Below, one piece after another: positions 1 through 64,000 of a stretch of DNA of 64,000 nucleotides. Both the position numbers and the translations under genes were made by a program. How positions within the stretch are numbered: the stretch's first letter is position 1; every line of letters begins with the position of its first letter. The notes beneath the pieces are model-generated. The model was not told the DNA's origin. It saw nothing but the letters and a program-made list of their open reading frames with translations, and did no database searches. This DNA is from Pseudomonadota bacterium (GTDB lineage: Bacteria > Pseudomonadota > Gammaproteobacteria > Burkholderiales > Gallionellaceae): positions 124,001-188,000 of the forward strand of contig JAJZUP010000003.1 of NCBI GenBank assembly GCA_021848465.1. Reading direction: 5' to 3'.

Positions 1-679
1 CGCGGAAGCCGGAAAATCCACTGGCAAGCTTGGCGCTGGAAGCCCCACTGACACTCACTGTGCCATTCGCCTCAACCGGCAGCCCCACCAGCATGTACAG
101 CACCGCGTTGGAGTTATACACGTAAGGGAACGCGCTATTCACCGCCAGCAGCGCCTCATCGCTGGTCGGCAGCTTGAACAGCCCGGCACGGATGCGTGCG
201 CCGGGTATGTAATTGAAGGTCAGGGAGGCATCCGTCAGCATCACGTCGCGATAGTAGTTCACGCCGTTCTGCCCGGCATCCAGCGCCAGGGAATAATTGA
301 TGTCGTCATTCAGCTTGCCGCGCGCGCCAAGCCCGGCGCGAATCACCTGGAATTGTTGCGCCTGTTGCAGCTCGGGCCAGTTCAGGTTCAGGGTCGAGTA
401 GCGCCCATTGAATGCCGCGCTGGCACCTTGCAGCCCGCTCACCGGACCGGCATCGATATAGGTGTAGCTGGGCTGAACAAAGCCGAAGGTGCGGAACATC
501 GGGGCCGACGGTGTCTCATTGCCTTGCAGTTGCAGCCAGTTGGCGGCGCTGGCTGGCTGGCCGGGCAACAGCAGCAGTACGAACAGAGCGACCCCGCCCA
601 GGAATGGCTGCGGATGTCCGGCTGCGTCACCCTCGCGAAGGAGAGGCAAGCAGAGTTGAGAGAAGTGTGAATTGCCCAT
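1..679 (-). CDS. porin-like outer-membrane beta-barrel protein (3' end beyond window)
   Basis: The frame is open from an ATG at 679 to the window edge (226 codons, no stop), preceded by GGAG seven bases upstream. Residues 28-39 are strongly hydrophobic and are followed by a signal-peptidase-like ASA site near residue 45. The mature part alternates polar and apolar residues in short strands with Tyr/Asn/Gly turns, and stretches such as RAGLFKLP resemble phosphate-selective porin (OprO/OprP) type barrels. That family forms outer-membrane anion channels. The assignment rests on my pattern reading, so the substrate is unknown. An unusually long N-terminus precedes the hydrophobic core, so the true start could lie further in. 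The C-terminal part is missing. Confidence 0.6.
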   Translation of the reverse strand, partial: MGNSHFSQLCLPLLREGDAAGHPQPFLGGVALFVLLLLPGQPASAANWLQLQGNETPSAPMFRTFGFVQPSYTYIDAGPVSGLQGASAAFNGRYSTLNLNWPELQQAQQFQVIRAGLGARGKLNDDINYSLALDAGQNGVNYYRDVMLTDASLTFNYIPGARIRAGLFKLPTSDEALLAVNSAFPYVYNSNAVLYMLVGLPVEANGTVSVSGASSAKLASGFSGFR

Positions 680-710
680 TATGAAACTCCGTTTGTCCGG
701 AAAAAGACTT

Positions 711-732
711 TCGCGGCTGAAGCCGCTCCCAC
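711..732. repeat. REP-like palindromic element
   Basis: A 6-bp perfect stem (GCGGCT at 713-718, AGCCGC at 721-726) with a GA loop is followed by TCCCAC. This layout closely resembles the REP sequences dispersed between genes in pseudomonads and some betaproteobacteria. It lies in the 189-bp gap between the porin start and the end of the GGDEF-EAL gene, where I see no other gene. Only one clear copy is in the window. Confidence 0.35.
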
Positions 733-868
733 GAAAACCGCATCCCCAGTGAGAGCGAATTTACTGCGGCAGGGGCGCGGCGCAGCTGCGGGAACCCGCC
801 GGCGTCTCATTTACGGGGATTCGCGAAAGCGCTCTGTGCACACTGCCACGCTGCGCGAGTAGAAAAAC

Positions 869-3800
869 TTATTCGGGTTTCGCTTCAAATGCGTTTCCGT
901 TTCCCAGAAGTTTCACGAACTCCCCTGCCGACACCGGACGGCTGTACCAATAGCCCTGCGCCTCGTTGCAGCCGTTTTCACGCAGGAACGCCAGTTGGCT
1001 CTCGGTCTCGACACCTTCGGCAATCACGGTCAGTTGCAATGTGCGCGCGAGCTGGATGATTGCCCGGATAATCGTCGCCGAATCATTTCCCTCCGCGAGA
1101 TCGCGCACAAATGACTGGTCGATTTTAAGCTTGTTCACTGCAAGCCGTTTCAGGTAGGAGAGGCTGGAATACCCCGTGCCGAAATCATCAATTGAAAGCT
1201 TCACGCCCATCTCACGCAGGCTGTGCAAAGTCCGGATTGCGGTATCGATATCCTGCAACAGGATGGACTCGGTCAGCTCCAACTCCAGCAACTCGGCAGG
1301 CAAGCCGCTGTGTTTCAGCACGTTCGCCACCGTCTCCAGCAGGTTGCCGCGCCTGAATTGCAAGGCGGAGAGATTGACCGCCATCACCAGGGGATGCCCC
1401 TGCTCATGCCATTGGCGCGCCTGTCTGCACGCCTCATACAGCACCCACTCACCCATCTGGATAATGAGGCCGCTGCGCTCGGCCAAGGGAATGAAGCGTC
1501 CGGGCGAAACCAGCCCGAGCTCCGGATGCTGCCAACGGATCAGCGCCTCGGCACCGATAATGCGTCCCGAGGGGATGTCGATCTGCGGCTGGAAGTGCAG
1601 CAGGAATTCCTGCTCGCTCAGCGCACTGCGCAACTGGCCTTGCAGGTTGAGTTGCTCCTGCGCATCGGCATTCATTTTCTCGGAGAAGAAGCGGTGCGTA
1701 TCGCGGCCGCTATCCTTGGCCTGGTACAGTGCGGTATCCGCATTCCGCAACAGGGTGTCGAATTCGGCACCGTGATCGGGATAGAGGCTGATCCCGATAC
1801 TGAACGAAGTGTTGATCGAATAGCTGTCGATTTCAAACGGTTCATTGAACGCGTGAATGATGTGTTTCGCGACGCTGTCTATCGCCTTGATGTCGTGCAT
1901 GCGCGGCAGCAGCACGATGAACTCGTCGCCGCCCTGACGGCTGATTGTATCCGTGTCGCGCAGGCAAGACTGCAGGCGCTCCACCACCTTGACCAGCAGC
2001 TTGTCGCCATAGTTATGGCCCAGCGAGTCATTCACCTGCTTGAAGTTGTCAAGATCCAGGAACATCACCGCGATGCCGGACTTCTCGGACTCTGCATGCG
2101 CCCTGGCAGCCTCGAAGCGCATGCGCAACAGCAAGCGGTTGGGCAAACTGGTGAGCATATCGTGGTGCGCAAGGAAATTCAGCTGCTGCTCCGCCTGCTG
2201 ATGCTCGATGCGTGTGCGCAGGGTTTCGATACCGTAAGCCAGGTCATTGGCCAATTCCTCGAGCAACAACACCTCTTCGGCGGGAAAGTCTCCCTTGCTT
2301 CCGGAATATATGGTCAGCGCACCCAGTGTTCCATGCTTGCCCGCCAACGGTAATGCGATGCTGGCACGGAAGCCGCTGCTGAAAGCGGCATCACGCCATA
2401 ATGCCATACGAGAACTGCTTTCAAAATCGCGGTTTGCGTCCGCGACGCCGGTTCGGATCGCAACTCCAGTCGGTCCTCGACCATGCGGCACATCCGCCCA
2501 GGAGATACGGACTTTTCCGAGGTAATCGTGGCCGTCCCCATAACGCGCAACCACGCGCACGGTTTTGTCTTCATCATGTTCGGCATAGCCAACCCAGGCC
2601 ATGCGGTAGCCGCCCTGCTCCACGATCAGACGGCAAATATCCGCCAGCAATTGCGACTCTTCGCGCGCATGCACCAGTGCGGTATTGCAGTCACTCAGCA
2701 GTCGCAGCGAGCGATTCAGCCGCACCTGGTTGATCTCCGCTTCCTTGCGCTCGGTGATATCCTGGCTGGTGCCGAGCAGGCGGCTCACACGCCCCTGGTC
2801 GTCCACTTCGACCTTGAAGCGCAACTGCACCCAGCGAACCGCGCCATCGGCACATGCGATCCGCACCTCGGTGCGCCCCAGGCCTCCGCTCATATGCAAT
2901 CCGGCCTTGAGGTGTTCCATGAATTTCTCGGCATCCTCGCGGTAGATCAGCTTGCGCACATAGTCTGCTGCATGCACGCGATAGCCGCCGATCTGCATGG
3001 CAGTTGTACGATGCAGAAGGTAATACTGGTCGTTCAGGATGAATTCGTCGCTGGCCGCTTCATACTCCCAGTGTCCCAGGCTGGTGATAATCAGCGCCTC
3101 GGCCAGCCGCGCTTCGCTCTCGCGCAATGCCGCCTCGGACTGCATGCGCACATTCAGCATGGCGTTGAATTCTCGCGCCACCTCGACAATCTCGGGCGGG
3201 CCGTCCTCTTCGGCGCGCACTTCCTTTTGTCCTTTCCGTACCGCGCGCGATGCCGATGCCAGCGCGCCGATCGGCCGCGAAATCTGCCGCGCAATGGCCC
3301 AGGCCACCATCAGGATCAGCACCAGGATGACCGATCCGATCATTGCATTGCGAAGCAGTGACTGGCGCAATTGCGCCCGGATAAATTCGGTCGGAATGCC
3401 GACATAGACTTTCCAGTCAACGTCGTTCACGTTATCGACATGGTAGAGCCGGTGTACCGAATCAACCCCGATCATTTCCCCTTCGGTGCCCCGCAGGATC
3501 TTCTGGATTGCGATGTTTTCTTCCAGCCTCTTCCCCACCCATTTCTCGGTCTCCAGGTTACGCCAGACAAAGGTTCCTTTCGAATCCAGTATCCCGATGT
3601 CCGTCCCCGGAATCAGCGGCACACTGGACAAGTTGGGTACATACAAAGCGAGATCGAGCGGCAAGCCGAGAAAGCCGATTTTTCGCCCCAGTGCATCGTG
3701 GATCGGGAAAGTCAGCACGGTTACCCAGCGCCCGGTGATCGGGCCAAAAAACGGATCGCTCACGACAAACCCATCATGCGCGAGCGACTTCTTGAACCAA

Positions 3801-4186
3801 GGGGCATTGGCCACCGACACCGGCTTGCCGCCCGGCTGCGGCACCGCGGAGCAGATTGCCGTGCCGCTGATGTCGATCACAGTCATATTGGCCGACTTGG
3901 GGAACAACTGGTGAAAGTCCCACAACACGTTATCGCAGTTTTTCGGATCCAGCTTGCGAATTTGCGGACGCATCGACATCTGCACCAGCAGGTCGTGGTT
4001 TGAGATCAGCACGCGCTCTATGTCGGACGCCGCTGTCATCGCCAGCATCTGTGCCGTAGACTGGGCTTCCACCACCCGCTGCTGCGCATTCTCGTAGATG
4101 GTATAGACCAGCACCCCGACCATGGGCAGGGAGATTGCCATCACCAGCAAGATCAATTGCGCGCGGATTGTCAGAAACGATTTCAT
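869..4186 (-). CDS. membrane-bound Cache-HAMP-PAS-GAF-GGDEF-EAL protein (c-di-GMP turnover)
   Basis: This 1105-residue protein probably makes and/or breaks cyclic di-GMP in response to an extracytoplasmic signal. Reading from the chosen ATG: transmembrane helix 8-30, periplasmic Cache-type sensor about 31-278, second helix 280-300, HAMP about 300-352, PAS about 360-485, GAF about 490-660, GGDEF domain about 665-830 (intact GGDEF at 752-756), EAL domain about 850-1095 (EAL at 880-882, DDFGTGYSS near 1000). Both catalytic signatures are intact, so dual activity is possible. An upstream in-frame ATG at 4270 would add 28 residues, but the ATG at 4186 places the first membrane helix right at the N-terminus as usual. 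No good Shine-Dalgarno marks either. It is divergent from pgm. Confidence 0.88.
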   Translation of the reverse strand: MKSFLTIRAQLILLVMAISLPMVGVLVYTIYENAQQRVVEAQSTAQMLAMTAASDIERVLISNHDLLVQMSMRPQIRKLDPKNCDNVLWDFHQLFPKSANMTVIDISGTAICSAVPQPGGKPVSVANAPWFKKSLAHDGFVVSDPFFGPITGRWVTVLTFPIHDALGRKIGFLGLPLDLALYVPNLSSVPLIPGTDIGILDSKGTFVWRNLETEKWVGKRLEENIAIQKILRGTEGEMIGVDSVHRLYHVDNVNDVDWKVYVGIPTEFIRAQLRQSLLRNAMIGSVILVLILMVAWAIARQISRPIGALASASRAVRKGQKEVRAEEDGPPEIVEVAREFNAMLNVRMQSEAALRESEARLAEALIITSLGHWEYEAASDEFILNDQYYLLHRTTAMQIGGYRVHAADYVRKLIYREDAEKFMEHLKAGLHMSGGLGRTEVRIACADGAVRWVQLRFKVEVDDQGRVSRLLGTSQDITERKEAEINQVRLNRSLRLLSDCNTALVHAREESQLLADICRLIVEQGGYRMAWVGYAEHDEDKTVRVVARYGDGHDYLGKVRISWADVPHGRGPTGVAIRTGVADANRDFESSSRMALWRDAAFSSGFRASIALPLAGKHGTLGALTIYSGSKGDFPAEEVLLLEELANDLAYGIETLRTRIEHQQAEQQLNFLAHHDMLTSLPNRLLLRMRFEAARAHAESEKSGIAVMFLDLDNFKQVNDSLGHNYGDKLLVKVVERLQSCLRDTDTISRQGGDEFIVLLPRMHDIKAIDSVAKHIIHAFNEPFEIDSYSINTSFSIGISLYPDHGAEFDTLLRNADTALYQAKDSGRDTHRFFSEKMNADAQEQLNLQGQLRSALSEQEFLLHFQPQIDIPSGRIIGAEALIRWQHPELGLVSPGRFIPLAERSGLIIQMGEWVLYEACRQARQWHEQGHPLVMAVNLSALQFRRGNLLETVANVLKHSGLPAELLELELTESILLQDIDTAIRTLHSLREMGVKLSIDDFGTGYSSLSYLKRLAVNKLKIDQSFVRDLAEGNDSATIIRAIIQLARTLQLTVIAEGVETESQLAFLRENGCNEAQGYWYSRPVSAGEFVKLLGNGNAFEAKPE

Positions 4187-4335
4187 TGAGCAGGCGGTGA
4201 AACCAGAAAGATTCCTATGGCATAAATAATAACGCAATACCCTAACGCTTTCCGCAACTATTGCATTCAATGTAACTTGTTTGCATTATTGCCCGGCTAC
4301 GATGCCGAACCGTCGGGCTGACAGGCTGTCCGTGA

Positions 4336-6012
<1,677 letters not shown>

Positions 6013-6017
6013 AACGC

Positions 6018-6830
6018 TCAACGCAGCAAGCTGACCACCTCCTGCGGCGAGCGGTTGGCCTGGGTTGCCATCGCGGTCCCGGCCTGCTGCAGCACTTGGG
6101 CGCGCGTCAATGACGCCGTCTCTGCTGCGTAATCGGCATCCATGATGCGGCTGCGCGAAGCAGTCTGATTTTCGGCGGCGACCTGCAAGGTCGAGATGAT
6201 GGATTCGAAGCGGCTTTGCGCCGCCCCAAAGTTCGTGCGCAAATTGTTTGCTGTGGCGATGTCCGCATCCAGCTTCGGTATCTCGGCCATCGCGCTGGCG
6301 GTTGTCTCCCCCAGTGTCGTGGAAGTCGGGTTAAACCCTGTGGGGGTGTCGATGGTAATGTCGTCCACGCCATGCTCGCTGTTGGCGCCCACCTGGAAGG
6401 TCTGGTGCACCGGCCCGGTAAGCAGCGCAATGCCGTTAAAACGCGTGGACTGGATGACACGCATGTTTTCCGCATTGAGCTGGGTAAACTCTGAATTGAT
6501 TTCGGCTACATTGGCGCTGGATGTGGCGTTGGCCCCCTGCACCGCGAGCTCGCGCATGCGCGCGAGGTTCCGCTGGATATTGCCAAGCGCGCCTTCGGCT
6601 GTCTGGGCCAGCGAAATGCCATCATTCGCGTTGCGCACTGCCTGGTTGGCGCCACGTATCTGGCTCTCCATGCGCGAAGCAATCGCAAGCCCGGACGCGT
6701 CGTCCTTGGAACTGTTCACACGCAAGCCGGAAGACAGTCGCTGCATGGAAGTCGCCAGCGCCCCTTGTGATGAATTAAGGTTGCGCTGCGTGTTAACTGA
6801 CTCAATATTCGTGTTGATGAATGAGGGCAT
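6018..6830 (-). CDS. fliC: short flagellin
   Basis: This 270-residue protein is a flagellar filament subunit. The N-terminal D0/D1 region (SFINTNIESVNTQRNLN, then RLSSGLRVNSSKDDASGLAI) and the C-terminal D1/D0 region (MDADYAAETASLTRAQVLQQ, ending SLLR) are both clear. The middle part (about residues 140-190) is short, so the D2/D3 surface domains are absent. A strong AGGAGG lies eight bases before the ATG. It stands alone between glmM and pgm with no fliD, fliS or other flagellar gene, so it may be an extra filament subunit. I could not find a convincing sigma-28 promoter upstream. Confidence 0.93.
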   Translation of the reverse strand: MPSFINTNIESVNTQRNLNSSQGALATSMQRLSSGLRVNSSKDDASGLAIASRMESQIRGANQAVRNANDGISLAQTAEGALGNIQRNLARMRELAVQGANATSSANVAEINSEFTQLNAENMRVIQSTRFNGIALLTGPVHQTFQVGANSEHGVDDITIDTPTGFNPTSTTLGETTASAMAEIPKLDADIATANNLRTNFGAAQSRFESIISTLQVAAENQTASRSRIMDADYAAETASLTRAQVLQQAGTAMATQANRSPQEVVSLLR

Positions 6831-6943
6831 GTTTTTCCTCCTGGCTGCCTATGGCGTACGCCGGCCAAGTCGGTTCCAGTATAGTCTCCCCATGCCCCGT
6901 CAATTCATCAAACAGAGGGGGAATCCTCCCTCATTTCGCACGT

Positions 6944-8299
6944 TCAGGCTGCAGCCGCACGCACGGCGGCTGCAATCTGCTCCGCCCAGTGCTTGACTGC
7001 AACGGCATCTTCGCCTTCCACCATGACGCGCAACAATGGCTCGGTTCCCGATGGGCGCAGCAGCACTCGCCCCTTTCCATCCAGAGCCTGCTCGGCTGCG
7101 GCAACTGCATTCCTGACCTCGGCTTGCTCCAGCAGCGCAGCCGCTTTTCCGCTCACCCTCACGTTAATGAGCACTTGCGGATACATCACCAGCCCTTGGG
7201 CGGCCTGTGCCAGCGTCTGCTTGCTGGCACGCAATGCCTGCAAAACCTGTAAAGCCGAAACAATGCCATCGCCAGTGCTGTGCTTGTCCAAACAGATGAT
7301 GTGGCCGGAATTTTCCCCGCCAAGCATCCAATTCTTTTCCTGGAGCATTTCCATCACGTAGCGATCGCCCACCTTGGCGCGGGCAAAAGGCACTCCCAGC
7401 TTTCCCATGGCATGCTCAAACGCCAGGTTGGTCATCAGTGTGCCCACGACCCCGCCTTTCATCGCGCCCTGTGCCTGACGATGGCACACAATCACATACA
7501 GCAACTGATCACCATCGTAGAGGCGGCCTTCCGCATCCACCATGACCAAGCGGTCGCCATCGCCGTCCAGCGCGACGCCGACATCCGCCTTGTGCTCGAC
7601 CACGGCCTTCTGCAGGTTGGCCGGCTTGGTCGCCCCATAACCATCATTGATGTTCCTGCCGTCCGGCTGGGCGCCGATCGCCACCACGTCCGCGCCCAAT
7701 TCATGAAACACGCTGCCCGCGATGTGGTAGGTCGCGCCGTGCGCGCAATCGACCACGATTTTCATGCCGCGCAGATTCATGTCGGCCGGGAACGTGCTCT
7801 TGCAAAACTCGATGTAGCGGCCGGCCGCGTCGTCCAGCCGCCTGGCCTTGCCAAGACGATCCGAGGCGTTGGTGTGCATCTCGTTATCCAGCTCCGTCTC
7901 GATCGCATGCTCTACCTCATCCGGCAGCTTCATGCCGGCGCCGGAAAAGAACTTGATGCCGTTATCATCATAGGGATTGTGCGATGCCGAGATCACCACC
8001 CCGGCCTGCAAGCGCAATGCGCGCGTAAGGTAGGCAACCGCCGGGGTCGGGATGGGACCGCCCAGGTACACATCGATTCCGGCCGCAATCAATCCTGCTT
8101 CCAGCGCCGACTCCAGCATATAGCCGGATATGCGGGTATCCTTTCCGATCAGCACCGCCGGATTTTCGCCCCGGGTGTGTTCAGCGCTGGCCAGCACCTT
8201 GCCGGCCGCGTAACCGAGCTGCATCACGAATTGCGGCGTAATCGGATATTCGCCTACCTTGCCGCGCACGCCATCTGTTCCGAAATATTTCCTGCTCAT
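6944..8299 (-). CDS. glmM: phosphoglucosamine mutase
   Basis: It converts glucosamine-6-phosphate to glucosamine-1-phosphate for UDP-GlcNAc, peptidoglycan and LPS synthesis. The 451 residues begin [13 protein letters not shown], carry the phosphoserine loop [12 protein letters not shown] (Ser106) and the metal loop DGDGDR, and end with the phosphate-binding [16 protein letters not shown] chose the ATG at 8299 because GAGG lies about ten bases upstream; an in-frame TTG five codons earlier would overlap that site. It is the last gene of the rlmE-ftsH-folP-glmM series, and also supplies precursor for the wecB-dependent pathway near 54 kb. Confidence 0.96.
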
Positions 8300-8320
8300 T
8301 ATTTTTTTCCTCAAAAATCT

Positions 8321-8413
8321 TTCACCACAGAGACGCAGAGAAAAACAAACAACTGCATCCAGATTCAGCCACCGGAGACTGTTTCCCCGGGTTTACTCTG
8401 TGTCTCTATGGTG
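8321..8413. repeat. inverted-repeat element between folP and glmM
   Basis: CACCACAGAGACGCAGAG at 8323-8340 faces CTCTGTGTCTCTATGGTG at 8396-8413, matching at 16 of 18 positions around a 55-bp spacer. Similar CACCACAGAGACACAGAG repeats are widely dispersed between genes in environmental proteobacteria; that comparison is from memory. The right arm contains the folP stop codon (8406-8408), so the element has become the end of the folP reading frame. In the folP-glmM transcript it would fold into a long hairpin just before the glmM ribosome site. Confidence 0.6.
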
Positions 8414-9245
8414 ATGGTTTTGTTTCTCGATTCACTGCCAGCCAAACCTTCAACGCATCCACCGTCTCGCGTACATCGTGTACGCGCACGATACCAGCCC
8501 CCCGCTGTACCGCCAATAATGCTGCCGCAACGCTGGCGCTTTGCCGCTCGTCCACGCCACGCCCGGTAATCTGCCCCAGCATTGATTTGCGCGACATGCC
8601 AGCGAGCACCGGCACCCCGATCCTGGCCAGTTCCGGTAGCCCGCGCAACAACGCAAGGTTGTGCTCAAGCGTCTTGCCGAAACCGAAACCGGGATCAATG
8701 ACAATGCGTTCGCGCGCAATCCCAGCCCGCTCTGCCGCCGCAACACGTTGGTGCAAGTAATCTGTCACTTCGCCCACGACATTGTCGTATTGCGGTTGCT
8801 GCTGCATGGTCGCAGGCATCCCCTGCTTGTGCATCAGGCACACCGCAACGGTGCCAGCCGCTGCAACAGCCAGCGCGCCTTCGGCCTGCAGCGCATTCAC
8901 ATCATTGATCATGCTCGCACCCTCCGCCATCGCGGCTTGCATGACAGCTGGCTTCCAGGTGTCTATCGAGACCGGCACCGGCACATCACGCAAACCGCGC
9001 AGCACCGGGATCACGCGCTCCAGCTCCTCCCGTTCGCTCACCATGGCCGCGCCGGGACGCGTGGACTCTCCGCCGACATCAAGGATATCGGCACCGTCTT
9101 CAACAAGTTTAAGCGCGTGTGCTATCGCCGCTGCGGTAGTGCCATGCGCGCCGCCATCAAAAAAAGAATCCGGCGTGACATTGACAATGCCCATGACCAG
9201 CGGGCGCCCAAATGTAAAATGGAATTTACCGCAGCGTAACAACAT
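8406..9245 (-). CDS. folP: dihydropteroate synthase
   Basis: It condenses 6-hydroxymethyl-dihydropterin pyrophosphate with p-aminobenzoate in folate synthesis and is the sulfonamide target. The roughly 279 residues carry the family signatures VMGIVNVTPDSFFDGG, ILDVGGESTRPGA, and the later DPGFGFGKT and GMSRKS. I chose the ATG at 9245, which matches the usual N-terminal length; an in-frame TTG at 9278 would add 11 residues. The gene lies 50 bp after ftsH in the same orientation. Its last codons and stop fall within the right arm of an inverted repeat. Confidence 0.95.
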   Translation of the reverse strand: MLLRCGKFHFTFGRPLVMGIVNVTPDSFFDGGAHGTTAAAIAHALKLVEDGADILDVGGESTRPGAAMVSEREELERVIPVLRGLRDVPVPVSIDTWKPAVMQAAMAEGASMINDVNALQAEGALAVAAAGTVAVCLMHKQGMPATMQQQPQYDNVVGEVTDYLHQRVAAAERAGIARERIVIDPGFGFGKTLEHNLALLRGLPELARIGVPVLAGMSRKSMLGQITGRGVDERQSASVAAALLAVQRGAGIVRVHDVRETVDALKVWLAVNRETKPSP

Positions 9246-9295
9246 GGAATAAAAGACAGAAGCATCGGGGACAGGCAAGCCTGCCCCCGCACAAG

Positions 9296-11200
9296 TCAGG
9301 CTTCTGGAGCGTGTTCGGCGGGCGGTGCAGCAGGTGCTGTTGGAGCGGCATCCTGCGGCGGCGGAGAAGGAGGCGCTGAGTAGGAAGGCTTGGGCGGACG
9401 CGGCGGCTTGCCCGACATAATGTCGTCAATCTGCTCGGCATCAATGGTTTCCCATTCCAGCAAGGCCTTGGCCATCGCCTCCATCTTGTCGCGATTGGAC
9501 TCGATCAATTGCCTTGCGAGCGCATACTGCTGGTCTATGATGCGCCTGATTTCGGCGTCGACCTGCTGCATGGTTGCCTCGGATATATTCTTGTGTGTGG
9601 TCACCGAGCGGCCAAGGAAGACCTCGCCGTCGTTTTCCGCATACACCATGGTGCCCAGGGCCTCGGACATCCCCCACTGCGTCACCATCTTGCGCGCCAT
9701 ATCGGTCGCGCGCTCAAAGTCGTTGGACGCACCCGTCGTCATCTGGTGCATGAACACCTCTTCCGCAATACGTCCGCCGAACAGCACCGCAATCGTCGAC
9801 AGGATGCGATCCCTGTCCATGCTGTAGCGATCCTCGGCAGGCAACTGCATGGTGACGCCCAGTGCCCGTCCACGCGGAATGATGGTGACTTTATGCACCG
9901 GGTCAGTCTTCGGCAACAAGCGTGCAACCACGGCATGACCCGCCTCATGGTAGGCAGTATTGCGGCGCTCTTCTTCCGGCATGATCATGGTGCGGCGCTC
10001 CGCGCCCATCATGATCTTGTCCTTGGCCGCCTCGAAGTCGCTCATTTCGACAAAACGCTTGCTGCGACGGGCGGCGAACAAGGCCGCCTCATTCACCAGG
10101 TTGGCCAGATCGGCCCCGGACATGCCGGGCGTGCCACGTGCCAGGATGTCGGCCTTCACATCCTGCGCTACCGGCACCTTGCGCATATGTACACTCAGGA
10201 TTTGCTCGCGCCCGCGAATATCCGGCAACGGCACCACCACCTGGCGGTCGAAGCGTCCGGGGCGCATCAGCGCAGAGTCGAGCACATCCGGACGGTTGGT
10301 TGCCGCGATGACGATCACGCCTGAAGCCCCTTCAAAGCCATCCATCTCGACCAGCAGTGCATTGAGTGTCTGCTCACGTTCGTCGTTGCCACCGCCCAGG
10401 CCGGCGCCGCGCTGACGACCAACCGCGTCAATTTCATCAATGAAAATGATGCAGGGAGAGTTTTTCTTGGCCTGCTCGAACATGTCGCGTACGCGCGCCG
10501 CACCGACACCGACAAACATTTCCACAAAGTCTGAACCGGAAATCGAGAAGAACGGCACTTTGGCCTCACCGGCGATTGCTTTGGCCAGCAAGGTCTTACC
10601 GGTGCCCGGGCTCCCCACCATCAGCACGCCACGCGGAATGCGTCCGCCAAGATTCTGGAATTTGGAAGGGTCGCGCAGGAAATCCACCAGTTCGGAGACC
10701 TCCTCTTTTGCCTCATCGCAGCCGGCCACATCGGCAAAGGTTACGCGCTCCTTGGCGTCATCAAGCAAGCGCGCCTTGCTCTTGCCAAATGAAAACGCCC
10801 CGCCCTTGCCACCGCCCTGCATCTGACGCATGAAAAACATCCACACGCCGATCAGCAACAGCATCGGGAACCATGAGATAAATACCTGGGTAAAGAAGCC
10901 TTGCTCCTCTTCCGGCTTGGCCTCGATCTTCACGCCATTCTTGAGCAGGTCGGAAACCATCCACAGATCGCTCGGCGCATAACAAGTAATACGCTTGCCA
11001 TCCATTGTTGTGGCACGTAGCGTACGCCCCTCAATGACCACCTTGACGATGTGTCCCTGTTTGACCTCATCGAGAAACTGGGAGTAATCCATCTGCGACT
11101 GCGATGGGGACATCTGGCGCGAATTGAATTGGTTAAATACAGTCATCAGCACCAAAGCCACGACCATCCAGATTCCGATACTTTTTAGCAGGTTATTCAC
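9296..11200 (-). CDS. ftsH: ATP-dependent zinc metalloprotease FtsH
   Basis: This membrane-anchored AAA protease degrades misfolded membrane proteins and regulators such as LpxC or sigma-32 in relatives. The 634 residues show an N-terminal helix, a periplasmic loop, a second helix about 105-125, Walker A GSPGTGKT, Walker [16 protein letters not shown], the second region of homology ending RPGRFDRQV, and the zinc-binding HEAGH. The final 35 residues are rich in proline and alanine and are probably disordered. It follows rlmE in the conserved betaproteobacterial order. Confidence 0.98.
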
Positions 11201-11259
11201 TCTCGTTCCTTTTTACCGCGCATACTGTTTGCGCATTAAACACTTTCCGGCCTGATTAC

Positions 11260-11886
11260 TCAAGCGCCACTCCGCTTCCCGATCCCGAGCAGATACTGCT
11301 CGCTGCTGCGATCACGGGATGCCTTGGGCTTGCGCACAACCACTTTACTGAAATGTCCACGCATTGACTTCAGATAATCCTCAAATCCGCTTCCCTGAAA
11401 CACCTTGACCAGGAAGGCTCCTCCCGGGGCCAGGTGTTGCACAGCAAAATCCATTGCCAGTTCAGCCAGATACATCGCGCGAGCCTGATCGGCGGAGTCT
11501 ATGCCGCTAATATTGGGGGCCATATCGGAAATTACAAGCCCGATCAGCTGCCCTTGCAGCTTTTCCTCCAACTGCCGCAAAACCTCATCTTCGCGAAAAT
11601 CACCCTGGATGAACTCCACGTGAGCCAAGGGCTGCAATGGCAACAGGTCAAGCGCAATAATCCTGCCGGTACCGCCCAATTTCTGGGCTACCACCTGGCA
11701 CCATCCCCCCGGTGTTGCGCCGAGGTCCACCACCACCATACCCGGCCTGATCAGATGATCACGCTCGTCAATTTCCAGCAGCTTGTATGCCGCACGCGAG
11801 CGGTACCCCTCCTTCTGCGCGCGTTGCACAAAAGGGTCGCTTACATGCTCCATCATCCATTGTTTGCTGGTTTTGGATGGTTTCAT
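11260..11886 (-). CDS. rlmE: 23S rRNA 2'-O-ribose U2552 methyltransferase
   Basis: It methylates U2552 in the A-loop of 23S rRNA during large-subunit maturation. The 208 residues match RlmE/FtsJ along their length: [10 protein letters not shown] with the first catalytic Lys, the SAM-binding [11 protein letters not shown], the SDMAPN aspartate, VKVFQGSGF with the second Lys, and a final Glu in SSEQYLLG. That completes the K-D-K-E set known for the family. It is divergent from yhbY across a 34-bp gap, the usual arrangement, and is followed by ftsH. Confidence 0.96.
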
Positions 11887-11920
11887 CGTTTAGAATCCGC
11901 GCTCACTTATAAGGAAACTC

Positions 11921-12265
11921 ATGTTGAATCTAACTGTAGCCCAGCGGCTTGAGCTCAAAGCACGCGCCCACGCACTCAACCCCGTTGTCATCATTGGCAA
12001 TGCCGGGCTGACGCCTTCGGTATTGAATGAAATCGAGCGCAGCCTGAAAAGCCATGATTTGCTGAAAATACGCGTGATGAACAATGACCGCGAAGCAAGG
12101 GATGCCATGATGCAGGAAATCTGTGCTGCGGTTGCGGCTGCCCCGGTTCAGCATATCGGCAAAATACTGATCGTTTACCGGCCACTGGAAATCCAGATCG
12201 CCAAAGTCCCAAAACGCCACAAAGGCAAACCGCTCACCAAGAAACAGCTCGCCAGCAAAAGCTAA
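11921..12265 (+). CDS. yhbY: YhbY-type CRM-domain RNA-binding protein
   Basis: This 114-residue protein is a single CRM domain, a ribosome-associated RNA-binding fold linked to assembly of the 50S subunit. The conserved core is visible: LKARAHALNPVVIIGNAGLT near the start, the KSHDLLKIRV strand, and the GKILIVYRP strand. The last 20 residues are lysine-rich and may bind RNA. AAGGAA sits five bases before the ATG. It is divergent from rlmE, which also acts on the 50S subunit. Confidence 0.92.
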   Translation: MLNLTVAQRLELKARAHALNPVVIIGNAGLTPSVLNEIERSLKSHDLLKIRVMNNDREARDAMMQEICAAVAAAPVQHIGKILIVYRPLEIQIAKVPKRHKGKPLTKKQLASKS

Positions 12266-12282
12266 AACCCTAGCGAAGGGTA

Positions 12283-12343
12283 AAGGGAGAAGGGTAAAAC
12301 CGCCGCTCCGGACGGGGACGCGAGGTTCTCACCCTTCCCCCTT
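12283..12343. repeat. purine/pyrimidine inverted repeat, possible bidirectional terminator
   Basis: AAGGGAGAAGGGTAAAACC (12283-12301) faces GGTTCTCACCCTTCCCCCTT (12324-12343) with about 17 of 20 positions pairing. It fills the 94-bp gap between convergent yhbY and greA. It has no T-run, so it is not a classical intrinsic terminator, but it could block convergent read-through. The GAAGGGT-type composition resembles dispersed intergenic repeats. Confidence 0.45.
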
Positions 12344-12359
12344 CCCGGCTTCTCCGCCA

Positions 12360-12836
12360 TCAGATGTACTGAACCTCAACGATCTCGTACTCGCGCACCC
12401 CGCCAGGCGCCTGCACCTCGGCAATGTCACCTGCAGACTTGCTGATCAATGCGCGCGCAATCGGGGAGCTGATGGAAATTTTGCGCTGGCGGATATCCGC
12501 CTCGTCTTCCCCGACAATCTGGTAGGTCACCACATCGCCGGTGCTCACATCTTCCATGATCACGGTCGCACCGAACACGCAGCGCCCGTCAGCATTAATG
12601 GTTTTCGGATCTATCACTTGCGCGCTGCCCAGCTTGAACTCCAACTCGACAATACGTCCTTCAATAAAAGACTGCTTTTCCTTCGCAGCGTCATACTCGG
12701 CATTTTCGGACAGATCGCCTTGCGCACGCGCCTCGGCGATCGCGTTGATCACTGCTGGACGCTCCACCGTTTTGAGGCGATGCAATTCCTGGCGCAATAA
12801 TTCGGCCCCATTAACGGTTAATGGAATCTTGCTCAT
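12360..12836 (-). CDS. greA: transcript cleavage factor GreA
   Basis: It rescues backtracked RNA polymerase by stimulating cleavage of the nascent RNA. The 158 residues show the N-terminal coiled coil (GAELLRQELHRLKTVERP and on to LSENAEYDAAKEKQ, with the acidic tip) and the C-terminal FKBP-like domain ending in SSPIARALISKSAGD. It starts 10 bp after carB, so it is the third gene of a carA-carB-greA operon. Confidence 0.97.
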   Translation of the reverse strand: MSKIPLTVNGAELLRQELHRLKTVERPAVINAIAEARAQGDLSENAEYDAAKEKQSFIEGRIVELEFKLGSAQVIDPKTINADGRCVFGATVIMEDVSTGDVVTYQIVGEDEADIRQRKISISSPIARALISKSAGDIAEVQAPGGVREYEIVEVQYI

Positions 12837-12846
12837 GATGTTTCCC

Positions 12847-16065
<3,219 letters not shown>

Positions 16066-17190
16066 TTACTTCTTCTCCATAGCCGCGACGAAGCGGTCGA
16101 ACAACGGGGACACATCGTGCGGGCCGGGGCTCGCCTCGGGGTGGCCCTGGAAACAGAACGCCGGCTTGTCGGTCAGCTCGAACCCTTGCAGCGTGCCGTC
16201 GAACAGCGAGACATGCGTCACGCGTGCGTTCTTCGGCAGCGTCGCCGCATCCACCGCAAAACCGTGGTTCTGGCTGGTAATCATCACGCGCTTGCTCTGC
16301 GTGTCCTGCACTGGATGGTTCGCACCGCGGTGGCCAAACTTCATCTTCACGGTCTTGGCCCCTGCGGCCAGCCCCATGATCTGGTGGCCGAGGCAGATGC
16401 CATACAGTGGGATACCGACTTCGAGGAACTTCTGGGTCGCCGCGATGGCATAATCGCACGGCTCCGGATCGCCGGGTCCGTTGGACAGGAACACGCCATC
16501 CGGCTTCATCTTCAGCACTTCGTCGGCGCCGGTCTTGGCCGGCACCACGGTGATGCGGCAACCGCGCTCGGCCAGCATGCGCAGGATGTTGCGCTTCACA
16601 CCGAAGTCATAGGCCACCACATGAAATTTGGCAGTCGCTTGGTCAGCATAGCCCTCGCCCAGCTTCCACTCGCGTTGCTTCCATTCATAAGGCTTGTCGC
16701 AAGTGACCACCTTGGCCAGATCCATGCCGGCCAGACCGGCGAATGCCTTGGCTGCTTTCAGCGCCGCTTCAACATCCTCACCACTGGCGATACAACCATT
16801 CTGCGCGCCCTTGGTACGCAGGATGCGCGTCAGCTTGCGGGTATCGATCCCGGCGATGGCGACGACGTTATTTGCCTTGAGGTATTCGGGCAGGGATTGT
16901 GTTGCGCGGAAATTGCTTACTGTCTGCGACAAGTCGCGGATGATGAGGCCGCTGGCGAACACCTGGCGCGACTCGACATCCTCCGGGTTGCATCCGACAT
17001 TGCCGATATGCGGATAAGTCAGCGTGACGATCTGCTTGCAATAGGACGGATCAGTCAGAATCTCCTGATAGCCGGTGATGGAAGTATTAAACACCACCTC
17101 GCCAACGCTGCTGCCCTCCGCCCCGATGGAAATACCGCGAAACACCGTTCCATCGGCTAAAACAAGGATGGCTGGCTTTGTTTGCGACAC
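16066..17190 (-). CDS. carA: carbamoyl-phosphate synthase, small subunit (glutaminase)
   Basis: It hydrolyses glutamine and channels ammonia to CarB. The class I amidotransferase triad is visible in YGICLGHQ (Cys) and [11 protein letters not shown] (His, Glu). I start it at the GTG at 17190, since AGGAG lies seven bases upstream and the protein then opens [18 protein letters not shown], as in the family (374 residues). A longer frame to 17283 exists but lacks this support. The 200-bp leader before it contains a stable hairpin (17310-17336). Confidence 0.96.
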
Positions 17191-17309
17191 TTGAAGCTCC
17201 TGAGATTGAGTGGTACCGGAATCACCTGCAACCTTGCCCTGCGCAAGCCTCCCTCGGAAGACCTTATGCACACAGAGTCCCATGAATTTACAGGCTTATC
17301 CGTAAAGAA

Positions 17310-17336
17310 GCGGGACGAACTGCTGGTTCATCCCGC
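17310..17336 (-). terminator. hairpin between the Gdt1-like gene and carA
   Basis: On the minus strand GCGGGATGAAC pairs with GTTCGTCCCGC around a five-base loop, 11 pairs with one G-U. A short CTTCTTTA stretch follows, which is a poor T-run. It could end the upstream dapB-side transcript or act in the carA leader. The surrounding 17191-17391 gap holds no supported gene. Confidence 0.45.
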
Positions 17337-17391
17337 CCTGAATTGGTGCGTATTATAGCCGAAGCGGAGGTGCCTATCAAACCGGCAAAAA

Positions 17392-17664
17392 TCAGGCATG
17401 CCACATGGTCCAGGCGCCGATCGCAACGAAGCCGAGCCCCGCCAGGTAATGCAATTGTTTTTCACCGATCAGGCTGGAAATCATGCCCCCGAACAGAACC
17501 CCTATTGCCGATGTAGCCACCAGCGCCAGCGCAGCCCCGCAAAAGACCACCCACTTGCTGACCTCCTTATCCGCAGCGAACAGCATCGTTGCGAGCTGCG
17601 TCTTGTCGCCAATTTCCGCAACAAAAACTGCAATGAATACGGCCGAAAAAACTTTCCAGTCCAT
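17392..17664 (-). CDS. TMEM165/Gdt1 family (UPF0016) single-repeat membrane protein
   Basis: This 90-residue protein is almost entirely three hydrophobic helices. The signature E-x-G-D-K-T is present as EIGDKTQLAT about 15 residues from the start. Family members act in manganese or calcium transport out of the cytoplasm. Most have two copies of the motif; single-copy forms like this are expected to work as dimers. I chose the ATG at 17664 because the signature helix then opens the protein; longer frames run back into the upstream gene. It begins 4 bp after the GGDEF-EAL gene. Confidence 0.82.
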   Translation of the reverse strand: MDWKVFSAVFIAVFVAEIGDKTQLATMLFAADKEVSKWVVFCGAALALVATSAIGVLFGGMISSLIGEKQLHYLAGLGFVAIGAWTMWHA

Positions 17665-17668
17665 TGGA

Positions 17669-19852
17669 CTATCCCAGCTTTTGCCGCGGCACCCCAAGAT
17701 GGAAGCCTTGGGCATAATCAACGCCCATCGCGCGCAACGCATCCATAATCTCTTCAGACTCGACAAACTCCGCCACCATCAGCATCCCCAGATCCTGGCA
17801 CAAGTGACTGAGGTTTTTTACCAGAGCGTAATCAATCTTGGAAACCAGGATATTGCGCACGAACTCTCCGTCCAGTTTGACGTATTCGAAGCGCAGCTCG
17901 CGCAAATAATGGAACGAGTTGTAACCGCTGCCGAAATCATCCAGCGCAAATGAAAAGCCGCTGCGGCGCATTTCGGTCAGGAATTTGCGCATGCGCGTCA
18001 TGTCGCCGATCGCATCGCGCTCAAGCAGCTCAAACACCATGCTCTGCGGCGGTATGCCAAGTTCCGCGCACATCTGCTCGGCATAGCCAAGCACGCCACG
18101 GCCCTGGATTTCCTGGGCCGACAGGTTGATGAACAGCTTGCTGGGCGCAGCGCCTGCCGCAAAGTGCTCCTTCAGAACGCGCAACGATTTCTGGATCATC
18201 ACGCGATCCAGCTCGCGCCCCAAGCCGTATTTCTCAATGGTCTCGATGAACGCTCCGGCCGACACCGCCCTGCCATCCGCATCCACCAGCCGCGCCAGCG
18301 TCTCATGGGCAAAAACCTTGCCCGTTGCGCACTCGATGATGGGCTGGAAGTACGGCACGATCGCATCGCTGCGCAAGGCATGGCGCAGCGTTTCGGCATG
18401 ATCGCGCGCCAGGCGGTTCGACTGTATTTTGTCTTCCACCTGCTCCACCGAGCACACGCTGTCCTTGCCAATGGATTTGGCGCGATACAGCCCGATATCA
18501 ACACCGGACATCAGGTCGGACATGTTCTGCGCGTCATGCGGATAGGCAATCAGGCCGATCGAAGTAGTAATGTGGAAGGTTTTTCCATCTGGCGCCTCGA
18601 AGGTGTGTGCTCGCAATTCGTTGCGCAGCTTCTCGGCCACATCATGCGCGCCCAGTTGCGGCGTTTCCGTCAGGATGATGGCGAATTCGTCGCCGCCGAT
18701 GCGGGTGCACAAATCCCCCTTGCGCGTATTCTTGCGCAAGATCTCCGCCACTCCGCACAAGGTGGCATCGCCGCAGGGATGCCCGTATGTATCGTTGATA
18801 TCCTTGAAGTCGTCCAGGTCGAGCATCAGGATCGAGAATTCATGCTTGTGCCGCTCCGAGCGATCGATCTCGTATTCGAGCATTTCGTTGAAATGCCGGC
18901 GGTTATGCAGCCCGGTCAGCGGATCATGTGCCGAATAATACTCAAGCTCAGCCAGGGTCTTGCTCAAGGCCTTGCTGGAGCCCACCACCATCACCATCAC
19001 AGCCAGGATGGAGCGGATCACACTGGCTTCCTGCGCGTTCAGTTTCTGCATCGAGCCGTACGCCACGCCCAGCACGCCCGCCAGGTTCAGGTTGTCGAGT
19101 TCGGGCACGCGCACGGTAATCAGGTCGATGTTGTCGCCTGCCTCGCCGCTGACCTTGGCCGGGATGTCGAACTCCTCAATATCGATCAGGGTGTCGGACG
19201 GCAACTCAAGCTTGACCAGCATTTCACTGACCAGCTTGCTGCGCACCGACACCTTGATTTCCTCCGGGTAATCGCCGAGAAAATACAGATACAGTCCAAG
19301 GCCGTGTTCCTCGGCAAACGCAATGAAGAAAAAGTTGAATGGGAAGATGGCGTGGAAATTGGACAGGATTTGCTGCACAAACACGCGCCACTGCGAAACC
19401 TTTTCATGCGAGATGATGATGTTTTCCAGCACATGGCTCTGGCGCTCAAGCAGGTCCTTTTCAATCAGCGTACCCGCAAGGTTGCCGGCCATCGTATTGA
19501 AGTCGAGCATCACCCGGCGCAGATGCGCATCGCCGATCTCCCATTGCCGCTTGCGCTCCCCGAGCAGCAGCTCCAATGTCTTTTCCAGCCTGCCCGACAG
19601 CGCCATGTCGTTTTGCAGCCGCTGGCGGATTTCATCGCGCTCGGTTGGACTGATATTGATCTTGTCCAGCAACTGGATGGTCTTCTCGTGCCCATCGGCA
19701 ATCTCGGCATTGATCTCGTGCACCAGCGCACCGATGTTGGAGGCAAACAGTTGCGTGCGGGTCTGGTTCTCGATCAGCGAAGCAAAACGCTCCAGCACCT
19801 GCTGGCGCATTTGCTCAAGATTTTGCGGTGCGACTGAAAAGATCGATGGCAT
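17669..19852 (-). CDS. soluble GGDEF-EAL protein with N-terminal helical and GAF-like region
   Basis: This 727-residue protein lacks membrane segments. Residues 1-150 are helical and probably coiled, 150-295 look GAF-like, the GGDEF domain spans about 303-470 (intact GGDEF at 386-390), and an EAL domain about 485-725. The EAL signature reads ETL (517-519), but Glu517, Asn576 (INLS), Glu608, Asp638-Asp639, Lys659 and Glu695 are kept, so phosphodiesterase activity is plausible. GGGAG lies about nine bases before the ATG. It follows the flavodiiron-like gene by 13 bp, suggesting that gene supplies its signal. Confidence 0.88.
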   Translation of the reverse strand: MPSIFSVAPQNLEQMRQQVLERFASLIENQTRTQLFASNIGALVHEINAEIADGHEKTIQLLDKINISPTERDEIRQRLQNDMALSGRLEKTLELLLGERKRQWEIGDAHLRRVMLDFNTMAGNLAGTLIEKDLLERQSHVLENIIISHEKVSQWRVFVQQILSNFHAIFPFNFFFIAFAEEHGLGLYLYFLGDYPEEIKVSVRSKLVSEMLVKLELPSDTLIDIEEFDIPAKVSGEAGDNIDLITVRVPELDNLNLAGVLGVAYGSMQKLNAQEASVIRSILAVMVMVVGSSKALSKTLAELEYYSAHDPLTGLHNRRHFNEMLEYEIDRSERHKHEFSILMLDLDDFKDINDTYGHPCGDATLCGVAEILRKNTRKGDLCTRIGGDEFAIILTETPQLGAHDVAEKLRNELRAHTFEAPDGKTFHITTSIGLIAYPHDAQNMSDLMSGVDIGLYRAKSIGKDSVCSVEQVEDKIQSNRLARDHAETLRHALRSDAIVPYFQPIIECATGKVFAHETLARLVDADGRAVSAGAFIETIEKYGLGRELDRVMIQKSLRVLKEHFAAGAAPSKLFINLSAQEIQGRGVLGYAEQMCAELGIPPQSMVFELLERDAIGDMTRMRKFLTEMRRSGFSFALDDFGSGYNSFHYLRELRFEYVKLDGEFVRNILVSKIDYALVKNLSHLCQDLGMLMVAEFVESEEIMDALRAMGVDYAQGFHLGVPRQKLG

Positions 19853-19865
19853 GCTATGACGCTCC

Positions 19866-20609
19866 CTACGCCATCAGGTCAATGCCGCATTGCAGCTCGC
19901 GGAACCAGGCCAGGAAGTCCTGCACTGCCTTGCCGCGATAAATCGGGCCGTGCTGCGGCGCGATCATCTGCACATCCAGTTTGGCGACACGATCCGCCCA
20001 GATGCGCGCGGCCCGGTTGGAGCACATGTAGCGGCGGTGGAACCCCTCGATGTATTTCAGGTGATCGGCAAAGTCGTCCACGAATACATAGTCCTTGTCC
20101 GTCGGCAGCATGGCGGCCCCGATATCGCCGCTGAACAATATTTTTGCCTCAGGATCGTAGACATTGATCTGCCCTTCGGAATGCAGGAAATGCGCCGGCA
20201 CCAGCTTCAGGTCAAAGCCCGGCGCCACCGGCCAATCCATGCCCTGGTCGGGCACCCCGACAAAGCGGTTCATACCCTTGATGCCGTAGTGCGGCAGGAA
20301 GCGCATCCAGATTTCGGAAACATATACCGGCGCACCGGTCAGCTCGAGCCAGGTAGCCAGACCGCCGACAATGTCGGGGTCCTGGTGGGACAAGACGATG
20401 CCTTGCAGTTGTTGCGGGGAAAGGTAACGCAGCAATTCTGCCAGCACGCGCGGCATCACGCCGAAGCCGCCCGGATCGAGCAGCACGCCGGCATCCGCAT
20501 GCTGGATCAGGTACTGATTGGAGCGCACGCCATCCTCTTCGCCCGGATCGCTCTCGTTCAGCAAAACAAATTTATGCTTGCCCTCCCCGAACAACACGAT
20601 GTTGCGCAT
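19866..20609 (-). CDS. metallo-beta-lactamase-fold, flavodiiron/ODP-like protein
   Basis: The 247 residues form a beta-lactamase-fold domain like the diiron domain of flavodiiron proteins, without the flavodoxin part. The six expected metal ligands can be traced: His75, Asp77 and Asp79 in SHQDPD, His143 in LHSEG, Asp162 in SGDIG, and His220 in APQHG. Flavodiiron enzymes reduce O2 or NO, and stand-alone ODP forms bind O2 as sensors. Because the next gene, 13 bp on, is a soluble GGDEF-EAL protein, a role as an oxygen or NO sensor for c-di-GMP turnover is my inference. The ATG has a strong GGGGGAG site. Confidence 0.78.
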   Translation of the reverse strand: MRNIVLFGEGKHKFVLLNESDPGEEDGVRSNQYLIQHADAGVLLDPGGFGVMPRVLAELLRYLSPQQLQGIVLSHQDPDIVGGLATWLELTGAPVYVSEIWMRFLPHYGIKGMNRFVGVPDQGMDWPVAPGFDLKLVPAHFLHSEGQINVYDPEAKILFSGDIGAAMLPTDKDYVFVDDFADHLKYIEGFHRRYMCSNRAARIWADRVAKLDVQMIAPQHGPIYRGKAVQDFLAWFRELQCGIDLMA

Positions 20610-20649
20610 AGCTCCCCCTCTCCAGAATCGCCCGCAGCGGGCGATACGG

Positions 20650-21453
20650 TTATTTCAGATTCAGCACGTCCTGCATATCGTACAGCCCGGCCTTGTTGGC
20701 TTTCAGAAAACGCGCGGCACGCAAGGCCCCCAGCGCGAATGTCGCACGGCTACTGGCCTTGTGGGTGATCTCGACACGTTCGCCGATGCCGGCAAACAGC
20801 ACCGTATGGTCACCGACGATGTCGCCGCCGCGCACGGTAGCAAAGCCTATCGTGGACGGATCGCGCTCTCCGGTATGTCCTTCGCGGCCGTATACCGCAC
20901 ACTTTTCAAGGTCGCGCCCCAGTGTGCGCGCAATCACCTCGCCCATGCCCAGCGCGGTGCCGGACGGCGCATCCACCTTGTGGCGGTGGTGCGCCTCGAC
21001 GATCTCGATGTCATAGCCTTCGGCAAGCACGCGCGAGGCAGTCTCCAGCAGCTTGAACACCAGGTTCACGCCCACGCTCATGTTGGGGGCGAACACGATG
21101 CCGATCTTTTGCGCAGCCGACCCCAGCGCAGCCTTCTGCTGGGCATTCAGCCCGGTGGTTCCCACCACCATCGCCACCCCGAGGCGCTGGCACACGTCGA
21201 GGTGCAGCATGGTTCCTTCCGGACGCGTGAAGTCGATCAGCACGTCGGCACCGCGCAATGCCGCCTCGACGTCTGCACTGACCAGAACCCCCTCGGCTCC
21301 GCCATAGGCGCTGCTATCCTGCCCGATGCACTTGCTGCTGCCGTGATCCAGTGCCGCATGCAGCACCAGATCGTCTGATTGCGCAATACATTCCAGCAGA
21401 TTCCTGCCCATGCGTCCGGTACACCCGGCCACCGCTACTTTAATTTTGCTCAT
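20650..21453 (-). CDS. dapB: 4-hydroxy-tetrahydrodipicolinate reductase
   Basis: It performs the NAD(P)H-dependent reduction in the lysine and diaminopimelate pathway. The 267 residues show the nucleotide-binding [12 protein letters not shown] near the N-terminus and the catalytic block [16 protein letters not shown]. It overlaps the end of bamE by 14 bp, indicating coupled translation. Confidence 0.97.
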
Positions 21454-21778
21454 GGTTCACCTGTTCGCTGCTCGCCGGCGAGTCATCGACGATGCGCGAC
21501 ACGCTGTCCTTGTCGAAATACAGGATCAGGTGGTGCGATTCGACCAGTTCGCCTTCCTGCGTGAAGCGGTAGACATAATCCCAGCGATTGGGATGAAACG
21601 GATCGCTGACCATTGGCGTGCCCAGCACCGCCTTGACCTGCTGCTGCGTCATGCCGACCTTGATGCGCGCGCGCATCTCAGGGCTGATCAGGTTGCCCTG
21701 CCGGATTTCGACCTTGTGCGGCATGAGCCAACTGCACGAAGCCAGCAATAATGAAACAAGAATGATACCGATACGCAT
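21440..21778 (-). CDS. bamE: outer-membrane assembly lipoprotein BamE
   Basis: A small lipoprotein of the BAM complex that inserts beta-barrels into the outer membrane. The ATG at 21778 opens a signal peptide with lipobox LASC (Cys15), and the 112-residue protein has the SmpA/OmlA pattern: [28 protein letters not shown] and WDYVYRF. Longer in-frame starts upstream have no signal-peptide logic. It overlaps dapB. Confidence 0.93.
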
Positions 21779-21878
21779 GGAATTTCCGCCCTTACCAAAA
21801 CGGTAGGCATGATACATCAAACATCGCGGGCAATTCAGCCGCAGATGAGCACGAAGCGCGGACAGCCCGTTGCGCCGG

Positions 21879-24137
21879 TTAACGGCGCAAGATCGTGTCG
21901 AAATCCAACTTCCCGCCACTCCGCTCCAGAACGGCGACTGCCGCAACCGCCGGGATCAGGTTTGCTTCCAGCGCTTCAAGCAACCGCGGGAGATCGTCCA
22001 TCCGGTCTTCGCGGAAGGCAAGCTCAACGGCGGCGGCGGCTTTGTGCAGCGCTCCCGCCTCCAGGGTCCCGGCATCGCCTTTAAGCGAATGCGCCAGGCG
22101 CCGGGCTTCAGCATGAGCACCGTCGGCGATCAGCCCGCGCAATTCCGGCATGGCATGCTCATAGGTGTCATGGAAGTACAACAGTAGCTTGCGCAGGAGT
22201 TTGGCTTTGCCGCTGACCCGCGCCAAAGCCGCCGGAATATCAAATGGCGGAAGCGCATCCGGCAGGCTATCGGCATCGACCCGCATCGGCTGCGCAGCCG
22301 TTTGCCCCGGCACGGGTGACTGCGCGGGCCGCTCTGCGATCCAGCGGCTCAGTGCCGCGGTAAGTTTTTCCGGATCTATCGGCTTGGTGATATGGTCGTT
22401 CATACCGGCATCGAGACTCTTTTCCCGGTCTCCGCTCATGGCATGGGCCGTCATGGCGATGATGGGCAAATCGCGCAAGCGCTCATCGGCGCGGATCTGG
22501 CGAGTCGCAGTCAGTCCGTCCATCACGGGCATCTGGATATCCATCAGCACAAGGTCGAATGCTTCCTCCGTGGCGCGCGCCACGCCCTCGTGGCCATTTA
22601 CCGCAACCTCTACGGAGATGCCGAGGTCGGCCAGCAATTCGCTCGCCAGCTCCCGGTTGATAATATTGTCCTCGACCAGCAGGACGCGCTTTCCCGACAG
22701 GTGAGCCGGAACGCGCCCCTTTTCCCGGCGCGCATGGATACCGGCCTGCCCGCCGAACAGGTTGGCAATCGAATCGATCAGGGTCGATTCGCTGACAGGC
22801 TTGATGAGGAAACCGTCCAACCCGGCATCATCGGCGAGATGCATGACCTCATCCCGTCCGAGCGCCGTAATCATCAGGATCGCAGGTATACGGGAAAGCC
22901 GGCTGTCGGCCCTGATGCGGCGGGAAGCCTCTATCCCGTCCATCCCCGGCATACGCCAGTCCATCAACACCAGGTCGAAAGGCGTTCCGCCTCGGGAGGC
23001 GGCTTCAAGCACCGACAGCGCATCCTCGCCGGAGGCAACCGCTTGCACGGAAAAACCATGGGAACACAGCATGGCGGAAAGCACCTCCCGCGCATTGTCG
23101 CTGTCGTCGACGACCAGCATCCGTTTGCCGCGCAATTCGTCAAGCCTGGTGCGCGCGTCCGGCACCGGCACCTCCCTGGCGATCCCCAGCGTTGCCGTAA
23201 AGGTGAAAGTGCTGCCCTTGCCCGGTTCGCTTTCAGCCCAGATGCGTCCGCCCATCATCTCCACAAGCTGTTTGCTGATGGCAAGCCCCAGACCGGTGCC
23301 GCCATACTTGCGGGTTATCGACGTGTCGGCCTGCGAAAACGACTGGAACAAGGTGGCAAGCTGCTGCGGGGTCATGCCCATGCCGGTATCCTGTACCGAG
23401 AAGCGCAGCCGCGCCTGCTGCGCATCCTCATCTTCCAGGATCACCGTAACCAGGATTTCGCCCTGCTCGGTGAATTTGACCGCATTGTTGACCAGGTTGA
23501 TGAGTATCTGGCTCAAGCGCAAGGAGTCGCCAACCAGGTACCTGGGTGTTTTTCCAGCCACCGAAAATACGATCTCGATGCCTTTTTGCTCGGCTTTCAA
23601 ACCGACGATGTCGGCGAGGCTGCCCAGCATTTCGTCCAGCGAAAACATCGCATGCTCCAGCGTCAGCTTGCCGGCCTCGATCTTGGAAAAATCCAGGATG
23701 TCATTGACGATGCCGAGCAGTGCCTTGGCTGCGTTATCGATCTTGACCAGATACCCCTGCTGCTTCGGGCTCATGTCGGTGCGCAGGGCCAGATGCGTCA
23801 TGCCAATGATGGCATTCATCGGCGTGCGGATTTCATGGCTCATGTTGGCGAGGAAGTCGCTCTTGGTGCGGCTGGCCTCTTCGGCAACCTGCTGTGCACG
23901 ATTGGCCTTGTCTATCATGCACAGCAATTCGGCATTGACGCTTTCCAGCTCACGGGTGCGCGCATCTACACTTTTTTGCAAGGTGATATTGCGCTCGAAA
24001 AGCGAGTAGGAACTACCGGTATCGTTCACGCTGCGCTCCACCCGGTCCATCAGCACTTTGTTGATTTTGGACTGGGCAGCGAGTTGCCTTTCAAGTCGGG
24101 CGATACGCTCTTCCTGGGTAAGGGAACCGTTATCCAT
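21879..24137 (-). CDS. hybrid histidine kinase with two receiver domains and Hpt (NahK-like partner of the FIST protein)
   Basis: The 752 residues run: an N-terminal coiled coil (1-90) without sensor or membrane segment, dimerisation helix with His101 in [11 protein letters not shown], ATPase domain about 150-340, a receiver with [11 protein letters not shown], a second receiver with [11 protein letters not shown], and a C-terminal Hpt domain with phospho-acceptor His in [10 protein letters not shown]. It can therefore run a full internal phosphorelay. The start is 2 bp after the FIST gene stop, with GGGGAG overlapping it. In NosP systems the FIST hemoprotein controls such a co-encoded kinase; here that pairing is inferred from gene order. 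Confidence 0.9.
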
Positions 24138-24139
24138 CC

Positions 24140-25270
24140 TTACTCCCCGATGGCAATCCCGGTCAGCGTCTGGTTGACGTGGATACCGTTGAATTGTTCC
24201 CCGTATGTCGAAAAGCCGAAGAAATCGACATCCTTGAGCACTTTCCCGGCCTGCTCCGTCAAGCCTTTTTGCTGGAGCTCCAGGCGCCGGAGGATGCAAT
24301 CGCAACCGAGAATGATTTTAAGCGTGGGCAACTCCTTGCGCAGTCCGGCAAGATTCTCGGCCAGATTTTCCACCAGATCCTTGCCTCGCCCCACCGTGAG
24401 CACCAGCCCATCGTCGATTGCGCAAAAGAACGTCAGGCTGCCATCCGGATTCACTTTCTGGATCGAACGCACATGATATTCCCCGCCGATCTTCAGCATG
24501 ACCGGATGTGCGGCAAAAATCTGGGGATTCAATTCGGTGATGCGCAACCCCACCGCGTTGGCATATTCCTCCGCAGCGGGGCCACCATTGATCTCGGTGA
24601 CGGTACGCGAGGCACAATCACTCGCGGTAATAACCAGGCGAATACCCGTCGGTTCGAAGTGCTGTATCTGGAATGACCTGAACGGCAGCGTTGTCTCAAA
24701 CAAGGCAAGCACCGCAGCATCCGTGTAAAACCTGCCGTCGCAATAAACGTGCGTCTCCTTGAATGCGAGATCGTCGCCCGCCGACCCGCCAAACAGGGTC
24801 ACCCCGCAAAGCATATTGTGCAGCGTAGCCACCACTTGCTCTTCAAGCATGGAGAGACCATCGACCAGCAACAGACTGAACATTCTGGCAGGATCGAAAT
24901 CCGCACTCAGCTTCAACCCCGAGCGCAAATCCTGCGCAAGGCTTTTTCCCTCTGCGACACCGAACCGGCTCAGGGAATCAATCAGTTTTGGATGTACGAC
25001 AAGCTGCGCTGAACTCAAACTGATCCCGACCATGCCGCCTTCCATGTAACCGGCACTTGAAGTGATCTCCCCCGCGGTCGTACACCCGATCACCGGACAG
25101 GCGAACACGCCTTGCAGCGCCCGTTCCAGTGCGACCAGATCATATTTCGAAGAGGCATAAAAAATAACGATGGCAGCATCCGGTTGCCGGATGGCATCGG
25201 CTATTTCGCGAACAGCATGCTCTGGATCGGAGGAAAAAGATTCGCCTTTTCTCACGCTCAAATTCGACAT
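24140..25270 (-). CDS. FIST-domain sensor, NosP-like
   Basis: The 376 residues carry FIST_N ([19 protein letters not shown], then CTTAGEI, then GGSAGDD) and FIST_C domains, the latter ending with the typical [23 protein letters not shown] proteins bind small ligands. The NosP subgroup binds heme and nitric oxide and is usually encoded with a hybrid histidine kinase that controls c-di-GMP or biofilm outputs. The 2-bp spacing to a hybrid kinase fits that subgroup. Heme binding cannot be shown from sequence alone. Confidence 0.85.
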
Positions 25271-25525
25271 AAATCACATATCCCTATCGCTGGACTTTCC
25301 AGTGTTGCGAAGGGTGACATAACCGGTAAATAAAAAATGTCAGGAAAGCCTGATTTTCAGGAAAAATGTAGGGAAATTCTGACAGCCGGATACGCGGCCA
25401 ATCAAAATTGTCGGCCCCATAAGCCAGGATTATCCATCAGGCAACAAACGGAATTTTCAGGAACATTTCGCCAGCAAGCTGCCCCTGCAATAAGCGGGCG
25501 GTACAGGAGCGGCTTCAGGACAGGC
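25271..25525 (-). promoter_or_regulatory. upstream region of the FIST gene with two 13-bp dyads
   Basis: No gene is seen here. CTGGACTTTCCAG (25290-25302) and CCTGATTTTCAGG (25349-25361) are both perfect 5-3-5 palindromes, and TTTTCAGGAA occurs twice (near 25354 and 25454). The first lies 20 bases before the FIST start. They are candidate operators for the FIST-kinase operon. The region also contains the end of the recN upstream-gene boundary but no clear intrinsic terminator. Confidence 0.35.
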
Positions 25526-27181
25526 TCACACGCCCAGCATCTCGGCAGCATGTTTGCGGGTGGTTTCGGTCAGCGTGACCCCGCCCAGCATGCGCGCGAT
25601 TTCCTCGATGCGCTCCGGCACGGACAGCACGCGTATGCTGCTCAGCGTGATGCCGTCCTGCGCCGCCTTGCTGACTTGCCACTGCTGGTCGGCCTGTGCC
25701 GCCACCTGCGGCAGGTGCGTAACGCACATCACCTGGTGGCGCTTGCCCAACTGCTTGAGCAGGCTGCCGACAATCTCCGCAACGCGCCCGCCGATACCGC
25801 TGTCCACCTCATCGAAAATCAGCGTCGGCACAGTGGCAGCACGGCTGGCCGCCACCTGGATGGCCAGGCTGATGCGCGACAACTCGCCGCCCGAAGCCAC
25901 CTTGGCCAGGCTGCGCAACGGCGTGCCCTGATTGGCGGCCACCTGGAATTCGACGCTCTCCAGCCCATGGGCATTGCCCTCGGCCAGCGGCAGCAGCGCC
26001 ACGGCAAACTGCCCGCCCTGCATTGCCAGCGTCTGCATGGCAGTTGTAATCTCGTCACCCAGCGCCTTGGCCGCGCCGGCCCGCGCCGCGCTTAACCGTT
26101 CTGCCGCTGCGCGATAGCTGGCGTACGCCGCTGCATCCTCGCGCGCCAAATCCGCCAGGTCGCCCGTGCCGCCCAACTCATCCAGCCGGGTCACCACCCG
26201 CGCCAGCACCTCCGGAAGCTGCGGCGGAGACACGCGGAACTTGCGCGCCGCCTCCATCACATCGGCAATGCGCTGCTCCATATGCAACAGCTGCTGCGGA
26301 TCGGCATCCAGCTTCTGCTGGTAGTGCCGCAGCGCATACACCGCCTCCTGCAACTCGTTCTGGGCGCTTTCAAGCAAGGTCAGCGTATCCTGCAAAGCGC
26401 CGTCGAATTCCAGTCCGGCACGCAGCCGCGCCGTCAACGCCCCCAATTGGGCAAGGCATGCGCTATCCGACTCGCTCAGGATTTCCAGGCCGAACTGCGA
26501 CGTTTCCAGCAGGCTGGCAGCATGCGACAGCCGTGCATGATCGGCTTGCAGCGATTCCCACTCTGCGACAACAAAATTCAGTGCTTCCAGTTCGCGGCGC
26601 TGGAACACCAGCAACTCGCGCTCGGCCGCCATCGCCCCGGCATCCTGCTCAAGCTGCAGGCGACGGCGGTGCAGCGTCTGCCAGGCCTTGAAGCGCGCCA
26701 CCACATCCTCCGCCTGCTGCACCAGCCCCGCGTGCCCATCGAGCAACTCACGCTGCGCATCTGCGCGAAGCAATGACTGGTGCGCATGCTGTCCGTGAAT
26801 ATCCAGCAGCGCCTCGCCCACCTCGCGCATCTGCTGCAAGGTCGCACTGCGGCCATTGATGAAACCGCGCGAGCGCCCGCCGGCATCCAGTGTGCGGCGC
26901 AGCAGGCAAACGCCCTCGTCCCCGTCCAGTTCCTGTTCGCGCAGCCAGGCTGCCACACCGGGGAGACCGGCAATATCGAACTCGGCGCTGATGTCGGCTC
27001 GTTCGCACCCCGCGCGCACCATGGTGCCGTCGCCGCGCCCACCGAGCGCCAGTGTCAGAGCGTCAATCAGGATGGATTTCCCAGCGCCGGTCTCGCCGGT
27101 CAGCGCGGTAAATCCGGCGGAGAAGTCGAGCTCAAGGGATGAGACGATAACGAAATCGCGGATAGCGAGAAATTTCAACAT
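25526..27181 (-). CDS. recN: DNA repair protein RecN
   Basis: An SMC-like ATPase that holds broken DNA ends during recombination repair. The 551 residues have the Walker A GETGAGKS near residue 32, a long coiled-coil middle, the ABC signature ASGGELSRISLAIQ and Walker B LIFDEVDSGIGG. The ATG overlaps the nadK stop by one base (TGATG), the classic nadK-recN coupling. No LexA box is evident, consistent with expression from nadK. Confidence 0.96.
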   Translation of the reverse strand: MLKFLAIRDFVIVSSLELDFSAGFTALTGETGAGKSILIDALTLALGGRGDGTMVRAGCERADISAEFDIAGLPGVAAWLREQELDGDEGVCLLRRTLDAGGRSRGFINGRSATLQQMREVGEALLDIHGQHAHQSLLRADAQRELLDGHAGLVQQAEDVVARFKAWQTLHRRRLQLEQDAGAMAAERELLVFQRRELEALNFVVAEWESLQADHARLSHAASLLETSQFGLEILSESDSACLAQLGALTARLRAGLEFDGALQDTLTLLESAQNELQEAVYALRHYQQKLDADPQQLLHMEQRIADVMEAARKFRVSPPQLPEVLARVVTRLDELGGTGDLADLAREDAAAYASYRAAAERLSAARAGAAKALGDEITTAMQTLAMQGGQFAVALLPLAEGNAHGLESVEFQVAANQGTPLRSLAKVASGGELSRISLAIQVAASRAATVPTLIFDEVDSGIGGRVAEIVGSLLKQLGKRHQVMCVTHLPQVAAQADQQWQVSKAAQDGITLSSIRVLSVPERIEEIARMLGGVTLTETTRKHAAEMLGV

Positions 27182-28053
27182 CAGGCAAACTTATTCCACA
27201 ACAGTTTTTCGCGTAGCGTATGGTAGTAGCTGTGCCCGGCCGGGTGCAGCAACTGCACCATGTCGGCATGCCGCGCCACCACCAGCCGGTCGTTCAGCTG
27301 CAAATCGAAATGCGAGTGGCTGTCGAAACGCACATGTACCTCGCCGGTGCGGTGCATCAGAATTTCTATGCGCGAACCGCCGCTCACCACAATCGGACGG
27401 TTGCTCAGCGTGTGCGGACACACCGGCACCAGTGCAATCACGTCCAGCGCCGGGTGGATGATCGGCCCGCCAGCGGACAAGGCATAGGCCGTGGAGCCGG
27501 TCGGCGTGGAAACAATCAGGCCGTCGGCACGCTGGGTATACAGGTAATCGCCGTCGATGCGCACCTCGCATTCGATCATGCTGTCGATATTGCTGCGGTG
27601 CACCACCATTTCGTTGAACGCCAGCGCGCGGCAGACCTCGGTGCCGTTACGCACCACATGCACCGACAGCAGCATGCGCTGTTCGGTGACAAACTCGCCG
27701 CGCAGCATGTCGGTCAGGCTCCGCTTCATCGATTCCAGCGACAAATCGGTCAGGAATCCGAGCCGCCCCTGGTTTACGCCCACCAGCGGGATGCCGAACG
27801 GTGCCAGTGTGCGGGCGATATTCAGCATCGTGCCATCGCCTCCCATCACCACGGCAAGATCGACCTCGCCTTGCATTTGTTCGAGTGACAGCACGCGATA
27901 GGGATGCTGGCCAAGGTGCTCCGCAGTCAGGGAATCGACCACGACCGCCACGCCCTTTTCCGCCAGGAAGGCTGCAAGACGCAGCAACGGCTCTGCAATG
28001 GCCGGGGTCTTGTATTTGCCGATCAGGGCGACTGTCTTGAAGGATAAATTCAT
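27181..28053 (-). CDS. nadK: NAD kinase
   Basis: It phosphorylates NAD to NADP. The 290 residues carry the GGDG nucleotide loop (VVMGGDGTMLNIART), NEMVVHRSN, and the DGLIVSTPTGSTAYALSAGG block. It heads a nadK-recN pair; hrcA, which precedes nadK in many relatives, is 10 kb away and on the other strand. Confidence 0.96.
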   Translation of the reverse strand: MNLSFKTVALIGKYKTPAIAEPLLRLAAFLAEKGVAVVVDSLTAEHLGQHPYRVLSLEQMQGEVDLAVVMGGDGTMLNIARTLAPFGIPLVGVNQGRLGFLTDLSLESMKRSLTDMLRGEFVTEQRMLLSVHVVRNGTEVCRALAFNEMVVHRSNIDSMIECEVRIDGDYLYTQRADGLIVSTPTGSTAYALSAGGPIIHPALDVIALVPVCPHTLSNRPIVVSGGSRIEILMHRTGEVHVRFDSHSHFDLQLNDRLVVARHADMVQLLHPAGHSYYHTLREKLLWNKFA

Positions 28054-28109
28054 GGGGCGGCATTAAACCATAACGCGCCATTGGCCGCCATGTGTGCCGC
28101 CCCCGGGAA

Positions 28110-31100
28110 TCAGCGCACTTCCTTCACCCGGTACCAGGCTGCATACATCGCCGGCAGGAACAGGCAGGTCAGCAGCGTCGCCACGATCAGCCCGCCCATG
28201 ATCGTCACCGCCATTGGCCCCCAGAACACCTGGCGCGATAGCGGAATCATCGCCAGGATGGCGGCCGCAGCGGTCAGCACGATGGGGCGGAAGCGGCGCA
28301 CGGTGGAATCGACAATCGCGTTCCAGAGCGGCTTGCCGCCTTCCTCATCCTGGCGGATCTGGTCCACCAGAATCACCGAGTTGCGCATGATCATGCCAGC
28401 CAGGGCAATAAAGCCCAGGTTAGCCACGAATCCGAATGGCGCATGGAACAACAGCAGCCCCAATGCCACCCCGATCAGTCCGAGCGGCGCAGTCAGCAAC
28501 ACCATGGCGGCTCGGCCGATGTTCTGCAACTGCATCATCAGCAGGGTAATCACTCCGACCAGCATTAGCGGCATCACGGCAGCAATCGCAGACGAGCCTT
28601 TGCCGGCCTCCTCGATACTGCCCCCCATCTCGATGTAATAACCGGGCGGCAATTTGGCACGCAACGCATCCAGTTGCTTGTCCAGGCGCGTGGAAGCCGT
28701 CGCCGGCTGCGTGCCATCCAGCATATCGGCGCGCACGGTCATGCACGGCAGGCGATTGCGGCGCCAGATGATGCCTTCCTCCTGCACCGGCACCAGCTTG
28801 GCCAGCTGCGCCAGCGGCACATGTTTGCCGCCCGGCAATGGAATGTCGATGTCCGGCAGGCGGTCCAGCGAGCGAATATCCTTGCCGGAACCGCCGCGCC
28901 AAACCACGTCGATCAACTGGTCATCCTCGCGATATTGGGTCAGGGCGATGCCGTTCAGGAACGCCTGCAACGCCATCGAGATCTCCTGGGTTGAGGTGCC
29001 AAGCTGGCGTGCCTTGTCCTGGTCGACCTCCACGCGCACGCTCTTGACCTTTTCGTTCCAGTCGAAATTCACATTCATCAGGCTGGGATCGGCACGCAGG
29101 GTGCGCGCCACATCGGCGGCAATCTTGCGCAACTGCGTCAGGTCGTCCCCGAGTACCCGGAATTGCACCGGATAGCCCACCGGAGGCCCGTTTTCCATGC
29201 GCGCAATGCGCAGCCGGATGCCTGAAAATTCCGGCCCCGCCAACCGCGCGCCAAGCCGCCGCACCAGTTCCTCGCGCGCTTGCAGGCTCTTCGTCACAAT
29301 CACGAATTGCCCGAAATTATTCGAGTACAACTGCTGGTCCAGCGACAGTACGAAACGCGGCGCCCCGTTGCCGATGTATGCTGCATAGCTGTCGATCGCG
29401 GGATCGCCTTGCAGCAATTTCTCAATGCGCCTGACTTCGTCGCCGGTAGCCTTGATCGAGGCCCCCTGCGGCAACCACACATCCACCATCACCTCCAGGC
29501 GGCTGGCAGGCGGGAAGAACTGTTTCTGTACGAATTTCCCGAACACCGCCATAGCCAGCACAAACACCAGGATGGTCGCGCCGATGACCTTCCAGCGATT
29601 GCGCAAGCACCACGTTACCAGCCTGCGCAGGCGCCGGTAAAACGGCGTATCGTAGATATCCGCGCCATGCTTCTGCGCTTTTGCCATCAGCGCCTGCGGA
29701 TCGAGCAGCTTGTAGCCGATGAACGGCGTGAACACCACCGCGACAATCCAGGAGGTCAGCAGGGCCACCGTCACCACCTGGAAAATCGATACCGTATATT
29801 CGCTCGCCGCCGATTTGGAAAAGCCAACCGGGGTAAACGCTGCTGCTGTAATCAGGGTTCCGGTCAGCATCGGGAAAGCTGTCGACGTATATGCAAAAGT
29901 CGCGGCCTTGTAGCGATCCCACCCCTGCTCCATCTTCACGACCATCATTTCCACGGCAATGATCGCATCATCCACCAGCAGCCCCAGCGCAATGACCAGC
30001 GCGCCCAACGAGATTCGCTGCAAGTCGATCCCCAAGATTTTCATGACAAAGAAGGTGATCGCCAGTACCAGCGGGATGGACAGCGCTACTACCAGGCCGG
30101 TGCGCAATCCCAGGCTCAGGAACGAAACCACCAGCACGATGGCGACGGCTTCAGTCAGCGAATGCTCGAACAGATTGATCGAGCCTTCCACCACCTTGGG
30201 CTGGTCCGCGACTTCATGCACGTCGATTCCCACTGGAAGCTCGCCGGCGATGCGCTGCATCGCCTGGTGCAGGTGCGTGCCCAGTTCGATCACGTTGCCG
30301 CCCTTGTCCATGATGATGCCGATTCCGATCGCGGGCTGCCCGCCCACGCGCATCTGCGGTCCTGGAGGATCTGACAGGCTGCGACTTACATTGCCGATGT
30401 CCGCCAGACGGAAATGCTGGCCGTTGATCAGCAGGTCGGTGTTGCGTACCCGCTCAACGCTGTCGTAGGCCCCGCTGACGCGGATGTGTATGCGGTCATT
30501 GCTGGTTTCGATAAAGCCAGCCGGATTGATGGAGTTCTGCTTCTGCAATGCATCCGCCAGTTGCAATGGCGAAATGCCGAGCGATACCAAGCGCGTGGGC
30601 AGGACATCAATGTAGATTTTTTCGTCCTGCACTCCGATCAGCTCGACGCGCTTGACATCCTTGACCCTGCGCAACTCCAGCGCGACCTTGTCCGCATAGC
30701 GATGCAGGTCAGCCAGGCCATAGCCGTCACCGGTCAGCGCAAAAATACTTACCTGTACATCGCCAAACTCGTCGTTCGGATAGGGCCCCTGCACCCCGGG
30801 TGGCAAAGTGTCGCGAATGTCATCGAGCTTCTTGCGCACCTGACGCCAGGATTCCGGCACTTCTGCCTTGGGCGTGTAGTCCTTCAGGTTGATGAACACC
30901 ATCGATTCGCCCGGCTTGGATACCGATTTCAGCACATCCACCCACGGTGTCTCCTGCAACTTCTTTTCGATGCGCTCGGTCAACTCCCGCTCTACCACCT
31001 CCGCCGTTGCTCCCGGCCACAGTGTTCGCACCACCATGACCTTGAACGTGAAGTTTGGATCTTCGGCGCGGCCAAGATTTAGAAACGATATGACGCCAGC

Positions 31101-31178
31101 CACCGACAGCACGATAATCAGGTACACCACCATCTGCTGGTGCTTCAACGCCCATTCGGAAAGGTTCGGCAGCTTCAT
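28110..31178 (-). CDS. RND efflux pump, inner-membrane permease
   Basis: The 1022-residue protein is a proton-driven RND transporter. Twelve hydrophobic segments in two repeats, large periplasmic loops after the first and seventh, and the TM4 sequence GLLVDDAIIAVE with the paired aspartates used in proton relay place it with hydrophobe/amphiphile exporters rather than metal exporters. Substrate is unknown. It overlaps the membrane-fusion gene by 4 bp (ATGA). No TolC-type gene is nearby, so an outer-membrane channel must come from elsewhere. Confidence 0.92.
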   Translation of the reverse strand: MKLPNLSEWALKHQQMVVYLIIVLSVAGVISFLNLGRAEDPNFTFKVMVVRTLWPGATAEVVERELTERIEKKLQETPWVDVLKSVSKPGESMVFINLKDYTPKAEVPESWRQVRKKLDDIRDTLPPGVQGPYPNDEFGDVQVSIFALTGDGYGLADLHRYADKVALELRRVKDVKRVELIGVQDEKIYIDVLPTRLVSLGISPLQLADALQKQNSINPAGFIETSNDRIHIRVSGAYDSVERVRNTDLLINGQHFRLADIGNVSRSLSDPPGPQMRVGGQPAIGIGIIMDKGGNVIELGTHLHQAMQRIAGELPVGIDVHEVADQPKVVEGSINLFEHSLTEAVAIVLVVSFLSLGLRTGLVVALSIPLVLAITFFVMKILGIDLQRISLGALVIALGLLVDDAIIAVEMMVVKMEQGWDRYKAATFAYTSTAFPMLTGTLITAAAFTPVGFSKSAASEYTVSIFQVVTVALLTSWIVAVVFTPFIGYKLLDPQALMAKAQKHGADIYDTPFYRRLRRLVTWCLRNRWKVIGATILVFVLAMAVFGKFVQKQFFPPASRLEVMVDVWLPQGASIKATGDEVRRIEKLLQGDPAIDSYAAYIGNGAPRFVLSLDQQLYSNNFGQFVIVTKSLQAREELVRRLGARLAGPEFSGIRLRIARMENGPPVGYPVQFRVLGDDLTQLRKIAADVARTLRADPSLMNVNFDWNEKVKSVRVEVDQDKARQLGTSTQEISMALQAFLNGIALTQYREDDQLIDVVWRGGSGKDIRSLDRLPDIDIPLPGGKHVPLAQLAKLVPVQEEGIIWRRNRLPCMTVRADMLDGTQPATASTRLDKQLDALRAKLPPGYYIEMGGSIEEAGKGSSAIAAVMPLMLVGVITLLMMQLQNIGRAAMVLLTAPLGLIGVALGLLLFHAPFGFVANLGFIALAGMIMRNSVILVDQIRQDEEGGKPLWNAIVDSTVRRFRPIVLTAAAAILAMIPLSRQVFWGPMAVTIMGGLIVATLLTCLFLPAMYAAWYRVKEVR

Positions 31179-32227
31179 GATGCGTTACCATTTTCGATGG
31201 CGCGGATTTTTTCGCCTTCGCTCAGCTTGTGCACGCCAGCCTTTACAATGCGCTGCCCCGCCTGCAAACCGCTGGTAACCAGCGCCCCTTCGTCACGGTA
31301 GGCAGCCACAGTAACCGGATGCAGCGATACGCTGCCGTCGGCGGCCACGACCCAGACCGCGGCCTTGTCCCCCTGCTGGAACAAGGCAGTCATCGGGATG
31401 ACATAGCTGCCTGATGCCTGGGTTTTCTTCGCGCCGTCACCCAACAGCCTGACGCTCGCCGTCATGCCCAGCGCAACCTTGGTATTGCTGGCGTCGAATG
31501 CGACCCGCGCCGGATAGGTGCGGCTCGCCGGATCGGCTGCCGGTGAAATCTCCCGCACGTGCCCGTGCAACACCTGCCCGCCGCTGCTCGCCGCCATATC
31601 AACCTCCGCCTGCATGCCGACACGGACCGACGGGAAGCGCGACTCCGGGATGGCAATCGCGACTTCACGCTCGCCGTTCTGGGCTATTCTCACAACCGGC
31701 TGCCCAGCACTGATGACTTGCCCAACCTCGGCATAGGTGGCAGAGATGACACCATCGCGGTCTGCCAGCAATGTGGTGTAGGCGGCCTGGTTGCGCGCCA
31801 ACCCTGCCTGCGCCTCCGCCGCTTTGAGTGCGGTTTCCTTCGCATCCAGCGCCGACTGGCTGACGAATCCCTGCGCACGCAGTTCGCGGTAGCGCTTGAG
31901 TTCATCCTGCGCCAGTTGCAATTGGGCGCTGGCAGCACTTTCCTGCAAGCCGGTATCCGAACTATCCAGCTTCGCCAGCACCTGACCTTTGCGTACCTGC
32001 GCACCGGCGTCCACCAAACGCTCTATGATCTTGCCTCCTATGCGAAAGCCGAGGATGGCCTCATAGCGGGCATGAACCTCGCCGCTGTACAAGTTGCCGA
32101 TGTCAGTCGCCTGGGCACCCACCACGAATGTTTCCGCCGGCCGCTCTGCAGGCATGGGCACCGACGCTTCCTTGCTGCACGCAGCCAGTACAACGGCCGA
32201 CATCAGAAACCAGATCGTTTTATTCAT
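31175..32227 (-). CDS. RND efflux periplasmic adaptor (membrane-fusion lipoprotein)
   Basis: The 350 residues start with a lipoprotein signal (lipobox LAAC, Cys17) and show the adaptor order: barrel-sandwich half (EAILGFRIGGKIIERLVDAG), coiled-coil hairpin, second half, then beta-barrel with the VDMAASSGGQVLHG and SLHPVTV regions. It bridges the RND pump to an outer-membrane channel. The ATG at 32227 lies within the end of the TetR gene (8-bp overlap); a nine-codon longer frame has no signal-peptide sense. Confidence 0.92.
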   Translation of the reverse strand: MNKTIWFLMSAVVLAACSKEASVPMPAERPAETFVVGAQATDIGNLYSGEVHARYEAILGFRIGGKIIERLVDAGAQVRKGQVLAKLDSSDTGLQESAASAQLQLAQDELKRYRELRAQGFVSQSALDAKETALKAAEAQAGLARNQAAYTTLLADRDGVISATYAEVGQVISAGQPVVRIAQNGEREVAIAIPESRFPSVRVGMQAEVDMAASSGGQVLHGHVREISPAADPASRTYPARVAFDASNTKVALGMTASVRLLGDGAKKTQASGSYVIPMTALFQQGDKAAVWVVAADGSVSLHPVTVAAYRDEGALVTSGLQAGQRIVKAGVHKLSEGEKIRAIENGNAS

Positions 32228-32879
32228 GTGACCTCTCCTTGACCAGCAAACCATTCAACAGCATGTCTATGTAGGTATCCAGATATATCTCGGGATCCTT
32301 TGCTCCGCCACAGCCAAACGGTGCCATCGAGTATTGCCAGATTGTGCGCATCAAAATTGGCGCAGAAATCAGGTCAATGGCTGAAGCAATATCAACCGGG
32401 CGAAACTCGCCGCACTCGATCCCGCGACGCAGCACCGCACCAAGCAAATCTTCCACTCGCTTGCTCACGTTTTCGTAAAAAAAACGAGCCACATCGGGGA
32501 AATTCCCGGATTCGGAGATAATCAGCTTGGGAATCGCCGCCAGTCTCGCGTCGTCCACCAGTTCATCCCACCAGCGATAAATCAACTCACACAACAGGCT
32601 GCGCATATCGCCACTATGCTGTGCCAGCATTTCCTCCCCCTGGCTGACCACCGGCATGATGCCCTGCTGGATGACCGCCTTGAACAACTCCTCCTTGCTG
32701 GCAAAATATAAATACAGCGTTCCTTTCGACACCCCGGCGCGCGCTGCAATGTCATCCAGCTTGGTGGCGGCAAAGCCGCGCTCGACAAACAAATCCAGTG
32801 CAGCGGCGATCAACTCGGAGGGGCGAGCCTCCTTCCGTCGCTGCCGAGGGGCTGCGCTTTTCTCTTGCCGCTTGATCAT
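32220..32879 (-). CDS. TetR/AcrR-family repressor of the efflux operon
   Basis: The 219 residues begin with a basic tail and a TetR helix-turn-helix (GFAATKLDDIAARAGVSKGT, about 35-54, then LYLYFASKEEL), followed by a helical ligand domain. It is first in the operon with the adaptor and pump genes, overlapping the former, so autoregulation together with pump control is likely. A dyad 17 bp upstream is a candidate operator. Confidence 0.9.
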   Translation of the reverse strand: MIKRQEKSAAPRQRRKEARPSELIAAALDLFVERGFAATKLDDIAARAGVSKGTLYLYFASKEELFKAVIQQGIMPVVSQGEEMLAQHSGDMRSLLCELIYRWWDELVDDARLAAIPKLIISESGNFPDVARFFYENVSKRVEDLLGAVLRRGIECGEFRPVDIASAIDLISAPILMRTIWQYSMAPFGCGGAKDPEIYLDTYIDMLLNGLLVKERSHE

Positions 32880-32895
32880 TCTTCATTCGCTAATA

Positions 32896-32909
32896 ACTAA
32901 CCAGTCAGT
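32896..32909. promoter_or_regulatory. candidate TetR operator
   Basis: ACTAACCAGTCAGT is an imperfect palindrome (5 of 7 half-site positions) 17 bp before the repressor ATG. The GACTGGT core resembles operators of AcrR-like repressors. An AT-rich stretch alongside could hold the promoter. Confidence 0.45.
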
Positions 32910-33283
32910 AATTTAATTGAGCAGGATTGTCCGTGTCAACCTGATTGATGATCCCGACCATTCCAAGTCGCAGATTTACAAACTTACCGGGTTTGCCGAA
33001 CCAGGGCCAGCAGGTCGCTGGTGTCCGTTGTTGCAAGAATGAATGGTGCCGACCATTTACAAGCCAAGAGCAGACTGGGGGAACCAACTCCGCAATCGAA
33101 AGTACAGTGGCGCGAGAACAACCACTCATCAAGAAAGCGTTAATCAAACCCCTGTAAAAATTCCTGAAACTGCGCTTAGCACTTGCTTCGCCGATCGAGG
33201 CGGCGCTTGCCAATCAGTCTATTTCCCACACCCCAATCATTGTGTGGCAAACTAACATATAAATCAGTTGAACCTTTAATTTG
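32910..33283. other. gene-free intergenic region
   Basis: About 370 bp between the divergent efflux and HD-GYP operons, less GC-rich than its surroundings. Short open frames occur on both strands but none has a recognisable product, ribosome site or coding pattern. It must hold the promoter of the HD-GYP operon; CATATAAAT near 33257 could be part of a -10 region, but no -35 partner is convincing. Confidence 0.5.
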
Positions 33284-34585
33284 ATGAACGACAGTAACCA
33301 GCCTGCGTCTCCGCACTACTTGCCTCCCGAGCAGCTTCGCGTAGGGATATTCATAGAACTTGAACTTACCTGGTTCAAACATAACTTCGCTCGCAGTGCC
33401 TTTAAGATCAAAAACGAAGCGCAACTACAGGAGGTACTGGCCCTGCGCCTGCCTCGCTATCGCTATGACCCGGATCGCAGCGATGCGGCGATGGCCGAAC
33501 CGTCTGGACACCAAACCGCTGAGTTGACGCCGCAGCCGCAAGATTCGGGATTTGATGGCGAAGAGCCCGCAGTAACGGGGGAACAGAATCGGCAGCTCAT
33601 CCTGGCGCAACGCGAGCAAAAGATCCTTGAGACTGAAAAGGCATTTATCAAAGCGGCATCCCTGATGAAGAATTTCAACCGCACACTGGTTTCCAAGCCC
33701 AAAGAGGCATTGGAAGATATGGATGTGCTGGTACAGCAAATTGTCTCTTCATTCCTGGACAGCCCGGAAATCACTCTGCAAGTCATTGGCGAACGAGCCG
33801 GAGGGGAGGATGTTTACTATCATGCGCTGAATGTCACGATTCTTGCGATGATGCTGGCCAAAGAGCTGGAGCTGTCATCCGAAGTCGCTCACGAACTTTG
33901 CATTGGCGCAATCACTCACGACATCGGCTTGATGAAAATTCCGGATCGCATAACCAGAAAGGATGCCAGCGAATACACCAGCGCAGAAAGAAATTTGCGT
34001 GCCATGCACGTAGATTACGGCATCGAAATTGGCCAGCACGCGGGGCTCTCGCCAGGCGCCTTGGCAATTATCGCCCAGCACCATGAGTTTGCTGACGGAA
34101 GCGGATACCCGAAAGGAATCAGGGATACTGAAATGACTCCTGCGGCACGCATCGTTTCCCTCGTCAACTATTACGACAATTTATGCAATCCGGTTGATAT
34201 TTCCAAAGCAATGACACCGCATGATGCCCTGTCGCTCATGTTTGCCCAACGCCGGGGAAAATTTGAATCACGAACACTTGCATTGCTTATCCGGAGTCTT
34301 GGAGTATACCCACCGGGGACAATCGTGCAGCTATCGAATGAAGCGGTTGCCGTGGTGATTTCTGTTAACCCCCAAAGGTCATTACGCCCGTGCGTGCTGG
34401 TTTATTCCCCGCAAATACCGAAAGACCAAGCGACCTTGCTCGATCTCGAAAATGAGCCAGCGATCAGTATCAGCAAAGCAATTAAACCGGCCTCTCTGCC
34501 GCAAAACATTATCACTTACCTCTGCCCCCGCAAACGCGTGACGTATTTTTTCGATAGTAGTTCTGCGGAGAAAGTACAAAAGTGA
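33284..34585 (+). CDS. HD-GYP phosphodiesterase with DUF3391 N-terminus
   Basis: The 433-residue protein probably hydrolyses c-di-GMP. Residues 11-65 are a DUF3391-type domain, often found before HD-GYP, followed by a variable linker and the HD-GYP domain from about 165. Metal and signature residues are kept: His180, HD at 212-213 in THDIGLMKIPD, His242, paired His266-267, and GYP at 274-276 in DGSGYPKG. The ATG follows directly on an in-frame TTG; no strong ribosome site. It overlaps the next gene by four bases. Confidence 0.93.
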   Translation: MNDSNQPASPHYLPPEQLRVGIFIELELTWFKHNFARSAFKIKNEAQLQEVLALRLPRYRYDPDRSDAAMAEPSGHQTAELTPQPQDSGFDGEEPAVTGEQNRQLILAQREQKILETEKAFIKAASLMKNFNRTLVSKPKEALEDMDVLVQQIVSSFLDSPEITLQVIGERAGGEDVYYHALNVTILAMMLAKELELSSEVAHELCIGAITHDIGLMKIPDRITRKDASEYTSAERNLRAMHVDYGIEIGQHAGLSPGALAIIAQHHEFADGSGYPKGIRDTEMTPAARIVSLVNYYDNLCNPVDISKAMTPHDALSLMFAQRRGKFESRTLALLIRSLGVYPPGTIVQLSNEAVAVVISVNPQRSLRPCVLVYSPQIPKDQATLLDLENEPAISISKAIKPASLPQNIITYLCPRKRVTYFFDSSSAEKVQK

Positions 34586-36990
34586 ATACCACTCGTCTAT
34601 TGCTGGATGCATCCGCAGAAATCCTGATCCTCGTCGATGCGACTACGCTGAAAATTCTTGATGTCAATCACGCCACAATCGCCTTGCTAGGCTATAGCAG
34701 GGAGGCACTAATCGGTCTTTCAGTGGGTGAAATCGAATGTGCGCTCTCGGATATGTTTTTCTGGGACGAGGTCAGCACCTTGAACGGGAGTTCGGAGACC
34801 GAAGGCGCTTATCGGTGCGCGGACGGCACGATTCTGGAGGTAACCAAGACCGCGCGCAAAGCTCCCGGCACAGATAGTCTTTTCGTTGTCAGGGCCAACC
34901 CGGTCGGACAACGAAAACACGTTGAAGAAAAGCTGGAAGAAATGACCTCCCGCCTGAGTGCCACGCTTGAAGCTACCGCCGACGCCATTCTCCTCGTGGA
35001 CTGCGATGGCGGAATACTCAATATGAATCGCCGTTTTTCCAACCTGTGGGACCTGCCCAAAGAGCTTCTGGATAATCGCGACGATGCCGGCATCATAAAA
35101 TACATCACTCAGCAAATCCGGCCTGATGCTGCAGGAAAGCTCATTTCCCCAATCCATACCCGTGATATGGCTGCTGATGCCTTTGAAACACTTCACCTGC
35201 TGGATGGACGCATCCTTGAAATAACGTCGCAACCTGCTCGCTCGGGAGCGCAGATTATCGGGCGCGTGCACTCTTACCGGGACGTTACTGAGCGCAAGCG
35301 TGTAGAAGAAAAGCTTCGTATCGCGGCTACCGTCTTTGAGTCCAAGGAAGGGATGCTGATTACCGATGCGGATCGCGTAATTCTTCAGGCGAATCACGCG
35401 TTCACGTTGATCACAGGATACTCATCAGCCGAGGTAGTCGGTAAAACGCCGAAAGTGCTCAGTTCAGGACTTCATAATGCCGAATTCTACGCAGAAATGT
35501 GGAGCAAGATCGGCACTACTGGCGCGTGGGAGGGGGAAATATCTAACCGCCGCAAGAACGGGGACATTTTCCCGGAACACCTTACGATCACGGCAGTAAA
35601 AGACCAACATGACTGCATTACCAATTATGTAGCTACATTTCACGACATTACCAAGAGCAAGAAAGCTGAAGAGGAAATCAAATATTTAGCCTACAACGAC
35701 TCTCTGACCAGATTGCCAAACCGGCGCCTGTTGTCGGATCGTCTTCAGCATGCATTCTCTTCCTGCTCTCGTTCCGGCAAACACGGCGCCTTATTGTTCA
35801 TTGACCTGGACAACTTTAAAACGCTGAACGACACACTGGGACATGATATTGGCGACCTGCTGCTGCAACAGGTCGCCACGCGATTGCAAACCTGCGTGCG
35901 CGAGGGTGATACGGTTGCCAGATTCGGCGGCGATGAGTTTGTCGTCATGCTGGAGGGCCTGAGTGAGGACGCAGTTGAGGCCGCGGCCCAGATCGAAACC
36001 GTTGGGGAGAAAATCCTGGCCTCCCTCAACCAGCTCTACCTGCTGGGAACACACGAATACCACAGCACGCCGAGCATCGGCGCAACCCTGTTCAACGGCA
36101 AACACGACACATTGGAAGAGTTGTTCAAACAGGCAGACATCGCCATGTATCAGGCAAAAAGAACCGGCCGGAACAACCTCCGCTTCTTCGACCCGCAAAT
36201 GCAGGAGTTCATCAATACCCGAGTTTTACTCGAGAAAGAACTGACTCAGGCGCTGACACACGATCAGTTCCGCCTGTTTTACCAGATTCAGATTGACAGC
36301 ATGCGCCGCCCGCTGGGGGCGGAAGCGCTTATTCGCTGGGTACACCCGGAGCGCGGGTTGGTGCTTCCCTCACACTTTATTCCACTTGCCGAGGAATCCG
36401 ACCTGATACTGCCTATCGGGCAATGGGTGCTGGATACGGCTTGCGCGCAGCTTGCACAATGGCAACAGGATGAGCGTACCAATGCGCTTTCCCTCTCGGT
36501 CAACGTGAGCGCCAAACAATTCCATCAACACGACTTTGTCAGTCAGGTCCACTCCACGCTGAAAAAGCATAATGCAAACCCCAACCTGCTCAAGCTCGAG
36601 TTAACTGAGAGCATGTTATTAGATGATGTCGAGGAAACGATTTCCACCATGAATGCTTTGCATGAAATCGGGGTCAAGTTTTCCCTGGATGACTTTGGCA
36701 CCGGCTACTCCTCGTTGCAGTACCTCAAACGCCTGCCTCTCGACCAATTGAAAATTGACTACTCGTTTGTACGCGACATTACCTTTGACAGCAGCGATCA
36801 GGCGATTGTCCGCACAATCATCGTGATGGCAGAAAGCCTTAATCTTTCCATCATCGCCGAAGGAGTGGAAACCGAGGAGCAGCGGGTGCTTCTGCTGGAC
36901 AAGGGATGCAGTCAATTTCAGGGATACCTGTTTGGCAGGCCTGTTTCAATCGATGAATTTGAACTGCAGCTGACCCGGAATTTGTACTGA
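34582..36990 (+). CDS. PAS-PAS-PAS-GGDEF-EAL protein
   Basis: The 802 residues contain three PAS domains (about 1-110, 115-240, 245-365), a GGDEF domain about 370-535 with intact RFGGDEF, and an EAL domain about 550-795 with EALIRW, DDFGTGYSS and AEGVETEEQ. It is cytoplasmic. Both activities are possible, with one usually dominant. It starts with GTG inside GTGA shared with the HD-GYP stop, so the two are translated together, giving a c-di-GMP phosphodiesterase and a bifunctional enzyme from one transcript. Confidence 0.93.
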   Translation: MNTTRLLLDASAEILILVDATTLKILDVNHATIALLGYSREALIGLSVGEIECALSDMFFWDEVSTLNGSSETEGAYRCADGTILEVTKTARKAPGTDSLFVVRANPVGQRKHVEEKLEEMTSRLSATLEATADAILLVDCDGGILNMNRRFSNLWDLPKELLDNRDDAGIIKYITQQIRPDAAGKLISPIHTRDMAADAFETLHLLDGRILEITSQPARSGAQIIGRVHSYRDVTERKRVEEKLRIAATVFESKEGMLITDADRVILQANHAFTLITGYSSAEVVGKTPKVLSSGLHNAEFYAEMWSKIGTTGAWEGEISNRRKNGDIFPEHLTITAVKDQHDCITNYVATFHDITKSKKAEEEIKYLAYNDSLTRLPNRRLLSDRLQHAFSSCSRSGKHGALLFIDLDNFKTLNDTLGHDIGDLLLQQVATRLQTCVREGDTVARFGGDEFVVMLEGLSEDAVEAAAQIETVGEKILASLNQLYLLGTHEYHSTPSIGATLFNGKHDTLEELFKQADIAMYQAKRTGRNNLRFFDPQMQEFINTRVLLEKELTQALTHDQFRLFYQIQIDSMRRPLGAEALIRWVHPERGLVLPSHFIPLAEESDLILPIGQWVLDTACAQLAQWQQDERTNALSLSVNVSAKQFHQHDFVSQVHSTLKKHNANPNLLKLELTESMLLDDVEETISTMNALHEIGVKFSLDDFGTGYSSLQYLKRLPLDQLKIDYSFVRDITFDSSDQAIVRTIIVMAESLNLSIIAEGVETEEQRVLLLDKGCSQFQGYLFGRPVSIDEFELQLTRNLY

Positions 36991-37068
36991 CGCTCATTGG
37001 TTGCGCGCTTCGGGTAACCGGTCCATGGCGAAAAACTCATCTCACATCCCGATCTTCCCGACCTGATT

Positions 37069-37497
37069 TCAAAATAGCTGCCACCAGCGCCTGCGGCTGG
37101 CTGGTACTGGCACTTGGGTTTCGATCAGCGCGGGAGAAGCCGTGCTGAGTACCCAGCCTGGCAATACCGGGGCCGCCCCAACGCTACATGATGAACCCAA
37201 ATTGTTCGGGTCGTAAACCTTGATCAGGGTCGGATGCTCAATATTGTCCGCATAAACAATACCGCAATAGTGATAGTCATGCTCTCGTCGCAGCAACGCA
37301 TTCAGCTCATCTGCACGCCGGGCCAATTCATCGCCCTGCAATGCCAAGGCCGGTAAGGATTCACCGATTTGGTAGAAGTACCACGCACCGCTTTTGACGC
37401 GCGCAAACAGCTCATCAAGTTCGTGCCATTGCATAACCCCGTCAAATCGGCCATTTAAACGTGCATGAAATTCTGCGGCAGCAGTGTTGTCAGTCAT
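37069..37497 (-). CDS. conserved hypothetical protein, 142 residues
   Basis: I do not recognise a family. The protein has no signal peptide or membrane helix. It is mostly helical at first (WHELDELFARVKSGAWYFYQ and a coil-like DELARRADELNALLRREHDY), then has a strand-rich part with VYADNIEHPTLIKVYDPNNL and a hydrophilic C-terminus ending RRRWWQLF. Aromatic residues and the DPNNLGSSC stretch look conserved in style. It is a single gene flanked by the c-di-GMP operon and hrcA. The 255-bp gap to hrcA shows no other gene. Confidence 0.7.
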   Translation of the reverse strand: MTDNTAAAEFHARLNGRFDGVMQWHELDELFARVKSGAWYFYQIGESLPALALQGDELARRADELNALLRREHDYHYCGIVYADNIEHPTLIKVYDPNNLGSSCSVGAAPVLPGWVLSTASPALIETQVPVPASRRRWWQLF

Positions 37498-37752
37498 GAT
37501 CTATCCATTCGTCAACTTTGGCGCGGCCATGCAGGCAACTCATACCGCGAGGAGCCGTATTCTACACCGCGACTTCTGGGCAGAATTTACGACTTTTAAC
37601 CATAGAAGCCCGCAGGAGAACCCAAGTTAACACATTGAATTCAGATGCATAGAATATTGCGACTCATTTCCCGGAAAAAGCGGGCCAGCTCAGCGCAGCC
37701 CGAGGACATATTGTCGCGCAGACAGGCGGCCGGCTTGAGGTAAAATCCGGAC

Positions 37753-38772
37753 ATGCTTAACGAACGCGCGCAAATCCTGCTCAAGACTTTGGTGGAACGC
37801 TACATCAGCGACGGCCAGCCCGTCGGTTCGCGCGCCCTGCAACAGTTCTCCGGCCTGGATGTCAGCTCCGCCACCATCCGCAATGTGATGGCCGACCTCG
37901 AAGAAGTCGGCCTTGTCAGCAGCCCGCACACCTCGGCCGGGCGTGTACCGACCGCCCAGGCCTACCGCCTGTTCATCGACACCATGCTGGTCACCCAGCC
38001 GCTCGACAATGTGCGCGTGCAGCAGATGGAGCACCAGTTGCAGCCGGACAATCCCTCGCGCCTGATCACACAAGCTTCCAACATGCTGGCGGAACTGACC
38101 CAGTTCGCGGGCGTAGTGGCGTCGCCGCGCCGCGAAAGCGTGACCGTACGCCAGGTCGAATTCCTGCGACTGGGCGACAAGCGCGTTTTGCTGATCATCG
38201 TCATGCCGGACGGCGAAGTGGAAAACCGCGTGCTGTTGATGGAAAAAGACTATAGCCAATCACAACTTACCGAGGCCGGCAATTTCCTGACCCAGCATTA
38301 CGCCGGTTGCAGCTTCAGCCAGATCCGCGAAAAACTGCGCGGCGAATTGCGCCAGTTGCACCAGGATATGAGCACGCTGATGGCGGCGGCGCTGGCCGCC
38401 GGGGACGAGGCCGCCGCCAAGAAATCCGAAGACTATGTTATCAGTGGAGAACACAAGCTGCTGCATGTAGACGACCTTTCCACCGACATGAACCGATTGC
38501 GCGGCCTGTTCAACCTGTTCGAGCAGAAAACCGACCTGCTGCAACTCATGGACGCCGGGCGCCGCGGCCAGGGAATCCACATTTTCGTTGGCGCGGAATC
38601 AGGTCTGGCTTCGCTGGAAGAGTGCAGCGTCATTACCGCGCCGTATGCCGCCCACGGCCAGATGCTCGGCACGCTGGCCGTGATCGGCCCCAAGCGCATG
38701 AATTATGAACGCGTGATCCCGATAGTCGATCTCACCGCCAAACTTCTGGGCAACGCCCTCTCGCACACCTGA
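37753..38772 (+). CDS. hrcA: heat-inducible transcription repressor HrcA
   Basis: HrcA represses chaperone genes by binding CIRCE elements. The 339 residues show the N-terminal winged helix ([47 protein letters not shown]) and the GAF-like dimerisation domain to the C-terminus. I saw no CIRCE inverted repeat upstream. It lies 5 bp before hemH. Confidence 0.96.
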
Positions 38773-38777
38773 AGCAC

Positions 38778-39881
38778 ATGACCTACCTGATCGAACCTCA
38801 TTACACCCATGGCACGCCGGAAAAAACCGCCGTGCTGCTCGTCAACCTCGGCACCCCGGATGCGCCCACACCAGCTGCCGTGCGGCGCTACCTGAAAGAG
38901 TTTCTCGGCGACCCGCGCGTGGTGGAAATCCCCCGACCGATCTGGTGGCTGATCCTGAACGGCATCATCCTCAACACACGTCCGAAAAAATCCGCGGCCA
39001 AATATGCCAGTATCTGGCAGCCGGAAGGCTCACCGCTCAAGGTCTATACCGAACAACAGACCCACCTGCTGCGCAGCGCCTTGCAACAACTGACCGATGC
39101 TCCACTGGTAGTGGACTATGCGATGCGCTACGGCACGCCCTCCATTCCGGACGTGCTGGAAAAACTGAAAGCGCAAAACTGCCAGCGCATCCTGCTGCTG
39201 CCTCTGTATCCGCAATATGCCGCCAGCACCACGGCTACCGCCACCGACGCCGTATACGCCTGCATGCAGAAAATGCGCAACACTCCGGCCCTGCGCGTCG
39301 TCAAGCACTTCCACGACACCCCCGGCTATATCGCCGCCTCGGTACAGAACATCCGCGCCTACTGGACCTTGCACGGCCGCCCTGAGGTACTGATAATGAG
39401 CTTCCATGGCCTGCCGCGCTACACGCTGGACAAGGGTGATCCTTACCACTGCGAATGCCAGAAAACCGGGCGCTTGATTGCGGAAGGCTTGGGCCTGACG
39501 CCAGAGCAATACCGCATCACTTTCCAATCGCGCTTCGGCCGCGCCGAATGGCTGCAGCCTTACACCACAGCCACCTTACAGGAGCTGGGCAAACGGAAAA
39601 CCCGGCGCGTGGACGTAGTATGTCCAGGCTTCGTGGCCGACTGTCTGGAAACACTGGAAGAAATTGCGCAGGAGGGCCGCGAGGACTTCCTGCATGCAGG
39701 CGGCGCGGAATACCACTACATTCCGTGCCTGAATGCGCGGCCGGACTGGGTCGCCGCACTGGCGCAGCTGGTACTGGATAATTTGCATGGCTGGCTGGGA
39801 AAAACGGATGCGGCGGCGCTGGAACAAACACGTCTGCGCGCGCTGGCGCTACAGGAAAAACCGCAACTCAGGCGAGGCTGA
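38778..39881 (+). CDS. hemH: ferrochelatase
   Basis: It inserts ferrous iron into protoporphyrin IX, the last step of heme synthesis. The 367 residues show [12 protein letters not shown], the SFHGLPRY catalytic histidine block, [24 protein letters not shown] and [15 protein letters not shown]. It is co-transcribed with hrcA and its end overlaps the convergent PilZ gene by 14 bp. Heme supply is relevant to a NosP-like sensor, but no link is shown. Confidence 0.97.
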
Positions 39882-40629
39882 TGCGCTCGCTTTCAAGCTG
39901 GATCATGTAGCGCTGGATCACATTCCCGGCGCCGCGGCTGAGGTTTACGAATTGCATGCCGACATGGTGGATCTCCTCGCCGCTGCGGGTTTTTGAGGAA
40001 GAAAACACACCGCACACCTTCAAGTTCAAAGGCACCGGTCCAATACCGGGAAAATCGATGCTGCACCGCTCCAGGATCGCCCCTTGGGAAAACTGCGCAG
40101 GAACCTTGCCGCGATAGGACAGGCCAATCCCGCCCACGCTCATATCCACCACGGTCACATCGACGAACTCCTCTTCCGCAAGCGGTATCTTGCAAATCAG
40201 CGCCTTGCTGCCTTGCGGGGTGTTCAGGCGGAAATATTCGCGGCGCTGGATGCGCTCAATGACTTTTGGAAATTCAACGATGAAAGCATCGCCGTCCGCC
40301 AGCTTCACAGTGTCGATACCATCCGCATGCCAGCGCACGCGCACCCCGGTCTGGGTGGACAACGTGATATTTTCGCTTTCCAGGACACGTTCATTGACGC
40401 GATTGTCACCGCTGACATCCAGAAAGACGTAGTTTTCGTCCGGATTGACCTCCAGCACGGCGGTCAGCAGGGTGGCGCCATTATGCGCGTCCAGATTCAA
40501 CGCTGGACGCGTCTTCGCAAGATCCTCCAGGATGAAGGCTATTTCCTTGCGGTTGTGAATGGCGAAATCGGAATCTTCTATGCTCGGCATCGTAATTTTA
40601 TGGCGCTTATGATCCAGTCCGGGTTCCAT
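39868..40629 (-). CDS. ycgR: YcgR-like flagellar brake protein with PilZ domain
   Basis: About 253 residues with an N-terminal YcgR_2 domain (TIHNRKEI-like opening through [17 protein letters not shown]) and a C-terminal PilZ domain. The c-di-GMP-binding elements are visible: the RREYFR arginine motif and the D-x-S-x-x-G motif [10 protein letters not shown]. In relatives it slows flagellar rotation when c-di-GMP is high. The start is uncertain: a TTG at 40656 and ATGs at 40629 and 40590 are all in frame, with no clear ribosome site. It is convergent with hemH. Confidence 0.88.
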
Positions 40630-40723
40630 TGCTCCCGTATCGGACGCGGCAGACAATGGGCTCGGATTCTACTTTTTTTGCCGCACAAAATCTAGGCAGA
40701 TCGGCTAGTTCGCACATAATCTC

Positions 40724-41884
40724 CTAAATATCATCCAGCTTGTTCGCATAACCTACCATATCCGCCAGCAAGCGGATCAGGGAATAGCTGACACGCATCA
40801 CCAGCCGGCTCCAGAGCCCGCGGCGTTTCCACTCTTCCGGCATGACCTGACGCCCGCCGGATTGCATTTCCTGCAACAGCCTTGTTCGCAGCAGCCCTGC
40901 AAAACCCGCATCGTGCACCACGAGATTGGCTTCCCGCGCCAGCCACAGGCTGAACGGGTCGATATTCGATGACCCTACCGTCGCCCAGGTACCGTCCACG
41001 ACCGCCACCTTGGCATGCAGGAAGCTCCGCGAATATTCATGGATTTCTATTCCCGCCTGCAACAGTTCCTCGTACATGGCCAAGGTTGCATAATGCTGCA
41101 CGCGGTATTCCACGCGGCCCTGCAATAGCAATACCACGCGCACTCCGCGGTGCGCTGCCTTGATCAGGAAATGACGGAAACGGTGCCCCGGCAGGAAATA
41201 GGCATTGGCAATAATGATTTCCTCGCGTGCATGGCTGAGCGCCCACAGGTAGGCATGTTCGATTTCACGACGATGCCGCAAATTATCCCGGATCAGGAAT
41301 GACACCTTCTGTCCATCGGCAGGCTCTGGCGCCCGCCCGACATGACGATCCACGCGGCGAAAATTGGTCCATGACACCAGCCGCCATAACTTGCGCATCG
41401 AGTATGCGACGTGGGCAACTACCGCTCCCTCCACCTCAACCGCGTAATCCAGGCGCGGCGACTGCATCTGCGGCGGCAGATCGTTGATGATATTGATACC
41501 ACCGATAAAAGCGATGCGCTCGTCCACCAGCGCCAGCTTGCGATGCAGGCGCCGCAAGCGTTGCCGGCGCAGACTGAGGCGCGCAAGTTCCGGGCGGAAC
41601 CATTGTATCTTCACGCCGTGACTGCGCATCTCCTCAAGCCATTTTCCGGGAAAGTCCGCCGAACCATAGCCGTCCAGCAGCACGTGCACCGAAACCAGTC
41701 GGCGCGCGGCATTTTCCAGACAAGCCTTCAACAGCCGTCCGGTTTCATCCGCTGCAAAAATATAGGTCTCCAGATAGATGGAGTGCTGCGCCCGTTCGAT
41801 CGCCGCAATCAGCCGCGGAAAATATTCACTGCCGTTCTGCAGCAACGCCAGCCGGTGCCCGTCAATTTCATGCGCACTGTTCAC
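40724..41884 (-). CDS. clsB: cardiolipin synthase B (phospholipase D family)
   Basis: The 386 residues have two HKD motifs, HRKLALVDERIAFIGG and HAKVAVVDGTWATVGSSN, which form one active site for phosphatidyl transfer. Length and C-terminal basic region match ClsB rather than the larger ClsA. It starts with a GTG inside GTGA shared with the stop of the upstream nuclease-fold gene, the same partnership seen as ybhP-clsB in enterobacteria. Confidence 0.9.
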   Translation of the reverse strand: MNSAHEIDGHRLALLQNGSEYFPRLIAAIERAQHSIYLETYIFAADETGRLLKACLENAARRLVSVHVLLDGYGSADFPGKWLEEMRSHGVKIQWFRPELARLSLRRQRLRRLHRKLALVDERIAFIGGINIINDLPPQMQSPRLDYAVEVEGAVVAHVAYSMRKLWRLVSWTNFRRVDRHVGRAPEPADGQKVSFLIRDNLRHRREIEHAYLWALSHAREEIIIANAYFLPGHRFRHFLIKAAHRGVRVVLLLQGRVEYRVQHYATLAMYEELLQAGIEIHEYSRSFLHAKVAVVDGTWATVGSSNIDPFSLWLAREANLVVHDAGFAGLLRTRLLQEMQSGGRQVMPEEWKRRGLWSRLVMRVSYSLIRLLADMVGYANKLDDI

Positions 41885-42621
41885 GGAACGTTCAGGTACG
41901 CAGAAAGCGCGGCATGGTCGGAAATGCGGTTCCAGGGATACAGGTCATGCTGCACGGCATGCCTGATGGAAAGGCCGCGGATATAGATGCGATCCAGCCG
42001 CAGCATCGGAAAGCCGACCGGGAAGCTGCGTGCCAACGCGCCGTGCCCGGACTCGAACACCTCATGCAGGCCCAGTTCGTGGGCCAACAGGTAACGTGCG
42101 CGATTGGTCCAGTCATTGAAATCCCCGGCAATAATCAGCGGCGCCTGCTCCGGAATATTGCGACGGATATAGTCGACCAGCGTACGCATCTGGAATTTGC
42201 GTCCGCGGCTGAACAGGCCCAGATGCACGCACAGGCAGTACAGCGCCCCCTTCGCGCCGGGCAGCTCCAGTTCGCAACATAGCAGCCCGCGATTCTCAAA
42301 GCGGTGGGCCGAGATGTCGAGGTTATCCCAAGTCAGGATGGGAAACCGGCTCAGGATGGCATTGCCGTGATGACCCGCCTCATAAACAGCATTCTTGCCG
42401 TATGCAAAGTGCGGCCAGATTTCCTGCGCCAGGAACTCGTATTGCGCTTGCTGGGCGACGCCGCCCACGTGGCGCGCGTGCGCGCCGCGCACCTCTTGCA
42501 GGAAAACAATATCGACATCCAGTTCACGCAAGCGCTCGCGCAACTCATGCAGCACAAAACGCCGGTTGAACTGGGAAAAGCCTTTATGGATGTTGTAGGT
42601 TGCCGCCGAGATTTCAAGCAT
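41881..42621 (-). CDS. endonuclease/exonuclease/phosphatase family protein (YbhP-like)
   Basis: The 246 residues carry the family signatures: YNIHKGF, FLQEV (metal-binding Glu), HGNAILSRFPI, HLGLFSRGR, AGDFNDW and LDRIYIRG with ISDHAALSA at the end. Members cleave phosphodiesters in nucleic acids or lipid headgroups. Overlap with clsB and the conserved pairing suggest a membrane-lipid role, though no substrate is established. No signal peptide is seen. Confidence 0.88.
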   Translation of the reverse strand: MLEISAATYNIHKGFSQFNRRFVLHELRERLRELDVDIVFLQEVRGAHARHVGGVAQQAQYEFLAQEIWPHFAYGKNAVYEAGHHGNAILSRFPILTWDNLDISAHRFENRGLLCCELELPGAKGALYCLCVHLGLFSRGRKFQMRTLVDYIRRNIPEQAPLIIAGDFNDWTNRARYLLAHELGLHEVFESGHGALARSFPVGFPMLRLDRIYIRGLSIRHAVQHDLYPWNRISDHAALSAYLNVP

Positions 42622-42667
42622 GCCGCATCAACCCCTGTGCGCTACAGACCACACCGCGGTTGCACTC

Positions 42668-43675
42668 TCAGTTCGAGGCGAAACCGATGATTGCCGTACG
42701 CAGTTCGCGCTTGAACAGCTTTTCAACCTCCATCAGCGCACGCGCTTTCGCGGTAGCGGCATCCTGGGCGGATGCCTTCACCGGCCAGGTCTTGCTGCCA
42801 CGCACGCGACCGCTATCCCTCTCCACCAGCGACACCTCGACCGTGGCTCGTACCCAATTCCAGTTTGCTTGGCGCCCCAGGTCGCTCAGCGCCAGTTTCC
42901 CCACCAGCAGCAAATCCGCTTCCGCCTTGCTGTTCGCCAGGAAGCCAGCCGCCGCCACCCCGCCCTTCAACAATGCGGCGAAAGCGGCCTCGCCGCCATC
43001 GTCGGCCACTTCCGGAGCGATATGGACGCGCTTCAGCGCCGCGCCGAGACTGTCCTGCACGACGGACTGTGCAATTGGTGGATCAATTCCATGCCCGGAT
43101 GGATTGACCACCTTTAGGGAGGCTTCGAACGCATCGCGTTTCGTGAAAGCGGACTGCGCCTGCGCCAACGCGGCAATGCCCAGCAGCGGATCGGTCGCCG
43201 CCTTGGCCTTGTCCACCTGTTGCTGCACCTCGTCATCGATGCGCCCGATTTCGTCACGCAATCCGGCTGCGGCCTGCGCACGAGACAGGATCGCCAGCGC
43301 ATGGAAATCCTTGGTCACGGGATCGCGCCAGGTTAGCGGCACACTGACGCCGCTGATCACCTTGTCGCTGCGCGCCGATACTCGCTGCGTCGCCATCTGG
43401 TTAACCTGCTCCTGCTTGCCGGAGCGGGCCACCGAAGTGGTATTCTCGGTCTGCACCTGGATACGCACTTCGAAAATCGTCGCCAGATCGCCGCGCGCGC
43501 GGTTCTTGGCCTCATCCTCGGTGGAGCCGACGCCGCGCCCGGTCAGGTAATTGGCGCTCGGGTAATCTGCCGACTCGCCCGCCACCCAGTCCGGCTGCCC
43601 TGCCAACGCAGGCAGGGCCAGCATGCTCCAACACACCATCATCACCAGGCTCAAATATTTAAGCGTTTTTTGCAT
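42668..43675 (-). CDS. secreted LPP20-like protein of the lpoB cluster
   Basis: The 335 residues start with a Sec signal peptide (cleavage after ALA, residue 25) and continue into an LPP20-like domain: a YLTGRGVGSTEDEAKNRARG repeat-type segment followed by a second similar fold near residues 215-330 (EADLLLVGKLALSDLG). GGAGG precedes the ATG at 43675. It is third in the lpoB cluster and probably works in the envelope; the function is not known. Confidence 0.75.
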   Translation of the reverse strand: MQKTLKYLSLVMMVCWSMLALPALAGQPDWVAGESADYPSANYLTGRGVGSTEDEAKNRARGDLATIFEVRIQVQTENTTSVARSGKQEQVNQMATQRVSARSDKVISGVSVPLTWRDPVTKDFHALAILSRAQAAAGLRDEIGRIDDEVQQQVDKAKAATDPLLGIAALAQAQSAFTKRDAFEASLKVVNPSGHGIDPPIAQSVVQDSLGAALKRVHIAPEVADDGGEAAFAALLKGGVAAAGFLANSKAEADLLLVGKLALSDLGRQANWNWVRATVEVSLVERDSGRVRGSKTWPVKASAQDAATAKARALMEVEKLFKRELRTAIIGFASN

Positions 43676-43722
43676 GTAAACCTCCATTGATCTTTATTCC
43701 CGCAATCGCCGGATAGAGCGTC

Positions 43723-45039
43723 CTAATTCGGAGCTTTCGGCGCTGCGGGAGGATTGAAGTAATAATCCATGACAAACGATTTACGTCCGCCCCTGACTTC
43801 AACCCCCTTGAACAGATGAGTCCCGACGACGTTGCCATAGGGATCATAATAGGTTGCTGTCAAATCATAGCGGCCCGGCGCCAGAGGCAAACGCGCCATC
43901 TGGATATTGCCCGGCAACAACGACCATGAGCGGGTATCCGCCCGCTCGGAAACATTGGTCGCTATATCTGCGACGAAGTTGAACAGCGGGTTGTCGCCGA
44001 CCTTGTCCTTGGCCGCCTTGGCAGCCACATTTTTCGCCACCATACGCGCAACCCCGCGAGCAATGATCGCCGGCAAACGGTCATTGAAGCTTTTTTCGGC
44101 GATGTCATTCACATCTTCGACCACCTCAGAAGTAGCCGAACTCGCCCCTGCACTCAGCACCACATGATCCACCGGCAACGAACGCCGCACGAATTTCGGC
44201 ACCGCCAGACTCAGCATCATCAGGTCCTTGCTCTCATTCGGGTTGTATGACGGGTTCGCCACGCGAATGTTGTTTTCGTCGACCGACGCGCCCAATCCGT
44301 TGTGGAATATCATCACCACCTCACTGGGGGCCGGACGCCCGGCCTTGATGCGCGCCAAGTCATCACGCAACCCCTGCGGGATCGGGAATGGGGAGTCCTG
44401 CTTTTTATATCCCTGCATCGCCTTCTGCATCTCGATGCGGGCATCGTCGCGCTCCCCCTGCGCTTCGAACACCATGCTGTTCAGGTAACGCACGAACGCG
44501 CCGGACAAATAGTCCGCGTCTTTGTTATCTGCGGCAATCAGCCCCTGCTTCACATCGAACTGGCGCGCTTCGACTGCCGCATCATCCAGGTTGCCCATCT
44601 GTAAATAATTCAAGGCTTCGTAGGAGTACACGAACAACTGCTCGGCCGGGGTTCCTTCATAGGCTTTCAGGGTGTCATTGACCATCAGCGAAGCTGCCTG
44701 CTCCGTCACGCTGATTGCACGAAGGTGCTCCATTTCGCGCTTGGCTTCCTCGAAATGCCGGTTTGATTCCGCATAATTGCCCTGCAGGCTCAACAAGGTT
44801 CCCTTGTTAAGGTGGTGCAGCAACTCATCCGGCCCCTTCAGATTGAGATCGTCCAGCGACTTGATGGCGGAATCGAGATTGCGGTGAGCGGCATCGTCCT
44901 CCACCCTGGAAAAGCTGGCGCTGTATGTCGCACATCCGGACAGCACTGCAACCGGCAGCACGAGCAGCAGGAAAGAAAATGCCCGCAGCCGTGTTGCAAA
45001 ACCTTGCAGCGCGGTTGCGGGGTCGATATTCGTGTTCAT
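43723..45039 (-). CDS. COG3014-type lipoprotein with TPR-like repeats
   Basis: The 438 residues have a lipoprotein signal (lipobox LSGC, Cys36) and helical repeats resembling TPRs between about 60 and 200 (LLHHLNKGTLLSLQGNYAES). The C-terminal half is strand-rich and ends PPAAPKAPN. The same gene type recurs beside lpoB in other proteobacteria. The ATG at 45039 is preferred over one six codons earlier only tentatively. Confidence 0.8.
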   Translation of the reverse strand: MNTNIDPATALQGFATRLRAFSFLLLVLPVAVLSGCATYSASFSRVEDDAAHRNLDSAIKSLDDLNLKGPDELLHHLNKGTLLSLQGNYAESNRHFEEAKREMEHLRAISVTEQAASLMVNDTLKAYEGTPAEQLFVYSYEALNYLQMGNLDDAAVEARQFDVKQGLIAADNKDADYLSGAFVRYLNSMVFEAQGERDDARIEMQKAMQGYKKQDSPFPIPQGLRDDLARIKAGRPAPSEVVMIFHNGLGASVDENNIRVANPSYNPNESKDLMMLSLAVPKFVRRSLPVDHVVLSAGASSATSEVVEDVNDIAEKSFNDRLPAIIARGVARMVAKNVAAKAAKDKVGDNPLFNFVADIATNVSERADTRSWSLLPGNIQMARLPLAPGRYDLTATYYDPYGNVVGTHLFKGVEVRGGRKSFVMDYYFNPPAAPKAPN

Positions 45040-45089
45040 TTGCACGTTCCCGATCATGGAGGCGACACAGCCCGGCGGGGCTGTGCCGG

Positions 45090-45692
45090 TTAACGGAAGC
45101 TGGCCTCTTTAATGTCTTTCTTGAGCTTCTTCTGCCCGGTCCACACCTTGCGGTTGTCGGACATGCTGACGAGCGTGAGGTCCACCTGGTAGAAGCGGAT
45201 CTGCTCGCCGCTGGACGCATCGATGATGCTGTTGATCGTGCCGATCAGCATGTAGTCGGCCCCGACCTCCTTGCCCATTTCCTTGCGGGTATCTTCTGCG
45301 GAATTCAGGTCCATATCGGCGCGCTCATCGCGGATGTCCTCGCGCTCGGTCTTTGACGCCACGACATCCACACGCCCGGAGTTGACGAAAGCACGTTCCA
45401 GATCGGCCACAAAAGTGCGGGTATTGATGTGCTCATGCGACAGGTTGCGGATCGAACCGACAATCACGGCTGGCGCCTTGTTGGATTGCTGCTCATGGCG
45501 CGACAGCCATCCGCCGGACAGGGAATCCCGGATCATCTCCTCCGACACCAGGCGCGAGTCGGTGTCATTCCAGTTTCCGGACAGGTCCTTGACCTCTTCT
45601 ACGCCCATGCGCTTGACCTGTGTGGCACAGCCGCCCAGAGCCAGTGCACACACCACTGCCGTCATTCCCAACCAGAATTTGCTGCCCTTCAT
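45090..45692 (-). CDS. lpoB: penicillin-binding protein activator LpoB
   Basis: An outer-membrane lipoprotein that activates PBP1b from outside the wall. The 200-residue product has lipobox LGGC (Cys22) and the TolB-N-like LpoB domain: DLSGNWNDTDSRLVSEEMI, NLSHEHINTRTFVADLERAF, GADYMLIGTINSI. GGAGAG stands before the ATG at 45692. It leads a three-gene run with the COG3014 and LPP20-like genes. Confidence 0.88.
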   Translation of the reverse strand: MKGSKFWLGMTAVVCALALGGCATQVKRMGVEEVKDLSGNWNDTDSRLVSEEMIRDSLSGGWLSRHEQQSNKAPAVIVGSIRNLSHEHINTRTFVADLERAFVNSGRVDVVASKTEREDIRDERADMDLNSAEDTRKEMGKEVGADYMLIGTINSIIDASSGEQIRFYQVDLTLVSMSDNRKVWTGQKKLKKDIKEASFR

Positions 45693-45791
45693 ACTCGCTC
45701 TCCTTCCGAAATAATCCCGTCCAAAAGCCGACCCAAAATTGGCACACCCCAGGCTGCGCAATCTACCTCATGACAGGCTCGCCCACAACCG

Positions 45792-45844
45792 GGGCATGTT
45801 AACGCCAATTTCGCGTCGGTGACGAAATTAGCGTTAACGCGCCC
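45792..45844. mobile_element. 53-bp palindromic relative of the 54-kb miniature element
   Basis: GGGCATGTTAACGCCAATTT at 45792 is mirrored by the end at 45844, matching at 19 of 22 terminal positions, with only a few bases between the arms. It shares 19 of 22 positions with the end of the 267-bp element at 54213. It looks like an end-to-end remnant. No TA duplication is kept. It lies 4 bp past the nadA stop, so its hairpin could also end that transcript. Confidence 0.6.
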
Positions 45845-45848
45845 TGGC

Positions 45849-46946
45849 TCAAGCATTCCCGATCCCGCGTGTCGGCACATTGATCTGTCGTGCAAAGTCC
45901 AGCATGCGTTTGATCGGCTGCACCGCACGCGGAATGATGGCCGGGTCGACCAGAATTTCGTTGCTGCCCTGTTCCAGCACGTCGGCCAGATTCTGCAAAC
46001 CGTTCATCGCCATCCACGGACAATGACTGCAACTGGTGCAGTTTGCGCCATGCCCCGCGGTGGGCGCTTCGAGGAAAACCTTGTCCGGACACAGCGTGCG
46101 CATCTTGTGCAGGATGCCGTTGTCGGTGGCGACGATGAACTCCTTGTTTGGAGCACTCTGCGCGGCCTTGATGAGCTGCGTGGTGGAACCGACCACGTCG
46201 GCCTGCTGCACCACAGCGCGCGGCGACTCGGGATGCACCAGCACCAGCGCGCCGGGATGCTGCGCCTTGAGCTCCTGCAATTCAGTCGCCTTGTATTCGT
46301 CGTGCACAATGCACGAGCCCTGCCACAGCAGCATGTCGGCGCCGGTCTGTTCCTGCACGTAGCTGCCGAGATGGCGGTCGGGAGCCCACAGGATTTTCTT
46401 GCCCTGTTCGTGAAGGTGCTTCACCACCGGCAGCGCGATAGAGCTGGTCACCATCCAGTCGGCGCGAGCCTTCACGGCGGCACTGGTGTTGGCATACACC
46501 ACCACGGTGCGGTCGGGGTGTGCATCGCAAAAGGCGGCGAATTCATCCGCCGGGCAACCCAGGTCAAGCGAACATTCCGCATCCAGGTCTGGCATCAGCA
46601 CGCGCTTTTCCGGATTGAGTATCTTGGCGGTCTCGCCCATGAAACGCACGCCCGCCACGACAATGGTCGTGGCCGGATGCTGGTGGCCGTAGTTGGCCAT
46701 GTCGAGCGAGTCGGAAACAATGCCGCCAGTCTGCTCGGCCAGATCCTGCAGGTCGGGATGCACGTAGTAATGCGCCAGCAATACCGCATCCTGCTCTTTC
46801 AGCATGCGCTTGATGCGCGCGACCAGCTCCGCTTTTTCTTCCGGCTCCGGCTCTCGCGGCTTCTTCGCCCAGGCATGCGCCGTGCTGCACACGTTGTGCA
46901 CCGCATCGGGATGTTCGTAGGCAATCGAAATTTTCAAATCGGGCAT
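45849..46946 (-). CDS. nadA: quinolinate synthase A
   Basis: It condenses iminoaspartate with dihydroxyacetone phosphate to quinolinate for NAD synthesis, using a [4Fe-4S] cluster. The 365 residues keep the expected cluster cysteines Cys125 (AECSLDLG), Cys212 (GSCIVHDE) and Cys309 ([11 protein letters not shown]), plus [12 protein letters not shown]. The ATG at 46946 is 2 bp after nudB. It ends a long aspS-side operon; aspartate is the substrate precursor shared with aspS. Confidence 0.97.
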
Positions 46947-46948
46947 CT

Positions 46949-47386
46949 TCAGTTTCGTTCCGGTAATTGCAGGATCGCCGCGCGATTGCTGGGCGAAAAC
47001 ACCTTCACTGCCGCCTCTTGCCAGGGGAGCCACACATAGCTGACGTGCTCGCGCGGCGCAAGTTTGACCGCAACGCGCTGCGGCAGTTTCAGGCCAAACA
47101 CATGCTCGGTATTGTGCGTAGTGCCGGGCGGATAGCGATGCACCCACTTCGCATAGATGTCATACACATTCTGCTGCTGCCAGTCCGTCAGCGCATACTG
47201 TGTCGCATCGATGCCGGTTTCCTCCGCCACTTCGCGGATCGCTGTTTCGCGCAGGCTCTCCGCGCCATCGCGGCTGCCGGTTACCGATTGCCAGGCGTCC
47301 GGATAGTCTGCGCGCTCCAATAGCAGCACATCAAGCGCTGCGGTGTAAATCACGACCAGGGCGGATATCGGCTGCTTATACTGCAT
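46949..47386 (-). CDS. nudB: dihydroneopterin triphosphate diphosphatase
   Basis: A Nudix hydrolase that removes pyrophosphate from dihydroneopterin triphosphate in folate synthesis. The 145 residues contain a Nudix box, [14 protein letters not shown], with the preceding Gly-containing [10 protein letters not shown]. The ATG at 47386 overlaps the barstar-like gene by 11 bp; longer frames lack support. Its gene order next to aspS is usual. Confidence 0.93.
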
Positions 47387-47786
47387 CGGCCAGGAAGACC
47401 CAGAACGGTTTGTGCTGCGACTTCCAGTATTCCGCCGCTTCACTGAATATTTCCCGCACCGCAGCATACTCGCTTTCGGATAGCCCCAGCCGCTCGCCGC
47501 CGCCCTGCAGGAGCAACACATATCCCGAAGCTTCGGGCTCAAGCCAGGACAAGTCGCACAAGGCATCGCTCAGTGCATCCAGGTTATGACCGAACCAGTC
47601 CGGCGCCTGGATCACCTTCGCAATCGCAGCCAGGAACTCCCCCTTGTTGTGCCGCCCCGCCAAATCCACGTCAAACATCTGCAGGCCGGAAAGTGCGACA
47701 TTTCCAAACAGTATCTCGACCGGGCAATTCAATTCGAAAACCCCGGCTTCATCGACATCCTGCAAGCGCTCACACAAGTCACTCAT
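47376..47786 (-). CDS. barstar-like ribonuclease inhibitor
   Basis: The 136-residue acidic protein shows the barstar core, with the helix PDWFGHNLDALSDALCDL and a preceding GLQMFDVDLAGRHNKGEFL. Barstar proteins bind and block guanyl-specific ribonucleases in the cytoplasm. It lies 3 bp after a gene for exactly such a secreted ribonuclease, so it is the likely immunity partner. It has no signal peptide, as expected. It overlaps nudB by 11 bp. Confidence 0.9.
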   Translation of the reverse strand: MSDLCERLQDVDEAGVFELNCPVEILFGNVALSGLQMFDVDLAGRHNKGEFLAAIAKVIQAPDWFGHNLDALSDALCDLSWLEPEASGYVLLLQGGGERLGLSESEYAAVREIFSEAAEYWKSQHKPFWVFLADAV

Positions 47787-47789
47787 GGC

Positions 47790-48161
47790 TCACTCCTGGA
47801 TACGTCGGAAAGATTGATAATGATCGTCCGAATAGTAGCACTCAGACACCATGCCGCACACAATGCGCCGGGCACCGCGATTGCGCACGCCCGGGGTCTT
47901 CACGGTGTATTCATGATAGTAACCGCGCGGATGATACGGCAGCTGGCGCTCGCGATTGCTGAACACCACGCCGTCGCGCGGATAAGGAAACGGGCCGCCC
48001 TGCCTGATCAACTGCAAGGTCTCGCGCGCTTCGCGCGGCAGTTCGGCTACCCGGACTTCGATCTGTGGCGCGGCATCCGCAAACCAGCCTGCCTGCGCTC
48101 CGGGATGCCAGCACAGCAGCCCGGCCAGAACCAGCCACAGCGTCCAGGCGCCGCGCAACAT
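47790..48161 (-). CDS. secreted RNase Sa/barnase-type guanyl ribonuclease
   Basis: The 123 residues have a signal peptide (about 1-24, ending AQA) and a domain very like RNase Sa of Streptomyces: PFPYPRDGVVFSNRER, GYYHEYTVKTPG and DDHYQSF. The catalytic set maps onto Glu84, Arg95, Arg99 and His114. It would cleave RNA after guanosine once exported to the periplasm or outside. It sits 2 bp after aspS and 3 bp before the barstar-like inhibitor gene. Confidence 0.9.
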   Translation of the reverse strand: MLRGAWTLWLVLAGLLCWHPGAQAGWFADAAPQIEVRVAELPREARETLQLIRQGGPFPYPRDGVVFSNRERQLPYHPRGYYHEYTVKTPGVRNRGARRIVCGMVSECYYSDDHYQSFRRIQE

Positions 48162-48163
48162 GC

Positions 48164-49963
48164 CTACTCCTTGCTAACCTCAACCGTGGTCTGCACCTGC
48201 TGGCGCAAACGGATATGCAGTTCGCGCAGTTGCTTCTCGTCCACGGCGGATGGCGCTTGCGTCAACAGGCATTGCGCGCGCTGGGTCTTGGGGAAGGCGA
48301 TCACGTCGCGGATGGATTCGGCGCCGGTCATCATGGTGACGATGCGGTCCAGGCCGAAGGCCAGGCCGCCGTGCGGTGGCGCGCCGTATTGCAGCGCGTC
48401 GAGCAGGAAGCCGAACTTGAGTTGAGCTTCTTCCGCGCCGATGTTGAGCGCGCGGAACACTTTGCTCTGCACTTCTTCCTTGTGGATACGCACCGAGCCG
48501 CCGCCGATTTCCCAGCCGTTCAGCGCCAGGTCATAGGCCTTGGCCAGGCACTTGCCGGGGTCGCTTTCGAGGAACTGCACATGCTCGTCCTTGGGCGAAG
48601 TAAAGGGGTGGTGGCAGGCCGTCCAGCGCTTGTCTTCCTCGTCGTATTCGAACATCGGAAAGTCCACCACCCACAGCGGCTCCCATGCCTTGCCATTGGT
48701 GTAACCCTTCTCGTGGCCGATCTTGGTACGCAATGCACCCAGCGCGTCATTGACCACCTTGGTCTTGTCGGCGCCGAAGAAGATCAGGTCGCCGTTCTGC
48801 GCACCAGTGCGCTCCATGATGAGCTTGAGTGCAGCCTCGTTGAGGTTCTTCACAATCGGCGATTGCAGCCCCTCTTCGTTCAGCTTGGTCATGTCGTTGA
48901 CCTTGATGTAGGCCAGTCCCTTGGCACCGTAGATACCGACGAACTTGGTGTATTCGTCGATTTCGCCGCGTGTCAGAGCCGCACCGCCGGGGATGCGTAG
49001 CGCACCCACGCGGCCGCCGCTGTTGGCCGGACCGCTGAACACCTTGAACGCCACATCCTTCACCGCATCGGTGACTTCGGAAATTTCCAGCGTTACACGC
49101 ATATCGGGTTTGTCGGAACCGAAACGCGACATGGCCTCGCCGTAAGTCATGCGCGGGAAGGGATTGGGCAAAGTCACGTCCAGCACCTCCTTGAACACGG
49201 TGCGGATCATTTCTTCCATCAGCGCCATGATCTGCTCCTCGCTGAGGAACGAGGTTTCAATATCCACCTGGGTGAACTCGGGCTGGCGGTCGGCACGCAA
49301 ATCCTCGTCGCGGAAACACTTGGTGATCTGGTAGTAGCGGTCGAAACCGGCCACCATCAGCATCTGCTTGAACAATTGCGGCGACTGCGGCAACGCGAAG
49401 AATTCTCCGGCATGCACGCGCGACGGCACCAAATAGTCGCGCGCGCCCTCGGGAGTGGATTTGGTCAGCATCGGCGTCTCGATGTCGATAAAGCCTTTGT
49501 CGTCGAGGAAGCGGCGGAAGGCGCGCGCGGTCTTGTAGCGCAGCATCATGTTCTGCTGCATCTGCGGTCGGCGCAGGTCGATCACGCGATGGGTCAGGCG
49601 CACGTTCTCAGACAGGTTTTCGTCGTCGAGCTGGAACGGTGGCGTGACCGAGGCATTCAGCACTTCGATCTCGTGACACAGGATCTCAACCTCGCCGCTG
49701 GTGATGTTGGCATTGGTGGTGCCTGCCGGACGGCGACGCACCTTGCCGGTGATCTTCAGCACGAATTCATTGCGCACCGATTCGGCGATCTTGAACATAT
49801 CCGGGCGATCCGGATCGCACACCACCTGCGCCAGGCCTTCGCGGTCGCGCAGGTCGATGAAGATCACCCCGCCGTGGTCGCGGCGGCGATGAGCCCAGCC
49901 GCACAGGGTAACGATTTGATCCAGGTTGGAAGCATTCAGGCTGCCGCAGTAATGAGTACGCAT
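48164..49963 (-). CDS. aspS: aspartyl-tRNA synthetase
   Basis: The 599-residue class II enzyme charges tRNA-Asp, and in many betaproteobacteria also tRNA-Asn. It shows the N-terminal OB fold ([20 protein letters not shown]), motif 2 ([18 protein letters not shown]), the bacterial insertion domain and motif 3 ([15 protein letters not shown]). It is followed by the ribonuclease gene after 2 bp. Confidence 0.98.
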
Positions 49964-50007
49964 AATTCAGTTCAAAAATTTACAAAAATAGTTCTAATAA
50001 TCCGTTG

Positions 50008-50604
50008 TTAACCTTGGCTCTCGAGCTTGCGCGCCACCTCTTCGGGCGTGGTCACCACCCCCATCGAGACAATCGCCTTGAAAGCCACATCGACCTTGAT
50101 ATCCAGCTCTATCGTATCGGCCTTGCGCACAAAGAAATAAAAGCCGTTCACCGGGCTGGGAGTCGTCGGGATGAAGACCGCGACATATTCATCATCGCCC
50201 AGCTCGCGCTGCACCTCGCCGGGAACCGTCGTCTGGAATGCCAGCGACCATGCCTGAGGATGCGGGTAACGCACCAGCAATACCTTGCCGAAACCGTTGC
50301 TCTTTTCCGATAGCAGCGTATCGCTGACCTGCTTGACGCTGTTGTATATGCCATTGACCACCGGAATGCGCTGCAACAACGCCTCCCACATGTCGAGCAA
50401 GCGCTGCCCGAACATATTGCGCGTCAACAGCCCGGTAACCAGCACAATCGCCGCGGTCAGCACTACCCCCATACCGGGAACGCGCCAATCCTGGGGCAAC
50501 AGCAACAATGATTGATCCATCGTGCCCAGAATCAGCTTCAGCACCCACAGCGTGATGGCCAGCGGCACCCAGACCAGCAGTCCGGTAAACAGGTATTTCT
50601 TCAT
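50008..50604 (-). CDS. DUF502 membrane protein
   Basis: The 198 residues have two N-terminal transmembrane helices (about 3-22 and 45-65) and a conserved soluble part: RIPVVNGIYNSVKQVSDTLL, a family hallmark, and FIPTTPSPVNGFYFFV. The function is unknown. The fmdB-DUF502-aspS order is typical of betaproteobacteria. The ATG at 50604 overlaps the fmdB stop (ATGA). Confidence 0.9.
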   Translation of the reverse strand: MKKYLFTGLLVWVPLAITLWVLKLILGTMDQSLLLLPQDWRVPGMGVVLTAAIVLVTGLLTRNMFGQRLLDMWEALLQRIPVVNGIYNSVKQVSDTLLSEKSNGFGKVLLVRYPHPQAWSLAFQTTVPGEVQRELGDDEYVAVFIPTTPSPVNGFYFFVRKADTIELDIKVDVAFKAIVSMGVVTTPEEVARKLESQG

Positions 50605-50846
50605 GCCTCGCCGCTCATGGCCGGACAGGATGCACAAGCGGACGGCTCACACTTCGGCGCGGGCGGATTTTTGAAATCCGTCACATAGTAGCCGCTCCCC
50701 TTCAACTGGAAACCGGCTGCAGTGAGCTGTTTGCTGAAAGTTTCCTGTTTGCATTCCGGGCATGTCGTCAGCACAGGATCGCTGAATTTCTGCATGACAT
50801 CCTTCTGTGTGCCGCAGTTGCTGCAGCGGTATTCGTATATGGGCAT
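50601..50846 (-). CDS. FmdB-family zinc-ribbon protein
   Basis: The 81-residue protein opens MPIYEYRCSNCG and has a second CPEC pair, making a zinc ribbon, then a GSGYYVTDFKNPP segment and a Cys-rich tail. It is a putative regulatory protein of unknown target. A GGAGG-type site lies upstream, and it leads the aspS-nadA operon. The 148 bp before it hold no other gene. Confidence 0.9.
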   Translation of the reverse strand: MPIYEYRCSNCGTQKDVMQKFSDPVLTTCPECKQETFSKQLTAAGFQLKGSGYYVTDFKNPPAPKCEPSACASCPAMSGEA

Positions 50847-50994
50847 GATTTCCTCCTGATACGGTCATTACCAAAGAGGCCATTATACCCCAGAGCCTTT
50901 GCAGCTGGATGACGGCCACACGACCTCAGCCATGCGGACGTCATGCTAGCCTCCTGCCGCCCTCGTCGCAGACGCGAAACAGGGTTGACGACTC

Positions 50995-53070
50995 CTAGTG
51001 CAACTGGCTAGCGATGCGAGAAAACGCCGGCGGCACTCCCTCTTTGTGCACAACCTCATCCCCCAACTGCCAGGAACCAGGCAAGGACAGGTGTGCCGCA
51101 TCGAAATAGAGCGGGAAGCCCTGGGCATCAAATGCCGAACAAACCCCACCCGGACACAGGTAGGAAGTCACATCGAAGAAACCCACATTGCGGCTCTTTT
51201 CGGCAAACGCCTTCAGGCGGTCGTTGGCCTCCAGGACGTACAGTTCGGGCGCGGATAGGTACGGACAAGCTCCCGGCGCGGCGACCCCGGCCTGCTTCTC
51301 CACGCACTCCCACTCATAGCCCTTGATTTCGGGAGCCTTGCCGAGGATAAGCACATACTTTCCGGCATCGGTCAGTTCTTTTACGGTCGCAAAAAACTGG
51401 TCGAAGAAACGCTCCGAGCGGCTGGAGTAATCTGACCACGAGGCCGCGATGATCACCACCTCGGCACGCCGCACATCCGGCAGCACCTGTTCGGCAGAAG
51501 CACGGCAATCAGCCAGGCGACGCGCCGCGACGAAGGGCTCGGGGTCTCCGGCCAGCGGCGGACAGGACTCGACCTCGATATTGCGGAAACGGAAACCGGC
51601 CTTGCGGGCAATCGCCCCGACCAAACCCACATAGTGTCCGGCATTCGAATCTCCCCACAGGATCGTCTTGACCTCATGACTATCCCCGCCCCCCAATATG
51701 CAGTTCGGATTGTGCAGATCGACGAACGACGCCCGTTCCCGCTGGCAGACATAGTCGAATTGATAGGCTGCTTTGGGCTTGCGGTATTGCAATGTCACGC
51801 GCGGGTCAATCGCGCTGGCCGTGGCGTTTTCCGGCGCCTGCAGGGCGGCGGTTTCCGCCGACTCCTCAGCGTACTCCTCTGCCACAAAACTGTCGCGCAT
51901 CGTTTCCCAGCGTATGCCGAAGCCGTCGAAATAAATGACGGCCAGCGCGCTGCAGGCCACCAGATACGCCGGGATCGCATACTGCATGACCATGACCTTT
52001 AGCGCCGGGGCAACCGAAGCGCGCGCCGGGCGCTCGACCAGGCGGTAACTCAACGCCGCCAGCACAAAGGTCAGGCCCAGGATCGCCCATGCCGCGACCT
52101 GCGAAATTTCAGCATGTTCATAGCGGTAAAATGCCAGCAGCGGCCAATGCCACAGGTAGGCTGAATACGACAGCAATCCGATCGCAACCAGCGGCTTGAA
52201 CGCCAGCAGGTCAGACACCCGGTTCCGCGCGCAATGGCCGACCAGGATCAGCACCGCCGCGGCCGCAGCCGGAACCAGCGCCCACAAGCCGGGGAAAACC
52301 ATCTCGTCATTCAGGAAAAACATTGAACCCAGCAGCAACAGCAACGCCGTCACCGCCATCGGCAATACGGCCTGCGCCGGCACCCTGCGCTCGACGCCAT
52401 GCAGCACGCCGACCGCAACCAGCGCCCCGGCCAGCAATTCACCCGCGCGGGCCGGCAGCATGTAGTAGGTAAACGAGGCGTCGTGGGAAAACCAGACTTG
52501 TGCAAACACGAACGAGGCCAGCGCCAACGCCGTCGCGACGGTCAGGAAGGACCTGACGCGTGTGACGCGATAGCCGAGCAACAGCAGCAGCGGCCACAGG
52601 ATATAGAACTGTTCCTCGACCCCCAGCGTCCATAAATGCAGCAGCGGGATCTGCGCGCTATCTGCGGCAAAATACCCGGTGTCCTGGAACAGCCAGAAAT
52701 ACACGTTGGCCAGCGACATCACCGAATAGATCGCTGCGTCCGCCACATGCTGCGCGTCCTCCGGCAGCATCAGCAACTGCGCCGCCAGCACCGTGGCACC
52801 CACCACCAGCAACAGCGGCAAGGCAATCCGCTTGACGCGGCGGCGGTAAAACTCCACCAGCGAGAATCGCCCCAGATCCATGTCGCGCAGGATATGCAAG
52901 CTGATCAGGAACCCGGAAATCACGAAAAATATATCCACCCCGACAAAACCGCCGGGGACCAGGTGCTTGTCGATATGGAACACGATGACCGACAGCACGG
53001 CCAGCGCGCGCATGCCGTCAATATCCGGCCGGTAGTCTTTTCTCGATGTGTCGACTGCTGCTTCCTGCAC
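50995..53070 (-). CDS. AT3-SGNH fusion acyltransferase (OafA/YrhL type)
   Basis: The 691 residues join an integral membrane acyltransferase-3 domain (about 12-370, ten or more helices, conserved DGMRALAVLSVIVFH with His32) to a periplasmic SGNH domain (about 400-691) with the nucleophile block WGDSNAGHY and a late DAAHLS Asp/His pair. Such fusions O-acetylate surface polysaccharides. It starts with GTG 11 bp after wecB and probably belongs to the exopolysaccharide operon, making the polymer its likely substrate. Confidence 0.9.
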   Translation of the reverse strand: MQEAAVDTSRKDYRPDIDGMRALAVLSVIVFHIDKHLVPGGFVGVDIFFVISGFLISLHILRDMDLGRFSLVEFYRRRVKRIALPLLLVVGATVLAAQLLMLPEDAQHVADAAIYSVMSLANVYFWLFQDTGYFAADSAQIPLLHLWTLGVEEQFYILWPLLLLLGYRVTRVRSFLTVATALALASFVFAQVWFSHDASFTYYMLPARAGELLAGALVAVGVLHGVERRVPAQAVLPMAVTALLLLLGSMFFLNDEMVFPGLWALVPAAAAAVLILVGHCARNRVSDLLAFKPLVAIGLLSYSAYLWHWPLLAFYRYEHAEISQVAAWAILGLTFVLAALSYRLVERPARASVAPALKVMVMQYAIPAYLVACSALAVIYFDGFGIRWETMRDSFVAEEYAEESAETAALQAPENATASAIDPRVTLQYRKPKAAYQFDYVCQRERASFVDLHNPNCILGGGDSHEVKTILWGDSNAGHYVGLVGAIARKAGFRFRNIEVESCPPLAGDPEPFVAARRLADCRASAEQVLPDVRRAEVVIIAASWSDYSSRSERFFDQFFATVKELTDAGKYVLILGKAPEIKGYEWECVEKQAGVAAPGACPYLSAPELYVLEANDRLKAFAEKSRNVGFFDVTSYLCPGGVCSAFDAQGFPLYFDAAHLSLPGSWQLGDEVVHKEGVPPAFSRIASQLH

Positions 53071-53081
53071 TTGTCTTTACC

Positions 53082-54194
53082 TCAAAGCAAAGTGGCTACA
53101 ATGCGCTGGCTTGCCGTGCCGTCGCCATACGGATTGTCCCGCCCGGAAAATGACCGGTAATACCCGGCATCCCCCAGCAGCCGCTCACATTCCGCAATAA
53201 TGCGTTGCGTATCGGTGCCCACCAGCTTCACCGTGCCGGCCGCCACGGCCTCCGGGCGCTCGGTCACCTCGCGCAATACCAGCACCGGTTTGCCCAATGA
53301 CGGCGCCTCTTCCTGGATGCCGCCCGAATCGGTGAGGATGATGTGAGCCGCCTGCATCAGGAATACGAAATGCAGGTAGTCCTGCGGCTCGATCAGGTGG
53401 ATGCCGGGGCTGTCGCCGAATACCGCATCAACAGCCTGGCGCACATTCGGGTTCGGGTGCACCGGGTATACGACCTCCACATCCGGTTGCTGCGCCAGAT
53501 GCTTCAGCGCGCGACACACATTCATCAGCGGCTCGCCATGATTCTCGCGCCGGTGCCCGGTCACCAGGATCAGCCGTTTCCCGGCTGCGGCAAAGGGGAA
53601 AGCCGCGCGCACGCGCTGTGCCAGTTGCACATCCTGCTGCAGGCGCGCCGTCGTATGCAACAGCGCATCGATCACCGTGTTGCCGGTGACGAAAACCCGC
53701 TCCGGCGCCACGCCCTCCTTGAGCAGGTTGTCGCGCGACACCGTGGTCGGCGCGTAGCAGTAGCCGGCCACCAGGTCGATGGCACGGCGGTTCATTTCTT
53801 CCGGGAACGGGTGCCGCATATCGTAAGTACGTAATCCCGCCTCGACATGCCCGACCGGGATATGGCGGTAAAACGCGGCCATCGCTGCCGCCATCGCCGT
53901 GGTAGTGTCGCCGTGCACCAGCACGCAGTCAGGCTGGTGCTGCGCCAGCACTTCGTCCATCGCATGCAGCACCCTGCCGTTCAGTTGCGCCAGCCCCTGC
54001 CCCGGTTTCATCAGGTCCAGATCGATATCCGCCCGGATGCCGAACACCTCCAGCACCTGGTCGAGCATCTGCCGGTGCTGCGCGGTCAGGCAAACCAATG
54101 TCTGCAAGCGCGGCTCTGCACGCAATGCATGAACCAGCGGCGCCATCTTGATCGCCTCCGGGCGCGTGCCAATCACAACAAGTATCTTGCGCAA
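53082..54194 (-). CDS. wecB: UDP-N-acetylglucosamine 2-epimerase
   Basis: It interconverts UDP-GlcNAc and UDP-ManNAc. The 370 residues include GTRPEAIKMAPLV, VHGDTTTAMA, GHVEAGLRTYDMRHPFPEEM, TGHRRENHG and SGGIQEEAPSLGKPVLVLRE. It begins with TTG at 54194, eight bases after AAGGAG. In E. coli wecB is the nfrC gene needed for the same glycan pathway as nfrA and nfrB, which matches its placement here. A miniature element separates it from nfrA. Confidence 0.96.
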   Translation of the reverse strand: MRKILVVIGTRPEAIKMAPLVHALRAEPRLQTLVCLTAQHRQMLDQVLEVFGIRADIDLDLMKPGQGLAQLNGRVLHAMDEVLAQHQPDCVLVHGDTTTAMAAAMAAFYRHIPVGHVEAGLRTYDMRHPFPEEMNRRAIDLVAGYCYAPTTVSRDNLLKEGVAPERVFVTGNTVIDALLHTTARLQQDVQLAQRVRAAFPFAAAGKRLILVTGHRRENHGEPLMNVCRALKHLAQQPDVEVVYPVHPNPNVRQAVDAVFGDSPGIHLIEPQDYLHFVFLMQAAHIILTDSGGIQEEAPSLGKPVLVLREVTERPEAVAAGTVKLVGTDTQRIIAECERLLGDAGYYRSFSGRDNPYGDGTASQRIVATLL

Positions 54195-54210
54195 AAATAA
54201 ACTCCTTAAT

Positions 54211-54481
54211 TAGGGCGTGTTAACACTAATTTCGCGTCTGCGACGAGGGCGACTGGGGATGTCCTCCGCGAAGCAGGACGCGCCGTAGTGCAAGCCACTA
54301 CAAGCGGCTTGCGACAAAGGAGGGCGCCCCAGTCGCCCCGTCCCGAAGGGTTGCCGCGAGAAGGTCGCGTCTGCGGCGTTGCAACCCTTGCGAATGGAAC
54401 AACCATTCGCAGCGGCTTGCGCCTTGCATCCACAACCTTCTCGCGGCAACGCAGGCGTGAAATTAGTGTTAGCACGCCCTA
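54211..54481. mobile_element. 267-bp multi-hairpin miniature element with TA flanks
   Basis: The ends at 54213 and 54479 are inverted repeats matching at 27 of 30 positions, starting GGGCGTG and continuing into YTAACACTAATTT. TA flanks both sides, as in a 2-bp target duplication. Inside are perfect stems 54247-54258/54327-54338 (12 bp), 54350-54365/54435-54450 (16 bp) and 54389-54397/54403-54411 (9 bp). No transposase is encoded; open frames in several directions are by-products of the repeats. It lies between nfrA and wecB and completes the nfrA stop. Confidence 0.85.
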
Positions 54482-56119
54482 GTACCACAGGATTGCGCGC
54501 ACGCCGAGGCCGTGGGCGCGATTGGTCGGGGTGGACTCGTAACGGTATTGCACCGTCAGGTCAAAAAAACTGGCCGGAGCATGATAGGCATCCTCGCGGA
54601 ACCAGTAGCGCATGCTGATGCCCGGGCCATACCCGGTGGCGCTTTGCTGCAACGCCAGGCTGTCGTAATCTCCCGACAACACCAGATGCGGCGTAATGGC
54701 CAGGCGCGGACTGAGTTTGTCCCAGCGCCAGCTATGTCCGTAGCGCGCCTCATAGGTCTGGATGTAGCGCGGCGTCGTCGTGAAATAGGAGCCATCGGTG
54801 TAGAACGACCACATCCACCAATGCGGCTGCACCACATTCAGGTCGCCGCCGGCGCCATCCGAGTAGGCCCAGCGGGCCACCCAGTCGTTGCTGGAAAGGT
54901 CGCCGATCTTGAACATCCGGTCGGCAAGCAGGATCAGGTTCGCGCTGGCGAAAGGCTTGTAGCGTACGCCCGCATCCCCTTGCAGGGTCGGCGCGCCGAT
55001 TGCCCCGCCCGCACCATCCCACACATTCTCGAAGCCGCGCACGAAGAAATTCAACAAATGCCCGTTGCGGTTGCCATCCCCCTCGGGACGCCAATACGCC
55101 TCGAAACCACTCTGTACCACATTGAAGTTGTTCATCGGCCCGAAGCCGTTCCCCTGGTACACCACGCTGGCCACCGCACCGAAACGGCGCTCGACTTCCT
55201 GGTTGTTGCGCCGGTAATTGAAGCGCTGCTGCGCATCGAAAATCGGCTTGTCCGATTTCTGGTCGACGTCCAGCGCACGCGAAAACCATTCGACTTCGCT
55301 GGCGTTATCGTTGATGCGCTTGGCGGCGTATCCCGCATCGACATACTGGTAAACATTGCCCGGCTTCTTTGCAAAAGCGCTTTTGAAATTTGCCACTGCA
55401 GCGGCATCGTCGTTTTCGCGCAACTTTGCATAAGCCCGATCCAGTTCGACAGGCGCTGCCAGCGCACTCATCTCCGCCAGCTGATGGGCAATCTTGCGCT
55501 CCTCATCGTTCGCCGCCGACTGCTCAGCCAGGACTGCGGCACGGTGGGTCGCCTCATGCTCTCCCAACACCCAGTAGGCATTCGCCAGCCGCACCTGTAC
55601 TGCATAGTCAGCCTGTTTCGCATAAAACGCCAGCGCGTCCGGCACTACCTTGGGCTGGTGCGACAGCAAGGCGCAGTCAGCCCAGGCCAGCCGCACCTGG
55701 CGCTGCTGCTCAGGATTGGAAATTCCGGCTGGCAGGCTAAGCGCGGCATAAAAATCATTCATTGCTTCCTGATATGACTTGCGACGCTGCTCGACATACC
55801 CGCGCTGCACCAGCACAAACGCATTGCCGGGAAACTTGGCTACCACCGCATCGGCCTGTTTCTGCGCTTCATCAAGTTCCCCTTTGCGCATGAAGATGTC
55901 CAGCCGCAACAGCAGCAACTGCTGGCTGTCCGGCTGTTCGCGCAGCGCAGCATCGGTGGCGCTCGCCGCCGCATCGACATCCCCCTTGGACAATGCCGCA
56001 TAGGCCTGCTCCGCCAGGGCATAGGCCTTTGCCCCCAGCACCTGCTCTTCAGCCCAGGCAGGAAAGCAGAAGCAGAAGCAGGATGCCAGTACGACGAACA
56101 TACGCGCTATTTTTCCCAT
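54479..56119 (-). CDS. nfrA: NfrA-like outer-membrane TPR and beta-barrel protein
   Basis: The 546 residues have a signal peptide (cleavage near AWA, 23), TPR-like helical repeats about 28-330 and a C-terminal beta-barrel of NfrA type (about 360-546) ending with aromatic LWY. In E. coli NfrA is the phage N4 receptor and outer-membrane part of a glycan export system; it is much longer (about 990 residues) with more repeats. The stop TAG consists of TA plus the first base of the miniature element. It overlaps nfrB by 13 bp. The ATG at 56119 is preferred over longer frames. Confidence 0.85.
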   Translation of the reverse strand: MGKIARMFVVLASCFCFCFPAWAEEQVLGAKAYALAEQAYAALSKGDVDAAASATDAALREQPDSQQLLLLRLDIFMRKGELDEAQKQADAVVAKFPGNAFVLVQRGYVEQRRKSYQEAMNDFYAALSLPAGISNPEQQRQVRLAWADCALLSHQPKVVPDALAFYAKQADYAVQVRLANAYWVLGEHEATHRAAVLAEQSAANDEERKIAHQLAEMSALAAPVELDRAYAKLRENDDAAAVANFKSAFAKKPGNVYQYVDAGYAAKRINDNASEVEWFSRALDVDQKSDKPIFDAQQRFNYRRNNQEVERRFGAVASVVYQGNGFGPMNNFNVVQSGFEAYWRPEGDGNRNGHLLNFFVRGFENVWDGAGGAIGAPTLQGDAGVRYKPFASANLILLADRMFKIGDLSSNDWVARWAYSDGAGGDLNVVQPHWWMWSFYTDGSYFTTTPRYIQTYEARYGHSWRWDKLSPRLAITPHLVLSGDYDSLALQQSATGYGPGISMRYWFREDAYHAPASFFDLTVQYRYESTPTNRAHGLGVRAILWY

Positions 56120-58242
56120 GCCGCCTCCTGCATGCGCATGAAGCGGCCAGTCAGTTCGACCTGTTGCGACAATGCATCCTCCAATTGCTGCTGGTTGATA
56201 ATGCCGTGCTGGACCAAATACGCCCCGACGCGGCCATCGCGTTTGGCGTCGTAATCCCTCAGGGCCGACTCCAGGGCCTGCAATGAAACCGCCCCCAACT
56301 CCACCAGCAAGTCGCCCAGCTCCAGATGCGTCTTGCGCACCGGGCGCTTGAGGGTCTGTTCGCCGGTGTAGTACCACTCCAGCGCTTTTTCCACTTCATG
56401 CTCGCAGACAATGAAATATGAAAGCTTGTCACGCACCTGTTCCTCAATGGCAGCCCGGGCCTCGTCAGACAATGGTTCGCTGGTCGCAAGATTCAGGGCG
56501 CCGCCCTCGCCGAGGGCAAACGGGATCACACGATACTGCACAACCAGCCGCCGCGGAATGCGCCCGGAGAACTCGACCAGCGCTGCGTGCGTCAGGATCG
56601 CCCGCGGCAACCCCGCCTGCTCGGCAATTGCATCCGCCAGCGTCTCCGGGTTCACCAGCCCCGATTCCAGCAACAGCTGCCCCAGCTTCTTGCCGCTGTG
56701 CTGCTGCTGCGACAGTGCCGCCTCCAGATGCTCGCGACTGACCGCATCCCAATCCAGCAGCAGATCGCCGATCCGGGTGCGCTGTTTCTTCAGCTCATCC
56801 ATGGACGGATAGGAGTGCTGGGTCTTGTCCCAGGATATCCGTTTGCCTGTCACGAAATAGAGCAGGAACACTTTCCAGGCCCGGCTTACCGCAAAGAAAT
56901 TGATCACATTGCTCACCGCCATGCGCGGAATCGCCAGCAGCCCCTGCTCCACCCCATTCAGCTTGAACACGAAATAGACGCGTTGCACGATGCGATTCAT
57001 GAACAGCCAGAAATTGATGACGAACACCTGGTATGTCAGGCTCTCCGGCTGAATGAACTCGGGATAGCGCACCACCCCGATCCCGGCCGCATGCAGCAGC
57101 CAGATGCCGCCCAGGTTAGCTGCGATGAAATAGGCCAGCAGGCCGACAAACGAAGTGAAGATGCCCTTGCGGTCACGCAGATAAAAATAATTGCTGAGCA
57201 GGCCGCCCTGCCACCCCATCTGCTCCCAGCCCTGGAAAGCGACCCCGATGATCCAGCGCGCACGCTGCCGGTACGCCGCCTTGAAACTGCTCGGGAAATA
57301 CTCGCGCGTGGCGATCACGCTTTCAACCTCGATGTCCTTTTCCTTGCGGGTAATGAAATTGCGGCGTTTGGCGTGATACACCACCGGAAACCGCACAAAC
57401 ACCTGGCGCGCGCCGAGCTTGCTCAGGCGGTGGCTCATTTCATAGTCCTCGGTCAGCGTGTCGGTATTGAACGGCATGTTGTTGTTCTGCTGCGCCAGCA
57501 GATCGATCATGTGCCGGCTGTAGCAGGTCGCCACCCCCGACCCCGGCACCAGTCCGGTCAGACTTTCCCGCACCACCATTTCCTTGCTGCACCATTCGCT
57601 GAAGTCGTCCAGGTACGTACCGGCCACAAACTCATACCATTCGCGCTCCAGCGACAGCACCGGCAACTGGATCAGGTCCTTGCGATCGATCAGGTAGTTG
57701 TACAGGTACAACTCCAGCGGATGGATCACATCCTCGCAGTCATGCATGATGAGGCCGGCAAAGCGCATCCCGTTGCGCTCCTCATACAGGCTGATGGATT
57801 GCACAATCCAGTTCAGGCAATCCGCCTTGCAGGTGGGACCGTCATTCATCACCGTGGCCCGCTGTACCATATGCGGATAGCGGCGCGCCATCCGATCTGC
57901 CTCGGCGGTCGTTTCCGCATCATTCTGGTAAGTCCCGATGAAGATCACGTATTTTTCGTAATCCAGCGTCGCCAGGGTGTTTTCCACCATCTTGGCGATC
58001 ACATCGTATTCCTTCCACGCCGGCACCATGATGGCGAACGGCTGCAGCGGTTTCTGCTTCAGCTGTTCGATATGCAGCGATTGATGCTGCGTCTCGACGA
58101 ATACCCAGCGATATGCTTCGCGCGCCCAGTAGCACACATCGATAAAGAAATCGTCCAGCGAACTCGCCAGGATGAGGATGGCGGTCACGCCAGCCAGCAC
58201 ATCCAGTGCATACAGGTAGTCCGCCAGTACGAACGTATCCAA
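56107..58242 (-). CDS. nfrB: NfrB-like glycosyltransferase with tandem MshEN c-di-GMP-binding units
   Basis: The 711 residues include an N-terminal helix, a family-2 glycosyltransferase domain (Asp168/Asp171, TED at 264-266, QxxRW at 326-330), membrane helices about 360-465, and a C-terminal region with four 24-residue MshEN-type motifs (490-513, 519-542, 641-664, 671-694). Motifs 1-2 are split by exactly five residues, 3-4 by six. MshEN motifs bind c-di-GMP, so polymer synthesis is probably c-di-GMP-dependent, as reported for E. coli NfrB. It starts with TTG 9 bp after the bcsB-like gene, with AAGG upstream. Confidence 0.9.
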   Translation of the reverse strand: MDTFVLADYLYALDVLAGVTAILILASSLDDFFIDVCYWAREAYRWVFVETQHQSLHIEQLKQKPLQPFAIMVPAWKEYDVIAKMVENTLATLDYEKYVIFIGTYQNDAETTAEADRMARRYPHMVQRATVMNDGPTCKADCLNWIVQSISLYEERNGMRFAGLIMHDCEDVIHPLELYLYNYLIDRKDLIQLPVLSLEREWYEFVAGTYLDDFSEWCSKEMVVRESLTGLVPGSGVATCYSRHMIDLLAQQNNNMPFNTDTLTEDYEMSHRLSKLGARQVFVRFPVVYHAKRRNFITRKEKDIEVESVIATREYFPSSFKAAYRQRARWIIGVAFQGWEQMGWQGGLLSNYFYLRDRKGIFTSFVGLLAYFIAANLGGIWLLHAAGIGVVRYPEFIQPESLTYQVFVINFWLFMNRIVQRVYFVFKLNGVEQGLLAIPRMAVSNVINFFAVSRAWKVFLLYFVTGKRISWDKTQHSYPSMDELKKQRTRIGDLLLDWDAVSREHLEAALSQQQHSGKKLGQLLLESGLVNPETLADAIAEQAGLPRAILTHAALVEFSGRIPRRLVVQYRVIPFALGEGGALNLATSEPLSDEARAAIEEQVRDKLSYFIVCEHEVEKALEWYYTGEQTLKRPVRKTHLELGDLLVELGAVSLQALESALRDYDAKRDGRVGAYLVQHGIINQQQLEDALSQQVELTGRFMRMQEAAWEK

Positions 58243-58251
58243 GATACGACC

Positions 58252-60372
58252 TTAGGCCTGCAAGTTGCGGCGCCGGTAATAAAGCCTCAAGCCCAGCATC
58301 GCCAGCACCGGCAGCATCAGCACGCCTAACACGATGAGCCAGATGCGGTAATGGTGGAAAAACAATTTGATGCCACGATTCTGCTCGTCCAGCTCAAGAT
58401 TGTTGTCAGGATCGCTAACATTCACCACCAGCCGCACGCCCTGCGCGTCGGCGACCGCCAGATTGCCCATCGCCACTTCAAAAGGCTTCTGGAAGACCGG
58501 CAACCGCCCGGACACTGGCAGCACATACACACCGTACTGGCGATGGGACTCCACCAGTTGCATCACTGCCATTTCCTTCATGCCGGTGCTGTCGAATACG
58601 GCTTCGCCATTTGAATTGCGGATCACCAGACGCCCGGTTTGTGTGGTCACCAGCTCCGACGCCTCCTGCGGTGCGGTTTCGAATGCGACAAATACATTTT
58701 CGGGGACGAACTCCTTCCCCGCATTCACTTTCAGGTCGAATCCCTCCCCGCCCACTGCCATGCCATTCAGGATGGCACTGACCGCCGGCAAGCTGTCTGT
58801 CACATCCTGCAAATAGCGCTGCGGCACAATGACGTCGCCATGCCTGGACAGCATGGAGTCCAGCATGAAGAATTGCGAGGGTTCGGGTGCGCGCTTCAGG
58901 CTCAGGAAGCTGGTGGGCAATAACTGCACCGGCATCGCTTGCGATACGCCGCTGCACAACCCGGACTCCACCCGATGGCTGACCCGTATCTTCAACACAT
59001 TGCTGGAACGTACCGCATACAACGGAATATGGACCGTGATCCGCGTCAATTGCCCGTTCGTGTTCAACAACGCTGCCGTCAACAGGTTGTCATTCAGCAA
59101 CACCGCCGCAACCGGCGATTTCCCGTCACTGCCGGGGGATGCCATGACATTGAGTTCAAACGCATCCGGCCAGCGTCCGGGCGGAATATCCCTCAGGTTG
59201 AATGGAATCTGCCATTCGCCATCCCCGTTCAGGACCCGTAACGGGAAATCCCGTGCGATATGCATCGCAGCCTTGCTTTGTTTTGATTTGCGCAGGTCGG
59301 CGGCAGACATCACCGTTAATGCCGCCCCCTTGGCGATCCGCTTCCAGTCGGCCCCGATCAGCTTCACCGCCTGCTCGACATTATCCTTGCCGATGGCTAG
59401 TACCGGATACCCAGCCAGCGCCATCAATTCGATGTTGCTCTTGTCCTGTACTGCGGAATCCAGCCATGCGTCGACTGCTCCCTGCATCCGGCTCGCCGCA
59501 TATGCGTCACGCAGTGCCTGCCGCGTTGCGGCTGCGTCGAACACCACTTGCGCCAGACCATTCTCGGCCTCCAGTCTGGCGCGCAGCCAGGCGCCAAGAT
59601 CGTCGGCATCGCGGATTGCAAAGCGTGTACCGCTCTCGATCGCCTGGCGCAGCGCCGGAAGCATCTGGCCGCTCGCGTCGAGCCCCGCAACCGACGCGCT
59701 TTCACCGATTTTCGGCACAGCCACCAACTCCGGCTGCAACCCGATACCGGATAAGGCCTGCACGATACGCAGCACCGCCTGGTACTGGGGCGCATCGAGC
59801 GTATTGGATGGAATCAGGACAACCGGGTGATGTGGCAATGTTGCCAGCATCTTGTCGACGCCGTCTATTTCGCTATTGGCATAGGCATATACCAGACGTG
59901 TCTTGTGCGTATCCACAGCCAGCTCAATCCCTTTGCCGCGCTGGTCGTAACAATGACTTGCATCCATCCGGGTACTCAGGGCAATGCCGACATCGAGCAC
60001 CCCGGCCTTGGGCTCGGCGTCATTGATGGGCAGGACAAGCTCAATCGGGACACCCGAACTTTTTAGCGGCTGGATCAACTTCGCCAGCCCGTTGATCGAT
60101 ACGGTCAGCACCGCATCTCCGGGGAACGGCTGCGAATAGGTTGCCGACAACTCGAAACGTGCACGGGCAAAGCGTACGCCCTGCGGCATCGGCAAATAGA
60201 AGTGTTGCTCGCTATTGCGCTCTCCCAGCAGCACGGTTTCGGTCAGCCCCATATCGCTCAACGTAACCGAGCGACTGGATGATGTGTCGTGTGCCACCGG
60301 CGTATCGGCAGCAAACACCCCGAATGAAAAAACCGCCAGGACAAGCAGCAGAGCCAATCCGGTTTTCTTCAT
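58252..60372 (-). CDS. BcsB-like periplasmic subunit of a polysaccharide synthase
   Basis: The 706 residues begin with a signal peptide (cleavage near residue 21), continue as alternating carbohydrate-binding-like and ferredoxin-like domains typical of BcsB (VTLSDMGL, then GERNSEQHFYLPMPQG near 50), and end with a single membrane helix about 673-693 and a basic tail. BcsB anchors to the synthase and guides the polymer through the periplasm. Here its partner is NfrB, not a BcsA. It is first in the operon with a strong AGGAGGTG site. Confidence 0.88.
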   Translation of the reverse strand: MKKTGLALLLVLAVFSFGVFAADTPVAHDTSSSRSVTLSDMGLTETVLLGERNSEQHFYLPMPQGVRFARARFELSATYSQPFPGDAVLTVSINGLAKLIQPLKSSGVPIELVLPINDAEPKAGVLDVGIALSTRMDASHCYDQRGKGIELAVDTHKTRLVYAYANSEIDGVDKMLATLPHHPVVLIPSNTLDAPQYQAVLRIVQALSGIGLQPELVAVPKIGESASVAGLDASGQMLPALRQAIESGTRFAIRDADDLGAWLRARLEAENGLAQVVFDAAATRQALRDAYAASRMQGAVDAWLDSAVQDKSNIELMALAGYPVLAIGKDNVEQAVKLIGADWKRIAKGAALTVMSAADLRKSKQSKAAMHIARDFPLRVLNGDGEWQIPFNLRDIPPGRWPDAFELNVMASPGSDGKSPVAAVLLNDNLLTAALLNTNGQLTRITVHIPLYAVRSSNVLKIRVSHRVESGLCSGVSQAMPVQLLPTSFLSLKRAPEPSQFFMLDSMLSRHGDVIVPQRYLQDVTDSLPAVSAILNGMAVGGEGFDLKVNAGKEFVPENVFVAFETAPQEASELVTTQTGRLVIRNSNGEAVFDSTGMKEMAVMQLVESHRQYGVYVLPVSGRLPVFQKPFEVAMGNLAVADAQGVRLVVNVSDPDNNLELDEQNRGIKLFFHHYRIWLIVLGVLMLPVLAMLGLRLYYRRRNLQA

Positions 60373-60474
60373 AACTGCACCTCCTAAATGTGCATATCGT
60401 CATGCGTCGGCAAGACTTCCCGTCCAACTCAAACCATGCTGCGACACTTTGAAATTTATATTTTTTTAAATCCG

Positions 60475-60510
60475 TGGGAAATTATACCACTCGAGTTATC
60501 GTGCAACGCC
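60475..60510 (-). promoter_or_regulatory. promoter of the exopolysaccharide operon
   Basis: On the minus strand TGGTATAAT (consensus -10 at 60481-60486 with the extended TG) lies about 110 bp before the bcsB-like ATG. The -35 is weak; TTGCAC sits 14 bp away, too close. A start near 60474 gives a leader of about 100 bases, in which I could not recognise a c-di-GMP riboswitch. Confidence 0.55.
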
Positions 60511-60523
60511 GCTTAACAATATT

Positions 60524-63324
<2,801 letters not shown>

Positions 63325-63346
63325 ACTGGAGCAACCGTTCCAGGAC

Positions 63347-63378
63347 AAAAGCCCGGTGCCGCAACACCGGGCTTTTTT
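63347..63378 (+). terminator. Rho-independent terminator of icd
   Basis: AAAAGCCCGGTG pairs perfectly with CACCGGGCTTTT around a six-base loop, then Ts. It is 22 bp past the icd stop. Confidence 0.92.
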
Positions 63379-63463
63379 CATGCATCATGCCCGCCCAAAT
63401 ACCGATCTATATATCGGCAAGAGCGTTATATACCCATGCCTATATATTTCCGAACGCCAGAAT

Positions 63464-63496
63464 GCGAAAGGCCTGATGCTTTCGCACCAGGCCTTT
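63464..63496. terminator. pair of mutually exclusive hairpins downstream of cspA
   Basis: AAAGGCCTG (63467-63475) pairs with CAGGCCTTT (63488-63496), while GCGAAAG (63464-63470) pairs with CTTTCGC (63479-63485). The two stems share bases and cannot form together. In the cspA direction they follow the gene's own small terminator. An AT-rich stretch with CCGAT...ATCGG (63402-63417) lies beyond; no gene is seen between 63325 and 63519. Confidence 0.55.
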
Positions 63497-63509
63497 CTAT
63501 ACAACAAAA

Positions 63510-63529
63510 AAACCGCTAATTAGGCGGCT
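63510..63529 (-). terminator. cspA terminator containing the stop codon
   Basis: On the minus strand GCCGC pairs with GCGGT around CTAATTA, followed by seven Ts. The TAA stop of cspA (63520-63522) is in the loop. Confidence 0.7.
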
Positions 63530-63723
63530 TGAATGTTGGAAGCTTGCTTACCCTTAGGGCCTTGCACAACTTCGAAGGAAACCTTCTGGCCTTCCTTCAG
63601 GGTCTTGAAACCGCTCATGTTGATCGCGGAGAAATGCGCGAACAAATCTTCGCTGCCATCATCAGGGGTAATGAAACCGAAACCCTTAGCGTCGTTGAAC
63701 CACTTTACTGTACCGTTTGCCAT
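63520..63723 (-). CDS. cspA: CspA-family cold-shock protein
   Basis: The 67-residue single-stranded nucleic-acid chaperone has both RNA-binding motifs, KGFGFIT and DLFAHF, in a five-strand cold-shock fold starting [10 protein letters not shown]. Such proteins melt RNA secondary structure; many respond to cold through a long leader. Here a likely promoter gives a leader of about 115 bases. Which paralogue it is cannot be said, so the symbol stands for the family. Confidence 0.95.
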
Positions 63724-63846
63724 GCTTTACTTCCTTACAAAAAACAGCGGATGGAATACCGCCAAACTGTTTGAATTCCAAGACCGCGTGGGACCGCACA
63801 TGGCAAAACCAGCACTGCAGATACTCTAATTCAAACACCCACGCGC

Positions 63847-63875
63847 TTTTTACTGTGTAAATTCCACGACGTCAA
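63847..63875 (-). promoter_or_regulatory. candidate cspA promoter
   Basis: TTGACG (63870-63875 read on minus) and TAAAAA (63847-63852) are 17 bp apart, upstream of a leader of roughly 115 bases, the length usual for cold-shock genes. Confidence 0.55.
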
Positions 63876-63945
63876 GCACTTAATACAAGTTTTTTTAATA
63901 CGCTTGAAAAAACCACGCTAATCGTCAAATATGGAGGTGGATAAA

Positions 63946-64000
63946 ATGCAACAATGGCTTCGATGGCAACTCAATACGAAAACGCATCTGTTACCGAGCT
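63946..64000 (+). CDS. start of an unidentified gene (cut by window edge)
   Basis: GGAGGTGG stands five bases before an ATG at 63946, and the frame stays open to the edge (MQQWLRWQLNTKTHLLPS). An in-frame ATG at 63931 would overlap the ribosome site. Too short to identify. Confidence 0.5.
   Translation, partial: MQQWLRWQLNTKTHLLPS

Follow-up and report, generated by a model that had tools for sequence, protein, structure and literature searches.

A conserved RNase Sa-like nuclease and barstar-family inhibitor in the aspS gene run of Gallionellaceae

Why would a predicted secreted ribonuclease and a barstar-like protein be encoded between aspS and nudB in a member of the Gallionellaceae, a family of iron- and nitrite-oxidizing bacteria? 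RNase–inhibitor pairs of this type are known mainly from Bacillus and Streptomyces, and in the barnase–barstar arrangement the RNase is exported and a cytosolic inhibitor guards against self-damage before export. A preliminary description of the stretch of DNA analyzed here (64,000 nucleotides, hereafter the window) had drawn attention to such a pair. Our analysis indicates that the pair is real, was correctly described and is ordinary in kind, and that its conservation pattern is interesting: in Gallionellaceae it is a core module, apparently kept by vertical descent, and it is common across Burkholderiales.

The two genes belong to a run on the minus strand, which begins with a gene for an FmdB-type zinc-ribbon protein (50601..50846; PF09723, E 1.9e-16) and a DUF502 gene (50008..50637; PF04367, E 8.6e-34), followed by aspS, encoding aspartate–tRNA ligase (48164..49963; NF001750, E 5e-273). 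Directly downstream are the RNase gene (47790..48161; 123 aa) and the barstar gene (47376..47786; 136 aa), then nudB, encoding dihydroneopterin triphosphate diphosphatase (46949..47386; NF006961, E 1.4e-63), and nadA, encoding quinolinate synthase (45849..46946; PF02445, E 5e-108), the last gene of the tight run. Computed gaps along this order are -37, 44, 2, 3, -11, and 2 bp: the last base of aspS is 48164 and the RNase starts with an ATG at 48161, the RNase stop codon runs to 47790 and barstar starts with an ATG at 47786, and barstar and nudB overlap by 11 bp. Recomputation thus returned exactly the coordinates and the 2-bp and 3-bp gaps given in the preliminary description, and gaps and gene matches agree with its placement of the pair in an aspS–nudB–nadA run of a Gram-negative. 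The DUF502 gene is a conserved neighbor, also found upstream of aspS in relatives, and its true start is probably an internal ATG at MKKYLF; the fmdB and DUF502 coordinates, LpoB data, and multiple barstar matches in relatives involve overlapping frames or a stale profile and are kept out of our claims. Candidate promoters and terminators that might divide the run were no commoner than in shuffled sequence, with one weak stem within barstar. We infer that the RNase and barstar genes are co-transcribed with the aspS run.

The RNase belongs to the RNase Sa (N1/T1, barnase superfamily) type. It matches the Pfam Ribonuclease profile PF00545 far beyond chance (E 4.1e-24, profile positions 12–98 of 98), scoring 85.4 bits against a curated cut-off of 24, with a conserved core at approximately residues 35–123. 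In sequence it most resembles Streptomyces RNase Sa3 (1mgr, E 2.6e-30). An AlphaFold model matches RNase Sa, Sa2, and Sa3 in the PDB (Foldseek E 4e-11) and superposes on RNase Sa2 (1pyl) with an rmsd of 1.3 Å, placing the protein in the RNase Sa fold. The four catalytic residues named in the preliminary description (E84, R95, R99, and H114) align to E54, R65, R69, and H85 of RNase Sa, and the base-binding N39 and E41 (Sa numbering) are present too; all six positions are near-invariant in an alignment of 158 RNases. The window protein is therefore probably a guanyl-specific RNase, sharing with Streptomyces RNases Sa, Sa2, and Sa3 the fold, the catalytic and guanine-binding residues, and predicted export. 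It differs from that group in its Gram-negative host, in lacking the C7–C96 disulfide positions, and in having a Cys pair within RIVCGMVSEC, of a kind present in 71 of 157 relatives. No second copy was found in the source genome. Some relatives (L076, L079, and L080, also G232, G236, and G301) showed a loop insertion in the RNase domain; in three of these RNases the insert contains Cys and precedes the GGEFYYT motif, and others show a split profile match.

Residues 1–24 of the RNase (48090..48161, minus strand; MLRGAWTLWLVLAGLLCWHPGAQA) form a likely Sec signal peptide, with a probable cut after AQA. A hydrophobic N-terminal stretch fitting an export signal is found in 147 of 150 distinct orthologs, such signals being recognized by hydrophobicity and lipobox pattern, with the cleavage site inferred from sequence. 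Lipoprotein-type signals occur in two Gallionella loci (L020 and L042), in L063 and L064, and in 14 Kribbella and Streptomyces relatives; among betaproteobacterial RNase copies a few carry a lipobox.

The second protein matches the Barstar profile PF01337 far beyond chance (E 3.1e-24, profile positions 3–95 of 96), scoring 85.2 bits against a curated cut-off of 23.4. Since its sequence is only weakly similar to solved barstars (best E 0.095), a role as inhibitor rests on profile, fold, motif, and the decay patterns described below. Its AlphaFold model (pLDDT 94) has barstar chains as best PDB matches (E 1e-4, TM-score by target length 0.72–0.76). The RNase-binding aspartates D35 and D39 of barstar are present as D70 and D74, invariant and nearly invariant, respectively, among 46 sequences; in a wider alignment of 155 barstars, 153 have D35 and 154 have D or E at position 39. 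The window protein has no signal peptide, and no strongly hydrophobic N-terminus was found among 124 orthologs, so a cytoplasmic location is predicted. Together these features suggest that the barstar binds and inhibits its cognate RNase, and Pfam, fold, motif, and N-terminal signal agree with the preliminary description of a putative exported RNase Sa-like nuclease with a barstar-like inhibitor. The pair shares with Bacillus barnase–barstar and with other simple pairs the order of a secreted RNase followed by an intracellular barstar with the DxxxD inhibitor motif. It differs in that the RNase belongs to the Sa branch rather than the barnase branch, the barstar has ~36 extra N-terminal residues, and the genes sit in the aspS run. 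In Ferriphaselus sp. R-1 (L017 and L180), a single open frame of 250 aa joins barstar to NudB; in the window they lie in different frames that overlap by 11 bp.

Is the pair a recent arrival in this run? The nearest named records are all from Gallionellaceae (Gallionella, Sideroxydans, Ferriphaselus, and Nitrotoga). Among 100 genomes of the family that were at least 90 percent complete, 96 encode the RNase, nearly always in single copy, and barstar was found in 34 of 35 sampled genomes. The RNase is thus a core gene of Gallionellaceae and not a single-genome oddity. Most named loci of the family read aspS–RNase–barstar–nudB–nadA. In an order-wide sample, 81 of 200 genomes carried the RNase in 82 copies, 80 of which were followed immediately by a barstar gene of the same strand. 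Linkage to aspS, counted where a genome had an aspS position listed, was found for 26 of 66 copies, so that at least 26 copies in the sample, from seven families, have aspS directly upstream. Many further families of the order have the pair, frequently beside aspS, and many pair-bearing genomes have no aspS linkage. These counts do not support two views of the preliminary description, that the pair had been inserted into a housekeeping operon and that it was unusual in a Gram-negative: the gene order is common to the family and to other families, and recent insertion is rejected.

The two genes also occur in actinobacteria. Kribbella and Streptomyces pairs (L136, L139, L170, and L181) consist, as in the window, of an RNase gene followed by barstar, with 55–72 percent RNase identity, but differ in their lipoprotein signal and in lacking an aspS neighbor. 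In a quick tree of the concatenated pair, the 63 rows from the family, named and unnamed, formed one clade (support 99), and the actinobacterial rows fell in a separate clade (support 88). Given this tree, the shared gene order, and conservation across family and order, we conclude that the module is old in the Gallionellaceae lineage and mostly vertically inherited.

The literature agrees that the kind is not new. Zhang et al. (2012) list beta-proteobacteria among holders of barnase-type RNases and barstar and describe simple barnase–barstar pairs as widely distributed without notable polymorphism (PMC3482391), so RNase–barstar pairs of this sort were already known. A long-known type that is present in nearly every family member is better regarded as ordinary than as a newly inserted weapon. 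In the limited library searched, we found no description of core-gene status in Gallionellaceae or of aspS linkage, and nothing on barstar in Burkholderia or Gallionella, or with YhcO.

Gene losses provide natural tests of the inhibitor role. One Gallionellaceae genome (G251) lacks both genes, and between its aspS and nudB lies only a short stretch that contains a repeat; a nearly identical repeat flanks nudB on both sides at this locus (L204/L209), which suggests that a repetitive element took the place of the pair. In another (G282; L203 and L205), both genes persist as broken remnants between aspS and nudB, a joint loss. In a genome of another family (G167), the RNase is lost and the barstar, 5 bp behind aspS, has neither D35 nor D39; two further genomes without the RNase (G165 and G090) have barstars without D39. 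Seven of 10 RNase-less barstars retain the aspartates. Motif loss was thus found in 3 of 10 barstars without an RNase versus 1 of 154 paired ones (Fisher p 0.0006, with rows that are not independent, G165 and G090 being from one family). In the order-wide sample, two RNase copies had no adjacent barstar. One of these (L064), the second RNase of genome G149, carries E54A and H85Y and a lipoprotein-type signal and is probably a dead paralogue, and the other (L088) belongs to the barnase-like branch. Short barstars in other families that appeared to be orphans proved to adjoin a barnase-like RNase not listed by the Pfam search. In these patterns, loss of the RNase often goes with a barstar that is absent, degraded, or without its RNase-binding aspartates, which supports an inhibitor role. 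The several losses offer ready comparisons for following how an inhibitor decays once its nuclease is gone.

Protein identities, catalytic and inhibitor motifs, the export signal, gene order, conservation, and joint decay are all established at the level of sequence comparison. From them we consider it likely that the pair is a mostly vertically inherited module of an exported envelope RNase and a cytosolic safety barstar, both within the aspS run. The RNase Sa-type enzyme would be made with a signal peptide and exported to the periplasm, where in some relatives it is probably anchored as a lipoprotein. It would cleave RNA after guanosine, either within the envelope or in the immediate surroundings of the cell. 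Barstar would remain in the cytoplasm and block RNase molecules that fold prior to export or are not exported at all. Bacillus licheniformis balifase, too, shares an operon with its inhibitor, and phosphate starvation induces it (PMC5021464). The RNase may degrade RNA of the environment or the envelope as a source of nucleotides and phosphate, which is the most economical reading of its role. Nutrient functions of this kind are usually starvation-regulated, whereas the RNase gene sits in a housekeeping run with no sign of starvation control. If the RNase does act in the envelope, this would point to a housekeeping function of guanyl RNases in Gram-negatives that has gone unstudied.

The same location and anchoring would also suit a barrier role, in which the RNase acts constitutively in the periplasm against foreign RNA, such as that of RNA phages or RNA entering from the environment, the barstar is a safeguard and expression is tied to aspS, with no part in nutrition. 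Retention of the RNase in nearly all Gallionellaceae genomes fits such a barrier, but a PADLOC search for defense-system membership gave no match and the pair is not among defense genes; we regard this explanation as unlikely. Slightly less probable is the toxin and immunity function assigned in the preliminary description, in which released RNase kills neighboring cells and barstar shields kin. Barnase-type RNases do serve as polymorphic-toxin warheads with barstar immunity (PMC3482391), and the order here is toxin, then immunity gene. However, the target would be cytoplasmic RNA and an entry route is therefore needed, yet the run has neither a delivery domain nor secretion-system genes. Polymorphic toxins and CDI systems have a large delivery protein with a C-terminal toxin, variable tips, and a patchy distribution; this RNase is a stand-alone 123-aa protein with its own signal, is found in 96 of 100 family genomes, and falls in one clade. 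Export signals, lipoprotein anchors in several orthologs, vertical inheritance as a single-copy core gene, and the missing delivery domain lead us to favor an envelope RNA-degrading enzyme over a weapon. Of the toxin–immunity claim, inhibition is supported by joint decay and antagonism is not. A cytoplasmic switch resembling a toxin–antitoxin system, linked to the expression of aspS or to failed export, in which loss of barstar frees unexported RNase, would fit the tight 2–3 bp spacing and the cytosolic inhibitor. It is very improbable, given the retention of the export signal in nearly all orthologs and the many pair-bearing genomes without aspS linkage.

Origin of the pair from a mobile element or phage was also considered and set aside, as phage records gave no match. 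Sixteen plasmid records did match, and at least half of these are very large replicons. Enterobacteriaceae plasmids of 137–166 kb (NZ_AP019818.1, NZ_AP014939.1, and similar) encode an RNase Sa-like protein with 47.6 percent identity at a position with no listed feature.
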